Source: Leucobacter chromiiresistens (GTDB taxonomy: Bacteria; Actinomycetota; Actinomycetes; Actinomycetales; Microbacteriaceae). Taken from it: DNA of 64,000 bases. Position 1 is the stretch's first letter. Each line of letters begins with the position of its first letter. The notes under the pieces were generated by a model. The model was not told where the DNA came from, searched no databases, and worked only from the letters and a program-made list of their open reading frames with translations. The translations under genes and the position numbers were made by a program. Positions 1 to 64,000 of this stretch are shown one piece after another. The stretch lies in NCBI RefSeq assembly GCF_900102345.1, contig NZ_FNKB01000001.1, positions 1,612,001-1,676,000 of the forward strand, given 5' to 3'.

Positions 1-81
1 CGGGGAGGCTCGGACGGCGAGCGACGGGAGGGCACCGGGGCCCGCAGTGTCGCCGGCACCCCCGCGGCGATGGAAGAATAG
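1..81 (+). CDS. C-terminal end of an upstream gene, possibly tilS (partial)
   Basis: An open frame enters from the left edge and stops at TAG 79-81, five bases before the hpt start. Only 26 codons are visible, so the product cannot be identified from sequence. The guess of tRNA(Ile)-lysidine synthetase rests on the common bacterial order tilS-hpt-ftsH. Codon third positions are GC-rich as in real genes here. A second frame is also open to the edge, so even the reading frame is not certain. Confidence 0.35.
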   Translation, partial: RGGSDGERREGTGARSVAGTPAAMEE

Positions 82-85
82 ACCC

Positions 86-643
86 ATGGATGCGAAACAT
101 CTGGGCGATGAGCTCTCCGTCGTACTGCACACCGAAGCCGAGCTGCACCAGCGGCTCGCCGAACTGGCCCGGGAGATCGAGGCCGACTACGCCGAGGAGC
201 CCCCGCTGCTCGTCGGCGTGCTGAAGGGCGCGGTCATGGTGATGGCCGACCTCGCGCGCGAGCTGCGCTTCCACGCGCAGATGGACTGGATGGCGGTCTC
301 GTCGTACGGCGCCAGCACGAAGTCGAGCGGCGTCGTCAAGATTCTGAAGGATCTCGACGCCGACATCACGGGGCGCGACGTGCTCATCGTCGAAGACATC
401 ATCGACTCTGGTCTGACGCTGTCGTGGCTCAAGGAGAACCTCGAGAGCCGCGGCGCGAAGTCGGTGCGGATCTGCACGATGCTCCGCAAGCCGGAGGCGC
501 TGAAGGTGGAGGTCGACGTCGCGTACGTGGGCTTCGACATCCCGGTCGAGTTCGTGGTCGGCTACGGGCTCGACTACGCCGAGAACTACCGCAACCTGCG
601 CGACGTCGCGGTGCTCGCGCCGCACGTGTACGGCGGCGAGTAA
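86..643 (+). CDS. hpt: Hypoxanthine(-guanine) phosphoribosyltransferase
   Basis: Purine salvage enzyme, 185 aa, the usual family length. It transfers phosphoribose from PRPP to hypoxanthine or guanine to make IMP or GMP in the cytosol. The PRPP-binding motif VLIVEDIIDSGLTL lies at about residues 99-112, and the substrate-binding region VGFDIPVEFVVGYGLDY is near the C-terminus. ATG 86 is chosen because GGAAG at 72-76 sits at normal ribosome-binding distance and the protein then begins MDAKHLGDEL as in family members. An in-frame GTG at 47 would add 13 unlike residues. ftsH follows, as in many bacteria. Confidence 0.95.
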   Translation: MDAKHLGDELSVVLHTEAELHQRLAELAREIEADYAEEPPLLVGVLKGAVMVMADLARELRFHAQMDWMAVSSYGASTKSSGVVKILKDLDADITGRDVLIVEDIIDSGLTLSWLKENLESRGAKSVRICTMLRKPEALKVEVDVAYVGFDIPVEFVVGYGLDYAENYRNLRDVAVLAPHVYGGE

Positions 644-732
644 GCGCACCGAACTCCTCGCGCGCCCGGAGCGTCGAGTGCGCCGTGAGCGGACAAATCC
701 CCGCGGCTCAGACCGATGTCAGTGGCATTGGC

Positions 733-738
733 TACGCT
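733..738 (+). promoter_or_regulatory. Possible -10 box for ftsH
   Basis: TACGCT lies in the 141-base gap between hpt and ftsH, about 47 bases before the preferred ftsH start. No convincing -35 is visible. The gap is less GC-rich than the flanking genes, as expected for non-coding DNA. Confidence 0.35.
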
Positions 739-784
739 TACCGATGCTGGATCTCCCGGCACGCACCTTCTGAAAGGTCCAGAC

Positions 785-2908
785 TTGGCAGAGAATTCGA
801 CGAAGAGCACATCGAAGAGCCGTCGGCTCCTGCGCGGGCCCCTGCTCTACCTGATCCTCGCCCCGATCATCGTGCTGCTCGGCTGGTCGCTGCTCTCGGG
901 CGGGAGCACGCGCGAGGTGTCGACGGAGCGCGGCCTCGAGATGCTCGCGGACGGGAAGGCGCTGCACGCGGAGATCATCGACGGCGACCAGCGGGTCAAC
1001 CTGAAGCTCGAGCAGGCCGACAAGAAGACCGGCTCGCAAGAGGTGTACTTCTACTACGTGCTGCCGCGCGGCGTCGACGTGGTCGAGGCCGTGAACTCGG
1101 CCGATCTGAAGGACGGCTACACCGATCAGGTGCCGCAGCCCAGCCCGATCTGGTCGCTGCTGAGCTTCCTCCTCCCGCTCCTCATCATCGGCCTGCTCAT
1201 CTGGTGGATGCTCTCGTCGATGCAGGGCGGAGGCCGGGGCGTCATGCAGTTCGGCAAGTCGAAGGCGAAGCTCGTCTCGAAGGAGACGCCGCAGGTCACG
1301 TTCGCCGATGTCGCGGGCGCCGACGAGGCCGTCGAGGAGCTGCACGAGATCAAGGACTTCCTGCAAGACGCGACCCGATTCCAGGCGGTCGGCGCGCGCA
1401 TCCCGAAGGGCGTGCTGCTGTACGGCCCTCCCGGCACGGGCAAGACGCTGCTCGCGCGCGCGGTCGCCGGTGAGGCGGGCGTGCCGTTCTACTCGATCTC
1501 GGGCTCCGACTTCGTCGAGATGTTCGTCGGCGTCGGTGCGAGTCGCGTGCGCGACCTCTTCAAGGAGGCGAAGGCGAACGCCCCGGCGATCATCTTCGTC
1601 GATGAGATCGACGCCGTCGGCCAGCGACGCGGTCAGGGCATGGGCGGCGGTCACGACGAGCGCGAGCAGACGCTCAACCAGCTGCTCGTCGAGATGGACG
1701 GCTTCGATCCGAAGACCAACGTCATCATGATCGCGGCGACGAACCGCCCCGACATGCTCGACCCCGCGCTGCTGCGGCCGGGCCGCTTCGACCGCCAGGT
1801 CGGCGTCGACGCCCCCGACATGCCCGGCCGGTTGAAGATCCTCCAGGTGCACGCGAAGGGCAAGCCGCTCTCGAAGAACGTCGACCTCGAGGTCGTCGCC
1901 CGCAAGACCCCCGGGTTCTCGGGCGCCGACCTGGCGAACGTGCTCAACGAGGCGGCGCTGCTCACCGCCCGCTCGAACGCGCAGCTGATCGACAACCGCG
2001 CCCTCGACGAGGCGATCGACCGGTCGATCGCCGGTCCGCAGCGGCGCACGCGCCTGATGCGCGACCACGAGAAGCTCATCACGGCCTACCACGAGGGCGG
2101 GCACGCGCTCGTCGCGGCCGGCCTGAACCACACCGACCCGGTGACCAAGATCACGATCCTGCCCCGCGGCCGAGCGCTCGGCTACACGATGGTGATCCCG
2201 CTGGAGGACAAGTACTCGGTGACCCGCAACGAGCTGCAGGATCAGCTCGCGTACGCCCTCGGCGGCCGGGTGGCGGAGGAGCTCGTGTTCCACGACCCCA
2301 CCACGGGAGCGGGCAACGACATCGAGAAGGCGACGAGCACGGCCCGCAAGATGGTGACCGAGTACGGCATGTCGGCGACCGTCGGCCCGGTGAAGCTGGG
2401 GCAGGCGCAGCCCGGCGCATTCATGGGGGAGTTCGGGCAGAGTCGCGACTACTCGGAGGGCGTCGCCGTGACCATCGACTCCGAGGTGCGCGATCTGCTC
2501 GAGCAGGCGCACAACGAGGCGTACGAGGTGCTGGTGCGCAACCGCGACATCCTCGACGCCCTCGCGCGCGAGCTGCTCGAGAAGGAGACGCTCGACCACA
2601 TCCAGATCGCCGAGATCTTCGCGAATGTGCAGAAGCTCGCTCCGCGGCCGACCTGGCTGTCGCACAGCGACCGGCCGGTGTCGAGCCGCCCCCCGATCGA
2701 GGTGCCCGCAGCGGTGCGCACCGACGATCGCGCGGTCGGCGACCCCGAGCCCGGAGCCGGTCTCGATCCCGAGTCGCCCAACGACGGCCCCGTGATCGCT
2801 GCCGACCCCGTGCCGGGCCCCGTCCCGCCCCAGGTGACCGACGAGCCGGGTCTGCCCCCGCGCAACCTCGGCGCGCCCGGCGGCGATGATCGCGACAGCA
2901 CCCCGTAA
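785..2908 (+). CDS. ftsH: ATP-dependent zinc metalloprotease FtsH
   Basis: Membrane-anchored AAA+ protease that extracts and degrades membrane and regulatory proteins. Two membrane segments (about residues 19-38 and 122-145) flank the extracytoplasmic domain. Walker A GPPGTGKT is near 214, Walker [12 protein letters not shown] follows, the zinc site HEGGH is near 436 and the third ligand Asp lies in GNDIEKAT near 510. A Pro/Asp-rich tail of about 70 residues ends the protein. TTG 785 is preferred as the start: GAAAGG at 771-776 has good spacing, and the 23 codons from the in-frame ATG at 716 have AT-rich third positions unlike the gene. The folE start overlaps its end. Confidence 0.95.
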
Positions 2909-3500
2909 CACGATGGGTGACACGGTGGATCGGGAGCGGATCGCTTCGGCGGTGCGCGAGCTCATCAGCGCGATCGGGGAGAACCCCGACAGCCCCGAGC
3001 TCGCGAGCACGCCGTTCCGCGTCGCCGATTCGTATGCGGAGTTCTTCGCGGGTGTGGGGCGCGACCCCGCCGTGCTGCTCTCCGACTCGGTGCCCGTCGG
3101 CGACGACACCGGCGAGCTCGTCGTCGTGCGCGACATCTCCCTGAGATCGATGTGCGAGCACCACCTGCTCCCGTTCCGGGGGCGCGCCCACATCGCGTAC
3201 CGGCCGAACGAGCGGGTCGTCGGGCTGAGCGCGATCCCGCGCGTCGTCGACGTGCTCGCCGCCCGGCCGCAGATGCAGGAGCGCCTCGGCGAGCAGATCG
3301 CGCAGACGCTCGACGACGGGCTGAGGCCGCACGGCGTGCTCGTCGTGCTGGAGGCGAGCCACGGGTGCGTCGCCGACCGAGGCGTGCGCCAGAGCGACTC
3401 CACCATCATCACCGTCGCCTCGCGCGGGTCGCTCGAGGGCGCCGCGGAGCAGGCGGCGGTGTTCGCGCTGATCGGCCGGCCCGAAGGCGGGGCGGCGTGA
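2886..3500 (+). CDS. folE: GTP cyclohydrolase I
   Basis: First enzyme of tetrahydrofolate synthesis; converts GTP to 7,8-dihydroneopterin triphosphate. 204 aa. Zinc ligands are visible in [10 protein letters not shown] (Cys near 89) and in [10 protein letters not shown] (Cys near 161), with the typical ending [11 protein letters not shown]. The start at ATG 2886 overlaps ftsH by 23 bases; ATG 2913 and GTG 2922 are also possible and no ribosome-binding site clearly decides. The stop overlaps the GTG start of the next gene (GTGA at 3497-3500), so translation is probably coupled through the fol operon. Confidence 0.95.
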
Positions 3501-4783
3501 GCCGCAGCGACGCCCGCCCGGTGGTGATGGGCGTGCTCAACGTCACCCCCGACTCGTTCAGCGACGGCGGCGCGTACGCCGAGCACGACGCGGCGATCGC
3601 CCACGGCGTCGAGCTCGCGCGCCTCGGCGCCGACCTCGTCGACGTGGGCGGAGAATCGACCCGACCGGGAGCCGCGCCGGTGCGCAGCTCCGACGAGCAG
3701 GAGCGCGTGATCCCCGTGATCCGGGCCCTCGCGAGCCGCAGCATCGGCGTCTCCGTCGACACGCTGCACGCCGACACCGCGCGTGCCGCGGTTGCGGCGG
3801 GGGCGCGCTGGATCAACGACGTCTCGGGCGGGCTGCACGACCCCGAGATGCTCGCCGCCGCCGCCGACGCGAGCCGTCGCGGTGCCGCCGGGCTCATCAT
3901 CGGGCACTGGCGCGGCGTGCCCGACCCGGCGCACCTGCGCTCCGACTACGCCGACGTCGTGAGCGACGTGACTCGCGCGCTCGCGGAGCGGGCGAGCGCC
4001 GCCGTCGCCGCGGGCGTCGACCCGGGGCGCATCGTGCTCGATCCCGGGCTGGGATTCGACAAGACCGGCGCGCAGGGCTGGCAGCTGCTCGCCGGGCTCG
4101 ACGAGGTGCGCGCGCTCGGCTTCCCCGTGCTCATCGGGGCATCTCGGAAGCGCATGCTGGGAGAGGCCATCGACGGGCTGGCCGCGCCGCGGAGCGCAGC
4201 AGCGAGCGCGGCGGCCCAGCCCGTCGCCGCCGCACCCGCCCACGACCGCGACCTCGCGACCGCGGTGGTCAGTGCGCTGGCCGCCGAGGCCGGGTCCTGG
4301 GGCGTGCGCGTGCACGACGTGCACGGCACGCGGCAGGCGCTCGCCGTGCAGTCGGCCTGGAGCGACGCGCGGCGGCTCGTGCGCGCACGGCGGCCGCGGG
4401 CCGCCTCGCCCGACCGCATCGCGCTCACCGGCCTCGAGGTGTTCGCCCATCACGGCGTGTTCGACTTCGAGCGCGAGCAGGGGCAGCGCTTCGTCATCGA
4501 CGCGGTCGTCGAGGTGGATCTCGCAGGCGCCGCGGCGGAGGACGCGCTCGCCCGCACCGTGCACTACGGGGAGCTGGCGGATGCGATCGTCGACGCGGTC
4601 GCGGGCGATCCCGTCGATCTCATCGAAACCGTCGCCGAGCGCGTCGCCCGCGTCGCCCTCGGCTTCGCCGGTGTGCGCTCCGCGCGCATCACCGTCCACA
4701 AGCCCGACGCGCCCATCGCGCAGACGTTCTCCGACGTCTCCGTGACCGTCGAGCGTCGCGCCGACGAAGGAGCGCACGCATGA
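3497..4783 (+). CDS. folP: Fused dihydropteroate synthase / dihydroneopterin aldolase
   Basis: One uninterrupted 428-residue frame holds two folate enzymes. Residues about 1-290 are FolP: GVLNVTPDSFSDGG, GGESTRPGA, VSVDT, INDVSGG, DPGLGFDKT and LIGASRKRML are the pterin- and pABA-site motifs of the TIM barrel. Residues about 310-428 are FolB: ALTGLEVFAHHGVFDFE, then ARITVHKPDAPI. The linker RLVRARRPRAAS is basic. No stop separates the parts, so unless the read contains an indel this is a true fusion joining a non-consecutive pair of pathway steps. An Ala-rich insert (SAAASAAAQPVAAA) lies just after the SRKR motif. GTG 3497 overlaps folE; folK starts in the stop codon (ATGA). Confidence 0.9.
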   Translation: MSRSDARPVVMGVLNVTPDSFSDGGAYAEHDAAIAHGVELARLGADLVDVGGESTRPGAAPVRSSDEQERVIPVIRALASRSIGVSVDTLHADTARAAVAAGARWINDVSGGLHDPEMLAAAADASRRGAAGLIIGHWRGVPDPAHLRSDYADVVSDVTRALAERASAAVAAGVDPGRIVLDPGLGFDKTGAQGWQLLAGLDEVRALGFPVLIGASRKRMLGEAIDGLAAPRSAAASAAAQPVAAAPAHDRDLATAVVSALAAEAGSWGVRVHDVHGTRQALAVQSAWSDARRLVRARRPRAASPDRIALTGLEVFAHHGVFDFEREQGQRFVIDAVVEVDLAGAAAEDALARTVHYGELADAIVDAVAGDPVDLIETVAERVARVALGFAGVRSARITVHKPDAPIAQTFSDVSVTVERRADEGAHA

Positions 4784-5319
4784 TCGCCCAGATCATGCCC
4801 GTGCTCCTCGCCTTCGGCGCGAACCTCGGCGACCGCGGCGAGACGATCCGCGCCGCCCAGCGGGCGCTCGCCGAGACCCCGGGCATCGAGGGGTTCGAGG
4901 CCTCCCCGCTGCGCGAGACGATCGCGCTGACGGAGGCGGGGCCCGACCCCGACGCGCCCCGCTACATCAACGGCGTCGCGCGGGCGCGCACCACCCTGAC
5001 TCCGCACGCCCTGCTCGACGCGATGCAGGCCGTCGAGACGCGCTACGGCCGCGTGCGCGAGACCCGCTGGGGAGACCGAACGCTCGACATCGATCTCGTG
5101 CTCTTCGGCGGGCGCGTCATCGACGACGAACGCCTGCACGTGCCGCACCCCCGCGCCCACGAGCGCGACTTCGTGCTCGCCCCCTGGCTCGACCTCGATC
5201 CCGAGGCGGTGCTGATGGGGCACGGGCGGGTGGCCGATCTGCTCGCCCGCATCGGCGACACCACGGTCCCGGCGCACGCCGCGCCTCGCGAACCCGGAGC
5301 GGTCGATGCGCAGGATTGA
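4780..5319 (+). CDS. folK: 2-amino-4-hydroxy-6-hydroxymethyldihydropteridine diphosphokinase
   Basis: HPPK, the pyrophosphokinase that activates 6-hydroxymethyl-dihydropterin for dihydropteroate synthase. 179 aa. Motifs seen are AFGANLGDRGETI at the N-terminus, RWGDRTLDIDLVLF in the catalytic loop and PHPRAHERDFVLAPW. ATG 4780 overlaps the stop of the folP-folB gene as ATGA. ATG 4795 (MPVLLAFG) would match family starts equally well. It ends 14 bases inside the next gene. Confidence 0.95.
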   Translation: MIAQIMPVLLAFGANLGDRGETIRAAQRALAETPGIEGFEASPLRETIALTEAGPDPDAPRYINGVARARTTLTPHALLDAMQAVETRYGRVRETRWGDRTLDIDLVLFGGRVIDDERLHVPHPRAHERDFVLAPWLDLDPEAVLMGHGRVADLLARIGDTTVPAHAAPREPGAVDAQD

Positions 5320-5830
5320 GCGCACCAACCCCCTCGCCGTCCTCGCGACGGCCGCGATGGGAGCCGCCGTCGGGCTCGTCGTGCAGTTCGCGCTGTCGAG
5401 CGGCGGGCACGCTCCGCTCGTTCCGCCGCCCCCGCTCGCAGCATCACTCGTTCTGGTCGCCGCCGTGCTGATCGTCTTCGGCCTGCGACTGCGGCGCCAG
5501 ATCCGCAATCAGCCCGGTGCGATCGACCCGTTCCAGGCCGTCCGCCTGCTGGTGACGGCGCGCGCGGCGCAGCTCGTCGGCGCGCTGTTCGGCGGGTTCG
5601 CGGCGGGCCTGCTGCTGTCGCTCTCCGGGCGGAGCGTACCCGCGGGCGGCGCGACGTGGGGGCCGATGGTGGTGGTCCTCGTGTCGGGCGCGGTGCTGCT
5701 CGGCTGCGGCGCGCTCGTCGAGCAGTGGTGCCGCGTGCCGCCCGGCGACGGCTCCGATGAGGCCGGCGGGGAGGGCGGCGAGGACCCGGAGCGCGGGCCG
5801 GCCGATCCCGTCGCCACCCGAGACCGCTGA
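5306..5830 (+). CDS. DUF3180 family membrane protein
   Basis: 174 aa, about four hydrophobic segments (roughly residues 10-30, 40-58, 82-105 and 118-138), then an acidic Gly/Asp-rich tail that is probably cytoplasmic. DUF3180 proteins are regularly the last gene of actinobacterial folate operons but have no known function. The start overlaps folK by 14 bases, so it is almost surely co-transcribed. I see no catalytic motif. Confidence 0.85.
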   Translation: MRRIERTNPLAVLATAAMGAAVGLVVQFALSSGGHAPLVPPPPLAASLVLVAAVLIVFGLRLRRQIRNQPGAIDPFQAVRLLVTARAAQLVGALFGGFAAGLLLSLSGRSVPAGGATWGPMVVVLVSGAVLLGCGALVEQWCRVPPGDGSDEAGGEGGEDPERGPADPVATRDR

Positions 5831-5841
5831 CCGCTTGGCCC

Positions 5842-5847
5842 TACACT
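5842..5847 (+). promoter_or_regulatory. -10 box TACACT, leaderless-type start of PH-domain gene
   Basis: TACACT ends six bases before ATG 5854 and no ribosome-binding sequence can fit between them. This spacing puts the transcription start at or next to the start codon. It separates the PH-domain genes from the fol operon. Confidence 0.6.
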
Positions 5848-5853
5848 GGGCAC

Positions 5854-6378
5854 ATGACTACGGGTGAGGTCGACGACGCACAGTCCGCAGCCGAGTGGCA
5901 GACGGAGCAGGTGGACTGGAAGCGGGTATCCCCGTCATACGCCTGGGCGGATCTCGTCGGCAACCTGCTGTTCGTCGTCGCGCTCGCGGCGGTGTTCGCC
6001 GTGATCTTCGTCTCGACCGACGGCTCGGCGCCGCTCGTCGTCACCGTCGGGCTTCCGGTCATCACGGTGCTCTTCCTGATCAACGCCATCTTCGCCTTCC
6101 GCCGCGTGCGCGCCATCGGGTACGTGCTGCGGAAGGACGACCTGCTCTTCCGACGCGGCATCATGTTCGAGCGCATCATCGCGGTGCCCTACGGCCGACT
6201 GCAGCTCGTCGACGTGACCCGCGGTCCGCTGCTGCGCGCGCTCGGCCTCGCCACCCTCAAGTTCGTCACCGCCTCCGCCGCGACCGGCGTCAACCTGCCC
6301 GGCCTGCGCTCCGAGGACGCCGAGCAGCTGCGCGACCGGCTCGTGCAGCTCGCCGAAGCGCGGAGGTCGGGCCTGTGA
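5854..6378 (+). CDS. PH domain-containing membrane protein (YdbS-like, bPH2)
   Basis: 174 aa. Two membrane helices at about residues 30-50 and 55-75 are followed by one bacterial PH-like domain (bPH2) that contains RGIMFERIIAVPYGRLQLVDVTRGPL in broken form: RRGIMFERII, then VPYGRLQLVDV. Such proteins occur in pairs, YdbS with YdbT; in Bacillus they have been linked to membrane stress and bacteriocin resistance, but the molecular function is unclear. The stop overlaps the GTG of its partner (GTGA at 6375-6378). Confidence 0.85.
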   Translation: MTTGEVDDAQSAAEWQTEQVDWKRVSPSYAWADLVGNLLFVVALAAVFAVIFVSTDGSAPLVVTVGLPVITVLFLINAIFAFRRVRAIGYVLRKDDLLFRRGIMFERIIAVPYGRLQLVDVTRGPLLRALGLATLKFVTASAATGVNLPGLRSEDAEQLRDRLVQLAEARRSGL

Positions 6379-8084
6379 CCGTCGACCCCGAGGTCGACGC
6401 CCAGCTGCCGGGGGATTCCGACGCGGACGGCTGGCGTCGCATGCATCCGCTGTCCCCGCTGCTGCGCGGCGGGCTGGCGCTGATCGTGATCGCCGGCATC
6501 ATCGTCGCGAACTTCCGCGACCACTTCGTGCAGTTCTTCTTCGCGAACAACCTCGAGAACGGCGACTCGTCCGTCGACGTCTCCGGAGACCGCGACCTCG
6601 TCGACGTCTACGAGTTCCTCGTCGCCGAGGGCCTGCTCCTCGCCGTGCTGGGCGGCATCCTGCTCGTGCTGCTGCTGATCGTGCTCTTCTCCTGGCTGGC
6701 GTGGAGGTTCGCGACCTACCGCATCACCGACACCGCGGTCGAGGTGCGGGGCGGCGTCGTGTTCCGGTCGCACCGGCGCGCCCCGCTCGAACGCATCCAG
6801 AGCGTGAACCTGCAGCGGTCACTGCTGGCGCGCGCGCTCGGCCTCACCAAGATCGAGGTCGTCACGGCCGGGCAGGGCGGCAAGGTCGAGCTCTCCTTCC
6901 TCGGCCATCGAGACGCGAAGACGGTGCGCGAGCAGATCCTCCAGGTCTCCGGCTCCCGACGACGCGGCGGCGAGCCCCGCAGCGTCGCAGGCGTCGCCGG
7001 TGCGGCCCCGGTGGGGCTCGACGGGTCGGTCTACACCACGGCGAGCGACGGCCTCACCGCTCGGGCCCAGGACTTCGTCGACTCCGACGTCGACCCGCGG
7101 GCGCTCGAAGCGCAGACGCTCGTCAGGGTGCCGGTCGGTCGACTGGCGGCGAGCATCGCGCTGAGTTGGGAGTCGGTCGTCCTCGTCGTCATGATCATCG
7201 GCATCGTCATCGGCGGCGCCGTGCTCGAGGCATTCCTGATCTTCGGCGTCGTGCCGCTGCTGATCGTGATGGCCGGCGTCATGTTCGGGCAGTTCAACAA
7301 GGGGTTCAACTTCACCCTCTCGCGCACGGACGACGCGGTGCGCACCGGATCGGGGCTCACGTCGACCATCACGGAGTCGATCCCGTTCGGGCGCATCCAC
7401 GCCGTGGAGGCGCGCCAGCCCCTGCTGTGGCGACCGCTCGGGTGGTGGAAGGTGCGCATCACGACCGCCGGGCACTCGGTGGCGCAGGGCGGTCAGAACG
7501 CCACGCAGAACGTCGTGCTGCCCGTCGGGCGGGAGCACGACGTGCTCCGCGTCATCGAGACGCTGCTGCCCGGAACGGGCGACGAGGCCGACGAGATCGA
7601 GACGCTGCGCGACGGGCTCATCGGGCCCGCGGAGGGGTACGTGCGCGGCGGCCGGCGCTCGGGCGCGGTGCTGCTCTGGGGTCGCCGACGCGCGGGCCTG
7701 GCGCTCGCCGACACGGGCGGCGACGACGCCACCCTGCGCATCCGGCGCGGCGTGCTGACGCGGTCGCTGTCGATCATGCCGATCGTGCGGGCGCAGTCGA
7801 TCCAGCTGCGACGCCCGCTCGTGCACCGCATGCTCGGGCTCGCGTCGATCTCCGCGCACACGGTGCTCGGGCCCGTGCGCATGGAGATGCGCGGGCTGGA
7901 GCTCGGCACCGCACGCGAGGTCTTCGACGCGCTGGCGGCCCAGGTGCTGCGGGTGCAGGGAGCGGAGGCGCAGCGCATTCTCGACGCGCGCACCGCGGCG
8001 CCCGGCGCGCAGCCGACGGCGGGCGCGGCCGGCGCGGCGGGCGCGGATCCGTCAGCGTCCGACGACCGGGTGCCCGGCGCGTGA
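6375..8084 (+). CDS. PH domain-containing membrane protein (YdbT-like)
   Basis: 569 aa, the large partner of the bPH2 pair. It has paired membrane helices near residues 35-50 and 75-105 and again near 255-300, each followed by a PH-like segment; repeats of the pattern RAPLERIQSVNLQRSLLAR, then SIPFGRIHAVEARQPLLWR, then IVRAQSIQLRRPLVHRMLG mark three such domains. The C-terminal 40 residues are Ala/Gly-rich. GTG 6375 is chosen because it overlaps the upstream stop. The next gene again begins in this stop codon (GTGA 8081-8084), making a coupled three-gene unit. Confidence 0.85.
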   Translation: MTVDPEVDAQLPGDSDADGWRRMHPLSPLLRGGLALIVIAGIIVANFRDHFVQFFFANNLENGDSSVDVSGDRDLVDVYEFLVAEGLLLAVLGGILLVLLLIVLFSWLAWRFATYRITDTAVEVRGGVVFRSHRRAPLERIQSVNLQRSLLARALGLTKIEVVTAGQGGKVELSFLGHRDAKTVREQILQVSGSRRRGGEPRSVAGVAGAAPVGLDGSVYTTASDGLTARAQDFVDSDVDPRALEAQTLVRVPVGRLAASIALSWESVVLVVMIIGIVIGGAVLEAFLIFGVVPLLIVMAGVMFGQFNKGFNFTLSRTDDAVRTGSGLTSTITESIPFGRIHAVEARQPLLWRPLGWWKVRITTAGHSVAQGGQNATQNVVLPVGREHDVLRVIETLLPGTGDEADEIETLRDGLIGPAEGYVRGGRRSGAVLLWGRRRAGLALADTGGDDATLRIRRGVLTRSLSIMPIVRAQSIQLRRPLVHRMLGLASISAHTVLGPVRMEMRGLELGTAREVFDALAAQVLRVQGAEAQRILDARTAAPGAQPTAGAAGAAGADPSASDDRVPGA

Positions 8085-8809
8085 ACGCGGGCGGAGGCGC
8101 GGGCGCGGCCGGCGGTGCCGCGGCTTCCCGGCTCGGCATCGGCGTCGTCGGCTCGGGCCGCGTCGGCCCCGTGCTCGCCCGCGCACTCGCGGGCGCCGGG
8201 CACGCGATCGTCGGCATCACCGCGCTGAGCGACGAGAGCCGGGAGCGCGCCGCAGCGATGCTCCCCGGCGTGCCGGTGCTCGACGTCGCAGAGGTGGTGC
8301 GGCGGTCCGAGCTCGTGCTGTTCGCGGTGCCCGGCGGCGAACTGCCCGACCTGGTCGGGGGCCTCGCCGCGACCGGCGCGTGGCAGCCCGGGCAGCTGGC
8401 GATCCACACCTCGCCCGAGCACGGATACGGGGTATTCGCGCCGGCGCTCGCGGTCGGCGTCATCCCGCTCGCGCTCCACCCGGCGATGGTCTTCACGGGA
8501 ACGAGCCTCGACCTCACCCGGCTCGCCGAGGCGACCGTGGCCGTCACCGCCCCCGCACCCGTGCTGCCCATCGGCCAGGCGCTCGCCGTGGAGATGGGCG
8601 CCGAACCCGTGATCGTCGCCGAGCAGGATCGTGCGGCATACGCCGAAGCGGTCGCCGCAGCCGGCGAGTTCTCCCGAGCGATCGTGCGGCAGGGCATCGA
8701 CGCCGTGCGGGCCCTCGGCATCGACCGCCCCGAACGCGTCGTGGGCGGGATCGTGCGCGCCGCCGTCGAGGAGGAGCTGATCGCGGGGGAGCCCGATCCC
8801 GACCTCTGA
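8081..8809 (+). CDS. Rossmann-like and DUF2520 domain protein
   Basis: 242 aa. An N-terminal NAD(P)-binding fold is shown by GIGVVGSGRVGPVLARAL (about residues 18-35), followed by a C-terminal DUF2520 helical domain containing PLALHPAMVFTG. The overall layout resembles ketopantoate reductase or prephenate-type dehydrogenases. In many actinobacteria it is followed directly by panC and lysS, so a role in pantothenate synthesis has been suspected; here panC is missing and lysS comes next after 88 bases. GTG 8081 overlaps the PH-domain gene. Confidence 0.8.
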   Translation: MNAGGGAGAAGGAAASRLGIGVVGSGRVGPVLARALAGAGHAIVGITALSDESRERAAAMLPGVPVLDVAEVVRRSELVLFAVPGGELPDLVGGLAATGAWQPGQLAIHTSPEHGYGVFAPALAVGVIPLALHPAMVFTGTSLDLTRLAEATVAVTAPAPVLPIGQALAVEMGAEPVIVAEQDRAAYAEAVAAAGEFSRAIVRQGIDAVRALGIDRPERVVGGIVRAAVEEELIAGEPDPDL

Positions 8810-8852
8810 GCCGGGCCGCGCCCGCCGCCCGCTCGCCGCCGCAAGCGGAAGC

Positions 8853-8858
8853 TAGGAT
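8853..8858 (+). promoter_or_regulatory. -10 box TAGGAT for lysS
   Basis: TAGGAT lies 39 bases before ATG 8898. A strong ribosome-binding site GGAGGA follows at 8882-8887, so unlike many genes here lysS has a normal 5' leader. Confidence 0.55.
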
Positions 8859-8897
8859 GGGTCGGTACGCCGACACGATCCGGAGGACCCCGCCCCC

Positions 8898-10445
8898 ATG
8901 AGCGAGCAGACCGCAGCACCCGCAGAGAGCGCCCCCGAGGCGACCGCCGAAGAGATCTTCGAGCAGAAGCGGGTGCGTCTCGAGAAGCGCGACCGGCTCA
9001 ACGCCGACGCAGGCCTCGGGGGCGGTGCGTACCCGGTCGCCCTCCCGATCACCACGACGATCCCCGCCGTGCGCGCCGCATACGGGCATCTGGAGGAGAC
9101 CCCGGACACGGCGTCGGGCGACATCGTCGGCGTCGCGGGGCGCATCGTGTTCCAGCGCAACACGGGCAAGCTCTGCTTCGCGTCGCTGCAGGCGGGCGAC
9201 GGCACCCGCATCCAGGCGATGGTGAGCCTCGCCGAGGTCGGCGAGGAGTCGCTGGGCCGGTACAAGGAGCTCACCGACCTCGGCGACCACCTGTTCGTGA
9301 GCGGCGAGGTGATCTCCAGCCGCCGCGGCGAGCTCTCCATCATGGTGCGCGAGTGGACGATCGCGGCGAAGGCGATCGCACCGCTCCCCAACATGTACGC
9401 GGAGCTCAACGAGGAGACGCGCATTCGCCAGCGCTACCTCGACCTGATCCAGCGCGAGCAGGCGCGCATCAACGTCGTCACCCGCGCCCGCACCATGGCC
9501 AGCCTGCGGCAGACGTTCGCCGACCGCGCCTTCATCGAGGTCGAGACCCCGATGCTGCAGACGATGCACGGCGGGGCCTCGGCGCGCCCGTTCGTCACGC
9601 ACTCGAACGCCTTCGACACCGAGCTGTACCTGCGCATCGCGCCGGAGCTCTACCTGAAGCGCGCCGCCGTGGGCGGACTCGAGCGCGTCTTCGAGATCAA
9701 CCGCAACTTCCGCAACGAGGGCGCCGACTCGACGCACAGCCCCGAGTTCGCGATGCTCGAGGCCTACGAGGCGTACTCCGACTACCAGGGCATCGCCGAC
9801 CTCACGCAGCTGCTCATCCAGAACGCCGCGCTCGCAGCGAACGTCGGCACCGATCGCGAGGGCACGCACGTGGTGCAGTGGGCCGACGGCACGCTCTTCG
9901 ACCTCGGCGGCGACTGGGAGCGGATCTCGATGTACGGCACCCTCTCCGAGGCCGTCGGCCGCGAGATCACCCCCGAGACGAGCGTCGCCGACCTGCAGGC
10001 GATCGCGGACGCCGAGGGTGTGGACGTGCACCTCCCGAACCACGGCAAGCTCGTCGAGGAGCTGTGGGAGCACTTCGTGAAGGGCGGCCTCGCCCGCCCC
10101 ACGTTCGTCATGGACTTCCCGGTCGAGACGAGCCCGCTCACGCGCCACCACCGGTCGATCCCGGGCGTCGTGGAGAAGTGGGACCTGTACGTGCGCGGCT
10201 TCGAGCTGGCGACCGGGTACTCCGAGCTCGTCGACCCCGTCGTGCAGCGCGAGCGCTTCGTGCAGCAGGCGGCCGAAGCGGCGCGCGGCGACGACGAGGC
10301 GATGCCGATCGACGAGGAGTTCCTGCGCGCGCTCGAGCACGGCATGCCGCCGTCGGGCGGCATGGGCATGGGCATGGATCGCCTGCTCATGGCGCTCACG
10401 GGGCTCGGGATCCGCGAGACGATCCTCTTCCCGCTCGTCAAGTAG
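8898..10445 (+). CDS. lysS: Lysine--tRNA ligase (class II)
   Basis: 515 aa class II aminoacyl-tRNA synthetase that charges tRNA(Lys). An N-terminal OB-fold anticodon domain (about 70-180) contains GDIVGVAGRIVFQRNTGKL. Motif 2 is NFRNEGADSTHSPEF near 270 and motif 3 is GMGMGMDRLLMALTG near 485-500. ATG 8898 has GGAGGA 11 bases upstream. An acidic Ala/Glu-rich N-terminal tail of about 25 residues precedes the conserved part. A strong hairpin follows the stop. Confidence 0.97.
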   Translation: MSEQTAAPAESAPEATAEEIFEQKRVRLEKRDRLNADAGLGGGAYPVALPITTTIPAVRAAYGHLEETPDTASGDIVGVAGRIVFQRNTGKLCFASLQAGDGTRIQAMVSLAEVGEESLGRYKELTDLGDHLFVSGEVISSRRGELSIMVREWTIAAKAIAPLPNMYAELNEETRIRQRYLDLIQREQARINVVTRARTMASLRQTFADRAFIEVETPMLQTMHGGASARPFVTHSNAFDTELYLRIAPELYLKRAAVGGLERVFEINRNFRNEGADSTHSPEFAMLEAYEAYSDYQGIADLTQLLIQNAALAANVGTDREGTHVVQWADGTLFDLGGDWERISMYGTLSEAVGREITPETSVADLQAIADAEGVDVHLPNHGKLVEELWEHFVKGGLARPTFVMDFPVETSPLTRHHRSIPGVVEKWDLYVRGFELATGYSELVDPVVQRERFVQQAAEAARGDDEAMPIDEEFLRALEHGMPPSGGMGMGMDRLLMALTGLGIRETILFPLVK

Positions 10446-10456
10446 TCGAGGTTCGG

Positions 10457-10480
10457 GCTCCCCGGGTTCGCCCGGGGAGC
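10457..10480 (+). terminator. Hairpin terminator after lysS
   Basis: Perfect 10-bp stem (GCTCCCCGGG / CCCGGGGAGC) closed by a TTCG tetraloop, starting 11 bases after the lysS stop. There is no U-tract, common in high-GC actinobacteria. It also lies where the -35 of the next promoter would be. Confidence 0.7.
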
Positions 10481-10485
10481 GCAGG

Positions 10486-10491
10486 TACACT
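10486..10491 (+). promoter_or_regulatory. -10 box TACACT, leaderless-type start of small membrane gene
   Basis: TACACT ends nine bases before ATG 10501, and the bases between (GGGGGCATT) offer no well-placed ribosome-binding site. A leaderless or nearly leaderless transcript is likely. Confidence 0.5.
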
Positions 10492-10500
10492 GGGGGCATT

Positions 10501-10680
10501 ATGGATAACTGGTGGCTGAACGCGGTCTGGTCGTTGACGCCGACGGTGCTGATCGGCATCTTCTTCTGGCTCGTGCTGCGACTCATCCTGCGAGCCGACC
10601 GCACCGAGCGTCAGGCGTACCAGCGCATCGAGGCCGAGGAGCGCGCCAAGGCGGGGCTCCCGGCGCGCGACGACGCCTGA
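10501..10680 (+). CDS. Small single-pass membrane protein
   Basis: 59 aa, beginning MDNWWLNAVWSLTPTVLIG. One membrane helix covers about residues 10-30 (Trp-rich entry, then LIGIFFWLVLRLILRA). A charged cytoplasmic tail rich in Arg, Glu and Ala ends in LPARDDA. The family is unknown to me by function; small proteins of this kind often sit next to lysS in actinobacteria. It has its own promoter after the lysS terminator. Confidence 0.75.
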   Translation: MDNWWLNAVWSLTPTVLIGIFFWLVLRLILRADRTERQAYQRIEAEERAKAGLPARDDA

Positions 10681-10698
10681 GCGCCGCGCGATCCCCGC

Positions 10699-10704
10699 TA
10701 CAGT
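10699..10704 (+). promoter_or_regulatory. Possible -10 box TACAGT for cls
   Basis: TACAGT lies 53 bases before the cls ATG, with ribosome-binding sequence GGAGGGAG at 10745-10752. Confidence 0.45.
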
Positions 10705-10756
10705 TGAGGTGCGCGCACCTGCGCGCTCAGTGCGCTGAGGTGACGGAGGGAGCCGG

Positions 10757-12238
10757 ATGAGTTTCGACTGGCTCGGCGTCAACTGGCCCGTCGTCTGGGC
10801 CTGGTTCGTGCTCGTCGTCGACAACCTGATCCGCATCGTCGCACTCTTCGTCGTTCCCCGCAATCGCCGCCCGACGGCCGGGATGGCCTGGCTGATCGCG
10901 ATCTTCGCGCTGCCGGTCCCTGGGCTCCTGCTCTTCCTCATCATCGGCAGCAAGCGGCTCCCGCGGTCGCGCGAGCGCAAGCAGGACGCGATCAACCACT
11001 TCGTCGCCCAGATCGCCGACCAGGAGGAGGCGGATCTCATCACGCCGCCCGAGCGCCTGCTCCCCGGCCTCGACAGCGTCGTGAAGCTCGGCAGGCAGCT
11101 CGGCGCGCAGCCCATGCTGCAGGGCAACACGGCGTCCATCTGCATCGACTACGAGGAGTCGTTCGCCCGCATCGCCGAGGCGATCCGCGGTGCGCGGGAG
11201 TACGTGCACGTCGAGTTCTACATCCTCGTGCACGACGCCGCGACCGACGACGTGTTCGCGGCCATGCGCGAGGCGGTGGCCCGCGGCGTGACCGTGCGCG
11301 TGCTGCTCGACCACATCTCGGCCGTGCGCAACCCGGGGTCGAAGCGCACCGCGCAGAGCCTCACCGAGATCGGCGCCGAGTGGTCGTACATGCTGCCCGT
11401 GCGCCCGTGGCGCGGCGAGTACCAGCGCCCCGACCTGCGCAATCACCGCAAGATCGTGGTGGTCGACGGCGCGGTCGGCTTCATGGGCTCGCAGAACCTC
11501 GTCGATTCGTCGTACAATAAGCGCTCGAATCGGCGCCGCGGGCTGCACTGGAAGGACCTCATGGTGCGGGTCGAGGGCCCCATCGTGCTCGGGCTCGAGG
11601 CCGTGTTCCAGGGCGACTGGTACCTGGAGACGGGCGAGTACCTCACGAACCTCACCGAGGAGGCGTTCACCGTCGCCCAGCCCGGCGACCTCGACTGCCA
11701 GATCGTGCCGAGCGGGCCCGGGTACGCGGGCGAGAACAACCTCCAGGTGTTCGTCGCGCTGATGTACTCCGCGCAGCGGCGCATCAGCATCACGAGCCCG
11801 TACTTCGTGCCCGACGGCTCGATCATGAACGCGGTGCGCGCCGCGACGGCGCGCGGCGTCGAGGTGGAGCTCTTCGTCTCCGAGGTCGGCGACCAGGCCA
11901 TGGTGTACCACGCGCAGCGCTCCTACTACGAAGAGCTGCTGCGGGCGGGGGTGCGCATCATGATGTTCCGCCCGCCGTACATTCTGCACTCCAAGCACTT
12001 CACCGTCGACGAGGAGGTCGCGGTCGTCGGGTCGTCGAACATGGATCAGCGGTCGTTCGGCCTCAACATGGAGATCTCCATGGTGGTGCACGGCGCCGAG
12101 TTCGTGCGCGACCTCGACGAGGTCACCGACTACTACCGCGAGAACTCGCGCGAGCTGACCCTCGAGGAGTGGGAGCAGCAGTCGCTACCCGCGCAGCTGC
12201 TCGACGGCCTCGCGCGCCTCACCTCGGCACTCCAGTAG
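10757..12238 (+). CDS. cls: Cardiolipin synthase (phospholipase D family)
   Basis: 493 aa. It condenses phosphatidylglycerol (or uses a CDP-DAG route in some families) to make cardiolipin at the inner membrane. Two N-terminal helices (about residues 12-32 and 40-62) are followed by two PLD domains with HKD motifs: HRKIVVVDG near 229 and HSKHFTVDEEVAVVGSSN near 410, both complete. Start ATG 10757 has the strong site GGAGGGAG. The gene stands alone, with its own promoter, and is followed by a repeat-rich gap. Confidence 0.93.
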   Translation: MSFDWLGVNWPVVWAWFVLVVDNLIRIVALFVVPRNRRPTAGMAWLIAIFALPVPGLLLFLIIGSKRLPRSRERKQDAINHFVAQIADQEEADLITPPERLLPGLDSVVKLGRQLGAQPMLQGNTASICIDYEESFARIAEAIRGAREYVHVEFYILVHDAATDDVFAAMREAVARGVTVRVLLDHISAVRNPGSKRTAQSLTEIGAEWSYMLPVRPWRGEYQRPDLRNHRKIVVVDGAVGFMGSQNLVDSSYNKRSNRRRGLHWKDLMVRVEGPIVLGLEAVFQGDWYLETGEYLTNLTEEAFTVAQPGDLDCQIVPSGPGYAGENNLQVFVALMYSAQRRISITSPYFVPDGSIMNAVRAATARGVEVELFVSEVGDQAMVYHAQRSYYEELLRAGVRIMMFRPPYILHSKHFTVDEEVAVVGSSNMDQRSFGLNMEISMVVHGAEFVRDLDEVTDYYRENSRELTLEEWEQQSLPAQLLDGLARLTSALQ

Positions 12239-12481
12239 GGGCGCCCGGCACTCCGGGCGGGGGCGCTCTCGTCCGGGCGCTCCCGGCTCGCTTCTTCGGA
12301 CGCCCCCGACTCGCCGAGACCGAGGGTTCCTCTCGAGCGCGAGGGAATACTCGACGCGAATACCCTCCGTCTCGGCGCGAACCCTCGGTCTCGGCGGAAG
12401 AGCTGGCGCGCACGGGGCGGGCGGCGCGGGGCGGGCGGCACGGGGCGGGCGGCCGGCGGGCGGCACGGGGCGGCGCGGCGC
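12239..12481 (+). other. Gene-free gap rich in repeats
   Basis: 243 bases between the ends of cls (plus) and the histidine phosphatase gene (minus). It holds the composite inverted repeat at 12312-12396 and, next to the minus-strand gene, an 18-base direct repeat (12431-12448 and 12456-12473) in extremely G-rich sequence. Transcription from both sides converges here. No gene is supported. Confidence 0.8.
12312..12396. repeat. Composite inverted and direct repeat element A
   Basis: Two perfect 18-base inverted arms, CGCCGAGACCGAGGGTTC at 12312-12329 and its reverse complement at 12379-12396, enclose 49 bases. Inside, the right arm is preceded by a near copy: ACCCTCCGTCTCGGCG (12362-12377) against ACCCTCGGTCTCGGCG (12381-12396), one mismatch in 16. 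It could act as a bidirectional terminator between the convergent genes, but the spacer is long and the extra copy is unexplained by that. Confidence 0.85.
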
Positions 12482-13087
12482 TCAGAAGTCGTGCTGCTCG
12501 GCCGGGGTGCCGAGGCGCCGGATCGCGAACCGCCCGACCCCGGCACCCGCATGCGGGCCGGCGGCGGGCTCCATCAGCCAGGCCTCCCCGTTGAGGATGC
12601 GGGGCGCGGGCGCCCCGCCGAGCGCCGTGAGCGCGGAGCGGATGAGTGCGCCGTGGGCGACCACGATCGCGCCCGGCGCATCGCGGAGGATGCGTTCGAG
12701 GGCCGCGGACCCGCGCTCGGCGAGGGCCGAGAGCCCCTCGGCGTCGGGCACGTCGAGGCCAGGCCACTGCGCATTCGCGTCGGCGACGAGCATGCCCTCC
12801 GCTGATCCGAAGTCGCGCTCGATCACGTCGGCGACGACCTCCGCCGGGGGCAGCGCGAGCCGGTCGGCGATGATCCGCGCGGTCTCGGCCGCCCGGCCGA
12901 GCGGGGACGTGATGACGCGTCGCCACGGGCCCTCGCCGTGCAGCAGCTCCGCGATCTCGCCGGCCTGCGCGCGGCCGCGCTCGTTCAGGGCGATGTCGGT
13001 GCGCCCCTGGATGCGGCGACCGATGTTCCAGTCGGTTTCGCCGTGCCGGACGATGACGATGGAGGATGCGCGGGTGTCGGTGGTCAT
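12482..13087 (-). CDS. Histidine phosphatase family protein (phosphoglycerate mutase-like)
   Basis: 201 aa. The catalytic motif RHGE is at residues 14-17 (VRHGETDWNIGRRIQGRTD), and the second active-site His is in VVAHGALIRS near 145. This fold includes acid phosphatases, alpha-ribazole phosphatase and phosphoglycerate mutases; sequence alone does not choose, but monomeric phosphatase is most likely. Its ATG overlaps the stop of the ABC ATPase (ATGA at 13087-13084), so it is the last gene of the importer operon and probably acts on the imported compound. Confidence 0.85.
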   Translation of the reverse strand: MTTDTRASSIVIVRHGETDWNIGRRIQGRTDIALNERGRAQAGEIAELLHGEGPWRRVITSPLGRAAETARIIADRLALPPAEVVADVIERDFGSAEGMLVADANAQWPGLDVPDAEGLSALAERGSAALERILRDAPGAIVVAHGALIRSALTALGGAPAPRILNGEAWLMEPAAGPHAGAGVGRFAIRRLGTPAEQHDF

Positions 13088-14328
13088 GCTCCCACGCTAA
13101 CCGGTCGGCGCGGTGCGCCGGGTGCGGGGTCCGCGTCGGGCCCGCCCGAGGGGGCGCCGCCCTCCGCGCCGTCGGCGCCCCCGTTCCGCGCCCCCGCCCC
13201 CGCGCTCCGCGCCGCCCCCGGTTCCGCGCCGGCGGCGCCCGCGCGGAAGGCCGCGGCCCGTTCGATCTCCACGCGCACGCGGGTGCCCGCGGGGCATCGC
13301 ACGCCCTGCGCGCGCGACCGGATGGCGAGGCCGTGCCAGTCGAGCACGAGGTCGTCGCCGCTCCGGCCGAAGAGCGACGAGGTGACGGTCGCCGGCCCCG
13401 ATGGGTCGGGGATCGCGCGCACGTGCTCGGGCTGCACGGCGAGGTCGACGGCGATGCCCGCCCCGCTCGCGGTCCCGGCCCCTCGGGTCATCCCCGCCGC
13501 TCGGGCCATCCCCGCCGCGCCGTCGATCCGCGCGCCGTCGAGCGCGAACGGATGGCCGTCGGCGCGGAAGCCGGCGGCGTCGAGCGAACCCCGCAGGATC
13601 GCAGCGTCGGAGACGAACTCGGCGACGAAGGCCGACGCGGGCCGTTCGAGCAGTTCGGCGGGTGTGCCGACCTGCTGGATGCGGCCGCCGTCCACGACGA
13701 CGACGCGGTCGGCGAGTGCGAGCGCCTCGCTCCGATCGTGGGTGACGTGCACCACGGTCAAGCCGAGCTCGCGAGTGAGCGCGCGGAGCTCGAGGCGCAG
13801 GCGATCCCGCAGCGGTTCGTCGAGCGCGGAGAGGGCCTCGTCGAGCAGCAGCACGCGCGGCCGCGCGACGATCGCCCGAGCGATCGCGACGCGCTGCCGC
13901 TGCCCGCCCGAGAGCGTGGCCGGGTTCCGCCGCTCGGCGCCGGGCAGGCCGACGAGGTCGAGGGCCTCGGCGACGCGGCGGCGGCGCTCGGCACGCCCGA
14001 CTCCCGCGCGCCGCAGCGGGTACTCGATGTTGCGGCCCACGTTCCAGTGCGGCCACACGGCGTGCTGCTGGAACACCATGCCGAGCCCGCGCCGTTCGGG
14101 TTCGACGCTGCGCCCGGGCGACGCGACGACGGCATCGCCGATGCGCACGGTGCCGGCCGTCGGCGCGATGAAGCCGGCGACGGTGCGCAGCAGCGTGGTC
14201 TTGCCCGATCCGGAGGGGCCGACGAGCGCGATGAACTCGCCGTCTCCGATGCGGAGATCGACGTCGGCGAGGCCCAGATGGCCGCCGGGGTAGGCGAGAC
14301 TGACGGATTCGAGTGCGACGGAGGACAC
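13084..14328 (-). CDS. ABC importer ATP-binding protein (iron/2-aminoethylphosphonate type)
   Basis: 414 aa. Nucleotide-binding domain about 1-235: Walker A GPSGSGKT at 37-44, signature LSGGQRQR near 137, Walker B VLLLDEALSALDE near 160, and the H-loop VTHDRSEALAL. A C-terminal TOBE-like region (about 255-350) is interrupted by an Ala/Gly/Met-rich stretch, and the last 65 residues are low-complexity Ala/Gly/Pro, probably disordered. The closest broad families are FbpC and PotA/PhnT. It lies seven bases from the permease and overlaps the histidine phosphatase gene. Confidence 0.88.
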   Translation of the reverse strand: MSSVALESVSLAYPGGHLGLADVDLRIGDGEFIALVGPSGSGKTTLLRTVAGFIAPTAGTVRIGDAVVASPGRSVEPERRGLGMVFQQHAVWPHWNVGRNIEYPLRRAGVGRAERRRRVAEALDLVGLPGAERRNPATLSGGQRQRVAIARAIVARPRVLLLDEALSALDEPLRDRLRLELRALTRELGLTVVHVTHDRSEALALADRVVVVDGGRIQQVGTPAELLERPASAFVAEFVSDAAILRGSLDAAGFRADGHPFALDGARIDGAAGMARAAGMTRGAGTASGAGIAVDLAVQPEHVRAIPDPSGPATVTSSLFGRSGDDLVLDWHGLAIRSRAQGVRCPAGTRVRVEIERAAAFRAGAAGAEPGAARSAGAGARNGGADGAEGGAPSGGPDADPAPGAPRRPVSVGA

Positions 14329-14335
14329 GGGGCTC

Positions 14336-16045
14336 CTAACGGGGGGTGCGGGCGGTGAGGCCGAGGCCGGCGAGCCCGACGACGGCGACGATGAGGGAGA
14401 GCGCTGACGACGCGTTGTAGGCGCCGGCCTGCTGCAGGTTGAAGATGACCACTCCGAGCGTCTGCGACCCGGGCGAGAGCAGCAGCACGGAGAGGGTGAG
14501 CTCGCGCACGGCCGTGAGCGCGACGAGCACGGCGCCGGAGATCGCGGCGGGCACGGCCATGCGGCACGAGATGTCCCAGAGCGCCCGCAGGCGGGTGGCG
14601 CCGGAGACGCGCGCCGCCTCCTCGGCGGTGGTCGGCGTCGCGGAGAGCGGGGCGTGCACCGACTGCACCACGAGCGCGAGGAACGACGTCAGGTAGGCGC
14701 AGAGGATCAGCCACGGCGTGTTGTACAGTCCGATCCGCGGCGCGATTACGAGCCACGCGACGGCGATGACGAGCCCTGGAATCGCCTGGGGCAGCAGGGA
14801 GAGGCCGAGCAGCGCGGGGTTGCTGCGCGCGCGGGTGCGGGTGACGAACGTGCCGATCCCGAGCCCGAGCACCCCGCAGATGAGCCCGGCGAGGGTCGCG
14901 AGCATGAGCGAGTTGCCGATGCCGGTGAGCGTGCCCGAGGCGCCGAGGGCGCGGCCGAAGCTCGCGAGCGTCACGGTCTCGGGGCTCAGCGGCACGCCCG
15001 GGGCGGGCAGCAGCGACTGGATCGCGAGCGTGATGAGCGGGAGCACGGTGGCCGCCAGCACGACGGTCGCCGTCAGCGCCCCGACTGCGGCGCGTGCACG
15101 GCCGAGGGGGAGCAGCGCCGGCGAGCCGGCCTGGGCGTCGAGCTCGACGCGGGTGCGTGCGCGCATGAGGTCGACGACGACGCCGAGCAGCGCGATGACG
15201 AGCAGCACGAAGCCGATGGCCGAGACCACGGCCAGCGGGTCGTCGACCGTGCCCGACTGGAGGTAGCGGTAGACGAGCGTGGAGAGGGTGACGTAGCGCT
15301 CGGGGAGGCCGATGATCGAGGGGATGCCGAAGTCGGCGAGGTTCGACACGGCGATGAGGGTGAGCGAGGAGAGCATAGCGGGGCGCAGCAGCGGAGTGGT
15401 GACCTCCCAGAGCGCGCGCGGCGCCGACGAGCCGGCGATGCGGGCCGCCTGCTCGAGGTCCGCGGGCACGCGGCGGAGGGCCGCCGTGACGATCATCATC
15501 GCGATCGGGTAGCTGTGGAGGGTGAGGAGGAAGACGACGCCGTCGCCGCCGTACAGGTTCCACAGGGGCGCCCCGAAGCGCTGCGACCAGAGCGTGTTGA
15601 CGGTCGACGACGGGCCGAGGAGGCTGAGCCACGCGATCGCGCCGACGAAGGGCGGCATGAGCATGGGGCTGAGCGCGAGCATGCGGAGCGCGCGGCGGCC
15701 CGGCAGGTCGGTGCGCTCGAGCAGCAGGGCGAGGGCGGTGCCGATCACCACGGCGAGCACGGCCGAGAGCGCGGCGGAGACGAGGGAGTTGCGTGCGGCT
15801 CCGAGCACGTCGGGATCGCCGAGCGCCGACCAGCCGCCGCCGGTCGCGGCCAGCGCGAGGATCGCGGCGATCGGCACGAGCACGAGCGCGGCGACCGCGC
15901 ACCACAGGGCGACGCGCACCGCTCCGAGGCCGTCGAGCCGGGCGCGCGGCCGTGGTGCGGGGCGGCCAGTGCGGCCCCCACGGGCCCGGCCGAAGCCGGT
16001 CGGGCCCGCGAGCGGCCGGGCGAGGGTGCTACTGGAAGAGGCCAT
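14336..16045 (-). CDS. ABC importer permease, duplicated (FbpB/PhnU-like)
   Basis: 569 aa with about twelve membrane helices. It is two fused permease halves, each with an EAA-like cytoplasmic loop: DLEQAARIAGSSAPRALWEV near 205 and AEEAARVSGATRLRALWDI near 475. This layout is typical of iron(III) and 2-aminoethylphosphonate importers, where one chain does the work of two. The basic N-terminus (about 40 residues) is cytoplasmic. The start overlaps the binding-protein gene by 17 bases. Confidence 0.9.
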   Translation of the reverse strand: MASSSSTLARPLAGPTGFGRARGGRTGRPAPRPRARLDGLGAVRVALWCAVAALVLVPIAAILALAATGGGWSALGDPDVLGAARNSLVSAALSAVLAVVIGTALALLLERTDLPGRRALRMLALSPMLMPPFVGAIAWLSLLGPSSTVNTLWSQRFGAPLWNLYGGDGVVFLLTLHSYPIAMMIVTAALRRVPADLEQAARIAGSSAPRALWEVTTPLLRPAMLSSLTLIAVSNLADFGIPSIIGLPERYVTLSTLVYRYLQSGTVDDPLAVVSAIGFVLLVIALLGVVVDLMRARTRVELDAQAGSPALLPLGRARAAVGALTATVVLAATVLPLITLAIQSLLPAPGVPLSPETVTLASFGRALGASGTLTGIGNSLMLATLAGLICGVLGLGIGTFVTRTRARSNPALLGLSLLPQAIPGLVIAVAWLVIAPRIGLYNTPWLILCAYLTSFLALVVQSVHAPLSATPTTAEEAARVSGATRLRALWDISCRMAVPAAISGAVLVALTAVRELTLSVLLLSPGSQTLGVVIFNLQQAGAYNASSALSLIVAVVGLAGLGLTARTPR

Positions 16046-17057
16046 TGAACGTCTCGACGGCGTCGGCCTGTGACGCCCGGATGGTCTCGAGGTCGGGGTT
16101 CAGCAGCGTGATGTCGCCGATCGCGGGTGCGCCCTCGGGGCTCTCGACGTCGTCGCGGATCGGCAGGTACGACTGCGATGCGGCGATCTCCTGCCCCTCC
16201 CGGCTGATGAGGAAGTCGACGAAGAGCTGCGACGCCTCGGCCTCCTCGGTGTCGGCGAAGATGCCGACCGGCTGCGACACGAACGGAACGCCCTCCTCCG
16301 GGTAGACGGCCTCGATGGGCGATCCCGCCGCGGCGAGGTCGCGCACGAGGGAGTCGACCACGATGCCGACGGGGCTGCTGCCCTCGGCGACGGCCTGCGA
16401 GACCGGGCCGTTGCTCTCGGCGATGAGCGGCTCGTTGGCGGCGAGGCCCTCGAGCCAAGCCAAGCCGAGCGCGTCCTCGTCGAGCCACACCGCCGCGTTG
16501 TAGGCTGCGGCCCCCGAGACGTCGGGGTTCGGCATCGCGATCTTGCCCGCGTACTCGGGGTCGGTGAGATCCTGCCACGAGGTCGGCGCCTCGTCGATCG
16601 CGTTCGTGTTGACGGCGATGACGGTCGGCAGGAGGCGCGTGCCGACGTAGAAGTGCTCGGGGTCGACGAGATCCTGGTTGATCGCCTCCGCCTCGGGGGA
16701 TGCGTACTCGAGCAGCAGGTCGCGCTCCGCGTAGTCCTCGAACGTGCCGGCGTCGGCGGCGAGGAGCAGATCGGCGCCGATGTCGCCCGCCTTCTCCTCG
16801 GCGGCGATGCGTGCGGTGAGGTCTCCGGTGCCGGCGCGGAAGACGTCGACCGTGATCTCGGGGTGCTGCTCGCCGAACGCTGCGACGATCGCGTCGATCT
16901 TCTCCTGCGGCTCGGAGGTGTAGAGGGTGATGGTCGACGCCTCCGCAGCGTCGGTGGCGCTGGTATCGGCGGCGTCTGCCGAGGCGGCGCAGCCGGTGAG
17001 TGCGAGGGCCGATAGGGCGAAGGCGGCGATGACGCCGGTGGAGCGATTACGAGACAT
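16029..17057 (-). CDS. ABC importer substrate-binding lipoprotein
   Basis: 342 aa. Signal peptide with lipobox ALTGC (Cys 23), then an acidic linker and a binding-protein fold beginning TITLYTSEPQEKIDAIVAAF, the pattern of the extracellular iron/AEP/thiamine binding family. DPEYAGKIAMPNPDVSGAA is typical of 2-aminoethylphosphonate or ferric-ion binding members. The metal-binding Tyr pair of ferric-binding proteins is not obvious, so an organic phosphate or phosphonate is as likely as iron. Translation overlaps both neighbours. Confidence 0.88.
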   Translation of the reverse strand: MSRNRSTGVIAAFALSALALTGCAASADAADTSATDAAEASTITLYTSEPQEKIDAIVAAFGEQHPEITVDVFRAGTGDLTARIAAEEKAGDIGADLLLAADAGTFEDYAERDLLLEYASPEAEAINQDLVDPEHFYVGTRLLPTVIAVNTNAIDEAPTSWQDLTDPEYAGKIAMPNPDVSGAAAYNAAVWLDEDALGLAWLEGLAANEPLIAESNGPVSQAVAEGSSPVGIVVDSLVRDLAAAGSPIEAVYPEEGVPFVSQPVGIFADTEEAEASQLFVDFLISREGQEIAASQSYLPIRDDVESPEGAPAIGDITLLNPDLETIRASQADAVETFNGLFQ

Positions 17058-17862
17058 GGGTCGCTTTCTGTGCGGTGCGGATGATGGGTTGGGTGAAGAG
17101 GGGTTCGGGGGAGTGGAGCGCGACGGTCGACGCGCTGACGCCCTCGGCGGTGAACTGCACGAGGGAGAACATGGGGGAGTCGTGGCCGGCCACGGCGTCG
17201 GGGCCGGCGTTCATCACCTGGTGGTAGGCGAGCGACGGGCCGACGAACACCGGGATCCCGTGCACCGAGGCCGAGAGGCTGTGGTGGAAGTGGCCGGCGA
17301 GGATCGCCCGCACATCGGCGCCGTCGAGCACCCCGAGCAGGGCGTCGGCGTTGCGCAGCCCCTGGCGCCGGAGCGTCGGCAGGGGCGACCCGAGCGGGGC
17401 GTGGTGCAGGGCGACGATCGTGCCGCGCTCCGACGGCCGGGCGAGTTCGTCGCGGAGCCAGGCGAGCTGCTCGGCGTCGATGCTGCCGGTGTGCGAATCG
17501 AGGCGCAGCACCCGGAAGCCGTCGATGCGGTGCGCGGCGGTGTGGCCGGCGATGTGCCCGGGGAGCGCCCGTGCGGCGCGGGGGTCGTCGTGGTTGCCGA
17601 GCACGGTGAGCACGGGGGCGCCGAGGCGATCCTGCAGGCGCTCGCACCCCGCCGCGACGGCCGCGTACGCGCCGGGGTTGCCGCGCTCGATGAGGTCTCC
17701 GGTCACGACGACCGCCTCGGGGGTGATGCCGGTCGCGAGGGCGTACTCGCCGACCCGCTCCAAGCGGCCGACCCCGTCGACCGCGTCGTAGAGCAGGCCG
17801 CTCTCGGTCGCGTGGAGGTCGCTCACGTGGAGCACCGTGAACCGGCCGGTGTCGCGGCTCAT
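17047..17862 (-). CDS. Metallophosphoesterase (Icc-like phosphodiesterase)
   Basis: 271 aa calcineurin-like phosphoesterase with all five metal motifs: DLH at 15-17, GDLIERG near 51, GNHDD near 83, HHAP near 152 and GHFHHS near 190. Closest in layout to cyclic-nucleotide or glycerophosphodiester phosphodiesterases. No signal peptide, so it acts in the cytosol. The start at 17862 is set by the ATGA overlap with the tyrosine phosphatase stop; it overlaps the binding-protein start by 11 bases. Context suggests hydrolysis of an imported phosphodiester. Confidence 0.87.
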   Translation of the reverse strand: MSRDTGRFTVLHVSDLHATESGLLYDAVDGVGRLERVGEYALATGITPEAVVVTGDLIERGNPGAYAAVAAGCERLQDRLGAPVLTVLGNHDDPRAARALPGHIAGHTAAHRIDGFRVLRLDSHTGSIDAEQLAWLRDELARPSERGTIVALHHAPLGSPLPTLRRQGLRNADALLGVLDGADVRAILAGHFHHSLSASVHGIPVFVGPSLAYHQVMNAGPDAVAGHDSPMFSLVQFTAEGVSASTVALHSPEPLFTQPIIRTAQKATHVS

Positions 17863-18572
17863 GCGACCGGCTCCGCGATGACCGCGGTGCGGCCGCCGGC
17901 CCGCTCGGCGAGGGCCGCGAGGGCCGCGAGGTGGGCGTCGCCGGCGCCGTGCGTGCGGAGGTAGTGCGCCACCCCGCCGAGCTCGTCGACGATGTCGAGC
18001 GCCGCCTCCAGGGCCTCCGCTGGGCTGTCGAGGTGCAGGCGCTCGGAGGCGGCGCGCGCCTCCGCTGTCAGCCCGAGGCCCGACAGCTGCGCCGCGGCGA
18101 TCGCCTGCCGCGCCGGCCGCACCGCCGCCCCCGACGCGGCGTAGTCGGCGACGACGTCGGCGCGAGCGTCGCCTGCGGCGAGCCGGGCGATCGCGACGAC
18201 GAGCCCCGTGCGGTCCTTGCCCGCCGTGCAGTGCACGACGGCGGTGCCGGGGTGCTCGGCGATGGCGATGACGGCGGCGGCGAGGCGGGCGCCGCGCTCG
18301 CGCACCAGCCCCGCGTAGACCGTCTCGAGGCTTCCCGAGGCGGGTGGGGTCTCGCCGTAGAGCGGCACGGAGCGCACGGGGATCGCGTGCGAGCGCCCGG
18401 CGTGCTCCGCGCCCTCCCGCAGGTCGATGACGAGATCGACGCCGACGTCGCGGAGCGTGCGCTCGCCGCCGGCCGTGAGCGCGTCGAGGCCGGCCGACCG
18501 CACGAGCCACGGCCGGCGCCCGCTCCCGATGCCCCGCGCGTTGTAGCTGCCCTCGAGCGTGATGACGTGCAC
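17859..18572 (-). CDS. Tyrosine-type protein/phosphoinositide phosphatase (PtpB-like)
   Basis: 237 aa. The P-loop is HCTAGKDRTG with nucleophile Cys 115 and Arg 121, and the family N-terminus is ALTAGGERTLRDVGVDLVIDLR. The Lys-Asp after the Gly is the signature of the MptpB/Siw14-like group, whose members can act on phosphoinositides as well as phosphotyrosine. GTG 18572 is selected because GGCAGGAG lies 9-16 bases upstream; no ATG fits. No signal peptide. First gene of the importer operon after the regulator, separated from it by 152 bases. Confidence 0.85.
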   Translation of the reverse strand: MHVITLEGSYNARGIGSGRRPWLVRSAGLDALTAGGERTLRDVGVDLVIDLREGAEHAGRSHAIPVRSVPLYGETPPASGSLETVYAGLVRERGARLAAAVIAIAEHPGTAVVHCTAGKDRTGLVVAIARLAAGDARADVVADYAASGAAVRPARQAIAAAQLSGLGLTAEARAASERLHLDSPAEALEAALDIVDELGGVAHYLRTHGAGDAHLAALAALAERAGGRTAVIAEPVA

Positions 18573-18612
18573 TGCTGCGTTCTCCTGCCTGCGAGGCCCG
18601 TTTCGCCGGGCG

Positions 18613-18627
18613 TGAAATGCGATTACA
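18613..18627. promoter_or_regulatory. Candidate RpiR-family operator
   Basis: TGAAATGCGATTACA is a near-perfect palindrome (TGAAAT / ATTACA arms, one mismatch, 3-base centre), 41 bases upstream of the phosphatase-ABC operon start. MurR/RpiR regulators often recognise TGAAA-type half-sites. It is the only AT-rich palindrome in the gap between the regulator gene and the operon. Confidence 0.5.
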
Positions 18628-18724
18628 TGAGCAGCATCTCGGGGCCGGGTGTCGCGTCGGTGAACGCGGGGAGGCGCGCGGCTGTCGGGCGGGGGAAGGA
18701 TCGAGAACCCGGGGCCGGCAGCGC

Positions 18725-19585
18725 TCAGGGGTGCGCTTCGGCGAGGGCGTCGACGACCACCTCGCGCATGTCTTCGGCGTCGGCGCCGGCGCTCGCGCGC
18801 AGCGCCGCGACCTCTGTGACGAGGGCCTGCAGCAGCACGGAGTGGCCGAGGCGGCTGAAGAAGGGGTCGACGGCGTGCGGGGTGCCGACGGCGCCGGTCG
18901 AGAGGGCGACGTCGGAGAGGTCGGCGAGCGGCCCGCGGTCGTAGCTGCAGAGCGAGACCACGCGCGCGCCCCGGCGGCGCGCTGCGCGCACCGTCGCGAG
19001 CGTGTGCGCGTTCGCGCCGGAGTGGCTGAGCGCGAAGCAGACGTCGCCGGCCGTCAGGCTGTGCGCTGCGAACTGCTGCGCAAGGATGTCGAGGGGGGCT
19101 TCGACGGGTCGCCCCACGGTCGCCAGGCGCATCGCCGCGTCCTGGAGCGGCGGAGCCGAGAACCCGTTGGCGGCGCAGACGACGCGCGACGCCTCCGCGA
19201 GCAGCGTCGCCGCATCGGCGAGCGCGCCCCGGTCGATCGAGGAGCGCCCCACGAGCAGGGCCGCGCGCGCGCTCTCGAACACGTGGTCGACGGTGTCGCC
19301 CGGCGTCGGCTGCTCGGCGAGCGGCGCCGGCGCCTCGCGCGCGAGTTCGAGGCGCAGGTGCTGGAAGCCGCGGAAGCCGAGGCGCTGACAGGCGCGGATC
19401 ACGGTGGCGGTCGACGTGCCGGCCGCCGCGGCGAGCTCCTGCGTCGACCACTGCGGCACCTCTGCGGGGCGCTCGAGGATGACGCGGGCGACCGCGCCCT
19501 CGCGCTCGCCGAGGGTGGCGGCGAACGCGCGGATGAGCGCGAGCGCCGATGCGGGGGTCGCGGGAGGCATCGGGGTCGGCGGCAT
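18725..19585 (-). CDS. MurR/RpiR family transcriptional regulator
   Basis: 286 aa. N-terminal HTH_6 domain (about 1-80; QELAAAAGTSTATVIRACQRLGFRGFQHLRLEL) given in parts: TSTATVIRACQRLGF is the recognition helix. The SIS phosphosugar-binding domain is at about 115-250, with SHSGANAHTLATVRAARRRGA. ATG 19585 is preferred; an in-frame extension to 19666 would run through a tandem repeat and lacks family similarity. Such regulators usually sense a phosphorylated sugar, which fits the phosphatase-rich operon it faces in the same direction. Confidence 0.87.
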   Translation of the reverse strand: MPPTPMPPATPASALALIRAFAATLGEREGAVARVILERPAEVPQWSTQELAAAAGTSTATVIRACQRLGFRGFQHLRLELAREAPAPLAEQPTPGDTVDHVFESARAALLVGRSSIDRGALADAATLLAEASRVVCAANGFSAPPLQDAAMRLATVGRPVEAPLDILAQQFAAHSLTAGDVCFALSHSGANAHTLATVRAARRRGARVVSLCSYDRGPLADLSDVALSTGAVGTPHAVDPFFSRLGHSVLLQALVTEVAALRASAGADAEDMREVVVDALAEAHP

Positions 19586-19634
19586 GCGTTCACGGTAGGC
19601 GGCTCCGGTGAACGCCGGGTGTCGCGCGAATGGA

Positions 19635-19731
19635 CTGCGCGGGTCGGCTGCGCGGGTCGGCTGCACGGGTCGGCCGGCCGGCTGCGCGGGTCGGCTGCCC
19701 GGCTGCGCGGGCGGCTACTCGGCTGCTCCGG
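19635..19731. repeat. Degenerate 13-base tandem repeat
   Basis: CTGCGCGGGTCGG occurs at 19635-19647, 19648-19660 and 19682-19694, with CTGCACGGGTCGG at 19661-19673 and shorter 8-12 base variants continuing to about 19731. It lies between the regulator start and the stop of the HTH gene and is non-coding on the preferred starts. Confidence 0.8.
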
Positions 19732-19755
19732 CGGCAGACCGATCCCGCCGCGGGA

Positions 19756-19986
19756 TCAGTTCGCGACGACGAGCAGGTCGCCCACCTCGCAGTCGAGCGC
19801 CCGGCAGATGGCGGTGAGGGTGGAGAAGCGGATGGCCCGGGCGCGGTCGTTCTTCAATACGGAGAGGTTGACGAGGCTCACCCCCACTCGCTCGCTCAAC
19901 TGCGTGAGTGTGAGACCGCGCGCTGCGAGCAGTTCGTCGAGCCTGCAGTGGATCGCGTGCCCCTCCTCGGGGTCGGCGGGCGTCAT
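19756..19986 (-). CDS. Small Cro/CI-type HTH regulator (YozG-like)
   Basis: 76 aa, essentially one HTH domain: RLDELLAARGLTLTQLSERV, then SLVNLSVLKNDRARAIRFST, ending LDCEVGDLLVVAN. This matches the short XRE regulators found beside DUF2975 membrane proteins. ATG 19986 overlaps the stop of the DUF2975 gene (ATGA). Probably autoregulates the pair through the palindromic promoter at 20657-20691. Confidence 0.87.
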   Translation of the reverse strand: MTPADPEEGHAIHCRLDELLAARGLTLTQLSERVGVSLVNLSVLKNDRARAIRFSTLTAICRALDCEVGDLLVVAN

Positions 19987-20648
19987 ACGAGTCCCTCGGT
20001 CTCGCGCTCGAGGCGCACGGCGCGCCGGAGCGCGATGTCGAGGAGGCCGGAGGCCGTGAGTGCGAAGAGGATGATCCAGTACCACCCCCACCAGGCCGGC
20101 GCGCCCGTTTCGGCGGCGCGCACCTGGAGCGCCGCCGATACTCCGTTCGCGGCGAAGTGCCACAGGGCGAATGCTCCGAGCGCTCCGCCGGCCCCGACCC
20201 ACGTCGCCAGGCTGAGCGCACGGCTCGCGGCCCGGGTGAAGAACCGGCCGCGCAGCACGCTCCAGGTCAGGCGTGAGATGCAGGCGATGACGGTGAGCGC
20301 GGTGAGCGAGGCGACCGCGATGGCGAGCGCGAGGCAGACGGTCGAGACGGGGTTCAGGTCGGAGACGACGACGTCGAGCCGACCGACCGCGCCCGCGACC
20401 GCAGCCGGAGTCGCGGCCCCGTCGCGGTCGTAGACGGCGAGGCCCGTCGCCGTGATCTCCAGCGGCTGCACGGGGACGCTCCAGGTGACGCCGCCCGGCA
20501 CGAAGCGCCGCAGGTACTCGGCGATCGCGAGCGCGACGACGGAGGCGGCGGCGACGAGGCCCAGGGCGAGCACGGCGATGGCGTCGGCGCGCACACGGCG
20601 CGGGCTGAACTCGCGCGGGGCGAGGGGCGATCCCTGCGATGCGGGCAT
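19983..20648 (-). CDS. DUF2975 family membrane protein
   Basis: 221 aa with four hydrophobic segments (about 22-42, 105-125, 145-165 and 185-205). An extracytoplasmic loop lies between the first two. The function of the family is unknown; it is almost always paired with a YozG-type HTH gene, as here. ATG 20648 has AAGGAG at spacing 6. The start region is covered by a palindrome. Confidence 0.83.
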   Translation of the reverse strand: MPASQGSPLAPREFSPRRVRADAIAVLALGLVAAASVVALAIAEYLRRFVPGGVTWSVPVQPLEITATGLAVYDRDGAATPAAVAGAVGRLDVVVSDLNPVSTVCLALAIAVASLTALTVIACISRLTWSVLRGRFFTRAASRALSLATWVGAGGALGAFALWHFAANGVSAALQVRAAETGAPAWWGWYWIILFALTASGLLDIALRRAVRLERETEGLV

Positions 20649-20656
20649 GGCAACTC

Positions 20657-20691
20657 CTTATCGATCATCGTTATTATCGTTGTTCGATAAG
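20657..20691 (-). promoter_or_regulatory. Palindromic promoter/operator of the DUF2975-HTH pair
   Basis: Arms CTTATCGA (20657-20664) and TCGATAAG (20684-20691) are exact reverse complements. On the minus strand the enclosed bases repeat ACGATAAT / ACGATGAT, and GATAAT could serve as the -10. The left arm runs into the AAGGAG ribosome-binding site. The element is AT-rich in a GC-rich background, so a regulator binding here would block both transcription and translation start. Confidence 0.6.
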
Positions 20692-20827
20692 GTACGTGAG
20701 GATCGCGCCGCGCGTCAACCGCCCGTCACGCCTGCGGCGAACACGGCCCCGCGATCCGGCATCACCCCGTAGCCTGTTTCCATCGGCGGCGCCTCACCGT
20801 GCAACAGGCGCCGTAAGGAGGTAGGAG

Positions 20828-23353
<2,526 letters not shown>

Positions 23354-23364
23354 CTCCGCACCCC

Positions 23365-23398
23365 CGACGGGCCCGCTGCTCCGGCAGCGGGCCCGTCG
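23365..23398 (+). terminator. Strong hairpin terminator after clpC
   Basis: Perfect 15-bp stem (CGACGGGCCCGCTGC with its complement) and a TCCG loop, 11 bases after the clpC stop. Weak T-content follows. Confidence 0.8.
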
Positions 23399-23419
23399 TC
23401 GTTGCGGCGGGGCGCGGGC

Positions 23420-23509
23420 GCCGAGCGGGCCGAGCGCCCCGAGCGCGGCGAGTGCCCGGAGCGCGCCGAGTGCCCCGAGCATGCCGAGTGCGCCTTGCGC
23501 CCCGAGCAC
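23420..23509. repeat. Ten-copy 9-base tandem repeat
   Basis: Ten consecutive 9-base units related to GCCGAGCGC: for example GCCGAGCGG, GCCGAGCGC, CCCGAGCGC, GGCGAGTGC, GCCGAGTGC and CCCGAGCAC. It lies between the clpC terminator and the argA-like promoter and is not coding on the plus strand. Confidence 0.85.
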
Positions 23510-23531
23510 CGATCGACCCGGCGGCCGGGCA

Positions 23532-23537
23532 TAGACT
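23532..23537 (+). promoter_or_regulatory. -10 box TAGACT, leaderless-type start of acetyltransferase gene
   Basis: TAGACT ends six bases before ATG 23544; the intervening GGAACG is too close to the ATG to be a good ribosome-binding site. Confidence 0.6.
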
Positions 23538-23543
23538 GGAACG

Positions 23544-24083
23544 ATGAGCGCCGCACCCGAGATCCGCATCCGCAGCGCGCGCACGGGAGACGTGCCGCAG
23601 ATGGTCGCCCTGATGGAGCCGCTCGTCGCGCGACGCATCCTGCTCGGCAAAGACCTCGTCGATCTCTACGCGGCGGTGCCCGAGTTCCTGGTCGCGGTCG
23701 ACGGCGACGACGCCGTCATCGGCTACGGAGCGGTGCACGTGATGTGGGAGCGGCTCGGCGAGGTGCGCACGCTGGGCGTCTCCGAGGCGTGGTTGGGGCG
23801 CGGCGTGGGGCACCGCCTGCTCGCCGCGCTCGAGGATCGGGCGCGGGCGCTCGGCCTCCAGGAGCTGTTCTGCCTCACCTTCGAGACCGAGTTCTTCGGC
23901 AGGCACGGCTTCGAGCAGTTGAGCGAAGACACCGAGCTGGTCGCAGCCGAGGTGTACGCCGAGCTGCTGCGCTCGAGCGATGAGGGCGTCGCCGAGTTCC
24001 TCGACCTCGCCCGGGTGAAGCCCAACACCCTGGGCAACACGCGCATGCTGAAGCATCTTTCGGAGCCCGAGCGGATACGCTGA
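23544..24083 (+). CDS. argA: GNAT acetyltransferase, ArgA-like amino-acid N-acetyltransferase
   Basis: 179 aa single GNAT domain. The acetyl-CoA loop is in LGVSEAWLGRGVGHRLL (about 76-93); the C-terminal half has FGRHGFEQL. This size and sequence resemble the short N-acetylglutamate synthases of actinobacteria (the Rv2747 type), which make the first arginine intermediate without the kinase-like domain. Assignment is by resemblance; another amine substrate is possible. The last bases carry a promoter-like TACGCT for the next gene, which starts four bases after the stop. Confidence 0.75.
   Translation: MSAAPEIRIRSARTGDVPQMVALMEPLVARRILLGKDLVDLYAAVPEFLVAVDGDDAVIGYGAVHVMWERLGEVRTLGVSEAWLGRGVGHRLLAALEDRARALGLQELFCLTFETEFFGRHGFEQLSEDTELVAAEVYAELLRSSDEGVAEFLDLARVKPNTLGNTRMLKHLSEPERIR
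24076..24081 (+). promoter_or_regulatory. Possible -10 box TACGCT inside the end of the acetyltransferase gene
   Basis: TACGCT ends six bases before ATG 24088, the same spacing as the leaderless-type starts elsewhere in this window. The gene may also be read from upstream. Confidence 0.4.
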
Positions 24084-24087
24084 CGCC

Positions 24088-24729
24088 ATGTCGACGCTGA
24101 AGGATCCGGTGGGGCCGAAAGACCGCAAGGTGTACCTGCGCCGCCGTCTGATCGTGCTGCTGGCGCTCCTCGCCGTCGTCGCGGTGGTGGTGCTCATCAT
24201 CGTGCGGCCGGGGTCGAGCGGGGGCGTCGCCGATGCGAGCCAGGTGGAGGTGCCCGAAGATCTCGTGGAGTCCCCGTCGCCCGACTCCGACGAGGCGGGC
24301 GGCGCCGCGAGCGAGAGCGACGACGTCGCGGCGTGCGCGGCGGGCCAGCTCACGGTGACGCCCGCGACCGACAAGGGCGATTACGCCGCGGGCGAGCAGC
24401 CGCAGCTCTCCCTCAGCGTCGAGAACACCGGGGAGGAGCCCTGCTCGGCCGACCTCGGGAGCGCGAATCTCCAGTTCGTCATCGCGAGCGGCGATGACGA
24501 GGTGTGGCGCTCCGCCGACTGCCAGGAGAACCCCGAGCACCTCGCCGTGATCCTGGAACCGGGCGCGCCGCTCACCACCGAGGCGATCTCGTGGGATCGC
24601 ACCCGGTCGAGCCCGGAGACCTGCGATATCAGCCGCGACCCCGTGAGCGCCGACGGTGCGTCGTACCATCTCCGCACGACGGCCGCCGGCGTGCAGGGCA
24701 CCGGCACCGCGCAGTTCCTCCTCTACTGA
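24088..24729 (+). CDS. Membrane-anchored extracytoplasmic protein, DUF4232-like
   Basis: 213 aa. A basic N-terminus (KDRKVYLRRR) precedes one membrane helix at about 20-40; then an acidic Ser/Asp linker (about 45-80) and an extracellular beta-rich domain from 82 on with SLSVENTGEEPCSADLGS. Four Cys residues in this domain probably form disulfides. The fold resembles DUF4232 or similar immunoglobulin-like domains. Function unknown. It ends tail to tail with the PucR gene, overlapping by seven bases. Confidence 0.75.
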   Translation: MSTLKDPVGPKDRKVYLRRRLIVLLALLAVVAVVVLIIVRPGSSGGVADASQVEVPEDLVESPSPDSDEAGGAASESDDVAACAAGQLTVTPATDKGDYAAGEQPQLSLSVENTGEEPCSADLGSANLQFVIASGDDEVWRSADCQENPEHLAVILEPGAPLTTEAISWDRTRSSPETCDISRDPVSADGASYHLRTTAAGVQGTGTAQFLLY

Positions 24730-26306
24730 CGACCCGCGCGATCCGCGTCGCCCGCGGTCTCCGCGTCCTCGATCCGCAGCGCGAGCCAGAGCTCGGCCCG
24801 GTCGTCGGGGTCGTTCACGGATCGCGACGTCGCGCGCTCGATGCGCGCCACGCGGTCGCGGAGGGTGTTGCGATGGATGCCGAGTGCGGCGGCCGCGGGC
24901 CCGCGCTGCCCGTTCGCGATGAAGAGCGCGCGCAGCGTCTCCCGCAGCATTGCGCGGTCCTCGGTGCTCTCGACCGTGCCGCCGCGCGCGTCGGAGCGCT
25001 CCGACAGGGGGCCGAGCACGCGACGCGACATCCGTGCGCCGTCGCCCGGGCCGCCCCCGGCGCCCGCGGCCCGGGCTCCGAGCTGCTCCGGAGCTGCACC
25101 CTCGAGCTCGAGCAGCGCCTCGAGGAGTGGAGTGTCCCGATCCGCCCAGATCACGGCCGGCACGCGGGGCGCCGTGTAGAGCGGCGCGGTGGGGGAGAGC
25201 GCGCGCAGCCGGCTCGCCGCCGACCTTCTGCTGTGCGGGGCGTCGTCGAGCGTCGACGGGCGGCCGACGACCGCGTCGAGATTGGCGGATGCGGCCGACG
25301 CGAGCGCCGCGTCGAGCGAGCCCGGGCTGTCGGCGACGATCTGCCAGGCGCGCTCCAGCCCGGGAGCCGGCGCCGGCGACTCGTTCGGCGCGACGAGGCG
25401 GTCGAGGCCGGAGCGCGGCTTCCGCCGCCACGCCGCGATATCCTCCGCGGTGCCCTGCAGCGCGAGCACGCGCACGCGTTCCGGGGCGGCGAGGCCGGGG
25501 GCGAGGATCCCGATGCCGTGCGCGTCGACGCGATGCACGAGAAGCGCCGCCGTCAGCCGCTCCCATCGCTCACGCTCGCGCGCGTTCTCAGCGTGATTCT
25601 CGCCGAGCGCGAGTCCGAGCACCATCGCGCCCGCGGCGACGATGGAGCGGCCCTCCGGCGAGAGCGGGGAGCGCCCCGCCACCGCGAGCCGGAAGCGCCC
25701 GCCCGCGTCGAGATCGATGAGCTCCGCCTCCGAGGAGTCGGCGGAGTCGGCGGCCGCCGCGAAGCCCGCCGTCGCCGCGAGCGCACCGCCGTCGGAGCCG
25801 AGGAGCGCGAGGTGCTTGCCCGTCGCCTGGGCGAGGCTCGCGAGCACCTCGGCGGGCTGCTGATCGCCGCGGGCGCCCTCCAGGAGGCGCTGCTGCGCCC
25901 GCAGCGCGCCGCGGGCGGCGCCGAGCTCGTCTGCGCGCAGCAGCTCGGCGACGGCCTTGCTCACGGCGATGAACGGGGTGGGCAGCGGGACCTCGAACAG
26001 CGCCACCCGGTACGCGCTCGCAGCCTGCACGAGCGGCTGCGGAATCCGCTCGTGGTTGACGCCGACGCCGAAGCCGATCGCGGCGACGCGGGCGCGGTTC
26101 AGGCCGGCGACGAAGTCGCGCCAGCGCCGGTCGTCGGGCGCGAGGGCGAGCCCGGTCGTGAGCACGATCTCGCCGCCCTCGAGGTACGAGCCGAGGTCGA
26201 GCAGCTCGGTGTTCGACACCCAGGTGATCGCCGGATCCCCGGCGCCCGACTGCACGAGGCGCAGGTGCAGATGCGGAATGGCGAGGAGCTGGGAGAAGGC
26301 GACCAT
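24723..26306 (-). CDS. PucR family transcriptional regulator
   Basis: 527 aa. The N-terminal PucR-type sensory domain (about 5-125) has TELLDLGSYLEGGEIVLTTG in parts: LLDLGSYLEGGEIVLTTG. A middle GGDEF-like or CdaR-like region is Ala-rich and weakly conserved. The C-terminal HTH_30 domain (about 455-510) has ALFIANGQRGPAAAALGIHR, then NTLRDRVARIERAT. ATG 26306 is preferred. It is divergent from the CoA-transferase and glutaryl-CoA dehydrogenase genes, which it probably controls; the shared gap is 165 bases. Confidence 0.87.
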   Translation of the reverse strand: MVAFSQLLAIPHLHLRLVQSGAGDPAITWVSNTELLDLGSYLEGGEIVLTTGLALAPDDRRWRDFVAGLNRARVAAIGFGVGVNHERIPQPLVQAASAYRVALFEVPLPTPFIAVSKAVAELLRADELGAARGALRAQQRLLEGARGDQQPAEVLASLAQATGKHLALLGSDGGALAATAGFAAAADSADSSEAELIDLDAGGRFRLAVAGRSPLSPEGRSIVAAGAMVLGLALGENHAENARERERWERLTAALLVHRVDAHGIGILAPGLAAPERVRVLALQGTAEDIAAWRRKPRSGLDRLVAPNESPAPAPGLERAWQIVADSPGSLDAALASAASANLDAVVGRPSTLDDAPHSRRSAASRLRALSPTAPLYTAPRVPAVIWADRDTPLLEALLELEGAAPEQLGARAAGAGGGPGDGARMSRRVLGPLSERSDARGGTVESTEDRAMLRETLRALFIANGQRGPAAAALGIHRNTLRDRVARIERATSRSVNDPDDRAELWLALRIEDAETAGDADRAGRQ

Positions 26307-26378
26307 GGTGCGATTCTTGCACAGGGGCGGTCGTGATCGGTATGCACACCCGACAGCGGGCGCGAGCGCGGTTCGGCA

Positions 26379-26384
26379 TACACT
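26379..26384 (+). promoter_or_regulatory. -10 box TACACT for the CoA-transferase operon
   Basis: TACACT lies 87 bases before ATG 26472 within the divergent gap that also starts the PucR gene. A ribosome-binding site GGAAGAGGAG precedes the ATG, so this mRNA has a leader. Confidence 0.5.
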
Positions 26385-26471
26385 GGCGACAGCGAACAGC
26401 GCAGTCGGCTCGGGTCGCACGCCGCCGTCCGACCGCCGATGGCACCACCAGCTAGGAAGAGGAGCGCACCG

Positions 26472-27695
26472 ATGACGGGCACCGGGCAGCCGCAGTACGA
26501 CCGCCAGCAGAGCGGAGGCGCGCAGATTGGCGCCCTCCAGGGCATCCGCGTCGCCGACTTCTCGCGCGTGCTCGCCGGGCCGCACGCCACGATGATCCTC
26601 GCCGACCTCGGCGCCGACGTCATCAAGATCGAGAGCCCCGAGGGCGACGGCACCCGCCAGTGGAGCCCGCCCGTCAACGCGGTCGGCCAGAGCACCTACT
26701 TCGCCGGCGTCAACCGCGGCAAGCGCTCCGTCGTCTGCGACCTCCGCGATCCGGAGGGGCTCGCGCGCGCCCGGGAGCTCGCCCACTCCGCGGACGTCGT
26801 CATCGAGAACTTCAAGCCGGGGACGATGGAGAAGTTCGGCCTCGGCTACGACGCCGTGGCGGCCGAGAACCCGGGCGTGGTGTTCTGCTCGATCTCGGGT
26901 TTCGGCGACGCCGAGGGCCGAGACCTCCCGGGCTACGACCTGCTCGTGCAGGCCGTCGGCGGCCTCATGAGCATCACGGGCCGATCGGACGAGGCCGGGG
27001 GAGAGCCCACCAAGGTCGGCGTCGCACTCGTCGACATCCTCACCGGGCTGAACGCGGTCATCGGCATCCAGGCCGCGCTGCGAGCCCGCGATGCCGCCGC
27101 GTCTCCGACCGCCGGGCGCGGGCAGCACGTGAAGGTCACCCTGCTCGGCTCACTGCTCTCCGCGCTCGCGAACCAGGCCTCGTCGACGCTCGAGACCGGC
27201 GTCGCCCCCGGGCGCATGGGCAACGCGCACCCCTCGATCGCCCCGTACGAGACCTTCGCCGCCGCCGACCAGCCGATCGCCCTCGCGGTCGGCACCGACG
27301 GCCAGTTCGCCCGGCTCTGCGACGCGCTCGGCATCCCCGAGCTCGCCGCCGACGAGCGCTTCGCCACGAACCCGCAGCGCGTGGCGCACCGCGTCGCACT
27401 GCGGGCGGAGCTCGAGACCGCGCTGCGCGCGCGATCCGCAGCCGAGTGGATCGACGCCTGCACCGCCGCGAACATCCCCGCCGGCCGCGTCAACTCGATC
27501 TCGCAGGCCCTCGATCTCGCGGAGTCGCTCGGCCTCGCCCCCGTGGCGACGACCACCGCGACCGACGCAGACGGCGCGGAGCACGCGCTGCGCTCGGTGT
27601 CGACCCCCATCTCGCTGTCGGAGACCCCCGCGCGCTACGAGGTTCCGCCTCCCGGCATCGGCGAGCATCAGGGCGCTCGCTGGCTGGCGCGCTGA
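26472..27695 (+). CDS. CaiB/BaiF CoA-transferase family protein
   Basis: 407 aa class III CoA-transferase. It begins LQGIRVADFSRVLAGPHATM and has the family segments ADLGADVIKIESPEGD and NRGKRSVVCDLRDPEG. The conserved Asp of GYDLLVQAVGGLMS, about residue 156, is the expected anhydride-forming residue. Paired here with glutaryl-CoA dehydrogenase, it resembles the arrangement of succinyl-CoA:glutarate CoA-transferase with GCDH, so glutarate activation is the likely job. ATG 26472 has GAGGAG seven bases upstream; an in-frame ATG at 26439 has no such site. Confidence 0.87.
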   Translation: MTGTGQPQYDRQQSGGAQIGALQGIRVADFSRVLAGPHATMILADLGADVIKIESPEGDGTRQWSPPVNAVGQSTYFAGVNRGKRSVVCDLRDPEGLARARELAHSADVVIENFKPGTMEKFGLGYDAVAAENPGVVFCSISGFGDAEGRDLPGYDLLVQAVGGLMSITGRSDEAGGEPTKVGVALVDILTGLNAVIGIQAALRARDAAASPTAGRGQHVKVTLLGSLLSALANQASSTLETGVAPGRMGNAHPSIAPYETFAAADQPIALAVGTDGQFARLCDALGIPELAADERFATNPQRVAHRVALRAELETALRARSAAEWIDACTAANIPAGRVNSISQALDLAESLGLAPVATTTATDADGAEHALRSVSTPISLSETPARYEVPPPGIGEHQGARWLAR

Positions 27696-27763
27696 CCGCA
27701 CCGCACGGCACCATACGGCACCGCACACCCCATCCTTCCCGCACACCGTTCCCGAGGAGCATC

Positions 27764-28927
27764 ATGACCACCACCATCGACCAGCTGTTCGACGTCGCCG
27801 ACTTCGTCACCGAGGAGGAGCGGGAGTGGCAGCTCAAGGCGCGCGAGTTCGCCCAGAGCCGCATCCGCCCCGTCATCGATCAGGCGTTCGAGGAGCGCCG
27901 CCTGCCCGTCGAGCTGCTGCCCGAGGTGGGCGAGTTCGGCGCGTTCGGCATGTACCTCGAGGGGTACGGGCTGCGGGGCGCCTCCTCCGTGGCGTACGGG
28001 CTCGTCGCCATGGAGTTCGAAGCGGTCGACTCGGGGTTCCGCACCGCGCTCTCCGTGCAGGGCTCGCTCGCGATGGGCGCCATCTACAAGTTCGGCTCCG
28101 AGGAGCAGAAGCAGCGCTGGCTGCCGCTCATGGGACGCGGCGAGGCGATCGGCTTCTTCGGGCTCACCGAGCCCCAGGGCGGATCGGACCCCAACACCAT
28201 GCTGACGACCGCTCGCCGCGAGGGCGACGAGTGGGTGCTGAACGGCAAGAAGCGGTGGATCGGGCTCGCCACTATCGCGAAGCTCGGCGTCATCTGGGCG
28301 AAGGACGAGGAGGGGATCGTGCGCGGCTTCATCGTGGAGACCGACACCCCCGGCTTCACGGCGACCGCGATCGAGAACAAGCTCTCGATGCGGGCCTCCC
28401 TGCAGACCGAGATCGTGCTCGAAGACGTGCGCATTCCCGCCGACGCGATCCTGCCGAAGTCGAAGGGGCTCTCGTCGCCGTTCAAGTGCCTGAACGAGGC
28501 CCGCTACGGCATCGCGTGGGGAGTGATGGGCGCCGCGCGCTCCTGCCTCGAGGCGGCCGTCGAGCGGTCGCAGTCGCGCGAGGTCTTCGGCGCGCCCATC
28601 GGGGGCAAGCAGATCATCCAGGCGAAGCTCGCCGACATGTTCGTCGAGTACCAGAAGGGGCTGCTGCTGGCGCTGCACCTCGGGCGGCTGAAGGATGCGG
28701 GCACCCTCACGTACGGGCAGATCTCCGTCGGCAAGCTCAACAACGTGCGGGAGGCCATCAAGATCGCCGGCACCGCGCGTGCGATTCTCGGCGGAGACGG
28801 CATCACGTCGGAGTTCCCGGTGATGCGGCACATGGCCAACCTCGAGTCCGTGCGCACCTACGAGGGCACCGATGAGGTGCACCAGCTCGTGATCGGGCGC
28901 GAGCTGACGGGCATCGCGGCCTTCTGA
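27764..28927 (+). CDS. gcdH: Acyl-CoA dehydrogenase, probable glutaryl-CoA dehydrogenase
   Basis: 387 aa FAD enzyme. The motif VDSGFRTALSVQGSLAMGAI carries the Arg (about residue 92) that binds the glutaryl carboxylate in GCDH. FAD and substrate motifs GFFGLTEPQGGSDPN and KKRWIGLA are present, and the catalytic Glu is in TYEGTDEVHQL near 367. It oxidises and decarboxylates glutaryl-CoA to crotonyl-CoA, a step of lysine, tryptophan or glutarate breakdown. Start ATG 27764 has GAGGAG. It lies 68 bases after the CoA-transferase. Confidence 0.88.
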   Translation: MTTTIDQLFDVADFVTEEEREWQLKAREFAQSRIRPVIDQAFEERRLPVELLPEVGEFGAFGMYLEGYGLRGASSVAYGLVAMEFEAVDSGFRTALSVQGSLAMGAIYKFGSEEQKQRWLPLMGRGEAIGFFGLTEPQGGSDPNTMLTTARREGDEWVLNGKKRWIGLATIAKLGVIWAKDEEGIVRGFIVETDTPGFTATAIENKLSMRASLQTEIVLEDVRIPADAILPKSKGLSSPFKCLNEARYGIAWGVMGAARSCLEAAVERSQSREVFGAPIGGKQIIQAKLADMFVEYQKGLLLALHLGRLKDAGTLTYGQISVGKLNNVREAIKIAGTARAILGGDGITSEFPVMRHMANLESVRTYEGTDEVHQLVIGRELTGIAAF

Positions 28928-28989
28928 GGGCGGCGCGCGGGCGGTGCGCGGCGCCGGGCGGGCGCTCTCGCGGGCGCGCCCGCCCGCGC

Positions 28990-29061
28990 GCCCGCTGTCC
29001 CGCGCGCTGACCCACGTGCCCGCTGTCCCGCGCGCTGACCCACGCGCCCGCCGACCCACCC
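28990..29061. repeat. 28-base tandem repeat, two and a half copies
   Basis: 28990-29017 and 29018-29045 are identical except for the last base (unit begins GCCCGCTGTCCCGCGC and ends GACCCACG plus T or C). A third, degenerate partial copy begins at 29046. Too few and adjacent copies without spacers, so not a CRISPR array. Confidence 0.85.
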
Positions 29062-29080
29062 GCTGCTCCAACCTCCGCCG

Positions 29081-29201
29081 TGCAGGAGATTCGGCGTCGG
29101 GCGGGCCGGAAAGCGCTATGCGGCACTGCACGACGCCGAATCTCCTGCATGACGCCGAAGCCGGATCCCCTGCGCGACGCCAAATCCCCTGCATGACGCC
29201 G
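29081..29201. repeat. Composite palindrome plus tandem array, element B
   Basis: Perfect 19-base inverted arms: TGCAGGAGATTCGGCGTCG at 29081-29099 and its reverse complement at 29131-29149, 31-base spacer. The right arm is then repeated in tandem with variation: GACGCCGAATCTCCTGCAT (29132-29150), a longer variant to 29175, GACGCCAAATCCCCTGCAT (29176-29194) and the start of a fourth copy. Same architecture as element A but unrelated sequence. Confidence 0.85.
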
Positions 29202-29307
29202 GCCCGCCGCGCGGGGCTCGCTGGTGCGTGGGTGGCGGGACGTACGCTTGAGGCGCGGCCGACCCAGCCCGTGAGCTAGGGTGGCAGGCGAGTGGGAGGG
29301 GGAGTGC

Positions 29308-30419
29308 GTGTCACCGGAATCTGCGCACACGACCGCTGCGGCGGGCGCCGAGGGCGGCGGCGAAGCCGCTCCGGCGCCGCGCCCCGATCGAATGGCACGC
29401 GTACCGTGGGGCGCGGTGGCGCTCTTCGCAATGGTGGCCTGCGGCCTCGCGTGGCTCGTGGCGCTGCCCCTCTGGCGCATGGACCCCGATGCGCCCGACT
29501 ACGGCCTGTGGTTCGGGCTGCTCGCCGCCGCAATGATGTTCACGCCGGCGATCGCGACGGTGGTGGCGCTCGTCGGGCACGCGCTCCGCGACGCGAACGG
29601 CTCCGCTTCCTCGGCATGTGGCCGCTCCGCCCCGCCCGCCGCGTCGTATGGTTCACGGCGGCGGCCCTGTTCGCGCCGCTCGTCGTGGTGCTCGCCGCCG
29701 CGGGCGTCTCGGCGCTCTTCGGCTGGGTGCGCCTCGATCTCGTGCACTTCTCGGGGTTCCAGGCGACGCTCGACGCGCAGCTCGCGACGCTCGACGGCGA
29801 CATGGCCGACGTCGCACGCGCGACGATGCCGCCCGTCGGTCTGCTCGTCGCGCTGCAGCTCGTGATGGTGCCGTTCGGCGCCCTGGTCAACAGCGTGCTC
29901 GCGTTCGGCGAGGAGATCGGGTGGCGCGGCTGGTTGCTGCCCGCGCTCCTGCCGCTCGGCACGTGGCCCGCGATCCTCGTCTCGGGCGCTGTCTGGGGTC
30001 TATGGCATTCGCCCCTCATTCTGCTCGGCTACAACTTCGGCCTCACCGATTGGCGCGGCGTCGCGCTGATGACGGCGGGGTGCATCGCCTGGGGAGCGCT
30101 GCTCGGCTGGTCCCGGCTGCGCAGCGGGTCGGTGTGGCCGGCGGTCGTGGGGCACGGTGCGCTCAACGCCTCGGCGGGCGTGATCGTGGTGCTCGCCGCC
30201 GCAGACTCGCCGCTCGACCCCGCGCTGGCGATGCCCCTCGGCGTCTCGGGCTGGATCGTGATCGCGATCGCGGTGGCGGTGCTCGCGGTGTGCGGGCAGT
30301 TCCGCGGGGATCGCCAGCCGCAGCTCGCGCCGCGGCGGGTGCGGGCGCGGGAAGCCGTTGCCGAGCCGGCGTCGGCCTCGGAGCTGCCCGCGGCTACACC
30401 TGGTCAGCCGGGCGCGTGA
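29308..30419 (+). pseudogene. CPBP family intramembrane metalloprotease, frameshifted
   Basis: The N-terminal part reads in one frame from GTG 29308 (ribosome-binding sequence GGGAGGGGGAG upstream): a Pro/Ala-rich start, then helices WGAVALFAMVACGLAWLVAL and FGLLAAAMMFTPAIATVVAL. Near 29600 similarity switches to the next frame, which carries the protease: the EExxxR motif in GEEIGWRGWLLP, HSPLILLGYNFG and HGALNASAG. One missing base near GAACGGCTCCG would explain it; restoring it joins HALRDAN to RLRFLGMWPLR. Either a true pseudogene, a recent mutation or a sequencing error. CPBP (Abi/CAAX-like) proteases process prenylated or bacteriocin-related proteins. Confidence 0.8.
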
Positions 30420-30903
30420 GCTCGGCGATGCGCTCCGCCGCGTCGGGGTAGCGCTCGCACAGGACGGTGCGATCGCCGAGCTCGAACCCGTTCCACGCGA
30501 AGGGCGGCGACATCGTCGTGCCGACGAGGCTCCACGATCCGAGCGACGACGATCCCTGCATCACGCCCGGCGGCACCACGAGCTGCGGCAGCTGGCCGGC
30601 GTCGGCATCGGGCCCGAGCAGGCGCTCCTCGGCGCGGCCGTCGGGGTGCAGCAGCAGCAGGCGCAGCGGATCGCCGGCGTACCAGTGGTACACCTCGACC
30701 GAGGCGAGGGCGTGCAGCGCCGAGAAGTCGGGGTCGGCGAGCAGGTAGTAGATGGCGCTCGAGTGCTCGTCGAGGTGCATGCGGCGGTAGAGCCCGCCCT
30801 CGTGCTCGAGCGGTTCGAGTGCGAGGCGCTCCACCCATCGCGCGGCCTCGGGCGGCAGCCCGGTCGCGTCGGGGCCCGCCTGCGTGCGCGGATCGCCGCT
30901 CAC
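30394..30903 (-). CDS. Cupin domain protein (DUF985 / cupin_5)
   Basis: 169 aa. Cupin_5 features: LEPLEHEGGLYRRMHLDE, then SAIYYLLADPDF, VEVYHWYAGDPLRLLLLHPD and SWSLVGTTMSPPFAWNGFEL. Some family members bind sugars or metal, but activity is unknown. The GTG start at 30903 overlaps the stop of the permease (GTGA), making it the last gene of the mtnA-BMP operon. Its end overlaps the end of the frameshifted protease gene by 26 bases. Confidence 0.83.
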   Translation of the reverse strand: MSGDPRTQAGPDATGLPPEAARWVERLALEPLEHEGGLYRRMHLDEHSSAIYYLLADPDFSALHALASVEVYHWYAGDPLRLLLLHPDGRAEERLLGPDADAGQLPQLVVPPGVMQGSSSLGSWSLVGTTMSPPFAWNGFELGDRTVLCERYPDAAERIAELTRPADQV

Positions 30904-31814
30904 GCGAGCGCGGCTTCGCGGGTCTTGCGGAACCGCTTGCTCAGCAGCACGAGCACGATGAGCGTGACCACGTAGGGGCCGGCGTCGGTCAGCTGCTGCG
31001 GCAGGCCGAACGACTGCAGGCGGAACCCGATGGCGTCGGCGAATCCGAAGAGCAGCGCGGCGCCGAGCACGCCCACGGGGTGCGCTCGGGCGAGCATGAC
31101 GGCGACGACGGCGATCCACCCGCGCCCGGCCGACATGTTCTCGGTGAACTGCACGACGTTGCCCAGTGCGAGCTGCGCGCCGCCGAGGCCGGCGAGGGCG
31201 CCCGAGACGATCACCGCTCCGAGCTGGTAGCGCTGCGGGTCGACACCCATCGTGGCGGCGGCGAGGGGCCGCTCGCCGACGCCGCGCAGGCGCAGGCCGA
31301 GGGGCGTGCGGAAGAGCATGATCCAGAGCGCGGGCACGAGCAGGAGCGCGAGGTAGCCGAGCGGGGTGAGCGCGAAGAGCTGCCCGATCCACGGGATGTC
31401 GGCGAGCACGGGGATGCGCCAGACGGGGATGCCCACGATGCCGGGGTCTTGGAAGACGCCCTGCACGTTGAAGATCGCGACCAGCAGGAAGCTGGTCATG
31501 CCGACCGCGAGGATGTTCATCGCGACGGCGAGCACGATCGGGTCGCCCTTGCGGTAGACCGCCCCGTAGCCGAGGATCAGCGAGAACAGCGCGCCCGCGA
31601 CCATCGCGACGATGACGCCGAGCAGCCAGCTGTGCGTGAAGAACGACGCGGCGACGCCGGCGAAGGCGCCGACGAGGATCATGCCCTCGAGGCCGATGTT
31701 GAAGATGCCGGCGCGCTCGGCGATCATGCCGCCGAGGGCTGCGAGCAGGATCGGGATGAGCGATCGCAGCACGGAGCCGATGAGGTCTTGGTCGAAGAGA
31801 TCGAGGAAGTTCAT
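30900..31814 (-). CDS. ABC importer permease 2 (BMP/nucleoside type, NupQ-like)
   Basis: 304 aa, about eight membrane helices, with the family motif AERAGIFNIGLEGMILVGAF in parts: GIFNIGLEGMILVGAF near 38-53. LRGVGERPLAAATMGVDPQ is the coupling loop. This pair of permeases with an RbsA-like ATPase and BMP lipoprotein imports purine nucleosides in known cases. The start overlaps permease 1 (ATGA at 31814-31811). Confidence 0.9.
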   Translation of the reverse strand: MNFLDLFDQDLIGSVLRSLIPILLAALGGMIAERAGIFNIGLEGMILVGAFAGVAASFFTHSWLLGVIVAMVAGALFSLILGYGAVYRKGDPIVLAVAMNILAVGMTSFLLVAIFNVQGVFQDPGIVGIPVWRIPVLADIPWIGQLFALTPLGYLALLLVPALWIMLFRTPLGLRLRGVGERPLAAATMGVDPQRYQLGAVIVSGALAGLGGAQLALGNVVQFTENMSAGRGWIAVVAVMLARAHPVGVLGAALLFGFADAIGFRLQSFGLPQQLTDAGPYVVTLIVLVLLSKRFRKTREAALA

Positions 31815-33058
31815 CGATCCGACTCCTTCGTGTCGGCGCCGGTCGCGGTCGGTGCGTGCTGCGGTGCCCCGGGCACGGGGGCGTGGGGTTCGGCGAGGGC
31901 GTGCTCGGTGAGCGGCGGTTCGCCGATCGGCTCGCCGGCCGCGGCGCCGTTCGCGCCGCGCCTGCGCATGCGGGGGAGCGCGACGCGGAAGGCGAGCAGC
32001 ACGATGACGAGGGCCTGGATCACGGCGGCGATCTGCGGGGAGAGCCCCAGTTCGCGTCCCATGGCGTCGCTGCCGACCATGATCGCGGCGAAGAAGAGGC
32101 CGGCGATCGCGGTGCCGATGGGACGGTAGAGGGCGAGCAGCGTGACGAGCAGCGCCGTGAAGGCGTAGTTCGTCTGCACGAAGTAGCCCTCGATGAGGCG
32201 GGTGCTCGGGGCGCCGATGATCAGCATGACGCCGAAGAGGCCGGCGAGACCGCCGGAGAGCGCCATGGTGCGGGTGACGAGCGGCCCGGGCTTGACCCCG
32301 CCGTAGCGCACGAACTCGGCGTTCTGGCCGCTCAGGCCCGACTCGAATCCGAACCGGGTGCGGCGGTTCACGAAGACCGCTGCGGCGATCACGATGATGA
32401 GCACGATGATCGACCAGTTGACGCCGGTGAGCACGGCCGTGATGGGGCTCGTCGGCCCGAACGTCGAGCGCAGCGTGTCGGCGAATGCCGAGTCCTTCGG
32501 CACGAGCATGCCGAGCTGCACCTCGGGGCGCAGCTGCTGCGTGGCGACGAGGTCGGTGCTCGGATCGTTGAGCTGGAAGCGGATGAGCCAGGACGAGAAG
32601 TACCGCGCCGGGTAGTTGAGCAGCAGGGTGGAGAGCAGGATCGGCACGCCGAGGAGGTTCTGCAGGAGGGCCGAGATGAGGCCCCAGGCGGCGCCCGTCG
32701 CGATCGCGACGACGAAGGCGAGCGGCACGACGAGGATCGCGGGGCCGGGCACGTAGACGGCGACGATGCCGCCGGTCAGCGCGCCGAGGCCCGCCTGCCC
32801 CTCGGTGCCGAGGTTCAGCACGCCCGCGCGGAAGGCGATGGCGATGGCGATGCCGATGCCGATGATGGGGACGGCGCGCTGCAGCGTGTTGGCGAGACCG
32901 GATCCCGTGCCGAAGGAGCCCTGGAGCATGGCGACGTAGCCGCTCACGGGATCGACTCCCGCGATGATCATGAAGCAGGCGCCGATGAGCAGCGCCAGGA
33001 CGACGGAGACCGGGATGGGGCCGGAGAGCCAGCGGCCCGCCTTGCGTGCGGCGTTCAT
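31811..33058 (-). CDS. ABC importer permease 1 (BMP/nucleoside type, NupP-like)
   Basis: 415 aa, nine or ten membrane helices. The family motif is FRAGVLNLGTEGQAGLGALT near 78-97, followed by the loop SGLSGQNAEFVRYGGVKPG. An Ala/Pro-rich cytoplasmic tail of about 45 residues ends the protein. ATG 33058 overlaps the ATPase stop (ATGA). It forms the membrane channel with permease 2. Confidence 0.9.
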   Translation of the reverse strand: MNAARKAGRWLSGPIPVSVVLALLIGACFMIIAGVDPVSGYVAMLQGSFGTGSGLANTLQRAVPIIGIGIAIAIAFRAGVLNLGTEGQAGLGALTGGIVAVYVPGPAILVVPLAFVVAIATGAAWGLISALLQNLLGVPILLSTLLLNYPARYFSSWLIRFQLNDPSTDLVATQQLRPEVQLGMLVPKDSAFADTLRSTFGPTSPITAVLTGVNWSIIVLIIVIAAAVFVNRRTRFGFESGLSGQNAEFVRYGGVKPGPLVTRTMALSGGLAGLFGVMLIIGAPSTRLIEGYFVQTNYAFTALLVTLLALYRPIGTAIAGLFFAAIMVGSDAMGRELGLSPQIAAVIQALVIVLLAFRVALPRMRRRGANGAAAGEPIGEPPLTEHALAEPHAPVPGAPQHAPTATGADTKESDR

Positions 33059-34662
33059 CGTGCGGCCCCCTTCTCGGAAACGTCGGTTCGCGGCCCGCCC
33101 GCGGCGGTGGGAGCGTCGCGGAGGGCGTCGAACGCGCCCGGGCGGTGCCGCTCCTCGGGTGCGTGGCCCGCCATGTAGAGGCCGAGCAGCGCCTCGGTCG
33201 CTTCGGCCTGCGGTACCTCGGCGACGATGCGGCCCTCGAACATCACGACGATGCGCGAGGAGAGCGACATGATCTCGCTGAGCTCCGCGGAGATGAGCAG
33301 CAGCGCGCCGCCGGTGTCGCGGTAGGCGCACAGCTCGCGGTGGATCGACTCGATCGCGCCGATGTCGACGCCGCGGGTGGGCTGCTCCGCGATGAGCACG
33401 GGGGAGCCGTAGTCGAGTTCGCGGGCGACGACGACCTTCTGCAGGTTGCCGCCCGAGAGCGTGCCCACTCGGGTGGTCGGCCCGGCGATCTTCACCCCGA
33501 ACCGGCTGATGAGCCGCTTCGCGTGGTCGAGCATGGCGGATCGGGAGAGCAGCCCGCGCTTGAGCAGCGGGGCGCTGCGGTGGTGGCCGAGCGCGAGGTT
33601 GTCGATGGCGTCGGCGCCTCCCGCACTGCCGACGGCGTGGCGGTCCTCAGGGATGTAAGCGATGCCGCCGTCGCGGCGCTGCGCGATGGATGTGGTGCTG
33701 AGGTCCCGGCCCGCGACGACGACGGCGCCCGCGTTCGCCTTGCGCATGCCGATGACGGCCTCGGCGAGTTCGACCTGGCCGTTGCCGGCCACGCCCGCGA
33801 TGCCGACGACCTCGTTGCGGCGCACGAAGAGGCTCGCATCGGAGACGGCGTCGCGCCCGCCCGAGCCGGGCACGGTCAGCCCGCGCACGTCGAGCACGAC
33901 CTCGCCGGGTGCGTGGGCCGGCGGTGGAGCGGTGAGGTCGACGTGGCGCCCGGTCATGTGCCGGGTGATCTCGTCGGGGGAGCTCTCCGCGGTGACGAGC
34001 CGGGCGACGTTGCGGCCGTCGCGCAGCACTGTGACGCGGTCGGAGATCGCCATGACCTCGCCGAGCTTGTGCGTGATGAGGATGATGGTGCGGCCATCGG
34101 CCTTCAGCGCGCGCAGCACGTCGAAGAGCCGCTCGGTCTCCTGCGGCGTGAGCACGGCGGTCGGCTCGTCGAGGATCAGCACACGGGCCTCGCGGTACAG
34201 CGCCTTCACGATCTCGACACGCTGCAGCACGCCGACGGGCACCGAGTCGACGCGCGCCTGCGGATCGAGCGAGAGGCCGTAGCGCTCCGCGATCTCGGCG
34301 ACCGTTCGATTCGCCTCCTTGCGATCGATCAGGCCGCGCTTCCTCGGCTCGCTGCGGAAGACGACGTTCTCCGCGATGGTGAGCGAGGGGAACAGCTTGA
34401 ACGACTGGAAGACCATGCCGATGCCGGCGTCGATCGCGTCGAGGGGCGACGCGAAGGCGCGGCGCTCGCCCCGGATGAAGATCTCGCCCTCGTCGGGCTG
34501 GTAGACGCCCGCGAGCTGCGACATCAGGATCGACTTGCCGGCGCCGTTCTCGCCCATGAGCGCGTGGATCTCGCCGGCTTCGACCTCGAAGTCGACCTGA
34601 TCATCGGCGAGTACGCCCGGGAAGCGCTTCGTGATCCCGCGCATCGAGACTTCGGCGACCAT
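33055..34662 (-). CDS. ABC importer duplicated ATPase (BMP/nucleoside type)
   Basis: 535 aa with two nucleotide-binding domains. In domain 1 Walker A reads GENGAGKSILM, with Ile where almost all family members have Thr; VLILDEPTAVLTPQE is its Walker B. Domain 2 has the usual degenerate P-loop GVAGNGQVELAE and a good signature LSGGNLQK. The start at 34662 is preferred over 34668 because AAGGA then has normal spacing. A long hairpin lies between it and the binding-protein gene. Confidence 0.9.
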   Translation of the reverse strand: MVAEVSMRGITKRFPGVLADDQVDFEVEAGEIHALMGENGAGKSILMSQLAGVYQPDEGEIFIRGERRAFASPLDAIDAGIGMVFQSFKLFPSLTIAENVVFRSEPRKRGLIDRKEANRTVAEIAERYGLSLDPQARVDSVPVGVLQRVEIVKALYREARVLILDEPTAVLTPQETERLFDVLRALKADGRTIILITHKLGEVMAISDRVTVLRDGRNVARLVTAESSPDEITRHMTGRHVDLTAPPPAHAPGEVVLDVRGLTVPGSGGRDAVSDASLFVRRNEVVGIAGVAGNGQVELAEAVIGMRKANAGAVVVAGRDLSTTSIAQRRDGGIAYIPEDRHAVGSAGGADAIDNLALGHHRSAPLLKRGLLSRSAMLDHAKRLISRFGVKIAGPTTRVGTLSGGNLQKVVVARELDYGSPVLIAEQPTRGVDIGAIESIHRELCAYRDTGGALLLISAELSEIMSLSSRIVVMFEGRIVAEVPQAEATEALLGLYMAGHAPEERHRPGAFDALRDAPTAAGGPRTDVSEKGAAR

Positions 34663-34692
34663 CCGCATTCCTTCTCTTGGTGGTGCATGACA

Positions 34693-34777
34693 CCCGCCGG
34701 TCGATCGAGCGCGGCGCGGCCGAGACCCGGAGCACGGGCAACGGGTTCGGCCGCGGAGCGCTCGGCTCGACCGGCGG
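34693..34777 (-). promoter_or_regulatory. Long intercistronic hairpin in the BMP operon
   Basis: Arms of about 35 bases (starting CCCGCCGGTCGA at 34693 and ending TCGACCGGCGGG at 34777) pair with a few mismatches around a 14-base loop. It lies in the 122-base gap between the binding-protein stop and the ATPase start. Such structures commonly protect upstream mRNA or partly terminate transcription, giving more binding protein than transporter. Confidence 0.65.
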
Positions 34778-34784
34778 GAGGGGG

Positions 34785-35834
34785 TTATGCGAGGGGGTCG
34801 GTGACCTTGATCTTGCCCGAGACGATGTCGTCGCGCGCCTGCGTCACCTGCTCGAGCACGTCCTCGTTCTCCATGATGGTGCACTGCGAGTCGGCGGCGT
34901 CCTCGGTGAGGCTGACGATCGTCATGCCCTCCTCCTTGAGGCCGAAGGAGCTCGTCGCGTCCTTCGAGCTCTTGCCGTCCATGATCTCGCCGACCACGGT
35001 CTCGACGACGCGGTTCACCGACTTGACGGTGCCGTCGACGACGGAGCCCGGGGCGATCGGGCACTGGTTCGCGTCGACGCCGTAGGCGGAGAAGCCCTTC
35101 TCGGCGGCGGCCTCCATGATGCCGCCGTTCGAGGCGGCGCCCACGGCGAACACCTGATCGACGCCGCTCGAGGCGAAGGCGAGGGCCTGCTCCTTGCCGC
35201 GGGCCGGGTCTGCGAACGGGTTGTCGCCGCCGATGACCTGCGGGGCCACCGTGTCGACGTCGGCGTTCACGCTCTTGGCGCCCTCGGCGAACCCGTCGGA
35301 GTACTTCTGCAGCAGTTCGTTGTCGACCGAGATGACCGAGCCGACCTTGTTCGCCTCGGTGAGCAGCCCGGCCTCCATGCCGAGCAGGTACGACGGCTCC
35401 TGCTCGCGGAAGGTCGCCTGGTACAGGTTGTCGGGTGCGCCGTCGACGAAGGTGTCGATGAGCACGAAGTTCTGCTGCGGGTTCTGCTCCGCGAGCTCCT
35501 TGGCGACGTCGCCGAACTGGAACCCGAGCATCACGACGACCTCGGGGGCCTCCGCGATGGCGGCCTCGAGGTTCGAGCGCCGCGTCGCGTCGTCCTTCGA
35601 CTCGAAGGTCTTCGCGGTGCCCTCGAACTCCTCGGCGACCGACTCGATGCCGATCTTGCCCGACTTCAGGAACTCGTTCTGGCCGATCGGGTCGCTGGTG
35701 ATGTAGATGAAGCTGGGGCCGTCGGCGGCCGCCTCTTCGGTGTCGCCGCCACCCGAGCACGAGGTGAGGAGCAGGGCGGCCGAGGCCGCGCCCGCGACGA
35801 GTGCCGCGCGAGCGCGGCGCTTGGTGAAGAACAT
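34785..35834 (-). CDS. BMP family substrate-binding lipoprotein
   Basis: 349 aa. Signal peptide with lipobox LLTSC (Cys 26), Gly/acidic linker, then a two-lobed BMP fold with SFIYITSDPIGQNEFLKS and VLIDTFVDGAPDNLYQATF in parts. KVGSVISVDNELLQKYSDGF and FAVGAASNGGIMEAAAEKG are further family segments. BMP proteins mostly bind nucleosides; the usual Trp/Phe base-stacking residues cannot be placed by eye. It is 37 bases downstream of mtnA and has its own ribosome-binding site. Confidence 0.9.
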   Translation of the reverse strand: MFFTKRRARAALVAGAASAALLLTSCSGGGDTEEAAADGPSFIYITSDPIGQNEFLKSGKIGIESVAEEFEGTAKTFESKDDATRRSNLEAAIAEAPEVVVMLGFQFGDVAKELAEQNPQQNFVLIDTFVDGAPDNLYQATFREQEPSYLLGMEAGLLTEANKVGSVISVDNELLQKYSDGFAEGAKSVNADVDTVAPQVIGGDNPFADPARGKEQALAFASSGVDQVFAVGAASNGGIMEAAAEKGFSAYGVDANQCPIAPGSVVDGTVKSVNRVVETVVGEIMDGKSSKDATSSFGLKEEGMTIVSLTEDAADSQCTIMENEDVLEQVTQARDDIVSGKIKVTDPLA

Positions 35835-35871
35835 GGGTGTTCCTTTCGAACGGAAGGGGTTGGTGATGAGC

Positions 35872-36915
<1,044 letters not shown>

Positions 36916-37275
36916 GCGGTGCTCCTTCTTCGTGACAGTGTCGCCGCAGGGGTCGGTGCGTGTCGGGGAGTGCCGGCACCCCCACCCCGGGCTGCGATAT
37001 CGCAGCTCTCAGAATACCCGACGCGAGCGCCCCGCCGGTCCCGCTGTGGGAGTTCCACAAGCGGTTCCCGGTCGGCGGCGTCGCGCTTCGTTGCCCGACC
37101 GTACACGCATCGTTCACGGATCGATATGCGTGTCGCATCGCGCACGGCTGCGGGGGCGGCGTAGCGTGTGACGCATCGGGCAGGGTGCCCGATCGAGGAG
37201 GCCGGTCGGTCACCACCTCGGAGCCACTGGCCAACTCGCTGAGTCGGGGCCCTGCCCCGGTGCAGAGGAGCCATC
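36916..37275. promoter_or_regulatory. Divergent mtnA / phoH regulatory gap
   Basis: 360 bases without a supported gene. On the mtnA side there is a TATTCT -10 (minus strand, 37016-37011) and the palindrome at 36991-37006. On the phoH side TAGCGT near 37159 may be the -10, followed by about 110 bases of leader with several short hairpins (for example GGGGC CCT GCCCC near 37248) and GAGGAG before GTG 37276. No known riboswitch was recognised. Confidence 0.6.
36991..37006. promoter_or_regulatory. Perfect 16-base palindrome at the mtnA promoter
   Basis: GCTGCGATATCGCAGC is its own reverse complement. It lies 5 bases downstream of TATTCT (37016-37011, minus strand), covering the expected transcription start of the mtnA-BMP operon. 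A dimeric repressor site is the simplest reading. No regulator gene is adjacent. Confidence 0.6.
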
Positions 37276-38694
37276 GTGGCTGAGATCCATCACTCCGCAA
37301 CACCCTCTCCGGCCGTCATCGAGCCGGATGCTCCCTCGTCGACGACCGATCGGACCGCAGCGCTCGGGTCGTCGAGCTCGACCGATCCGATCGGCGGCAC
37401 CCTGCAGCAGCTGCGCACCTACGTGCTCGACACGTCCGTGCTGCTGAGCGACCCGGCCGCGCTCTTCCGCTTCGCCGAGCACTCGGTCGTGCTGCCCGTC
37501 GTCGTCGTGATGGAACTGGAGAAGAAGCGCCACGACCCCGAACTCGGGTACTTCGCCCGGCGCGCGCTGCGCATCCTCGACGAGCTGCGGGGCCGGCACC
37601 TCAGGCTCGACATCCCCGTGCCCGTCGGCGACGCGGGCGGTACGGTGCGGGTGGAGCTCAACCACACGAGTCTCGACGGGCTTCCGAGCGGCATGCGGCT
37701 CGGCGACAACGACACCAGGATTCTCGCGGTGGCCCAGAACCTCGCCTCCGACGGTCTCGACGTGACGGTGATCTCGAAGGATCTGCCGATGCGCCTGAAG
37801 GCGGCCGCGCTGGGCCTCGGCTCCGAGGAGTACCGGGCCGAGCTCGCCCGCGACGACGCGTACACGGGCGTCGCCTCCGTGCCGCTCGACGAGGAGCAGA
37901 TGCGGGTGCTGTGGGAGGACGAGCGCCTCGACGATGTGGAGGCCGCGGCCGGCCTGCCCTTCGGGACGGGCCTCGTGCTCACGTCGCCCCGGGGATCCGC
38001 TCTCGGCCGCGTCGACGGCGATCGCTCCCTGCACGTGGTGCGCGGCGACCGGGAGGTGTTCGGGGTGACGGGTCGCAGCGCCGAGCAGCGCCTCGCGATC
38101 GACCTGCTGCTCGACCCGCAGGTCGGCATCGTCTCGCTCGGCGGGAGCGCGGGAACGGGCAAGTCGGCGCTCGCGCTCGCCGCGGGGCTCGAGGCGGTGC
38201 TCGAGCGGCGCCAGCACCGCAGGGTGATGGTGTTCCGCCCGCTCTACGCCGTGGGCGGGCAGGATCTCGGGTACCTGCCGGGCGACCACCAGGAGAAGAT
38301 GAACCCCTGGGCGCAGGCCGTCTTCGACACGCTCGGCTCGATCGTGTCGCAGAACGTGCTCGACGAGGTCGTGGCGCGCGATCTCGTGGAGGTGCTGCCG
38401 CTCACGCACATCCGCGGCCGCTCGCTGCACGACGCGTTCGTGATCGTCGACGAGGCGCAGTCGCTCGAGCGGGGCGTGCTGCTGACGATGCTCAGCCGCA
38501 TCGGTCAGAACTCGCGCGTCGTGCTCACCCACGACGTCGCGCAGCGCGACAACCTCCGCGTCGGCCGCTACGACGGCATCGCGGCGGTCATCGAGAAGCT
38601 GAAGGGGCACCGCCTCTTCGGCCACGTGACGCTGACGCGGTCGGAGCGGAGCGAGATCGCGGCGCTCGTCACGGACCTGCTCGACACTCCGTAG
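37276..38694 (+). CDS. phoH: PhoH2 protein: PIN ribonuclease fused to PhoH ATPase
   Basis: 472 aa. A disordered Ser/Thr/Pro-rich start (1-40) precedes a PIN domain (about 48-180: [13 protein letters not shown], then [19 protein letters not shown] and [12 protein letters not shown]). The PhoH domain begins near 255, with Walker [10 protein letters not shown] near 290 and Walker [13 protein letters not shown] near 392. In mycobacteria PhoH2 unwinds and cleaves RNA and pairs with a small antitoxin gene; none is supported here. GTG 37276 has GAGGAG seven bases upstream. Confidence 0.93.
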
Positions 38695-38708
38695 CGCGCC
38701 GGCCGGCC

Positions 38709-38741
38709 GGGCGGGCGGGTGCGGGCTTCGACCGCCCGCCC
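38709..38741. terminator. Bidirectional hairpin between phoH and the SGNH hydrolase gene
   Basis: 10-bp stem GGGCGGGCGG (38709-38718) with CCGCCCGCCC (38732-38741), 13-base loop. It lies between the stops of two convergent genes. Confidence 0.6.
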
Positions 38742-38761
38742 GATCCGCCCGATCCGTTCGC

Positions 38762-39574
38762 TCAGCCCGCGGGTTCCGGCGGCGCGCCCCCGTGCCCGCC
38801 CGCCGCGCCCGTCCGGGGCTGCGCGACGGCGGCGATCCGCTGCTCGACGAGGGGCCAGAAGGCGTCGGCCCAGACCTCGTACCCGCGATCGTTCGGGTGG
38901 AAGGCGTCGGCGGCGAACTCGGTGAGCACGCCGTGCACCCCGCGCTCCCGCGTCGCGGCGTGCAGCGGGACGACGCGCATGCCCCGGCAGGCGGCGATGG
39001 CGCGGATTATGCGATTCGCCTCGCGCACCTTCCGCTCGTTCCACGGCAGGTGGAAGCAGGGGAGCTCGCCGACGATGGTGTGGGCGGGCAGCGCCCCGAG
39101 AATCCGCGTCATGTTGCGGTGGAAGCGCACCGGGTTCCAGTCGGCGATGTCGTTCGCGCCGATGTCGACCGTCACGAGTTCGGGCCCGCGGGCGAGCACC
39201 TTCTCGGCTTTCGGGAGCTGATCGCGCACGCACAGCGCGGTCGTCGCCCCCGACACCGCGAGATTGACGACCTTCACGTGCCTCCCGGTGCGCGCCTCGA
39301 TGCGGTCGAGCAGCTGCCCGACGTAGCTGCGACCGGGCACGGAGGCGCCGATGCCCTGCGCCGTGGAATCACCGAGCGCGAGGTACCCGAAGGTGCCCGG
39401 CTGCTTGCGGCGCTCCCGCCACCACGCGGCGGTCACCGGCTGCATCTCCGCGAGCTCCATGAGCGGCCGGTTCACGCGCTCGTGCACGTCGTGCCAGCCG
39501 AACGACCGCGCGAGCGAGGCCGCGGCTGAGAGCGCGAGCGCGCGCACGCCGTCGCGGGGAACCCCGGCGGGCAT
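38762..39574 (-). CDS. SGNH/GDSL-type esterase
   Basis: 270 aa. Catalytic blocks: GDST with Ser 70 (GYLALGDSTAQGIGA), the Gly block NLAVSGATT, the Asn block DIGANDIADWNP and the catalytic Asp/His in DAFHPNDRGY near 235. No clear signal peptide, so probably cytosolic or loosely secreted; the substrate is unknown. ATG 39574 overlaps the TPR gene stop (TGATG); GTG 39577 is also possible. The C-terminal tail is Gly/Pro-rich. Confidence 0.87.
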   Translation of the reverse strand: MPAGVPRDGVRALALSAAASLARSFGWHDVHERVNRPLMELAEMQPVTAAWWRERRKQPGTFGYLALGDSTAQGIGASVPGRSYVGQLLDRIEARTGRHVKVVNLAVSGATTALCVRDQLPKAEKVLARGPELVTVDIGANDIADWNPVRFHRNMTRILGALPAHTIVGELPCFHLPWNERKVREANRIIRAIAACRGMRVVPLHAATRERGVHGVLTEFAADAFHPNDRGYEVWADAFWPLVEQRIAAVAQPRTGAAGGHGGAPPEPAG

Positions 39575-40122
39575 CACGGGTTCGGCCCGGTGGGTGCGGC
39601 GTCGGCGCCCGCGGCTGGATCGTGCTGCCCGCCGTTCTCGCCCCGGCGCAGCTCGGCCGCGTACGCGCGCACCGATCGCTGATACTGGGGCAGGGAGGGG
39701 GCGATCGCCTCGAGCGCGACGGCGAGGCCCGCGCCGGGCCGTCCGGCCGAGTGCAGGGCGAGTGCGAGGAACGCGGCGCGCGCGGCGCCGAGCGCGGGGT
39801 CGCCGCTGCTCGCCTCGAGCGTCGTCACGGCCTCCTCGGCGCGGCCGAGGTTGCGCAGCGTCGATGCGTACTGGATGTCGAGCTCGGCGCGCGCGCGGCC
39901 GGAGAGGCCGAGTGCGATGGCGCGCTCGTACTGCTCCGCGGCGGCGGCTTCGGATCCGGCCGAATCGTAGGCGCCCCCGAGCTCGAACGGTCCGCGCGGG
40001 TCATCGTGCGGCAGCTCGGCGGCGAGCGCCGCGATGCGCGCGACGGTCTGCGCAGGGGTGCTCAGCGGGTCGTTCCAGGCGTCGTCGACGCGTGCTTGCC
40101 AGTCTGGGGCGGGAGAGGTCAT
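39574..40122 (-). CDS. Tetratricopeptide repeat protein
   Basis: 182 aa. About three TPR-like helical pairs: PFELGGAYDSAGSEAAAAEQY near 46, TLRNLGRAEEAVTTLEA near 90 and LALALHSAGRPGAGLAVALE near 118. The N-terminus (ARVDDAWNDPLSTPAQTVARI in parts) matches the TPR_5 type. No enzyme motif; probably a protein-protein scaffold. Its stop overlaps the esterase start, so the two are co-translated. TAGGAT six bases before ATG 40122 suggests a leaderless mRNA. Confidence 0.8.
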   Translation of the reverse strand: MTSPAPDWQARVDDAWNDPLSTPAQTVARIAALAAELPHDDPRGPFELGGAYDSAGSEAAAAEQYERAIALGLSGRARAELDIQYASTLRNLGRAEEAVTTLEASSGDPALGAARAAFLALALHSAGRPGAGLAVALEAIAPSLPQYQRSVRAYAAELRRGENGGQHDPAAGADAAPTGPNP

Positions 40123-40128
40123 GGCTCG

Positions 40129-40134
40129 ATCCTA
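40129..40134 (-). promoter_or_regulatory. -10 box TAGGAT, leaderless-type start of TPR gene
   Basis: On the minus strand TAGGAT ends six bases before ATG 40122 with no ribosome-binding sequence between. Confidence 0.55.
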
Positions 40135-40197
40135 GGGAGCGGCGCGGCCGACGTCGCACCGGCCGCGCCGATCGCGCCGGCTCCGCCGGGCGAACGA

Positions 40198-40239
40198 CGT
40201 CGGGCCCGGGATCGGCGCACTGCGATCCCGGGCCCGACG
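40198..40239 (-). terminator. Strong hairpin terminator after fumC
   Basis: Perfect 17-bp stem (CGTCGGGCCCGGGATCG with its complement) around an 8-base loop, 16 bases beyond the fumC stop. It separates fumC from the TPR-esterase pair. Confidence 0.8.
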
Positions 40240-40255
40240 GGCGTGCTCGAGCGCG

Positions 40256-41689
<1,434 letters not shown>

Positions 41690-41746
41690 CCTTCGTTTCG
41701 TGGATACTGCTCGTGGGTCGGAGAGGTTCGTGGCGGAGCCGTGCGC

Positions 41747-42427
41747 TCAGGCGGCGACCGGCGCGGCTGCGGCGATGTCGAGGTGGCCGACGGCGCTCAC
41801 GGCGACGGCGCGGCCCTCGGAGAGCCGGTACTGGCAGCCGACGATGCCGAGCCGGCCTGCGGCGACGGCGTCGCTGATGATGCGCGAGCTGCGCAGCAGC
41901 TGGTTCACGGTGGCGGCGAGGTGCACCCGGCCGACGGCGTCGGGGTCGATGGACGCCGCGTCGACGTACGGGGTGTCGCGGTGCTCGCGCAGCCAGAGCT
42001 CCTGCACGGAGGGCAGGATCGGCGCGAGGGTGTTCTCGACCGCCGTCGGCACGGCGGCGGGATCCTGCTCCATCTGCCCGATGGCCGCGGCGACCGCGCC
42101 GCAGGAGTCGTGGGCGAGCACGACGATCACGGCGACGCCGAGGTTCGCGACGGCGTACTCCATGGATGCGGTGATCGACTCCGCGACGACGTGCCCCATG
42201 TTGCGGGCGATGAAGAGGTCGCCGAGGCCGGCGTCGAAGATGATCTCGGCGGCGAGGCGGGAGTCCGAGCAGCCGAAGAGCGCGGCATCGGGATCCTGCC
42301 CCTTCGTCAGCTCGTGGCGTCGCTCGACGTCCTGCCGCGGGTGCTGCGGCCCCCCGTCGATGAATCGCTGGTTTCCGGCGACGAGTGCGTCCCACGCCTG
42401 CTGCGGCGTGACTCTGGGGGCGGTCAT
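41747..42427 (-). CDS. Beta-class carbonic anhydrase
   Basis: 226 aa. Zinc ligands Cys 53, His 106 and Cys 109 (FGCSDSRLAAEIIF and LAHDSCGAV), with the Asp 55-Arg 57 dyad intact. It hydrates CO2 to bicarbonate in the cytosol. ATG 42427 overlaps the stop of the DUF4245 gene (ATGA). The last 15 residues are Ala-rich. fumC follows 58 bases later. Confidence 0.93.
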   Translation of the reverse strand: MTAPRVTPQQAWDALVAGNQRFIDGGPQHPRQDVERRHELTKGQDPDAALFGCSDSRLAAEIIFDAGLGDLFIARNMGHVVAESITASMEYAVANLGVAVIVVLAHDSCGAVAAAIGQMEQDPAAVPTAVENTLAPILPSVQELWLREHRDTPYVDAASIDPDAVGRVHLAATVNQLLRSSRIISDAVAAGRLGIVGCQYRLSEGRAVAVSAVGHLDIAAAAPVAA

Positions 42428-43107
42428 GCGGTTCCCTTCGGTTCGGAGAGTGATTCGGCGACCTCGGTCGCGAGCATGCGGAGCGTCGCCGGCGAATCGG
42501 TGCCGTAGACGAGGATCGTGTCGTCGCCGTGCTGCGCCTGCAGCGCGAAGAGCACGTTCGTGCTGTCGGGGTCGCGGTCACTGTGATCGTAGGCGATCCA
42601 GTCGAGGCCTCCCAGGGTCTCGCTGCCGGTCGGGGCCTGCTGCTCGAGCTGCTGGGAGATCCAGACGTCGTCGACGGCGGCGCCGTCGGGGGTGAACGCC
42701 TGCGCCACCGCGGCGTACGCCTCGACACCCGTCGCCTCGTCGACCGTCGTGTAGTTGATCTGCCACGCGGTCACCCCGTCGCCGCCGCGCAGCTCGGCCT
42801 GCTTCGCCTTCCAGGCGTCGGGCACCTCGGGTGCGGCCAGCTCTCGCCCGGCGCTCGGTGCGGCGTCGGCGGCGAGCGACGCGACGTTCACCTCGTGCTC
42901 GGCGAAACCGCCGGTGCCGCGGGGCACCATGAGGAAGATGACGAGCACGAGCCCGAGGCTCACGAGCAGGGAGAAGACGAGATTGTTGACCGTCTTGCGC
43001 TCGCGGTAGAGCCGGCTGTCGCGGGCCTTGCGCGTCGCGGTCTCCTGCGGGGTCTCAGGCCTGCCGAGCTCGGCGACGATCGCCGGCGCCTTGCGCTGCT
43101 TCGCCAT
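42424..43107 (-). CDS. DUF4245 membrane-anchored protein
   Basis: 227 aa. A basic N-terminal tail (about 1-40) precedes one membrane helix (NLVFSLLVSLGLVLVIFLMV, about 42-61), then an extracytoplasmic domain with WQINYTTVDEATGVEAYAAV and LGGLDWIAYDHSD. DUF4245 is regularly found next to xseB in actinobacteria; function unknown. It starts three bases after the xseB stop and ends overlapping the carbonic anhydrase gene. Confidence 0.87.
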   Translation of the reverse strand: MAKQRKAPAIVAELGRPETPQETATRKARDSRLYRERKTVNNLVFSLLVSLGLVLVIFLMVPRGTGGFAEHEVNVASLAADAAPSAGRELAAPEVPDAWKAKQAELRGGDGVTAWQINYTTVDEATGVEAYAAVAQAFTPDGAAVDDVWISQQLEQQAPTGSETLGGLDWIAYDHSDRDPDSTNVLFALQAQHGDDTILVYGTDSPATLRMLATEVAESLSEPKGTA

Positions 43108-43110
43108 CGC

Positions 43111-43350
43111 TTACGCGTCACCCCCGACGGAGCCCTCGCCGACGCTCTTGCGCGCCGACTCGAGCCGCTTGCGCGCCCCGAGCAGCCACTCCTCGCAGCG
43201 CGACGCGAGCGCCTCCCCGCGCTCCCAGAGCATCAGCGATTCCTCGAGGGTCGCTCCGCCCTGCTCGAGGCGGCCGACCACCTGAATGAGCTCGTCGCGC
43301 GCCTCCTCGTACGAGAGGGAGGCGGGATCCGGAACCACCGTATCTGCCAT
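43111..43350 (-). CDS. xseB: Exodeoxyribonuclease VII small subunit
   Basis: 79 aa, the usual length. Motifs [20 protein letters not shown] and [14 protein letters not shown] are diagnostic. It partners XseA in a nuclease that degrades single-stranded DNA. Normally adjacent to xseA; here xseA lies at 49089-50327, 5.7 kb away on the same strand. TAGACT at 43363-43358 (minus) ends seven bases before the ATG, so xseB has its own leaderless-type promoter. Confidence 0.95.
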
Positions 43351-43357
43351 GCCGACC

Positions 43358-43363
43358 AGTCTA
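43358..43363 (-). promoter_or_regulatory. -10 box TAGACT for xseB (leaderless type)
   Basis: Minus-strand TAGACT with a seven-base gap to the xseB ATG. It gives xseB a promoter independent of the distant xseA. Confidence 0.6.
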
Positions 43364-43506
43364 CCCGCCGCCGCCGACGCGAATGCCGGGTGCCGGAGCG
43401 GCCCCTCGGGGCCGGTCGCGGGCCGGATCGGAGCCGGATCGGGCCGGATCGGGCGGGAGCCGGCAGGCGCCGGCCCGCGCCGGCCCGCCGAAGCCCCGAT
43501 CCCGCG

Positions 43507-44541
43507 TCAGCCGCCCGACACGGTCGTCGCCCGCCCCGGTTCGTCGACCGCCTCCCGCGTCGCCGCCCGCTTGCCGAGCTTCGCCCAGGAGGAGCGGATC
43601 ATGCGCTGGATCGAGCTGTCGAGGGCGACCGCGATGATCAGCGTCGCGCCGACCAGGATGGTCTGGAGGAACGGCGACGCCTGCATGAAGACGAGGCCCG
43701 CCCGCAGCACGCGGAAGAAGAGGAGACCGGCGACGACGCCGCTGATGCGCCCGACGCCGCCCTCGAACGCGACGCCGCCGAGCAGCACCACCGTGAGCAC
43801 CTCGAGCTCGAGGCCCGAGCCGATGTTCGGGTTGGCCGACTGCACCTTCGCCGAGAGGAAGAGGCCGGCGAGGGCCGCGAACGCGCCGGTCGCGACGAAG
43901 AGCAGGAAGCGGGAGCGCTGCACGTCGACGCCCATGAGCCGGGCGGCCCGCTCGTTGCCGCCGATCGCCTTGACCGACTTGCCGAACGCGGTGTGGTTGA
44001 GCACGTACCAGCCGAGGGCGATGACCGCGATGAGCGCGACGATCTGGATCGGCACGGGGCCCACCTTCAGGGTGCCGATGGCACGGAACGCCTCGGGCAG
44101 CTCCGCGCGCGGAATGGTGCGTCCGTCGGAGAGCAGCAGCGCCAGGCCGCCCCACACGCTGAGGGCGCCCAGCGTCACGACGAAGGAGTTCAGCCGGAGG
44201 TAGGCGACGAGGAACCCGTTCAGAGCCCCGGCGACGATGCCGGTGCCGATGGCCGCCGCGAATCCGAGCAGCGTCGATCCGGTCCCGCTCATCGCGAGGC
44301 CGCCGGTGATGGCTGCCGCCGAGGCGACCGAGCCGACCGAGAGGTCGATGGTGCCCGACATGATGAGGAACGCGGCGGGGATCGCGATGAGCCCGAGCTC
44401 CGCCGCCTGCAGCAGGATGCTCTGCCCGTTCGCGAAGGTGAAGAAGTTGGGCCGGAGGATGGAGAAGACGGCGACGAGCACGATGAGGGCGAGGAAGATG
44501 CCGTTCTTCGCGGCGAAGATCTTCAGGCGTTCTGCGTTCAT
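43507..44541 (-). CDS. ABC importer permease (ribose/monosaccharide type, RbsC-like)
   Basis: 344 aa, about nine or ten membrane helices. RbsC family segments: IPAAFLIMSGTIDLSVGSVA near 54-73, GKSVKAIGGNERAARLMGVD near 190 and VVLLGGVAFEGGVGRISGVV near 250. The cytoplasmic tail is basic and disordered. It lies 11 bases after the ATPase gene. Single permease gene, so it probably works as a homodimer. Confidence 0.9.
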   Translation of the reverse strand: MNAERLKIFAAKNGIFLALIVLVAVFSILRPNFFTFANGQSILLQAAELGLIAIPAAFLIMSGTIDLSVGSVASAAAITGGLAMSGTGSTLLGFAAAIGTGIVAGALNGFLVAYLRLNSFVVTLGALSVWGGLALLLSDGRTIPRAELPEAFRAIGTLKVGPVPIQIVALIAVIALGWYVLNHTAFGKSVKAIGGNERAARLMGVDVQRSRFLLFVATGAFAALAGLFLSAKVQSANPNIGSGLELEVLTVVLLGGVAFEGGVGRISGVVAGLLFFRVLRAGLVFMQASPFLQTILVGATLIIAVALDSSIQRMIRSSWAKLGKRAATREAVDEPGRATTVSGG

Positions 44542-44552
44542 GAGGGGTCCGT

Positions 44553-46022
44553 TCAGGCGCGGGTCGGCTCGGCGATGGCGAGGAGCGAGGTCAGGAGGTC
44601 TTCGTTGAAGGTGCTGGAGCGGGGGACGGGCTCGAGGCGGTCGCCGAGCACGGTGTAGGCGCGATCGCACATGCTCGCGATCTCGTCGGATTCGCTGGAC
44701 GCGACGAGCACGGCGGCTCCGCGCGCCGCCGCGTCGCGCGTCGCCTCGACGATGTCGAGCTTCGCGCCGACGTCGACGCCCTGCGTCGGCTGGGCGAGGA
44801 TCAGGAGGTCGGGCTGCGCGGGGTAGAGCCATCGGGCGAGCAGGTGCTTCTGCCGGTTGCCGCCCGAGAACTGCGAGACCTCGGCATCGCCGGAGGGGCC
44901 GCGAATGTCGAGCGCGGCGCGCGCCCGTTCGTAGACGTCGGCACCCGATCCCGCGGACACCCACCACCCCCGAGCTCCGCCCGTGGAGTGCCAGGGGAGC
45001 ATCACGTTGTCGAGCGCGGTCTCGGAGGCGATGAGGCCCTCGGTATCGCGATCCGGCGGCACGAAGAAGACGCCGCGGCGGATCGCCTGCGCCGGGGAGC
45101 GGAACCGCGCGGAGGCGCCGCTCAGCGTGTACGGCTGCGCGGAGTCCGCGGCCCCCGCGAGGCGGGCCGCGATCTCGAACTGCTCGCCGCCGGCCATGCC
45201 GAAGAGGCCCACCACTTCACCGGCCCGGGCGCGCACGGCCCCGCCGGGAACGTCGACGGAGACGACCTCGGCGCCCGGGTCGACGTGCGTGAAGTCGAGC
45301 GATCTCAGGTCGGGCACGAGCGCGTCGGCGAGCCTGGCCGGGGTGAAGTCGGTCGCGGGCCCGTCGACGACGAGGCGGCCGCCCCGCAGCACCACGATGC
45401 GGGAGCACACCTCCATGATGTCGGGGAGGCGGTGCGAGACGTAGACCACGGCGATGCCGCGCGCCGCGAAGCCGCGGATGAGCTCGTGCAGGGCGTCGGT
45501 CTCGGCCCGCCCGAGGGCCGCGGTCGGCTCGTCGAGCAGCAGCACCTTCATCTCGCCCGACAGCATGCCGCGGGCGATGTCGACGAGCTGGCGCTCCCCG
45601 AGACCGAGGGCCTCCACGGGGATCTCGAGCGGAAGGTCGGCGCCCACCGCCGCGAGGGCGCTGCGCGCCTGCGCTCGGCGCTCGGCGGCCCTCGGGGTCG
45701 GTCGGGCGAGGAAGAGGTTCTCGAGCACCGTCATGTTCGGGGCGAGCGCGGGCTCCTGATGGATGACGGTCACGCCGTGCTGGGCTGCCTCGCGCGGCGT
45801 CAGGCGCTTCTCGATGCGCGCGCCGTCGATGCTGAACGCGCCGCTGCTCGCCCCGATCACCCCGGTGGTGACGTTGAAGAGCGTGCTCTTGCCCGCTCCG
45901 TTGTGGCCGAGCAGGCCCACGATCTCCCCGGGGGCGATCGCGAAGGTGATGTCCTCGAGTGCGCGCGTCGCGCCGAAGTCGACGGTCACTCCGGTGTACT
46001 CGAGTCGAGGGGTGGCGGCCAT
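44553..46022 (-). CDS. ABC importer duplicated ATPase (RbsA-like)
   Basis: 489 aa, two nucleotide-binding domains. Domain 1: Walker A GHNGAGKST near 39-47, signature-like LGLGERQLVDIARGM, Walker B VLLLDEPTAALGRAE. Domain 2: the degenerate P-loop GMAGGEQFE normal for this family, signature FSGGNRQKHLLARWL, QPTQGVDVGA. It energises uptake of a sugar-like substrate. A perfect hairpin separates it from the binding-protein gene. Confidence 0.9.
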   Translation of the reverse strand: MAATPRLEYTGVTVDFGATRALEDITFAIAPGEIVGLLGHNGAGKSTLFNVTTGVIGASSGAFSIDGARIEKRLTPREAAQHGVTVIHQEPALAPNMTVLENLFLARPTPRAAERRAQARSALAAVGADLPLEIPVEALGLGERQLVDIARGMLSGEMKVLLLDEPTAALGRAETDALHELIRGFAARGIAVVYVSHRLPDIMEVCSRIVVLRGGRLVVDGPATDFTPARLADALVPDLRSLDFTHVDPGAEVVSVDVPGGAVRARAGEVVGLFGMAGGEQFEIAARLAGAADSAQPYTLSGASARFRSPAQAIRRGVFFVPPDRDTEGLIASETALDNVMLPWHSTGGARGWWVSAGSGADVYERARAALDIRGPSGDAEVSQFSGGNRQKHLLARWLYPAQPDLLILAQPTQGVDVGAKLDIVEATRDAAARGAAVLVASSESDEIASMCDRAYTVLGDRLEPVPRSSTFNEDLLTSLLAIAEPTRA

Positions 46023-46056
46023 GCGGGGGTCCTCTCTGCGCCGCGAACGGATGCGT

Positions 46057-46086
46057 CGGGTCGCCCGGCGGCTGCCGGGCGACCCG
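46057..46086 (-). promoter_or_regulatory. Intercistronic hairpin in the sugar-type importer operon
   Basis: Perfect 13-bp stem CGGGTCGCCCGGC with its complement and a GGCT loop, in the 70 bases between the binding-protein stop and the ATPase start. Likely protects or attenuates the mRNA so that the binding protein is made in excess. Confidence 0.65.
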
Positions 46087-46092
46087 GAGGTG

Positions 46093-47079
46093 CTACTGGT
46101 TCGCCAGCAGGAAGTCCTCGGCGTTCTCGCTCGTGACCTCGGTCACCGGAACGGACTGGTCTTCGACGGGGTCGCCCTCGGCGGCGTCGACGAGCATCTG
46201 CGCGTTCGCCTCGGCGAGCTGCCGGGCGGGCGCGATGTAGGCGTAGCGCCAGAACGAGTCCGGCTGCATGATGACCTCGAGCTCGGCGTCGGTGGCGTCG
46301 AGGTTGAGCAGCAGCATGCTGTCGTCGGTGGGGGAGACCCCGGAGTCGGTGAGCGCCTGGTAGGCGCCGAGCGCGGGATCGTTCGCGATGGCGAGCCAGA
46401 CCTTCGTGTCGGGGGCGGCGTTGAGCTGGTTCTGCACCGCCGCGTAGCCGTCGTCGAGGCTCAGCACCTTGTGCTCGGTGATGTCGAGGTTCAGGTCCGC
46501 AGCCTCGAGCGCGCCGAGCATGCCCTGGCCGCGGAGGCGCCCGAGGTCGGTGTCGGGCCACCCGAGGAAGGCGACGTCGACCTCCTCGTCGCCGTAGGTC
46601 TCCGCGATCCACTCCGCGGCCTTCTCGCCGGCGAGCTTGCCGTCGGCCTCGTGGTCGAGGGTGACGGCGGCGGCGACGCCCTCCCAGGTGCTGCCGTAGC
46701 CGAGGATCGGGATGCCCGAGTCGGCGGCCTGCTGCGTCACCGCGACCATGGCGTCGGACTGCACGGGGTAGCCCATGATCGCCTTGATGTCGCCGCGCAC
46801 GAGCCACGACTCCCAGTCCTGCACCTGCGTCTGCGCGTTCCACTTGGGGTCGTCGGTGACGAACTCGTAGCCGGCGTCGGTCACGATCGTCTCCATGAAG
46901 GGGAGCATGTCGTTCCAGATCTGGATGTCGAGGCCGGCGAAGCTCATGGCGACCGCCCCCTTCGATCCCGATTCGGAGGAGGGGTCGCCTCCGGAGGCGT
47001 CCGAGGAGCAGCCGGTGAGGGCGAGCGCGGCGGTCGCCGCGAGTGCGATGCCGCCGAACAGTGCGCGGGTGCGTTTCAT
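46093..47079 (-). CDS. Substrate-binding lipoprotein (sugar-type, PBP4 family)
   Basis: 328 aa. Lipobox ALTGC (Cys 24), Ser/Gly linker, then a periplasmic-binding fold: FAGLDIQIWNDMLPFMETIV in parts, IKAIMGYPVQSDAMVAVTQQ, GIPILGYGSTWEGVAAAVT and KVWLAIANDPALGAYQAL. Several Trp residues could line a sugar or amine site. ATG 47079 has AAGGAG. First gene of its operon, divergent from the deacetylase gene. Confidence 0.88.
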   Translation of the reverse strand: MKRTRALFGGIALAATAALALTGCSSDASGGDPSSESGSKGAVAMSFAGLDIQIWNDMLPFMETIVTDAGYEFVTDDPKWNAQTQVQDWESWLVRGDIKAIMGYPVQSDAMVAVTQQAADSGIPILGYGSTWEGVAAAVTLDHEADGKLAGEKAAEWIAETYGDEEVDVAFLGWPDTDLGRLRGQGMLGALEAADLNLDITEHKVLSLDDGYAAVQNQLNAAPDTKVWLAIANDPALGAYQALTDSGVSPTDDSMLLLNLDATDAELEVIMQPDSFWRYAYIAPARQLAEANAQMLVDAAEGDPVEDQSVPVTEVTSENAEDFLLANQ

Positions 47080-47156
47080 GAGTTGACTCCTTCGTCGGGG
47101 TGCTCGGGGGCTCCGCTGCCTCCGGTGCCGAGCCGACCCTGGCTCGTAGCGTCACC

Positions 47157-47264
47157 ATAAGACCACGGTGGCGCTCCAAAAGTCAACGCTTCGATTGTTT
47201 CATTTATATTTCGACACCGAAGAGCGATATTTGTTTGTGGATCGTGAATCCGCTGGGCTACGGT
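47157..47264. promoter_or_regulatory. AT-rich divergent promoter region of the island
   Basis: For the importer (minus) TTGACT at 47186-47181 and TCTTAT at 47162-47157 are 18 bases apart. For the deacetylase (plus) TACGGT at 47259-47264 may be the -10. Between them, 32 of the 50 bases 47191-47240 are A or T, including a loose direct repeat CGATTGTTT / CGATATTTGTTTG. Lrp-type regulators favour such sequence, and an Lrp gene lies at the end of the island. Confidence 0.55.
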
Positions 47265-47328
47265 GGTGCCGACCGGCGCGGACGCCATCGGGCGCGACCG
47301 GCCGCGACGAGCTGGAAGGACACACGCA

Positions 47329-48462
47329 ATGGAGCGCAGAACCGGATACGTCTGGCACGAACGGTACGCATGGCACGACACGGGCACGCATGCCGGGATC
47401 TACCCCTCCGGGGGATTCGTGCAGCCCTACCGCAATTTCGAGAGCCCCGAGTCGAAGGCGCGCCTCGCGGGGCTCGTCGAGGTGTCGGGCCTGCTCGACT
47501 CGCTCGTGCGCATCCCAGCGCGGGAGGTCTCGGCCGAGGACCTGCTGCGCGTCCACACCGCCGAGCACGTCGAGCGGATCCGCGAGCAGTCCGAGCACGC
47601 GGGCGGCGACGCGGGCGACGGCTTCTCGCCGTTCGGGCGCGGCGGGTACGACCTCGCGCGGCTCGCCGCGGGCGGCACGCTCGCGGCGGCCGAGGCGGTG
47701 CTCGACGGCGTCGTCGACAACGCGTACGCGCTCGTGCGCCCGCCCGGGCACCACGCCGAGCCCGATCAGGGGCGCGGCTACTGCCTGTTCGCGAACATCC
47801 CCGTCGCGATCGAGGCGCTGCGCGCTGCGGGGCGCGTGCGCCGCGTCGCGATCTTCGACTACGACGTCCACCACGGCAACGGCGCGCAGAAGATCTACTG
47901 GGACGACCCCGACGTACTCACCATCTCCGTGCACCAGGATCGCCTCTTCCCCGTCGACAGCGGCCTCGTCGACGAGCAGGGCGCGGGAGCGGGCGCCGGG
48001 ACGAACATCAACGTGCCCCTCCCCGCCGGCTCGGGCGACGGGGCGTACTGGTCGACCGTCGACGAGGTCGCCCGCCCGGCGATCACCGCGTTCGCGCCCG
48101 ACCTGATCCTCGTCTCGAGCGGATTCGACCCCTCGGCGCTCGACCCGCTCGGGCGGATGAGCGTCACTTCCGAGGGCTTCCGCGGCATCGCCGAGCGGCT
48201 GCTCGACATCGCCGACGAGGCGTGCGACGGCCGGATCGTCTTCTCGCACGAGGGCGGGTACTCGGCGGTGCACGTGCCGTTCTGCGGCGTCGCCGTGCTC
48301 GAGGCGCTGAGCGGCGTGCGCACCGGCGTCGAGGATCCCTTCGCCCTCTCGATCGGCGATTCCCCCACGCGGGAGCTCACCGACTGGCAGACCGACGTGA
48401 TCGACCGATCGGCCGAGCTCGCCCGCGCCCTCGGGCTCGTCGCCCGGCGCGCCGGCGACTGA
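47329..48462 (+). CDS. Class II histone deacetylase-like amidohydrolase (acetylpolyamine amidohydrolase type)
   Basis: 377 aa zinc hydrolase. The active-site His pair is in RPPGHHAEPDQGRGYC (about 141-142); zinc ligands are in FDYDVHHGNGAQ (about 178-184) and LVSSGFDPSALDPLG near 265. Bacterial members remove acetyl groups from acetylpolyamines, acetoin-like compounds or proteins; the substrate here is unknown. ATG 47329 has GGAAGGA at 47313-47319. Divergent from the sugar-type importer and convergent with the Lrp gene, so it probably processes an imported acetylated compound. Confidence 0.88.
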   Translation: MERRTGYVWHERYAWHDTGTHAGIYPSGGFVQPYRNFESPESKARLAGLVEVSGLLDSLVRIPAREVSAEDLLRVHTAEHVERIREQSEHAGGDAGDGFSPFGRGGYDLARLAAGGTLAAAEAVLDGVVDNAYALVRPPGHHAEPDQGRGYCLFANIPVAIEALRAAGRVRRVAIFDYDVHHGNGAQKIYWDDPDVLTISVHQDRLFPVDSGLVDEQGAGAGAGTNINVPLPAGSGDGAYWSTVDEVARPAITAFAPDLILVSSGFDPSALDPLGRMSVTSEGFRGIAERLLDIADEACDGRIVFSHEGGYSAVHVPFCGVAVLEALSGVRTGVEDPFALSIGDSPTRELTDWQTDVIDRSAELARALGLVARRAGD

Positions 48463-48470
48463 TCGGCGGA

Positions 48471-48509
48471 GCGCAGGCGCCCGCGCGCAGAACGGGCGGG
48501 CGCCTGCGC
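48471..48509. terminator. Bidirectional hairpin between deacetylase and Lrp genes
   Basis: Perfect 14-bp stem GCGCAGGCGCCCGC with its complement, 11-base loop, exactly between the two convergent stop codons (48462 and 48511). Confidence 0.75.
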
Positions 48510-48510
48510 G

Positions 48511-49032
48511 TCACCGCCCGTTCAGCAGCGGGAAGATCGGCCGGTGCGTGTGCACCGAGTCGTAGAGGAACGTCTCGATGTGCGAGACGCCGCGGATCTC
48601 GCGGATCTGCCGGTTGATGAGCGTGAAGAGTTCGGCGGGCGTCGTCGCGTAGACCTCGACCAGAATGCTGAACCGCCCCGATCCGAGCACGACGTAGCGC
48701 ACCCCGTCGACGGCCGCGATGCGGTCGGCCACCGCGTCGATGTCGCCCGACACCTCGATCTGCAGGCTCGCGATGCTGGTCAGGCCGACCGCGTTCGGGC
48801 TCGTCACGCCGAGCACCCGCACCACGCCGCGCTCCTGCAACCGCTTCACCCGCGCACGCGCACCGCCGGGGGTCAGCCCCACCTCGTTGGCGAGGTCGGA
48901 GTAGCTCATGCGTCCGTCGCGCTCGAGCAGCACGATCAGCCGCTCGTCGAGCTCGTCGAGCACGCCGAACGGCTCGGGGGCCTCGGGCGTTCGGGCTCCG
49001 TCATCGGTGCCGGGCTTCCGTGCTTTCGCCAT
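48511..49032 (-). CDS. Lrp/AsnC family transcriptional regulator
   Basis: 173 aa. An acidic N-terminal extension of about 25 residues precedes the HTH ([20 protein letters not shown], then [20 protein letters not shown]). The C-terminal RAM ligand domain (about 95-165) contains [19 protein letters not shown] and [18 protein letters not shown]. These regulators sense amino acids or related amines. ATG 49032 has CATACT seven bases upstream, again leaderless-like. Likely controls the deacetylase and importer genes. Confidence 0.88.
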
Positions 49033-49088
49033 GCCCAGCAGTATGGCACGCACCGGCGCCCGGCGCCCATGCGCCCCCGCGCCCCGCG

Positions 49089-50327
49089 CTACCGGGGTTC
49101 GACCGCCACCGCGTCGAGCGACCCGTCGGCGAGCGAGAGCCGGATCGCGGTGCCCGCCGGGGCCTCCGCCGGATCGCGCAGCACGGCGCCGGGCGCCCCC
49201 GAGCCGTACACGATCTGCGCGATCGCGTACCCGCGCTCCAGGGTGGCGCGCGGCGAGAGCGCGTTCAACCGGCCCCGCGCCTCCACGAGCGCCCGCCGAC
49301 GATCCTCGACGGCGCGGTCGGCGAGCTCGGCGCCGCGGGCGACCCACCGCACGAGCTCCTCCGCCCGCTCGTCGACGAGGCGAACCGGGGCCGCGAGCAC
49401 GGGGCGGCCGCGCAGCTGCGCGATGCGATCGGTCTCGTGGGCGAGCATCTGGCCGAGCCGGGTCGTCAGCCGGGCGCGCGCCTGGTCGAGCCCCGCCAGC
49501 TCCTCGCCGACGTCGGGCACCACGCGCTTCGCCGCGTCCGTCGGCGTCGAAGCGCGCAGATCGGCGACCTCGTCGAGCAGCGGGCGATCCGCCTCGTGCC
49601 CGATCGCGCTCACGATCGGCGTGGAGGCCGCGCTCGCCGCGCGCACCACGCGCTCGTCACTGAAGGGGAGGAGGTTCTGGAAGTCGCCGCCGCCGCGCGC
49701 GACGACGATCACGTCGACCTCGGGGTCGCGGTCGAGCGCCTCGATGGCGGCCGTCACCTCGGCGGCCGCGCGATCCCCCTGCACCGCGGCGTAGCGGATC
49801 GTGAACTGCACGCCCGGCCAGCGCAGCGTCGCATTGCGCACGACATCCTTCTCGGCGTCGGAATCGCGCCCCGTGACCAGCCCGATGCGGCCCGGCAGGA
49901 AGGGCAGTCGCCGCTTGCGATCCGCGTCGAAGAGGCCCTCCGCCTGCAGCTGCCGGCGCAGCCGCTCGAGTCGTTCGAGCAGTTCGCCGATGCCGACGTG
50001 CGAGATGTCGAGCACCTGCACCGTGAGCGATCCGCCCTTCACCCAGAAGTTCGGCTTCACGAGCGCCACCACGCGGTCGCCCTGCGCGAAGTCGCTCGTC
50101 AGCCGCTGCGCGACCGACCGCCACACCGTGAAGCTGATCGTGGCGTCCTGCTGCAGGTCGCGGAGCTTGCCGTAGACGTGGCCGCCGCGCACCTGCCACT
50201 GCGTGACCTCGCCCTCGATCCACACCTGGCCGAGGCGGTCGATCCACGCGGCGATCTTCTCGCTCATCTCCGCGACCGGCCACGGGGAGTCGCGGGTCGC
50301 CGGGCCCGCCGATGCTGCGTCTGCCAT
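49089..50327 (-). CDS. xseA: Exodeoxyribonuclease VII large subunit
   Basis: 412 aa. N-terminal OB-fold (about 15-115: [20 protein letters not shown] in parts, TISFTVWRS) and the nuclease domain with [36 protein letters not shown] and [20 protein letters not shown] helical region follows, ending LERGYAIAQ. Somewhat short but complete. TAGGCT six bases before the ATG indicates a leaderless mRNA. Its usual partner xseB is not adjacent. Confidence 0.95.
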
Positions 50328-50333
50328 GCGTCC

Positions 50334-50339
50334 AGCCTA
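50334..50339 (-). promoter_or_regulatory. -10 box TAGGCT for xseA (leaderless type)
   Basis: Minus strand, six-base gap to ATG 50327. About 66 bases away, on the other strand, is the ispH promoter, so the two start sites are divergent. Confidence 0.6.
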
Positions 50340-50404
50340 GCCAGCCCGCGGCGGGCGCTCCGCGGGCTGGCCGCCGCACCCCGGATCCCCGCAGATGGCG
50401 GCGG

Positions 50405-50410
50405 TAGAAT
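50405..50410 (+). promoter_or_regulatory. -10 box TAGAAT for ispH (leaderless type)
   Basis: Close to the TATAAT consensus; seven bases before ATG 50418 and no ribosome-binding sequence. Confidence 0.65.
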
Positions 50411-50417
50411 CGGGCGC

Positions 50418-51509
50418 ATGAACGACACCCAGGTGCGAGATCAGCGCACGATCGGCGCACCCGTGGTGACGCTGGCGATGCCCCGGCTGCGCCGGCAGGC
50501 GGGGCGTCTGCGCGATCTCCCGGTGGCGGGGGCGAAGAAGGTCATCCTCGCGGCCCCCCGCGGGTACTGCGCCGGTGTGGACCGCGCGGTCGTCGCCGTC
50601 GAGAAGGCACTGGTGCGCTACGGCGCCCCCGTCTACGTGCGCAAGCAGATCGTGCACAACGTGCACGTCGTGCGCACGCTCGAGCAGATGGGCGCGATCT
50701 TCGTGGAGGAGGTCGACGAGGTGCCGCCGGGCGCGCACGTCGTCTTCTCGGCGCACGGCGTCTCGCCCGCGGTCGTCGACGAGGCCGCGGTGCGCGGGCT
50801 GCACGCGATCGACGCGACCTGCCCGCTCGTCACCAAGGTGCACCGCGAAGCGGTGCGCTTCGCGAAGCAGGACCTCGACATCCTGCTCATCGGCCACACC
50901 GGCCACGAAGAGGTCGAGGGAACGGCGGGCGAGGCCCCCGACCGCATCACCATCGTGAACTCGCCCGACGACGTCGACGGCCTCGAGGTGCGCGACCCCG
51001 ACCGCCTCGTCTGGCTGTCGCAGACCACCCTCTCCGTCGACGAGACCATGGAGACCGTGCGCCGCCTGCGCGAGCGGTTCCCGAACCTCCAGGACCCGCC
51101 GAGCGACGACATCTGCTACGCGACGCAGAACCGCCAGGTCGCCGTCAAGCAGATCGCCCCGCAGACCGACCTCGTCATCGTCGTCGGCTCCGCGAACTCG
51201 TCGAACTCGGTGCGCCTGAAGGAAGTCGCGCTCGAGTACGGCGCACGCGCCGCGCACCGCGTCGACTTCGCGAGCGAGGTGCGGCAGGAGTGGCTCGACG
51301 GCGTGCGCACGATCGGCGTGACGAGCGGGGCCTCGGTGCCCGAGGTGCTCGTGCAGGAGCTGCTCGACGACCTCGCCGACGCCGGCTACGGCGACGTCGA
51401 GGCCGCCGTCACCGCGGAGGAGGACCTGGTGTTCTCGCTGCCGAAGGAGCTGCGGCAGGATGCCGCGGGCAATCGCGACGCCCGCGCACTGGGCGGTCGC
51501 GCGCGCTGA
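50418..51509 (+). CDS. ispH: 4-hydroxy-3-methylbut-2-enyl diphosphate reductase
   Basis: 363 aa, last enzyme of the non-mevalonate isoprenoid pathway; makes IPP and DMAPP with an iron-sulfur cluster. The three cluster Cys are at about 51 ([12 protein letters not shown]), 135 ([12 protein letters not shown]) and 233 ([10 protein letters not shown]). The active-site Glu lies in the [10 protein letters not shown] segment near 161. A basic N-terminal extension of about 35 residues precedes the domain. ATG 50418 follows TAGAAT directly. Confidence 0.96.
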
Positions 51510-51614
51510 GGCCGCGTTCCCGTGCCGCGCGCAGGGCGGGTCGGGGTGCGGGCGGTGCGGTGCGAGTAGCGGTGCGGGAGCGCCCGATTCCCGATCGAGC
51601 GCTCGCGCGCGCCG

Positions 51615-52409
51615 TCAGGGCTGGCTCATCTCCGACAGCGAGTCGAGCAGCTTCTGCATCGCGGTCGGATCCGAGGCCGCACTCATCAGCTCGGGAACGT
51701 TGAGCAGCACCACCGTGGTCACGATGATCGTGCCGACGACGACGATCGCGCCCGCGGTGAGCGGCACCCAGAACGCGAGTTTGCGGGCGCGCATCCGCTG
51801 GATCGAGAAGATGAGGCTCACCGCGAAGACCGCGAAGATCGCGATCGCCGTCACGGTGCCGACAGTGCCGACCCACGCGGGCACGGTGAAGCCGTCGATC
51901 TCGAACGCGGAGCCCATGAGGGAGAAGCTCGCCGGGAGGCTCATCATCGATCCCGCGAAGTTCAGCGACCCGAACATGCCCAGAACGAGCAGGATGATCG
52001 TGATCACGCGATCCGCAGTGCGCGGCTTCCGCTGCGGCGCCCCGTACCCGTTCTGCGCAGCCGAGGGCTCGGCCGCCCGAGGCGGCATCGACTCGCGCGG
52101 AGCCTGAGGCGCGGCGGCGCGGTACGGCTCGGGATCGCGCGACCCCGCCGCCGATCCCGACCCCGACCCCGGAGCGGCTGCCGACGGCGCCGACGCGGGA
52201 GCCGACCCGTCGCCCCGCGCGCCCAGATTGTGCGGCACCCCGGTCACGGGCGACCCCGAGCGGCCGCCCGCGGGCGCCGACTCGTTCGCGCGCGCGCCGT
52301 CGCTCGTCTCGGGCGTCCACTCCCAGCCCTCGGGAGCGAGCTCGCCGTAGGCCGGGCGCGGGCGTTCCGCGGGCTGCGCCTGCGGTGCGTCGTCGCTGGA
52401 GAGAGCCAC
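51615..52409 (-). CDS. DUF6264-like membrane protein
   Basis: 264 aa. The first half (about 1-130) is disordered, rich in Pro, Ala, Ser and Gly, and contains RPAYGELAPEGWEW. The second half has four membrane helices (about 138-158, 175-200, 208-225 and 228-250) and ends LLDSLSEMSQP. This two-part layout is seen in Microbacteriaceae DUF6264 proteins; function unknown. The GTG start overlaps the fba stop by one base (TAGTG). Confidence 0.75.
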   Translation of the reverse strand: MALSSDDAPQAQPAERPRPAYGELAPEGWEWTPETSDGARANESAPAGGRSGSPVTGVPHNLGARGDGSAPASAPSAAAPGSGSGSAAGSRDPEPYRAAAPQAPRESMPPRAAEPSAAQNGYGAPQRKPRTADRVITIILLVLGMFGSLNFAGSMMSLPASFSLMGSAFEIDGFTVPAWVGTVGTVTAIAIFAVFAVSLIFSIQRMRARKLAFWVPLTAGAIVVVGTIIVTTVVLLNVPELMSAASDPTAMQKLLDSLSEMSQP

Positions 52410-53437
52410 TACGCGCTCACCGACTTCCCGGCGGAGCCGAGCTGCTCGGCGGCGACCGCGACTCGGGCCGCCATCGCCGACTCCGTGACCTTGCCCCAGG
52501 CGCGGGGGTCGTACTGCTTCTTGTTGCCGACCTCGCCGTCGATCTTGAGCACGCCGTCGTAGTTCGTGAAGATGTAGCCCGCGAGTGCGCGCGTGAAGGC
52601 GTACTGCGTATCGGTATCGATGTTCATCTTGATGACGCCGTTGCGCACCGCCTCGGCGATCTCCTCGGCGGAGGAGCCCGATCCGCCGTGGAAGACGAGA
52701 TCGAGCGGCTTCTCGCCGGTGCCGTACTTCGCCTGCAGGCCCTGCTGGATCTCCGCGAGCAGCTCGGGCCGCAGCGACACCCCGCCCGGCTTGTACACGC
52801 CGTGCACGTTGCCGAAGGTGAGCGCCGTGAGATACCGACCCCGATCGCCGAGACCGAGCGCCTCGACCGTCGCCACCGCGTCGTCGAGCGTCGTGTACAG
52901 CTGATCGTTGATCTCGTGGCTGACGCCGTCCTCCTCGCCGCCGACGACGCCGATCTCGACCTCGAGCACGACGTTCATCGCCGCGAGCCGGGGGAGCAGC
53001 TCCTGGGCGATCTCGAGGTTCTCGGGCAGGGGCACCGCCGAGCCGTCCCACATGTGCGACTGGAAGTAGGGGAGGCCGCCCTCGGCGACGCGCGCCTCGC
53101 TCGCCGCGACCAGAGGCAGCAGGAAGTCGTCGAGTGCGTTCTTCGGGCAGTGGTCCGTGTGCAGCGCCACCGTCACGTCGTACGCCTTCGCGACCTCCTC
53201 CGCGTACTTCGCGAACGCGATCGCGCCGCCCGCGCGGTTCTTGACCGTGTGCCCCGCGAGGTAGTCGGAGCCGCCCGTCGTCACCTGGATGATCCCGTCC
53301 GATCCCGACTCCGCGAAGCCCTGCAGGGCGGCGTTCAGGGTCTGCGAGCTCGACACGTTGACCGCGGGGAACGCGAACGCTCCGGTCTTCGCGGCGTCGA
53401 GCATGGCGGCGTACTGTTCCGGTGTTGCGACGGGCAT
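52409..53437 (-). CDS. fba: Class II fructose-bisphosphate aldolase
   Basis: 342 aa zinc aldolase of glycolysis and gluconeogenesis. Zinc and substrate motifs: VALHTDHCPKNALDDF near 93, the Glu/Gly region VLEVEIGVVGGEEDG near 155, GNVHGVYKPG near 214, LVFHGGSGSSAEEI near 250 and KMNIDTDTQYAFTRAL near 275. ATG 53437 has AAGGAG. TAGACT at 53483-53478 is the likely -10. Divergent from glpX, which catalyses the next gluconeogenic step. Confidence 0.95.
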   Translation of the reverse strand: MPVATPEQYAAMLDAAKTGAFAFPAVNVSSSQTLNAALQGFAESGSDGIIQVTTGGSDYLAGHTVKNRAGGAIAFAKYAEEVAKAYDVTVALHTDHCPKNALDDFLLPLVAASEARVAEGGLPYFQSHMWDGSAVPLPENLEIAQELLPRLAAMNVVLEVEIGVVGGEEDGVSHEINDQLYTTLDDAVATVEALGLGDRGRYLTALTFGNVHGVYKPGGVSLRPELLAEIQQGLQAKYGTGEKPLDLVFHGGSGSSAEEIAEAVRNGVIKMNIDTDTQYAFTRALAGYIFTNYDGVLKIDGEVGNKKQYDPRAWGKVTESAMAARVAVAAEQLGSAGKSVSA

Positions 53438-53488
53438 GTGCGCTCCTTGACTTCGTTGGGGTCCGCTTCGTCGCACCAGTCTACGCGG

Positions 53489-53494
53489 TAGGCT
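53489..53494 (+). promoter_or_regulatory. -10 box TAGGCT for glpX (leaderless type)
   Basis: Seven-base gap to ATG 53502. The fba -10 (minus, 53483-53478) is only six bases away on the other strand, so the two promoters overlap in the 64-base gap. Confidence 0.6.
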
Positions 53495-53501
53495 TGCAGG
53501 C

Positions 53502-54485
53502 ATGACTGAACCGGATTCGCTGGGCGAATGGCAGCCCGATCGCAACCTCGCAATGGAGCTCGTACGCGCTACTGAGGCGGCGGCGATGCGCTCGACGCCG
53601 TGGATCGGCCGCGGCGACAAGCTCGCAGCGGATGGCGCAGCGGTCGACGCGATGCGCCGCTTCCTCTCGACCGTCAACATGCGCGGCACCGTCGTGATCG
53701 GCGAGGGCGAGAAGGACGACGCCCCCTGGCTCTACAACGGCGAGGTGGTCGGCAACGGCGAGGGCGCCGAGTGCGACGTCGCGGTCGACCCGATCGACGG
53801 CACCCGGCTCACCGCGGAGGGGCGCCCCGGCGCGCTCTCCGTCATCGCGGTCGCCGACCGCGGCAGCATGTACGACCCCTCGGCCGTCTTCTACATGGAC
53901 AAGCTCGTGTGCGGCCCGATCGGGGTCGGCGTCGTCGACATTCGCCGCCCCATCGGCGAGAACATCCGCGCGCTCGCGCGGGCCAAGCGCGTCGATGTGT
54001 CGGACATCCGCGTCGCGGTGCTCGATCGCCCGCGCCACGAGCAGCTGATCTCCGAGATCCGCGCGGCCGGCGCGGGCACCCGACTGCTCATGGACGGCGA
54101 TGTGGCCGGCGGCGTGAACGCGGCGCGCTGGGACTCGAACATCGACCTGTGCGTCGGCATCGGCGGCACCCCCGAGGGCATCATCACGGCCTGCGCCGTG
54201 AAGGCGCTGGGCGGCGTGATCCAGGGCCGGCTCTGGCCGAAGGACGACGAGGAGCGCCAGCGCGCCCTCGACGCCGGCCACGACCTCGACCGCGTGCTCG
54301 AGGCGAACGATCTCGTCGCGAGCGACAACTGCTACTTCGTCGCGACCGGCATCACCGACGCCGAGTTCGTCGACGGCGTGAAGCGCAACGGGCCGTTCGT
54401 GCGCGCGGAGAGCATCGTGATGCGCGCCCACTCGGGCACCATCCGCCACGTCACGAGCGACATGGACCCCAACCGCTGGTCTTAG
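53502..54485 (+). CDS. glpX: Class II fructose-1,6-bisphosphatase
   Basis: 327 aa GlpX-type enzyme, key step of gluconeogenesis. Metal and substrate motifs: TVVIGEGEKDDAPWLYNGE near 62, VAVDPIDGTRLT near 94, and GIGGTPEGIITACAVKALGG near 225. Complete and of normal length. No other gluconeogenic gene except fba is nearby. Confidence 0.96.
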   Translation: MTEPDSLGEWQPDRNLAMELVRATEAAAMRSTPWIGRGDKLAADGAAVDAMRRFLSTVNMRGTVVIGEGEKDDAPWLYNGEVVGNGEGAECDVAVDPIDGTRLTAEGRPGALSVIAVADRGSMYDPSAVFYMDKLVCGPIGVGVVDIRRPIGENIRALARAKRVDVSDIRVAVLDRPRHEQLISEIRAAGAGTRLLMDGDVAGGVNAARWDSNIDLCVGIGGTPEGIITACAVKALGGVIQGRLWPKDDEERQRALDAGHDLDRVLEANDLVASDNCYFVATGITDAEFVDGVKRNGPFVRAESIVMRAHSGTIRHVTSDMDPNRWS

Positions 54486-54892
54486 CCCACCGCGGGCGCG
54501 CTCCGGCGTGCTCGTCGGCGTGCGTGCGCGCGGTTGTCGGCGTCGGCGCGTTCGGGTGCGCGCGTGCCCATTGGCGTGAAAGCGCGCGTGCGCGCCGCGG
54601 CTCGGCGAACTCTCGCCGACGCACCGCTTTCTCACCGATGCACCTGTGATTCCCGGGTGCTTCGGTGAATTCTCGGTGCAGCGGCGCCCGCGTCGTCGGG
54701 GTGCTCGGCTGCGCCTCGTTCGGGGTCGCGCCACTTCTCGCCGCAGCACCCCTTTCCGCCGCTGTACCCCTTTCTCACCGATGCACCTGTGATTCCCGGG
54801 TGGTTCGGTGAAAGAGGTGTGCATCGGCGCAGGGCGACGCAGGGCGGCGGCGACAGGCGGTGAGCGGAGCCGGGCGCCGTGCGGGCCCCGCG
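54486..54892 (+). other. Gene-free gap with repeat element C
   Basis: 407 bases between the glpX and HAD-phosphatase stops (convergent). It contains two copies of a 43-base repeat and related fragments. No gene is supported. Confidence 0.8.
54627..54812. repeat. 43-base direct repeat with internal palindrome, element C
   Basis: 54627-54669 and 54770-54812 match at 42 of 43 bases (start CTTTCTCACCGATGCACCTG, end TTCGGTGAA). Each copy is itself a near palindrome: TCACCGATGCACC pairs with GGTGCTTCGGTGA in the first copy, one mismatch. Related fragments (ACTTCTCGCCGCAGCACCCC near 54732; GAGGTGTGCATCGG after the second copy) fill the space between and after. Confidence 0.85.
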
Positions 54893-55774
54893 TCAGATGC
54901 GGAACGGCGCGTCGGTCGGGAAGTGCTTGCGGAGGCTGAGCCCCACGCCCTCCTCATCGTTCGACAGGGTGCGCTCGACGTGCGGCGCGACTCGGAGCGC
55001 GGGATCGGCGTTGCCCATCAAGACGCCGACACCGGCCGCTTCGAGCATCGGGACGTCGGCCTCGGTGTCGCCGAAGGCGATCACCTCGTGGGGTGCGATG
55101 CCGAGATGATCGCTCAACGCCCGGAGGGCTCCGTGCTTGCGCGACGTCGTGACTTCGAGCACGCGGGCGGAGAGGTGCGCGAACGCGCCCGGCAGCTCGC
55201 GGTCGATCGTCTCCTTGATCGGTGCGAGCGCCTCGGGCAGGCCGCGGAACATCAGCTTGAACACCGCATCGGCGGGGGCCCGGAGCGGCGATCCGTCGCC
55301 GACCGAGTCGGGCCAGATGGACGTGTTGCGCGCTTCGCGCAGCCCCCAGAACCCGAGGTCGCTCACGTGCCACTCCGTCGCGGTGTACACGCCGATGTGC
55401 ACATCGGCGCCGTTCGCGGCGTCGAGCATGAGCGCGACGTCGGAACGCTCGAACGGGTGCTCCTCGAGCACGGTCAGCCCGCTGCCGGTGCGGACGTGCA
55501 CCGTGCCGCCCCCGAATGCGATGTGGGAGGCGGCGACGCCGAGCTTGCGCTCGATGATCAGCGAAGCGTTGATGGCGCGCGCCGTCACGATCACCGGATG
55601 CACGCCCGTCGCAGCGACTCGGGCGACCTCCTGCTGCGTGAACGGCATGATCTGCTTGGCGCTGTCGATCAGCGTTCCGTCGATGTCGAGGGCCAGGAGC
55701 CGCAGCGGTGTCGTCGGGCGAGGGGAGGGAGCCGCACCGTGATGCGCGGCGCGCGAGAGCGCGTCAGAGGCCAT
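54893..55774 (-). CDS. HAD superfamily phosphatase (Cof-type)
   Basis: 293 aa. Motif I LLALDIDGTLID near 26-37, motif II in PVIVTARAIN, the Lys motif and motif IV EVIAFGDTEADVPMLEAAG near 236. The C2-type cap between them is typical of Cof/YbiV sugar-phosphate or FMN phosphatases. TAGCGT six bases before ATG 55774 suggests a leaderless start. Substrate unknown. Confidence 0.88.
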   Translation of the reverse strand: MASDALSRAAHHGAAPSPRPTTPLRLLALDIDGTLIDSAKQIMPFTQQEVARVAATGVHPVIVTARAINASLIIERKLGVAASHIAFGGGTVHVRTGSGLTVLEEHPFERSDVALMLDAANGADVHIGVYTATEWHVSDLGFWGLREARNTSIWPDSVGDGSPLRAPADAVFKLMFRGLPEALAPIKETIDRELPGAFAHLSARVLEVTTSRKHGALRALSDHLGIAPHEVIAFGDTEADVPMLEAAGVGVLMGNADPALRVAPHVERTLSNDEEGVGLSLRKHFPTDAPFRI

Positions 55775-55780
55775 GGTCTT

Positions 55781-55786
55781 ACGCTA
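55781..55786 (-). promoter_or_regulatory. -10 box TAGCGT for HAD phosphatase gene (leaderless type)
   Basis: Minus strand; six-base gap (AAGACC) to the ATG, no ribosome-binding sequence. Confidence 0.5.
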
Positions 55787-55849
55787 GCGCACGGCGTTGC
55801 GCCCGCGCGGCCGCACCCGCGTACTGCCGCCCGCGGCGTCAACGGGCGT

Positions 55850-57268
55850 TCACTCGTCGTCCCAGAATGCTTCACTGCCGTCGCGTTCCGCCCCGGGGAG
55901 GAGCTCGTCGATCGCGGTGGCCGCGCCCTGCGGCTCCAGCGTCTCGACCGCGCGGAGTCGCTTCTCGACGGCGCGGGTGCGGCGCCCCGCTTCGCTCACC
56001 GTGTTCTGCGCGGTGGCGAGCTGCTTGCCGAGCTTCTCCCAGACCTGCCCGTACTTCTGGAACTCGCCCTTGGCCGCGCTGAGCACCTGCCAGACCTCGG
56101 AGCTGCGTCGTTCGATGGCCAGCGTGCGGAACCCGAGTTGCAGGCTGTTGAGGAGTGACATCAGCACGGTCGGCCCGGCGACGGTGACGTGGAACTCCGA
56201 CTGCAGCCTGCTCGTGAGGCCCGGGCGCCGGATGACCTCCGCGAACAGGCCCTCCGTGGGCAGGTACATGATGCCGAAGTCGGTCGTGTGCGGCGGCTCC
56301 AGGTACTTGTCGCGAATCAGCTTCGCCTGCGTGATGATGACGCGCTCCACCACCTTGCTCGCCGCCTCGACCGCGCTGCGGTCGCCGCCCTCCTGCGCCT
56401 CGAGGAGACGCTCGTAGTCCTCCTGGGGAAACTTGGAGTCGATCGGCAGCCACACCGTCTCGTGGTCGTCGCCGCGGCCGGGCAGCTTCACGGCGAACTC
56501 GACCCGCTCGGCGGAGCTCGGCCGCACGGCGACGTTCTCCGCGTACTGCTCGGGCGTCAGCATGTCTTCGAGCTGGCGGGCCAACTGCACCTCGCCCCAG
56601 CTGCCGCGATTCTTCACGTTGGTCAGCACGCGCTTCAGGCCGCCCACGTCGGAGGCGAGCGTCTGCATCTCGCCGAGCCCCTTCTGCACCTGTTCGAGCC
56701 GATCGCTGACCAGGCGGAACGATTCGCCGAGGCGGCGCTCGAGCGTGCCCTGCAGCTTCTCGTCGACGGTCTCGCGCATCTTCTCGAGCTTCGCCTCGTT
56801 GCCGAGTCGCAGCTTCTCGAGCTCCTCCCGCAGCACGGCCTGCAGCTCGGCCTGCTTCGCGACGTGCACCTCGCCGAGCGCCTGCACGCGGCGCGCGTTC
56901 TCGTCGAGCGACGCCTTCAAGCGCTGCTGCAGCTGCTCGCCGACCGCCACCCGCACCTGTTCGAGCTTCGCGTCGTTCGCGGCTCGGAGATCGTCGAAGC
57001 GGGCCTCGACGCTCGCGCGGAGGGTGTTCTGCGACGCGAGCGTCGCCTGCGCGCTCGTGTGCAGGCGATCCGTGATGCCCGAGAGCGACTGCCCGATCTC
57101 GGCGCGCTGCGCCGAGAGATCCTGCCGGATCTCGGCCGGGAGCGCGCGCAGGTCGCCGGAGGGGGACGTGGCGTCGACCCGGCGCCCCGTGCGCATCAGC
57201 ACCACGATGAGCACGGCGATGAGGAGGAGCAGGTTGGCGCTCAGCAGCGCGATCGTCAGTGTGTTCAT
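55850..57268 (-). CDS. rmuC: DNA recombination protein RmuC
   Basis: 472 aa. One N-terminal membrane helix (about 4-25), a long coiled coil (about 40-235) and the RmuC nuclease-like domain: GSWGEVQLARQLEDMLTPEQ, VWLPIDSKFPQEDYERLLEA and LPTEGLFAEVIRRPGL. The DSK motif is part of the PD-(D/E)xK-like core. RmuC limits inversions at short inverted repeats, which is interesting in a genome with many palindromic elements. The C-terminal tail is acidic. Confidence 0.93.
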   Translation of the reverse strand: MNTLTIALLSANLLLLIAVLIVVLMRTGRRVDATSPSGDLRALPAEIRQDLSAQRAEIGQSLSGITDRLHTSAQATLASQNTLRASVEARFDDLRAANDAKLEQVRVAVGEQLQQRLKASLDENARRVQALGEVHVAKQAELQAVLREELEKLRLGNEAKLEKMRETVDEKLQGTLERRLGESFRLVSDRLEQVQKGLGEMQTLASDVGGLKRVLTNVKNRGSWGEVQLARQLEDMLTPEQYAENVAVRPSSAERVEFAVKLPGRGDDHETVWLPIDSKFPQEDYERLLEAQEGGDRSAVEAASKVVERVIITQAKLIRDKYLEPPHTTDFGIMYLPTEGLFAEVIRRPGLTSRLQSEFHVTVAGPTVLMSLLNSLQLGFRTLAIERRSSEVWQVLSAAKGEFQKYGQVWEKLGKQLATAQNTVSEAGRRTRAVEKRLRAVETLEPQGAATAIDELLPGAERDGSEAFWDDE

Positions 57269-57330
57269 GGAGCACCGTGTTTCGAGGAGGAGTGGGTGTG
57301 CAGAAGTACCGTCTCACGCACCGCCGACAT

Positions 57331-58845
57331 TCAGGGCGCAGGCACGACCTGATCATCGAAATCGATGCCGTCCGCGGCGAGCCGCACCTCGCCGAACACC
57401 CCGCTCGCTGCGACCTCTTCCAGAGTGCCGCGCGCCGCCGCTACCGACTCGGCGCTCGAATCGCGCAGATACACCGTCAGCTCCGGTTCGTCGCCGGTGA
57501 GCGACACGATGGTGCGATCGATCGACGGGATGCGCTCCCGCATGCTCAGCCCGGACCGCGTCGCCGCATCGGCGACGTCGGGGGCGGGCGATCCGGCCCG
57601 GATCGCGACCCAGAACAGGCCATCGCTCTCGGGCGCATGGACGCGGTACTCACCGCCGAGTTCGGGTGTCTCCGCGATGATGCGCACCGCGGCCTCCACG
57701 CCGCCGGCGCCCTGCGTGCGAACGGAGAGCTCGCCGCCCACGGCGACGTGCTCGACGACCGCGCCGCCCGGCACCTCGGTCAGCCGCTCGAGCGCGGCGG
57801 CCCGGGCCGCCTCGGCATCGGCGCCCGAGGCGCTCGACCCGCCCGCGGCATCCGAGCCGCCTGCTTCGCCGGACGCGCCGGCGGTGTCGAACGCGACCCG
57901 GGTGTCGATGCCGAGTCTCGCCCCCGCTGCGGCGAGTTCTGCGGCCGCGTCCGTCTCCGCAGCCGCAGTCGAGGAGGCGGAGACCGATATCGAGGCATCG
58001 GTCAGGGAGATGCGCCGGTGGTCGATGCGCGTCGCGAGCGCGAAGAGGCTCATGAGGTCGTCCATGCGCGCGCCTGGCGGCAGGATCGCTTCGACCGTGG
58101 TGCCGGCGCCTCCCTGTGCGCCGATGCGCTCCGCGGTGAGGGCGAGGCCGTCGTCTCCCGCGGCCTCGTGCAGCGCGGGCAGGATCGACCCGAGCGCCTC
58201 CTCGTCGGGCGCCGTGACGCGCACGGTGAGCTGCTTGGCGCCGGCACCATCGTGGCGAGCGGTGCGGTCGACCGAGAATCGCACCCCCGTCGCGTCGGGG
58301 AGCCGGTTCAGGGCGTCGACGGCGCCGGCGAAGCGCTCGAGGTCGGCGCGCGAGGCGCACGATCGTTCCGTGCGGAGCTCGACGGAGCCCTCGGCCGGTG
58401 CCTCGTCCGAGCCCTCGGAGCCCGATGCGTCGTCAGTGCCCTCGGAGGCCGGTGCGTCGTCCGTGCGAATGGTGAGGCCGTCGATGCGGGTCTCGGTCGC
58501 GCAGCTCGCATCGGCGATGCGACGCGCCTCGTCGACGGTGACGCCTCGCTCGACGACGATGGTCGCATCGTAGCGCGGGCTGCTGCTCGGCCAGTTGTTC
58601 TGGTAGCGCCAGTCGGCGGAGACGACGCCGTCGCTCGCCTCGAGCGTCGCCGCCCACTCGCGCTGGGTGAGGCCCCAGCTCGCGCACCCGCTCAGGAGCA
58701 GCACGACGGCCGCGAGCGCCCCGGCGCGACGCACTCGCGTCACCCGGGCCCCGCGAATGCCCGCAGCACGAGCGCCCGCAGCACGAGCGCCGTCGCCCGC
58801 GCCCCCGCGTACGCTCCCGCTCGCGCCTCCGCCCGTCACCCGCAT
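57331..58845 (-). CDS. Lipoprotein of unknown function
   Basis: 504 aa. Lipobox LLLSGC with Cys 54; the hydrophobic stretch is 41-52. The 40 residues before it are Gly/Ala/Arg-rich and partly coded by a 15-base tandem repeat, unusually long for a signal peptide. TACGCT six bases before ATG 58845 supports that start; GTG 58743 would give an ordinary signal. The rest is an extracytoplasmic protein with repeated alpha-beta segments and many Asp/Glu/Ala, only two Cys pairs. I do not recognise the family. Confidence 0.75.
   Translation of the reverse strand: MRVTGGGASGSVRGGAGDGARAAGARAAGIRGARVTRVRRAGALAAVVLLLSGCASWGLTQREWAATLEASDGVVSADWRYQNNWPSSSPRYDATIVVERGVTVDEARRIADASCATETRIDGLTIRTDDAPASEGTDDASGSEGSDEAPAEGSVELRTERSCASRADLERFAGAVDALNRLPDATGVRFSVDRTARHDGAGAKQLTVRVTAPDEEALGSILPALHEAAGDDGLALTAERIGAQGGAGTTVEAILPPGARMDDLMSLFALATRIDHRRISLTDASISVSASSTAAAETDAAAELAAAGARLGIDTRVAFDTAGASGEAGGSDAAGGSSASGADAEAARAAALERLTEVPGGAVVEHVAVGGELSVRTQGAGGVEAAVRIIAETPELGGEYRVHAPESDGLFWVAIRAGSPAPDVADAATRSGLSMRERIPSIDRTIVSLTGDEPELTVYLRDSSAESVAAARGTLEEVAASGVFGEVRLAADGIDFDDQVVPAP
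58759..58788. repeat. 15-base tandem duplication in the lipoprotein N-terminus
   Basis: GCCCGCAGCACGAGC occurs twice in a row. On the coding (minus) strand it encodes the repeat ARAAG. Confidence 0.8.
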
Positions 58846-58867
58846 ACGACGAGCGTACTCGCGCCCG

Positions 58868-59452
58868 TCACAGCTTCAGGGGAATCGCCTTCAGCTGCTG
58901 AATGCGCACGCCCGTCTGCTTCGCGAGCGCGGGTACGGAGTCGACGCCGTGGCGCACGGCGGCGTCGGAGATGATCGCCGCGCACGCCTCCGCATCGGCC
59001 AGCGCGTCGTGGTGCGCGAACTCGCCGTACCCGGCCGCGGCGGCGGAGAGGGGGAGCCGGTGCGACGGAATCGCGTAGGTCTTGCGCGACACCTGCACGC
59101 TGCACAGGTACTTGAGGCGCGGCGTCGGCGTCACGGTCTCGGCGCACGCGGCGCGGATCACGCCCATGTCGAAGCTCGCATTGTGCGCGACGGCGACGTC
59201 GCCGCCGATGAACTCCCGCAGCTCGGCCAGCTGCCCGGCCCAGTCGCGGGACTCGGCGACCATCGCCGCGGTGATGCCGTGGATCCGGGTGTTGAACGGC
59301 AGGAAGGCGTCGTGGCCGGCCGGGGGCCGGATCAGCCAGTGGACGCGATCGACGACCGCGCCCGCCCGCACCCGCACCATGCCGACCGAGCACGCGGACG
59401 ACGGATGGCTGTTGGCGGTCTCAAAATCGATGGCGGTGAAGTCGACGGGCAC
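58868..59452 (-). CDS. DEDDh 3'-5' exonuclease (DNA polymerase III epsilon-like)
   Basis: 194 aa. ExoI FTAIDFETAN (Asp 9, Glu 11 region), ExoII VAVAHNASFDMGVI near 87 and ExoIII AHHDALADAEACA near 148, all catalytic acids and the His present. Single-domain exonucleases of this type take part in DNA repair or RNA trimming. The start is GTG 59452; CAGAGT six bases upstream may be its -10. It is not attached to a polymerase gene. Confidence 0.88.
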   Translation of the reverse strand: MPVDFTAIDFETANSHPSSACSVGMVRVRAGAVVDRVHWLIRPPAGHDAFLPFNTRIHGITAAMVAESRDWAGQLAELREFIGGDVAVAHNASFDMGVIRAACAETVTPTPRLKYLCSVQVSRKTYAIPSHRLPLSAAAAGYGEFAHHDALADAEACAAIISDAAVRHGVDSVPALAKQTGVRIQQLKAIPLKL

Positions 59453-59469
59453 GCATCAACTCTGACACA

Positions 59470-59507
59470 CGCCCCTGACACTGACGCGCGCCCCTGACAC
59501 TGACGCG
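59470..59507. repeat. Perfect 19-base tandem duplication
   Basis: CGCCCCTGACACTGACGCG at 59470-59488 is repeated exactly at 59489-59507, in the gap between two divergent genes. Confidence 0.85.
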
Positions 59508-59556
59508 CGGTGCGACAATGGAGGCGGCACCGCGCCAGTCGGATCGGAGGCACCGC

Positions 59557-59916
59557 ATGACCGAGCATCGCATCTTCTCGACGAGCTTCGGCAGCGTCTA
59601 CGTGCACTACGTCGCGAAGGCGGAGCGCAAGGGGCGCACCCGCGAGGAGGTCGATCGGGTGATCGGCTGGCTCACCGGCTACGACGCGGAGGCGATCGCG
59701 CGCATCGTCGCCGACGAGACCGACTTCCGCACGTTCTTCGCCGAGGCGCCGCGCATGAACCCGCACGCGAACCTGATCACCGGAGTCATCTGCGGGATCC
59801 GCGTCGAGGAGATCGAGGATCCGCTCATGCAGCAGATCAGGTACCTGGACAAGCTGGTCGACGAGGTCGCCCGCGGCAAGAAGATGACGTCCATACTGCG
59901 CGGAACGCCGGCCTGA
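59557..59916 (+). CDS. DUF2200 family protein
   Basis: 119 aa. Family sequence: RIFSTSFGSVYVHYVAKAER near the start, GWLTGYDAEAI and YLDKLVDEVARGKKM. Small, soluble, function unknown; structures in the family suggest a DNA- or protein-binding helical fold, which I cannot confirm. ATG 59557 has GGAGG seven to eleven bases upstream and is preferred over ATG 59518. GACAAT at 59514-59519 may be the -10. Confidence 0.85.
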   Translation: MTEHRIFSTSFGSVYVHYVAKAERKGRTREEVDRVIGWLTGYDAEAIARIVADETDFRTFFAEAPRMNPHANLITGVICGIRVEEIEDPLMQQIRYLDKLVDEVARGKKMTSILRGTPA

Positions 59917-59940
59917 CGCCTCGGCCGTACCGATCCTCGT

Positions 59941-59973
59941 CGCCCCGGCGCCGCCGCGCTCGTCGCCGGGGCG
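59941..59973 (+). terminator. Hairpin terminator after the DUF2200 gene
   Basis: 10-bp stem CGCCCCGGCG (59941-59950) with CGCCGGGGCG (59964-59973), 13-base loop. Confidence 0.6.
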
Positions 59974-59986
59974 CCCCGGAGCCGCG

Positions 59987-59992
59987 TAGACT
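59987..59992 (+). promoter_or_regulatory. -10 box TAGACT for ychF (leaderless type)
   Basis: Eight-base gap CGTCTCCC to GTG 60001; no purine-rich ribosome-binding sequence at all, so a leaderless GTG start is strongly suggested. Confidence 0.65.
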
Positions 59993-60000
59993 CGTCTCCC

Positions 60001-61074
60001 GTGGCTCTCACTATCGGCATCGTAGGTCTCCCCAACGTCGGCAAGTCGACGCTGTTCAACGCTCTGACGCAGAACGACGCGCTCGCGGCGAACTATCCGT
60101 TCGCGACGATCGAACCGAACATCGGCGTGGTCAATCTGCCCGATCGCCGGCTCGACGCGCTCGCGGAGATCTTCGGCTCGGAGCGCATCCTCCCGGCGCC
60201 CGTCAGCTTCGTCGACATCGCGGGCATCGTACGCGGCGCGAGCGAGGGCGAGGGGCTCGGCAACCAGTTCCTCGCGAACATCCGCGAAGCAGACGCGATC
60301 GCCCAGGTGGTGCGCGGCTTCTCCGATCCCGACGTGATCCACGTCGACGGCGCGGTGAACCCGGCCAGCGACATGGAGACGATCAACACCGAGCTCATCA
60401 TCGCCGATCTGCAGACGATCGAGAAGGCGCTGGTGCGCTTCGAGAAGGAGCTCAAGAACAAGAAGATCGACGCCTCGGTCGTCGAGACGGCGAAGGCGGC
60501 GCAGGCGGCGCTCAACGACGGGAAGGTGCTCTCGCAGTCGGGCATCGACCTCGAGCCGATCCGGGAGCTCGGGCTGCTCACCGCGAAGCCGTTCCTGTAC
60601 GTGTTCAACGTCGACGAGACGGTGCTGCAGGATCGCGCGAAGCTCGACGAGCTGTCGGCGCTCGTGGCTCCCGCGAAGGCCATCTTCCTCGACGCCAAGA
60701 TCGAGAGCGAGCTCATCGAGCTCGACGCGGAGGACGCCGCGGAGCTGCTCGCATCGATCGGGCAGGAGGAGAGCGGCCTCGACCAGCTCGCCCGCGTCGG
60801 CTTCGAGACGCTGGGGCTGCAGACCTACCTGACGGCCGGCCCGAAGGAGGCGCGCGCCTGGACGATCAAGCGCGGCGCCACGGCGCCGCAGGCGGCGGGC
60901 GCGATCCACACCGACTTCGAGAAGGGCTTCATCAAGGGCGAGATCATCTCGTTCGACGACCTCGTCGAGGCGGGCTCGGTCGCCGAGGCGCGCGCGAAGG
61001 GCAAGGCCCGCATGGAGGGCAAGGACTACGTGATGCAGGACGGCGACGTCTGCGAGTGGCGGTTCAACGTCTGA
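60001..61074 (+). CDS. ychF: Redox-regulated ATPase YchF (Obg-like)
   Basis: 357 aa. P-loop GLPNVGKST (8-16), switch region FVDIAGIVRGASEGEGLGNQ near 69, the ATP-specifying NVDE in place of the GTPase NKxD near 202, a coiled-coil insert and the C-terminal TGS domain (GAIHTDFEKGFIKGEIISF). It binds ribosomes and prefers ATP over GTP. GTG start with an adjacent -10 box. Confidence 0.96.
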   Translation: MALTIGIVGLPNVGKSTLFNALTQNDALAANYPFATIEPNIGVVNLPDRRLDALAEIFGSERILPAPVSFVDIAGIVRGASEGEGLGNQFLANIREADAIAQVVRGFSDPDVIHVDGAVNPASDMETINTELIIADLQTIEKALVRFEKELKNKKIDASVVETAKAAQAALNDGKVLSQSGIDLEPIRELGLLTAKPFLYVFNVDETVLQDRAKLDELSALVAPAKAIFLDAKIESELIELDAEDAAELLASIGQEESGLDQLARVGFETLGLQTYLTAGPKEARAWTIKRGATAPQAAGAIHTDFEKGFIKGEIISFDDLVEAGSVAEARAKGKARMEGKDYVMQDGDVCEWRFNV

Positions 61075-61098
61075 TCGCGTCCGCGCGCCGCGCGTCGC

Positions 61099-61104
61099 TA
61101 GAGT
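61099..61104 (+). promoter_or_regulatory. -10 box TAGAGT for the SDR gene (leaderless type)
   Basis: Six-base gap GACCTC to ATG 61111. Confidence 0.55.
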
Positions 61105-61110
61105 GACCTC

Positions 61111-61875
61111 ATGCATCACGAGGCACTGCGCGACCTGTTCTCACTCGACGGCCGTCGGGCGCTCGTCACGGGCGGCAGCTCCGGGATCGGCCGCGCCATC
61201 GCCGTGGCGCTCGCCGACGCCGGCGCGCACGTCGTCGTCGCGGCCCGCACGCGGGCGACGCTCGACGCCGCGGTCGCGGAGATCGCCGGGCGGGGCGGGG
61301 CGGCGGAGGGGATCGTGGCGGATCTGGCCGCGCGATCCGGCGCTCACGCGCTCGCCGACCGTGTCGGCGATGTCGATGTGCTCGTGAACTCCGCCGGAGT
61401 CAACCTGCGCCCGCCGCTGCCCGACCTCACCGAGGAGGTGTGGGATGCGACGATGCGCGTGAACCTCGACGCCCCGTTCATCCTGGGCCAGCGTCTCGCC
61501 CCCGGCATGGCGGAGCGCGGCTACGGGCGCATCATCCACATCAGCTCGCAGCAGGCGCAGCGCCCGTTCGCCTCGAGCGGCGCCTACGGGGTCTCGAAGG
61601 CCGGTGTCGAAGCCCTGGCGCGATCGCAGGCGGAGGCGTGGTCACCGCGGGGGGTGACCGCGAACGTGCTCGTGCCCGGGTTCGTGCGCACTGCGCTGAA
61701 CGAGCGCCTCGCATCGGACCCGGCGGCGGTGCGCGCGCTCGAGGCGCGCACGCTCATCGGGCGCAACGGCGCGCCCGAGGATTTCGCCGCGCCCGCCGTG
61801 TTCCTCGCGGGGCCCGGCGCTGCGTACGTGACCGGTCAGGCGATCCCGGTCGACGGCGGCTTCTCCGTGCATTGA
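61111..61875 (+). CDS. SDR family oxidoreductase
   Basis: 254 aa. NAD(P)-binding TGGSSGIG (20-27), NSAG near 95, catalytic Ser in HISSQQAQ, Tyr/Lys in YGVSK near 157-161, and the family ending YVTGQAIPVDGGFSV. AARTRA after the second strand suggests NADPH. Closest in style to gluconate 5-dehydrogenase or 3-ketoacyl reductase types; the substrate cannot be told. The stop-codon region is duplicated downstream. Confidence 0.88.
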   Translation: MHHEALRDLFSLDGRRALVTGGSSGIGRAIAVALADAGAHVVVAARTRATLDAAVAEIAGRGGAAEGIVADLAARSGAHALADRVGDVDVLVNSAGVNLRPPLPDLTEEVWDATMRVNLDAPFILGQRLAPGMAERGYGRIIHISSQQAQRPFASSGAYGVSKAGVEALARSQAEAWSPRGVTANVLVPGFVRTALNERLASDPAAVRALEARTLIGRNGAPEDFAAPAVFLAGPGAAYVTGQAIPVDGGFSVH

Positions 61876-61903
61876 GCCGGCGCTTCTGGGTGCATTGAGC
61901 CGG
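61867..61903. repeat. Duplication of the SDR stop-codon region
   Basis: GTGCATTGAGCCGG, containing the SDR stop codon, occurs at 61867-61880 and again at 61890-61903 (period 23). The second copy is outside the gene. Confidence 0.75.
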
Positions 61904-62010
61904 TGGCCGCCGTTCGCCGGCCAGTACAGCGCATGATGCCGGGCACGAGTGCACCCTACTGACCGCTCACGGCTCGCCGCGCCGCCGCGGGGCGCCGCGC
62001 CGCGACCCCG

Positions 62011-63498
62011 TCAGCGAACGCCGCGCATGAGGCGCAGGATCGGCGCCCGCACGAAGACGAGCACGATGCCGACCGCGATCGAGATCAGCCCGATCGTGAG
62101 GAAGTAGGGCACCTCGTCGTCCGTCGAGTAGAAGCCGGAGAGCGCGCCGGCGGCCGCCGAACCGAGCGCGATCGAGATGAAGTGGAGCGCCACCATCTGC
62201 GAGTGGAACGCGTGGGGCGAGAGCTTCGTCGCGAGCGACTGGCCGACGGGGGAGATGCAGAGCTCCGCGAACGTGAAGAGCAGCAGGATGACGACGATAG
62301 CGATGAACGGGACCGAACCGTCGGCGCCGCCCGAGAAGGGGATGAAGGCGAGGAATGCGAGCCCCATGATTATCGTGCCGAGGGCGAACTTGATCGGGGT
62401 GCTCGGCTGGCGCTCGCCGAGCCGGGTCCACATGGCCGCGAAGACGCCCGCGAAGATGATGATGAACACGGGATTGATCGACGTGACGACGCTCGGGGCG
62501 ATCTCGAGGCCGAAGACGTTGCGGTCGAGACGCTGATCGGCGTAGATCGCGAGCACGGTGAACTGCTGCTGGAAGAGCGTCCAGAACACCGCGGACGCGA
62601 TGAAGAGCGGGATGTACGAGAACACCCGGCTGCGCTCCTCGGCGCTCACCCGCGAGCTCGACGCGATCACCGCGAAGACGGCGACGGCCGAGAGGATCGT
62701 GAGCGCGACGACGACGACCGAGAGATTCTCGGCGCGCAGCAGCCCGAGCAGCGCGGCGCCTGCGACGACGACGGCCGCACCCGCGACGATCGCGATCCAC
62801 CGCACGCGCTCCGCCCGCGTGAGGGGATTGGTGGGGCGCGAGCCCCCCTCGGTGACCGTGTGCCGACGCAGGAGCAGGTACTGCAGCAGGCCGAGCGCCA
62901 TGCCGACGGCGGCCAGGCCGAACCCCCAGTGGAAGCCCTGCCACCCCCAGACGAGGCTCGTGAGAATCGGGCCGATGAACCCGCCGATGTTGACGCCCAT
63001 GTAGTAGATCGAGAAGGCGGCGTCGCGGCGCACGTCGCCCGGCTCGTACAGGTCGCCGAGCACGGTGGACGTGGTGGTCTTCAGCGATCCCGCCCCGAGC
63101 GCCACGCAGACGAGGCCGATGCCCAGCCCGACGACCCCGGGGAGCACGGCGAGGGCGATGTGCCCGATCATGATCACGACCGCGGAGACCACGAGGGTCT
63201 TCTCCGCCCCGAGCACGCGATCGGCCACCCAGCCGCCGAGCACCGAGGAGAGGTAGACGAGACCGCCGTACGCGCCGACGATGGAGGTCGCGGCCGCCTC
63301 CGACATGCCGAGGCCGCCCTGCGAGAGCGAGTAGTAGATGTAGAAGGCCAGCAGGCCCTGCATGCCGTAGAAGCTGAAGCGCTCCCACATCTCGACGCCC
63401 GCGAGGTTCGCGAGGCCCCAGGGGTGGCCGAAGAAGCCGCGCTGCTGGTGCGTCGCCGCGGAAGCGGCGGGTGCCGCCGCGCGCTCGGGCTCGGTCAT
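62011..63498 (-). CDS. POT family proton-dependent peptide transporter
   Basis: 495 aa, twelve to fourteen membrane helices of the major facilitator fold. The proton/peptide motif EMWERFSFYGMQ is near 36-47, and the second family motif FSIYYMGVNIGGFIGP near 162. FAELCISPVGQSL near 410 is also typical. It imports di- and tripeptides with protons. Single-gene unit, convergent with the SDR gene; the start at 63498 has only a weak purine stretch upstream. Confidence 0.92.
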   Translation of the reverse strand: MTEPERAAAPAASAATHQQRGFFGHPWGLANLAGVEMWERFSFYGMQGLLAFYIYYSLSQGGLGMSEAAATSIVGAYGGLVYLSSVLGGWVADRVLGAEKTLVVSAVVIMIGHIALAVLPGVVGLGIGLVCVALGAGSLKTTTSTVLGDLYEPGDVRRDAAFSIYYMGVNIGGFIGPILTSLVWGWQGFHWGFGLAAVGMALGLLQYLLLRRHTVTEGGSRPTNPLTRAERVRWIAIVAGAAVVVAGAALLGLLRAENLSVVVVALTILSAVAVFAVIASSSRVSAEERSRVFSYIPLFIASAVFWTLFQQQFTVLAIYADQRLDRNVFGLEIAPSVVTSINPVFIIIFAGVFAAMWTRLGERQPSTPIKFALGTIIMGLAFLAFIPFSGGADGSVPFIAIVVILLLFTFAELCISPVGQSLATKLSPHAFHSQMVALHFISIALGSAAAGALSGFYSTDDEVPYFLTIGLISIAVGIVLVFVRAPILRLMRGVR

Positions 63499-63725
63499 GG
63501 TTCCCCCTGCTCTGCGGTCGGTGTCGCGCGGCCGCCCTCGTGGAATGCAGGAGCCAGCCTACTGCCGACTGCCCGCTCGCGTTGCGCCCGCCCGCCGCCC
63601 GCCGCCAGCCCGGCGCTCGCCGTCTGCTGGCCGTCTGCTCGCATCAGGAGGTCGCCGTGCTACCGTGGCGGTGCGACGGCCCACTCGGTCGGCCGCGCGC
63701 GATGGCACTCGAGGAGGAGGCGACC

Positions 63726-63935
63726 ATGACGGAGCAGGTCAGGGGTCCGAAATCGTACTTCCCGTCGATCGAGCAGAAGTACGGGCTCAGCATCGAGGCG
63801 TGGATCGAGCGGCTGCGCCCGCTCGCCGGCCGAGCGCACATGGAGCAGGTCGCGTTTCTGAAGGAGCAGGGGATGGGGCACGGGCACGCGAACGCGCTCG
63901 TGCACGTCTTCCGCGCGGAGCACGACGGTGCGTGA
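63726..63935 (+). CDS. DUF4287 domain protein
   Basis: 69 aa. Contains the DUF4287 pattern SYFPSIEQKYGLSIEAWIER in parts (KSYFPSIEQKYG, then LIEAWIERL-like) and ends GMGHGHANALVHVFRAEH. Function unknown; often stand-alone or fused to DUF5655. ATG 63726 has GAGGAGG immediately upstream at good spacing, which decides the start. Confidence 0.83.
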   Translation: MTEQVRGPKSYFPSIEQKYGLSIEAWIERLRPLAGRAHMEQVAFLKEQGMGHGHANALVHVFRAEHDGA

Positions 63936-63979
63936 GCGGATCGTGCTCCCGAACTCAGGTCGCGCATGCGACCGAGGGG

Positions 63980-63985
63980 TAGCCT
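63980..63985 (+). promoter_or_regulatory. -10 box TAGCCT before the last start codon
   Basis: Six-base gap GAAGCC to ATG 63992, the same pattern as the other leaderless-type starts. Confidence 0.5.
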
Positions 63986-63991
63986 GAAGCC

Positions 63992-64000
63992 ATGAGTACC
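63992..64000 (+). CDS. Start of a further gene (partial)
   Basis: ATG AGT ACC at the right edge after a -10 box. Only three codons are visible, so nothing can be said about the product. Confidence 0.4.

Follow-up and report, generated by a model that had tools for sequence, protein, structure and literature searches.

A phosphatase-rich ABC importer operon of Leucobacter with PHO boxes and a putative RpiR operator

Gene content and conservation of the operon

The window, a 64,000-nucleotide stretch of Leucobacter DNA, carries a seven-gene set on the minus strand between positions 12482 and 19585. An earlier note, made from the letters of this stretch, had listed seven minus-strand genes with their protein types; all seven reading frames were found, and their Pfam families agree with that list.

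18725..19585, minus: rpiR, MurR/RpiR-family regulator with HTH_6 and SIS domains (Pfam), 286 aa
17859..18572, minus: PtpB-like phosphatase, Pfam Y_phosphatase3, 237 aa, P-loop HCTAGKDRTG, GTG start at 18572
17047..17862, minus: calcineurin-type metallophosphoesterase, Pfam Metallophos, likely a phosphodiesterase; nearest solved relative Rv0805
16029..17057, minus: binding lipoprotein, 342 aa, lipobox LTGC, Pfam SBP_bac_6/11/8/1
14336..16045, minus: fused two-unit ABC permease, BPD_transp_1, 569 aa
13084..14328, minus: ABC ATPase, ABC_tran, 414 aa, GTG start at 14328
12482..13087, minus: histidine phosphatase of branch 1, His_Phos_1, 201 aa, motif RHGET
12314..12394: 15-base perfect inverted repeat (12380-12394 and 12314-12328) between the operon and the convergent downstream gene, read from sequence

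Counting downstream from rpiR, the intergenic distances are 152, –4, –11, –17, 7 and –4 bases; six genes overlap or lie no more than 7 bases apart, just as the earlier note had described. What it had called a duplicated permease proved to be two BPD_transp_1 stretches within one 569-residue protein. Judged by its sequence, the inverted repeat is a possible terminator shared by the operon and the convergent gene.

We collected 73 related loci, 68 of them covered on both sides, and the counts of the complete gene set rest on these 68. Gene order and co-occurrence, by which the earlier note had proposed to check its reading, support it in part: the identical order was found in many genera and the gene set is therefore beyond chance, and in 49 of the 68 covered loci the binding protein has its full complement of six partners (regulator, PtpB-like phosphatase, metallophosphoesterase, permease, ATPase and histidine phosphatase), so that an importer with several phosphoesterases of intact motifs forms a conserved unit. 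Absence of the phosphatases from most homologous loci, which the earlier note had named as an outcome that would refute its reading, was not observed; at least one is present in 63 of the 68, and the transporter stands alone in five. Among the three enzymes the phosphodiesterase-type one is found most often, at 65 of 72 judged loci. At four loci, L092, L095, L096 and L099, the histidine phosphatase gene lies upstream of rpiR, so the gene set survives rearrangement. One Agrococcus locus, L097, has no histidine phosphatase; in its stead it encodes a PHO4 phosphate transporter, a DUF47 protein and an enzyme of the inositol monophosphatase family, a gene content that we count in favour of a role in phosphorus scavenging.

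The catalytic motifs of the three phosphatases are well kept. The PtpB-like enzyme scores 118 bits against its family profile PF13350 (cut-off 22), and the P-loop HCxxGKDRTG is present in 61/61 proteins. The metallophosphoesterase matches Rv0805 with an E value of 2.6e-39 and carries GNHD in 65/65 and GHxH in 64/65 proteins; the DxH pattern of the first metal site, at 59/65, is less complete and counts somewhat against the proposed role. Overall, both the sequence match and the metal-binding motifs are those of an Rv0805-like phosphodiesterase. The histidine phosphatase motif RHGxT is found in 52/52. PtpB-like and metallophosphoesterase domains are fused into one protein at 7 of the 73 loci, and in 22 of the 99 protein clusters retrieved with the fused form. 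Enzymes of the PtpB family have signalling and virulence roles, and since the family includes protein and phosphoinositide phosphatases, the operon may have a signalling role.

PHO boxes and a putative RpiR operator

The sequence before rpiR and before the second gene holds the following elements.

18644..18665, minus: PHO box of the structural operon, two 11-mers, GTTCACCGACG and CGACACCCGGC
18622..18627, minus: putative –10 element of the structural operon, TGTAAT
18600..18626, minus: putative RpiR operator, GTAATCGCATTTCACGCCCGGCGAAAC, with its core dyad at 18600-18618
19607..19624, minus: PHO-box-like unit before rpiR, GTTCACC at 19607-19613 plus a degenerate 11-mer upstream
19592..19597, minus: putative –10 element of rpiR, TACCGT, 7 bases 5' of the ATG

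The PHO box of Streptomyces, with GTTCACC and 11-base direct repeats, is published (PMC4415409). Of 33 pstS places, 24 have a GTTCAC-N5-GTTCAC pair upstream, and the other 9 are without a box pair. After de-duplication 49 operon promoters were available, of which 10 with a weak operator were excluded and 39 entered the phase count. GTTCAY was present in 31 of these 39; the remaining 8, including both retained Rhodococcus promoters, had none within range. Compared with the pstS phase modulo 11, 31 of 33 GTTCAY sites fell within one base and 22 of 33 fell exactly, as against a mean of 2.5 and a maximum of 9 sites in 200 rounds with shuffled upstream sequence; the p-values for this phase overstate independence because the promoters are homologous. 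A weight matrix built from pstS, when run over the operon promoters, gave peaks at offsets –11, 0 and +11. As in a PhoP regulon, 11-base units of the GTTCACC type thus occur in pstS-promoter phase. In the Leucobacter operon GTTCACC sits 38 bases from the –10 element, the same distance as the second pstS unit, and on the rpiR side the distance is 16 bases, two 11-base steps below it. A similar unit before rpiR is present at four of seven other Leucobacter loci inspected (L032, L033, L036 and L038, not L043, L046 or L048). The exact double box occurs once in the own genome, before pstS.

The core dyad of the putative operator, GTTTCA-N7-TGAAAC, overlaps the –10 region of the structural operon, and a TGTAAY-like element precedes the operator at most of the listed loci. 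Among the 62 loci that have rpiR, 52 reach an operator score of at least 14, as do none of the 9 that lack it and 1 of 71 shuffled sequences; the 10 rpiR loci below 14 include four whose RpiR scores under 150 bits and one with a broken rpiR. The score thus tracks the presence of rpiR, and we regard the dyad as a putative operator dedicated to RpiR. The regulator itself has the features of the MurR/RpiR family, HTH_6 and a SIS domain with the phosphosugar motif, which reads SHSGAN in Leucobacter; SxSG is present in 60 of 63 RpiR frames, and S[YHF]SGAN was counted 58 times. SIS domains of MurR/RpiR regulators bind and answer to phosphosugars.

At up to 2 mismatches the operator has one match in its own genome. 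Across ten genomes, hand-picked and most of them chosen for a clear operator, the site of the operon itself was the sole match in 8; one genome (G032) gave none at this threshold, and another (G060) gave one site, unlike that of its operon. This search found no dispersed RpiR regulon that would name a catabolic pathway in the ten picked genomes. The position of the putative –10 element of rpiR suggests that its message is possibly leaderless. The control region, PHO boxes together with a dedicated operator, had been missed by the earlier note, and it suggests both a role in phosphorus scavenging and the logic by which the operon may be controlled.

The binding lipoprotein and the likely substrate

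The nearest characterised solved relatives of the binding lipoprotein are AfuA and P5PA, both binders of phosphorylated rings, and we mapped the ligand site by profile alignment of sequences. By this alignment the phosphate-side residues S37, S148, G149 and S184 of AfuA correspond to T77, S181, G182 and S215, and T77, S181-G182 and S215 are invariant in the 27-row alignment A2. Two other phosphate-side positions are unlike AfuA (T150 is A183 and T60 is D102 here), and of the sugar determinants H205, D206 and E229, which align with V234, D235 and V260, Asp206 alone is kept. In AfuA, H205 and E229 are each reported to be required for binding of G6P (PMC4546632). With two phosphate-side positions changed and two sugar determinants lost, the ligand could therefore be another kind of compound that carries an anionic group.

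Import of an ordinary hexose or heptose phosphate in the manner of AfuABC, with the phosphatases only bleeding off the excess and the sugar phosphate acting as the RpiR ligand, strikes us as unlikely, yet it has several points in its favour. AfuA is one of the two solved proteins that match the binding protein best, SIS domains of the RpiR family bind phosphosugars, and the histidine phosphatase is nearest, among solved chains, to glucosyl-3-phosphoglycerate phosphatase. In two close Nesterenkonia the transporter follows a gene of the 6-phosphogluconolactonase (pgl) family, and in one of the two (locus L100) that gene closes a series of pentose-phosphate genes of confirmed family, for transketolase, transaldolase, glucose-6-phosphate isomerase and dehydrogenase. 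In a third Nesterenkonia, however, the transporter is accompanied by the two upstream phosphatases, and this sugar-gene neighbourhood therefore looks like one local event; the binding protein is found in 3 of 30 Nesterenkonia genomes, with the pgl neighbour in the two close ones only. The replacement of H205 and E229 by V234 and V260 also argues against a hexose phosphate, as does the phosphodiesterase-type enzyme of 65 in 72 judged loci, for which a monoester would have no need.

The match of the metallophosphoesterase to Rv0805 could also point to a nucleotide breakdown product, for example a 2',3'-cyclic nucleotide, which this enzyme would open before dephosphorylation. Its best family score is indeed with the 2',3'-cyclic-nucleotide enzyme SpdA, but at 78 of 400 bits this lies far under the cut-off, and many different diesters are substrates of families with this fold. 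SIS-domain regulators of the RpiR family respond to phosphosugars, and no recurring nucleoside-salvage gene was seen beside the loci when translations were judged by eye; we consider this substrate improbable. Reading frames were also clustered and the neighbours of 19 loci listed in search of a recurrent flanking gene; five clusters reaching past one genus, judged from translations by eye, were shadow frames, Leucobacter lysS, short-chain dehydrogenases and transporters, and none of them names a substrate.

That the operon imports iron or 2-aminoethylphosphonate, with the phosphatases there by chance, is very hard to credit: the database name 'iron(III) transport system substrate-binding protein' and the top NCBIfam matches PhnS2, PhnU2 and PhnT2 speak for it, but these matches are far under the family cut-offs (132/393, 139/593 and 278/458 bits), Pfam analysis of the seven proteins gave no phosphonate-degrading enzyme in the operon, phosphatases recur in 63/68 loci, and the iron ligands of FbpA, which we take to be H9 and the tyrosine pair Y195/Y196, map to P50, S236 and L237 (with HitA in the alignment). 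Other binding proteins of the alignment have Y or F at the position of S236. As far as the alignment shows, the FbpA-type tyrosine pair is absent, and to that extent the grouping with ferric binders that the earlier note had weighed against its reading did not occur.

A proposed mechanism and its precedents

We think it probable that the operon encodes a PhoP-activated, RpiR-gated organophosphate importer, whose substrate is probably a sugar or polyol phosphodiester that is cleaved in the cytosol. An inositol or sugar monophosphate would fit the same data. When phosphate is scarce, PhoP would occupy the PHO box that precedes the second gene; some Leucobacter would offer it a further box ahead of rpiR. 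Transcription would also require release of RpiR, as a repressor, from the dyad over the –10 and start region, and the operon would therefore answer both to phosphate hunger and to the imported compound. The lipoprotein would capture the extracellular organophosphate, in the likeliest case a phosphodiester of a sugar or polyol, and the ABC importer would take it up without breaking it down. Once in the cytosol, the diester would be cut by the Rv0805-like enzyme to a monoester, which we predict to be the inducer that the SIS domain of RpiR naturally senses, and the two remaining phosphatases, PtpB-like and histidine type, would then free the phosphate.

The earlier note knew of no characterised system with this set. 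The exact set is indeed absent from the open-access literature searched, where we found no description of it or of combined RpiR and Pho control, but AfuABC, P5PA, Ugp and Acc are close functional precedents. In kind, the operon resembles the Agrobacterium acc operon, with an importer, a diesterase-type enzyme, a phosphatase and a regulator in one unit (49/68 loci). It differs in that its regulator and enzymes belong to other protein families than those of Acc, and Acc, a Ti-plasmid opine system, is without a third phosphatase. As reported, acc (AccR, AccA-E, AccF and AccG) provides an importer for the sugar phosphodiester agrocinopine, a cytosolic phosphodiesterase and a phosphatase, and its repressor answers to the phosphosugar product, not to the imported compound (PMC4526662). 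By analogy, our operon may work like Ugp or Acc while being built of other parts. Ugp is of the ABC type, and UgpQ is cytosolic. The ugpBAECQ operon of E. coli is described as a Pho-regulated glycerophosphodiester importer with a diesterase (PMC4415409). Unlike Ugp, the operon has no UgpB-family or GDPD-type UgpQ match among its proteins (the binding protein has six NCBIfam hits, none of them UgpB), and it adds RpiR control and two monoesterases.

With AfuABC, a hexose- and heptose-phosphate importer, the operon shares the class of binding protein and most phosphate-side residues, whereas it keeps one sugar determinant out of three. In the paper on AfuABC the main text never names a phosphatase, and RpiR or Pho control is no part of the system as described in its consulted portion (PMC4546632). 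P5PAB, a pyridoxal-phosphate importer restricted to Pasteurellaceae according to its report (PMC8427247), holds the phosphate by Ser, Thr and Gly at helix starts; these positions are partly kept here, but the ring contacts differ. The 2-aminoethylphosphonate importers PhnSTUV and PhnS2-T2-U2 give the best NCBIfam matches of all three transporter parts, all under cut-off, and no phosphonate-degrading gene accompanies them here. We offer, tentatively and at somewhat less than even confidence, that these loci form an undescribed class of actinobacterial phosphorus-scavenging operon, which would combine AfuA-type import of an intact sugar or polyol phosphodiester, a PtpB-family nutrient phosphatase that in some genera is fused to the diesterase, and a PHO box with an RpiR operator over the –10 as an AND gate for phosphate hunger and substrate.

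The predicted switch of PHO box and RpiR operator is testable by one reporter. The operon further suggests that phosphatases of the PtpB type can serve in nutrition, and that organophosphates may be the ligands of some proteins now annotated as iron binders, as described for AfuA (PMC4546632). Whether sugar phosphates and nucleotides enter the cell intact or lose their phosphate outside is a question raised in a 2021 review, which for Streptomyces reports no evidence for transport of intact sugar phosphates (PMC7866108). Our operon offers a concrete case in which actinobacteria other than Streptomyces may import a phosphorylated compound intact and, if the proposed mechanism is true, it would answer yes, for these genera, to the question of whether actinobacteria import phosphorylated compounds intact.

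Gene content and conservation of the operon

The seven minus-strand genes that the earlier note had placed at window positions 12482–19585 were borne out as reading frames there, with families assigned by Pfam and NCBIfam:

Gene 1, minus strand: RpiR regulator with a SIS domain
Gene 2, minus strand: PtpB-type phosphatase, PF13350
Gene 3, minus strand: calcineurin-type phosphoesterase, nearest Rv0805 by sequence match
Gene 4, minus strand: binding lipoprotein
Gene 5, minus strand: permease, a single chain holding two transport units
Gene 6, minus strand: ATPase
Gene 7, minus strand: histidine phosphatase, branch-1

From rpiR downward the intergenic gaps are 152, –4, –11, –17, 7 and –4 bases. 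A perfect 15-base inverted repeat (window 12314–12394), a possible two-way terminator, separates the histidine-phosphatase gene from a convergent phospholipase-D-like gene (10757–12238). A 26-base GC-rich unit, repeated four times at spacings of 13, 13 and 21 bases (19626–19698), adjoins the rpiR promoter on its upstream side.

An alignment of 15 binding proteins, scanned against one genome per species, matched 83 stretches; 74 of these encode a relative, and 73 distinct loci were retained, an uneven sample in which Leucobacter is heavily represented. The seven window proteins served as queries against each locus, and a gene was counted as present at ≥60 bits (ATPase, ≥150) on the same strand at any position in the locus. 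Broken operon genes occur at L079 and L101 (in a Cryobacterium MAG and a Rathayibacter) and are counted wherever a fragment reaches 60 bits. This search of other genomes found all six partners of the binding protein in many genera, at 49 of the 68 loci that reach far enough on both sides. By record title, complete sets occur in Leucobacter, Planctomonas, Microbacterium, Pseudoclavibacter, Labedella, Zimmermannella, Agrococcus, Frigoribacterium, Rhodococcus, Yaniella, Auritidibacter and Sediminivirga. Elsewhere among the 68, only the histidine phosphatase was missing at five loci, only the PtpB-like gene at two, both at three and only rpiR at one. The transporter was accompanied by the PtpB-like gene only at two loci (L069 and L070, from one strain, with all their matches alike), by a divergent phosphoesterase only at one (L098), and by no other partner at five.

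Among judged loci, rpiR was present in 63/72, the PtpB-like gene in 61/72, the phosphoesterase in 65/72 and the histidine phosphatase in 52/69; in four loci the last lies upstream of rpiR. Flanking genes vary from genus to genus (19 loci, translations judged by eye). The distribution of the system is patchy: among 37 Leucobacter genomes, 15 have a close copy (E <1e-160), the 3.2-Mb assembly studied here being one of them, and a class-wide search of 394 genomes gave four with a match at E 1e-50. One complete operon, with a binding protein of 63% identity, lies in WNZI01000002.1, titled Vibrio cholerae strain 35D; the other hits were actinobacterial, and this source assembly is probably mislabelled or contaminated. 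At a Nesterenkonia cremea locus (L100, 95–11809) with no operon partner besides the transporter, the latter is preceded by transketolase, transaldolase, glucose-6-phosphate isomerase, glucose-6-phosphate dehydrogenase and 6-phosphogluconolactonase-family genes.

Predicted control elements of the second-gene promoter

Two elements were located upstream of the PtpB-like gene:

18600–18626, minus strand: putative RpiR operator, including the dyad
18665–18644, minus strand: putative PHO box of the second-gene promoter, GTTCACCGACG-CGACACCCGGC

The dyad reads GTTTCA-N7-TGAAAC or GTTCCA-N7-TGGAAC, and the TGTAAY before it fits a –10 element. Scored over dyad and TGTAAY elements (maximum 18), 52 of the 62 loci with rpiR reached the threshold of 14, compared to none of the nine without it (L069 and L070 among them) and 1 of 71 base-shuffled upstream sequences; L067 and L078, whose upstream sequence is missing, were excluded. 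Of the ten rpiR loci scoring below 14, four have an RpiR of <150 bits and one, L079, has a broken rpiR and no clear operator. With up to two mismatches to GTAAYNNNGTTTCANNNNNNNTGAAAC, the operon's own site, recognised by its letters, was the sole match in 8 of 10 picked genomes, and the reversed control pattern matched in none of the ten. Because the operon's site alone was matched in these eight genomes and the score tracks rpiR, RpiR is most likely a dedicated local regulator. The overlap of the operator with the –10 and start region suggests that RpiR would act as a repressor.

PHO boxes consist of 11-base direct repeats, with the motif GTTCACC in Streptomyces coelicolor, as described in an excerpt of PMC4415409. 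For comparison, pstS genes were taken from 15 Leucobacter genomes, 14 of which gave a gene above the family cut-off, and from other genera (16 genomes, seven with a gene above the cut-off and the remainder under it). The pair GTTCAC-N5-GTTCAC was found upstream of pstS at 24 of the 33 places examined and was absent at nine; its second unit lies 38 bases ahead of a hexamer, mostly TAGCGT or similar. The Leucobacter chromiiresistens genome has the perfect double box once, upstream of pstS, and one-mismatch matches at five further places.

Promoters of the second or third gene could be used at 67 of the 73 loci; this number fell to 49 when those >80% alike were removed, and the 39 with an operator score ≥14 entered the phase count. 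GTTCAY was in range in 31 of these 39, compared to a mean of 2.5 sites (maximum 9) in shuffled upstream sequences. Its distance to the operator-defined –10 was 27, 38, 49 or 60 bases (±1) at 31 of 33 sites, stepping by 11 bases. At a stricter 60% likeness limit, 18 of 24 promoters had a site, and 19 of 20 sites were in phase. When the 49 operon promoters were scored with a weight matrix built on 17 pstS promoters, the maxima fell at –11, 0 and +11; neighbouring offsets (±1 base) formed shoulders, and all others gave background. Since the promoters have common ancestry, the binomial p-values of the phase (~1e-15) are indicative only. GTTCACC also precedes rpiR, both in the window and in four of the seven other Leucobacter loci inspected; the window copy lies 16 bases from a putative –10 whose predicted start point is the ATG itself. 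As GTTCACC is common in the window (14 observed vs 3.8 expected), the PHO-box argument rests on phase, not presence. Copies outside the operon include those at 42691 and 42886.

The probable ligand and its proposed cleavage

The closest solved sequences to the binding protein are 8x1a (annotated as iron-binding), the hexose-phosphate binder AfuA (4r72–4r75) and the pyridoxal-phosphate binder P5PA (6wce). It shares 98% identity with the binding protein recorded for L. chromiiresistens. In a profile alignment read by hand, the AfuA phosphate-side positions S37, S148, G149 and S184 correspond to T77, S181, G182 and S215, and T150 and T60 are altered to A183 and D102 (AfuA positions from parts of PMC4546632 and PMC8427247). 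The AfuA sugar determinants H205, D206 and E229 correspond to V234, D235 and V260. Because the phosphate positions are mostly kept and the sugar determinants mostly changed, we believe the ligand is likely phosphorylated yet not G6P; import of some hexose phosphate is a doubtful alternative, though one to be taken seriously. Arg141, Arg239 and Arg301, invariant across a 27-row alignment of binding proteins, could serve a second anionic group.

At 7 of the 73 loci (L052, L071, L083, L086, L087, L088 and L094) a single reading frame encodes the PtpB-like domain together with the phosphoesterase domain, and 22 of 99 hits in a protein search with the fused Rhodococcus form carry both PF13350 and PF00149. 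This fusion suggests that the two enzymes act on one substrate in sequence. The motif HCxxGKDRTG is kept in 61/61 PtpB-like proteins and RHGxT in 52/52 histidine phosphatases; the phosphoesterases keep GNHD in 65/65, GHxH in 64/65 and the DxH pattern of the first metal site in 59/65. With Rv0805 as the nearest match to the phosphoesterase, a cyclic nucleotide was weighed as the substrate and is considered improbable. At L097, an Agrococcus MAG locus, the histidine phosphatase is absent and three other genes (11887–14353) take its place after the ATPase gene; they encode a phosphate transporter of the PHO4 family, a DUF47 protein and an enzyme of the inositol-monophosphatase family, as expected of a pathway yielding cytosolic phosphate. 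A second locus of this type, L084, has a similar frame 3' of the ATPase gene, where the contig ends.

The iron ligands of the ferric binder FbpA, among them H9 and Y196, are not retained in the aligned binding protein (P50 and L237), and an importer for iron or phosphonate is highly unlikely.

Proposed function and known parallels

In membership tests, the system fell outside Ugp, AfuABC, FbpABC and the Phn family of 2-aminoethylphosphonate importers. Its closest functional parallels are Acc, the agrocinopine operon of Agrobacterium, whose regulator binds the diesterase product and not the imported compound (from a portion of PMC4526662), and the E. coli glycerophosphodiester importer Ugp, which, like the control proposed here, is Pho-controlled (from an excerpt of PMC4415409). 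Pho-controlled import with cytosolic organophosphate cleavage is already known as a kind; for the parts, dual promoter and gene set seen here, no description was found in the open-access literature searched. We take the operon to be a putative organophosphate scavenging unit, which PhoP would activate and RpiR would gate. The importer would take in a diester, the phosphoesterase would open it, and one or two monoesterases would then dephosphorylate the product.
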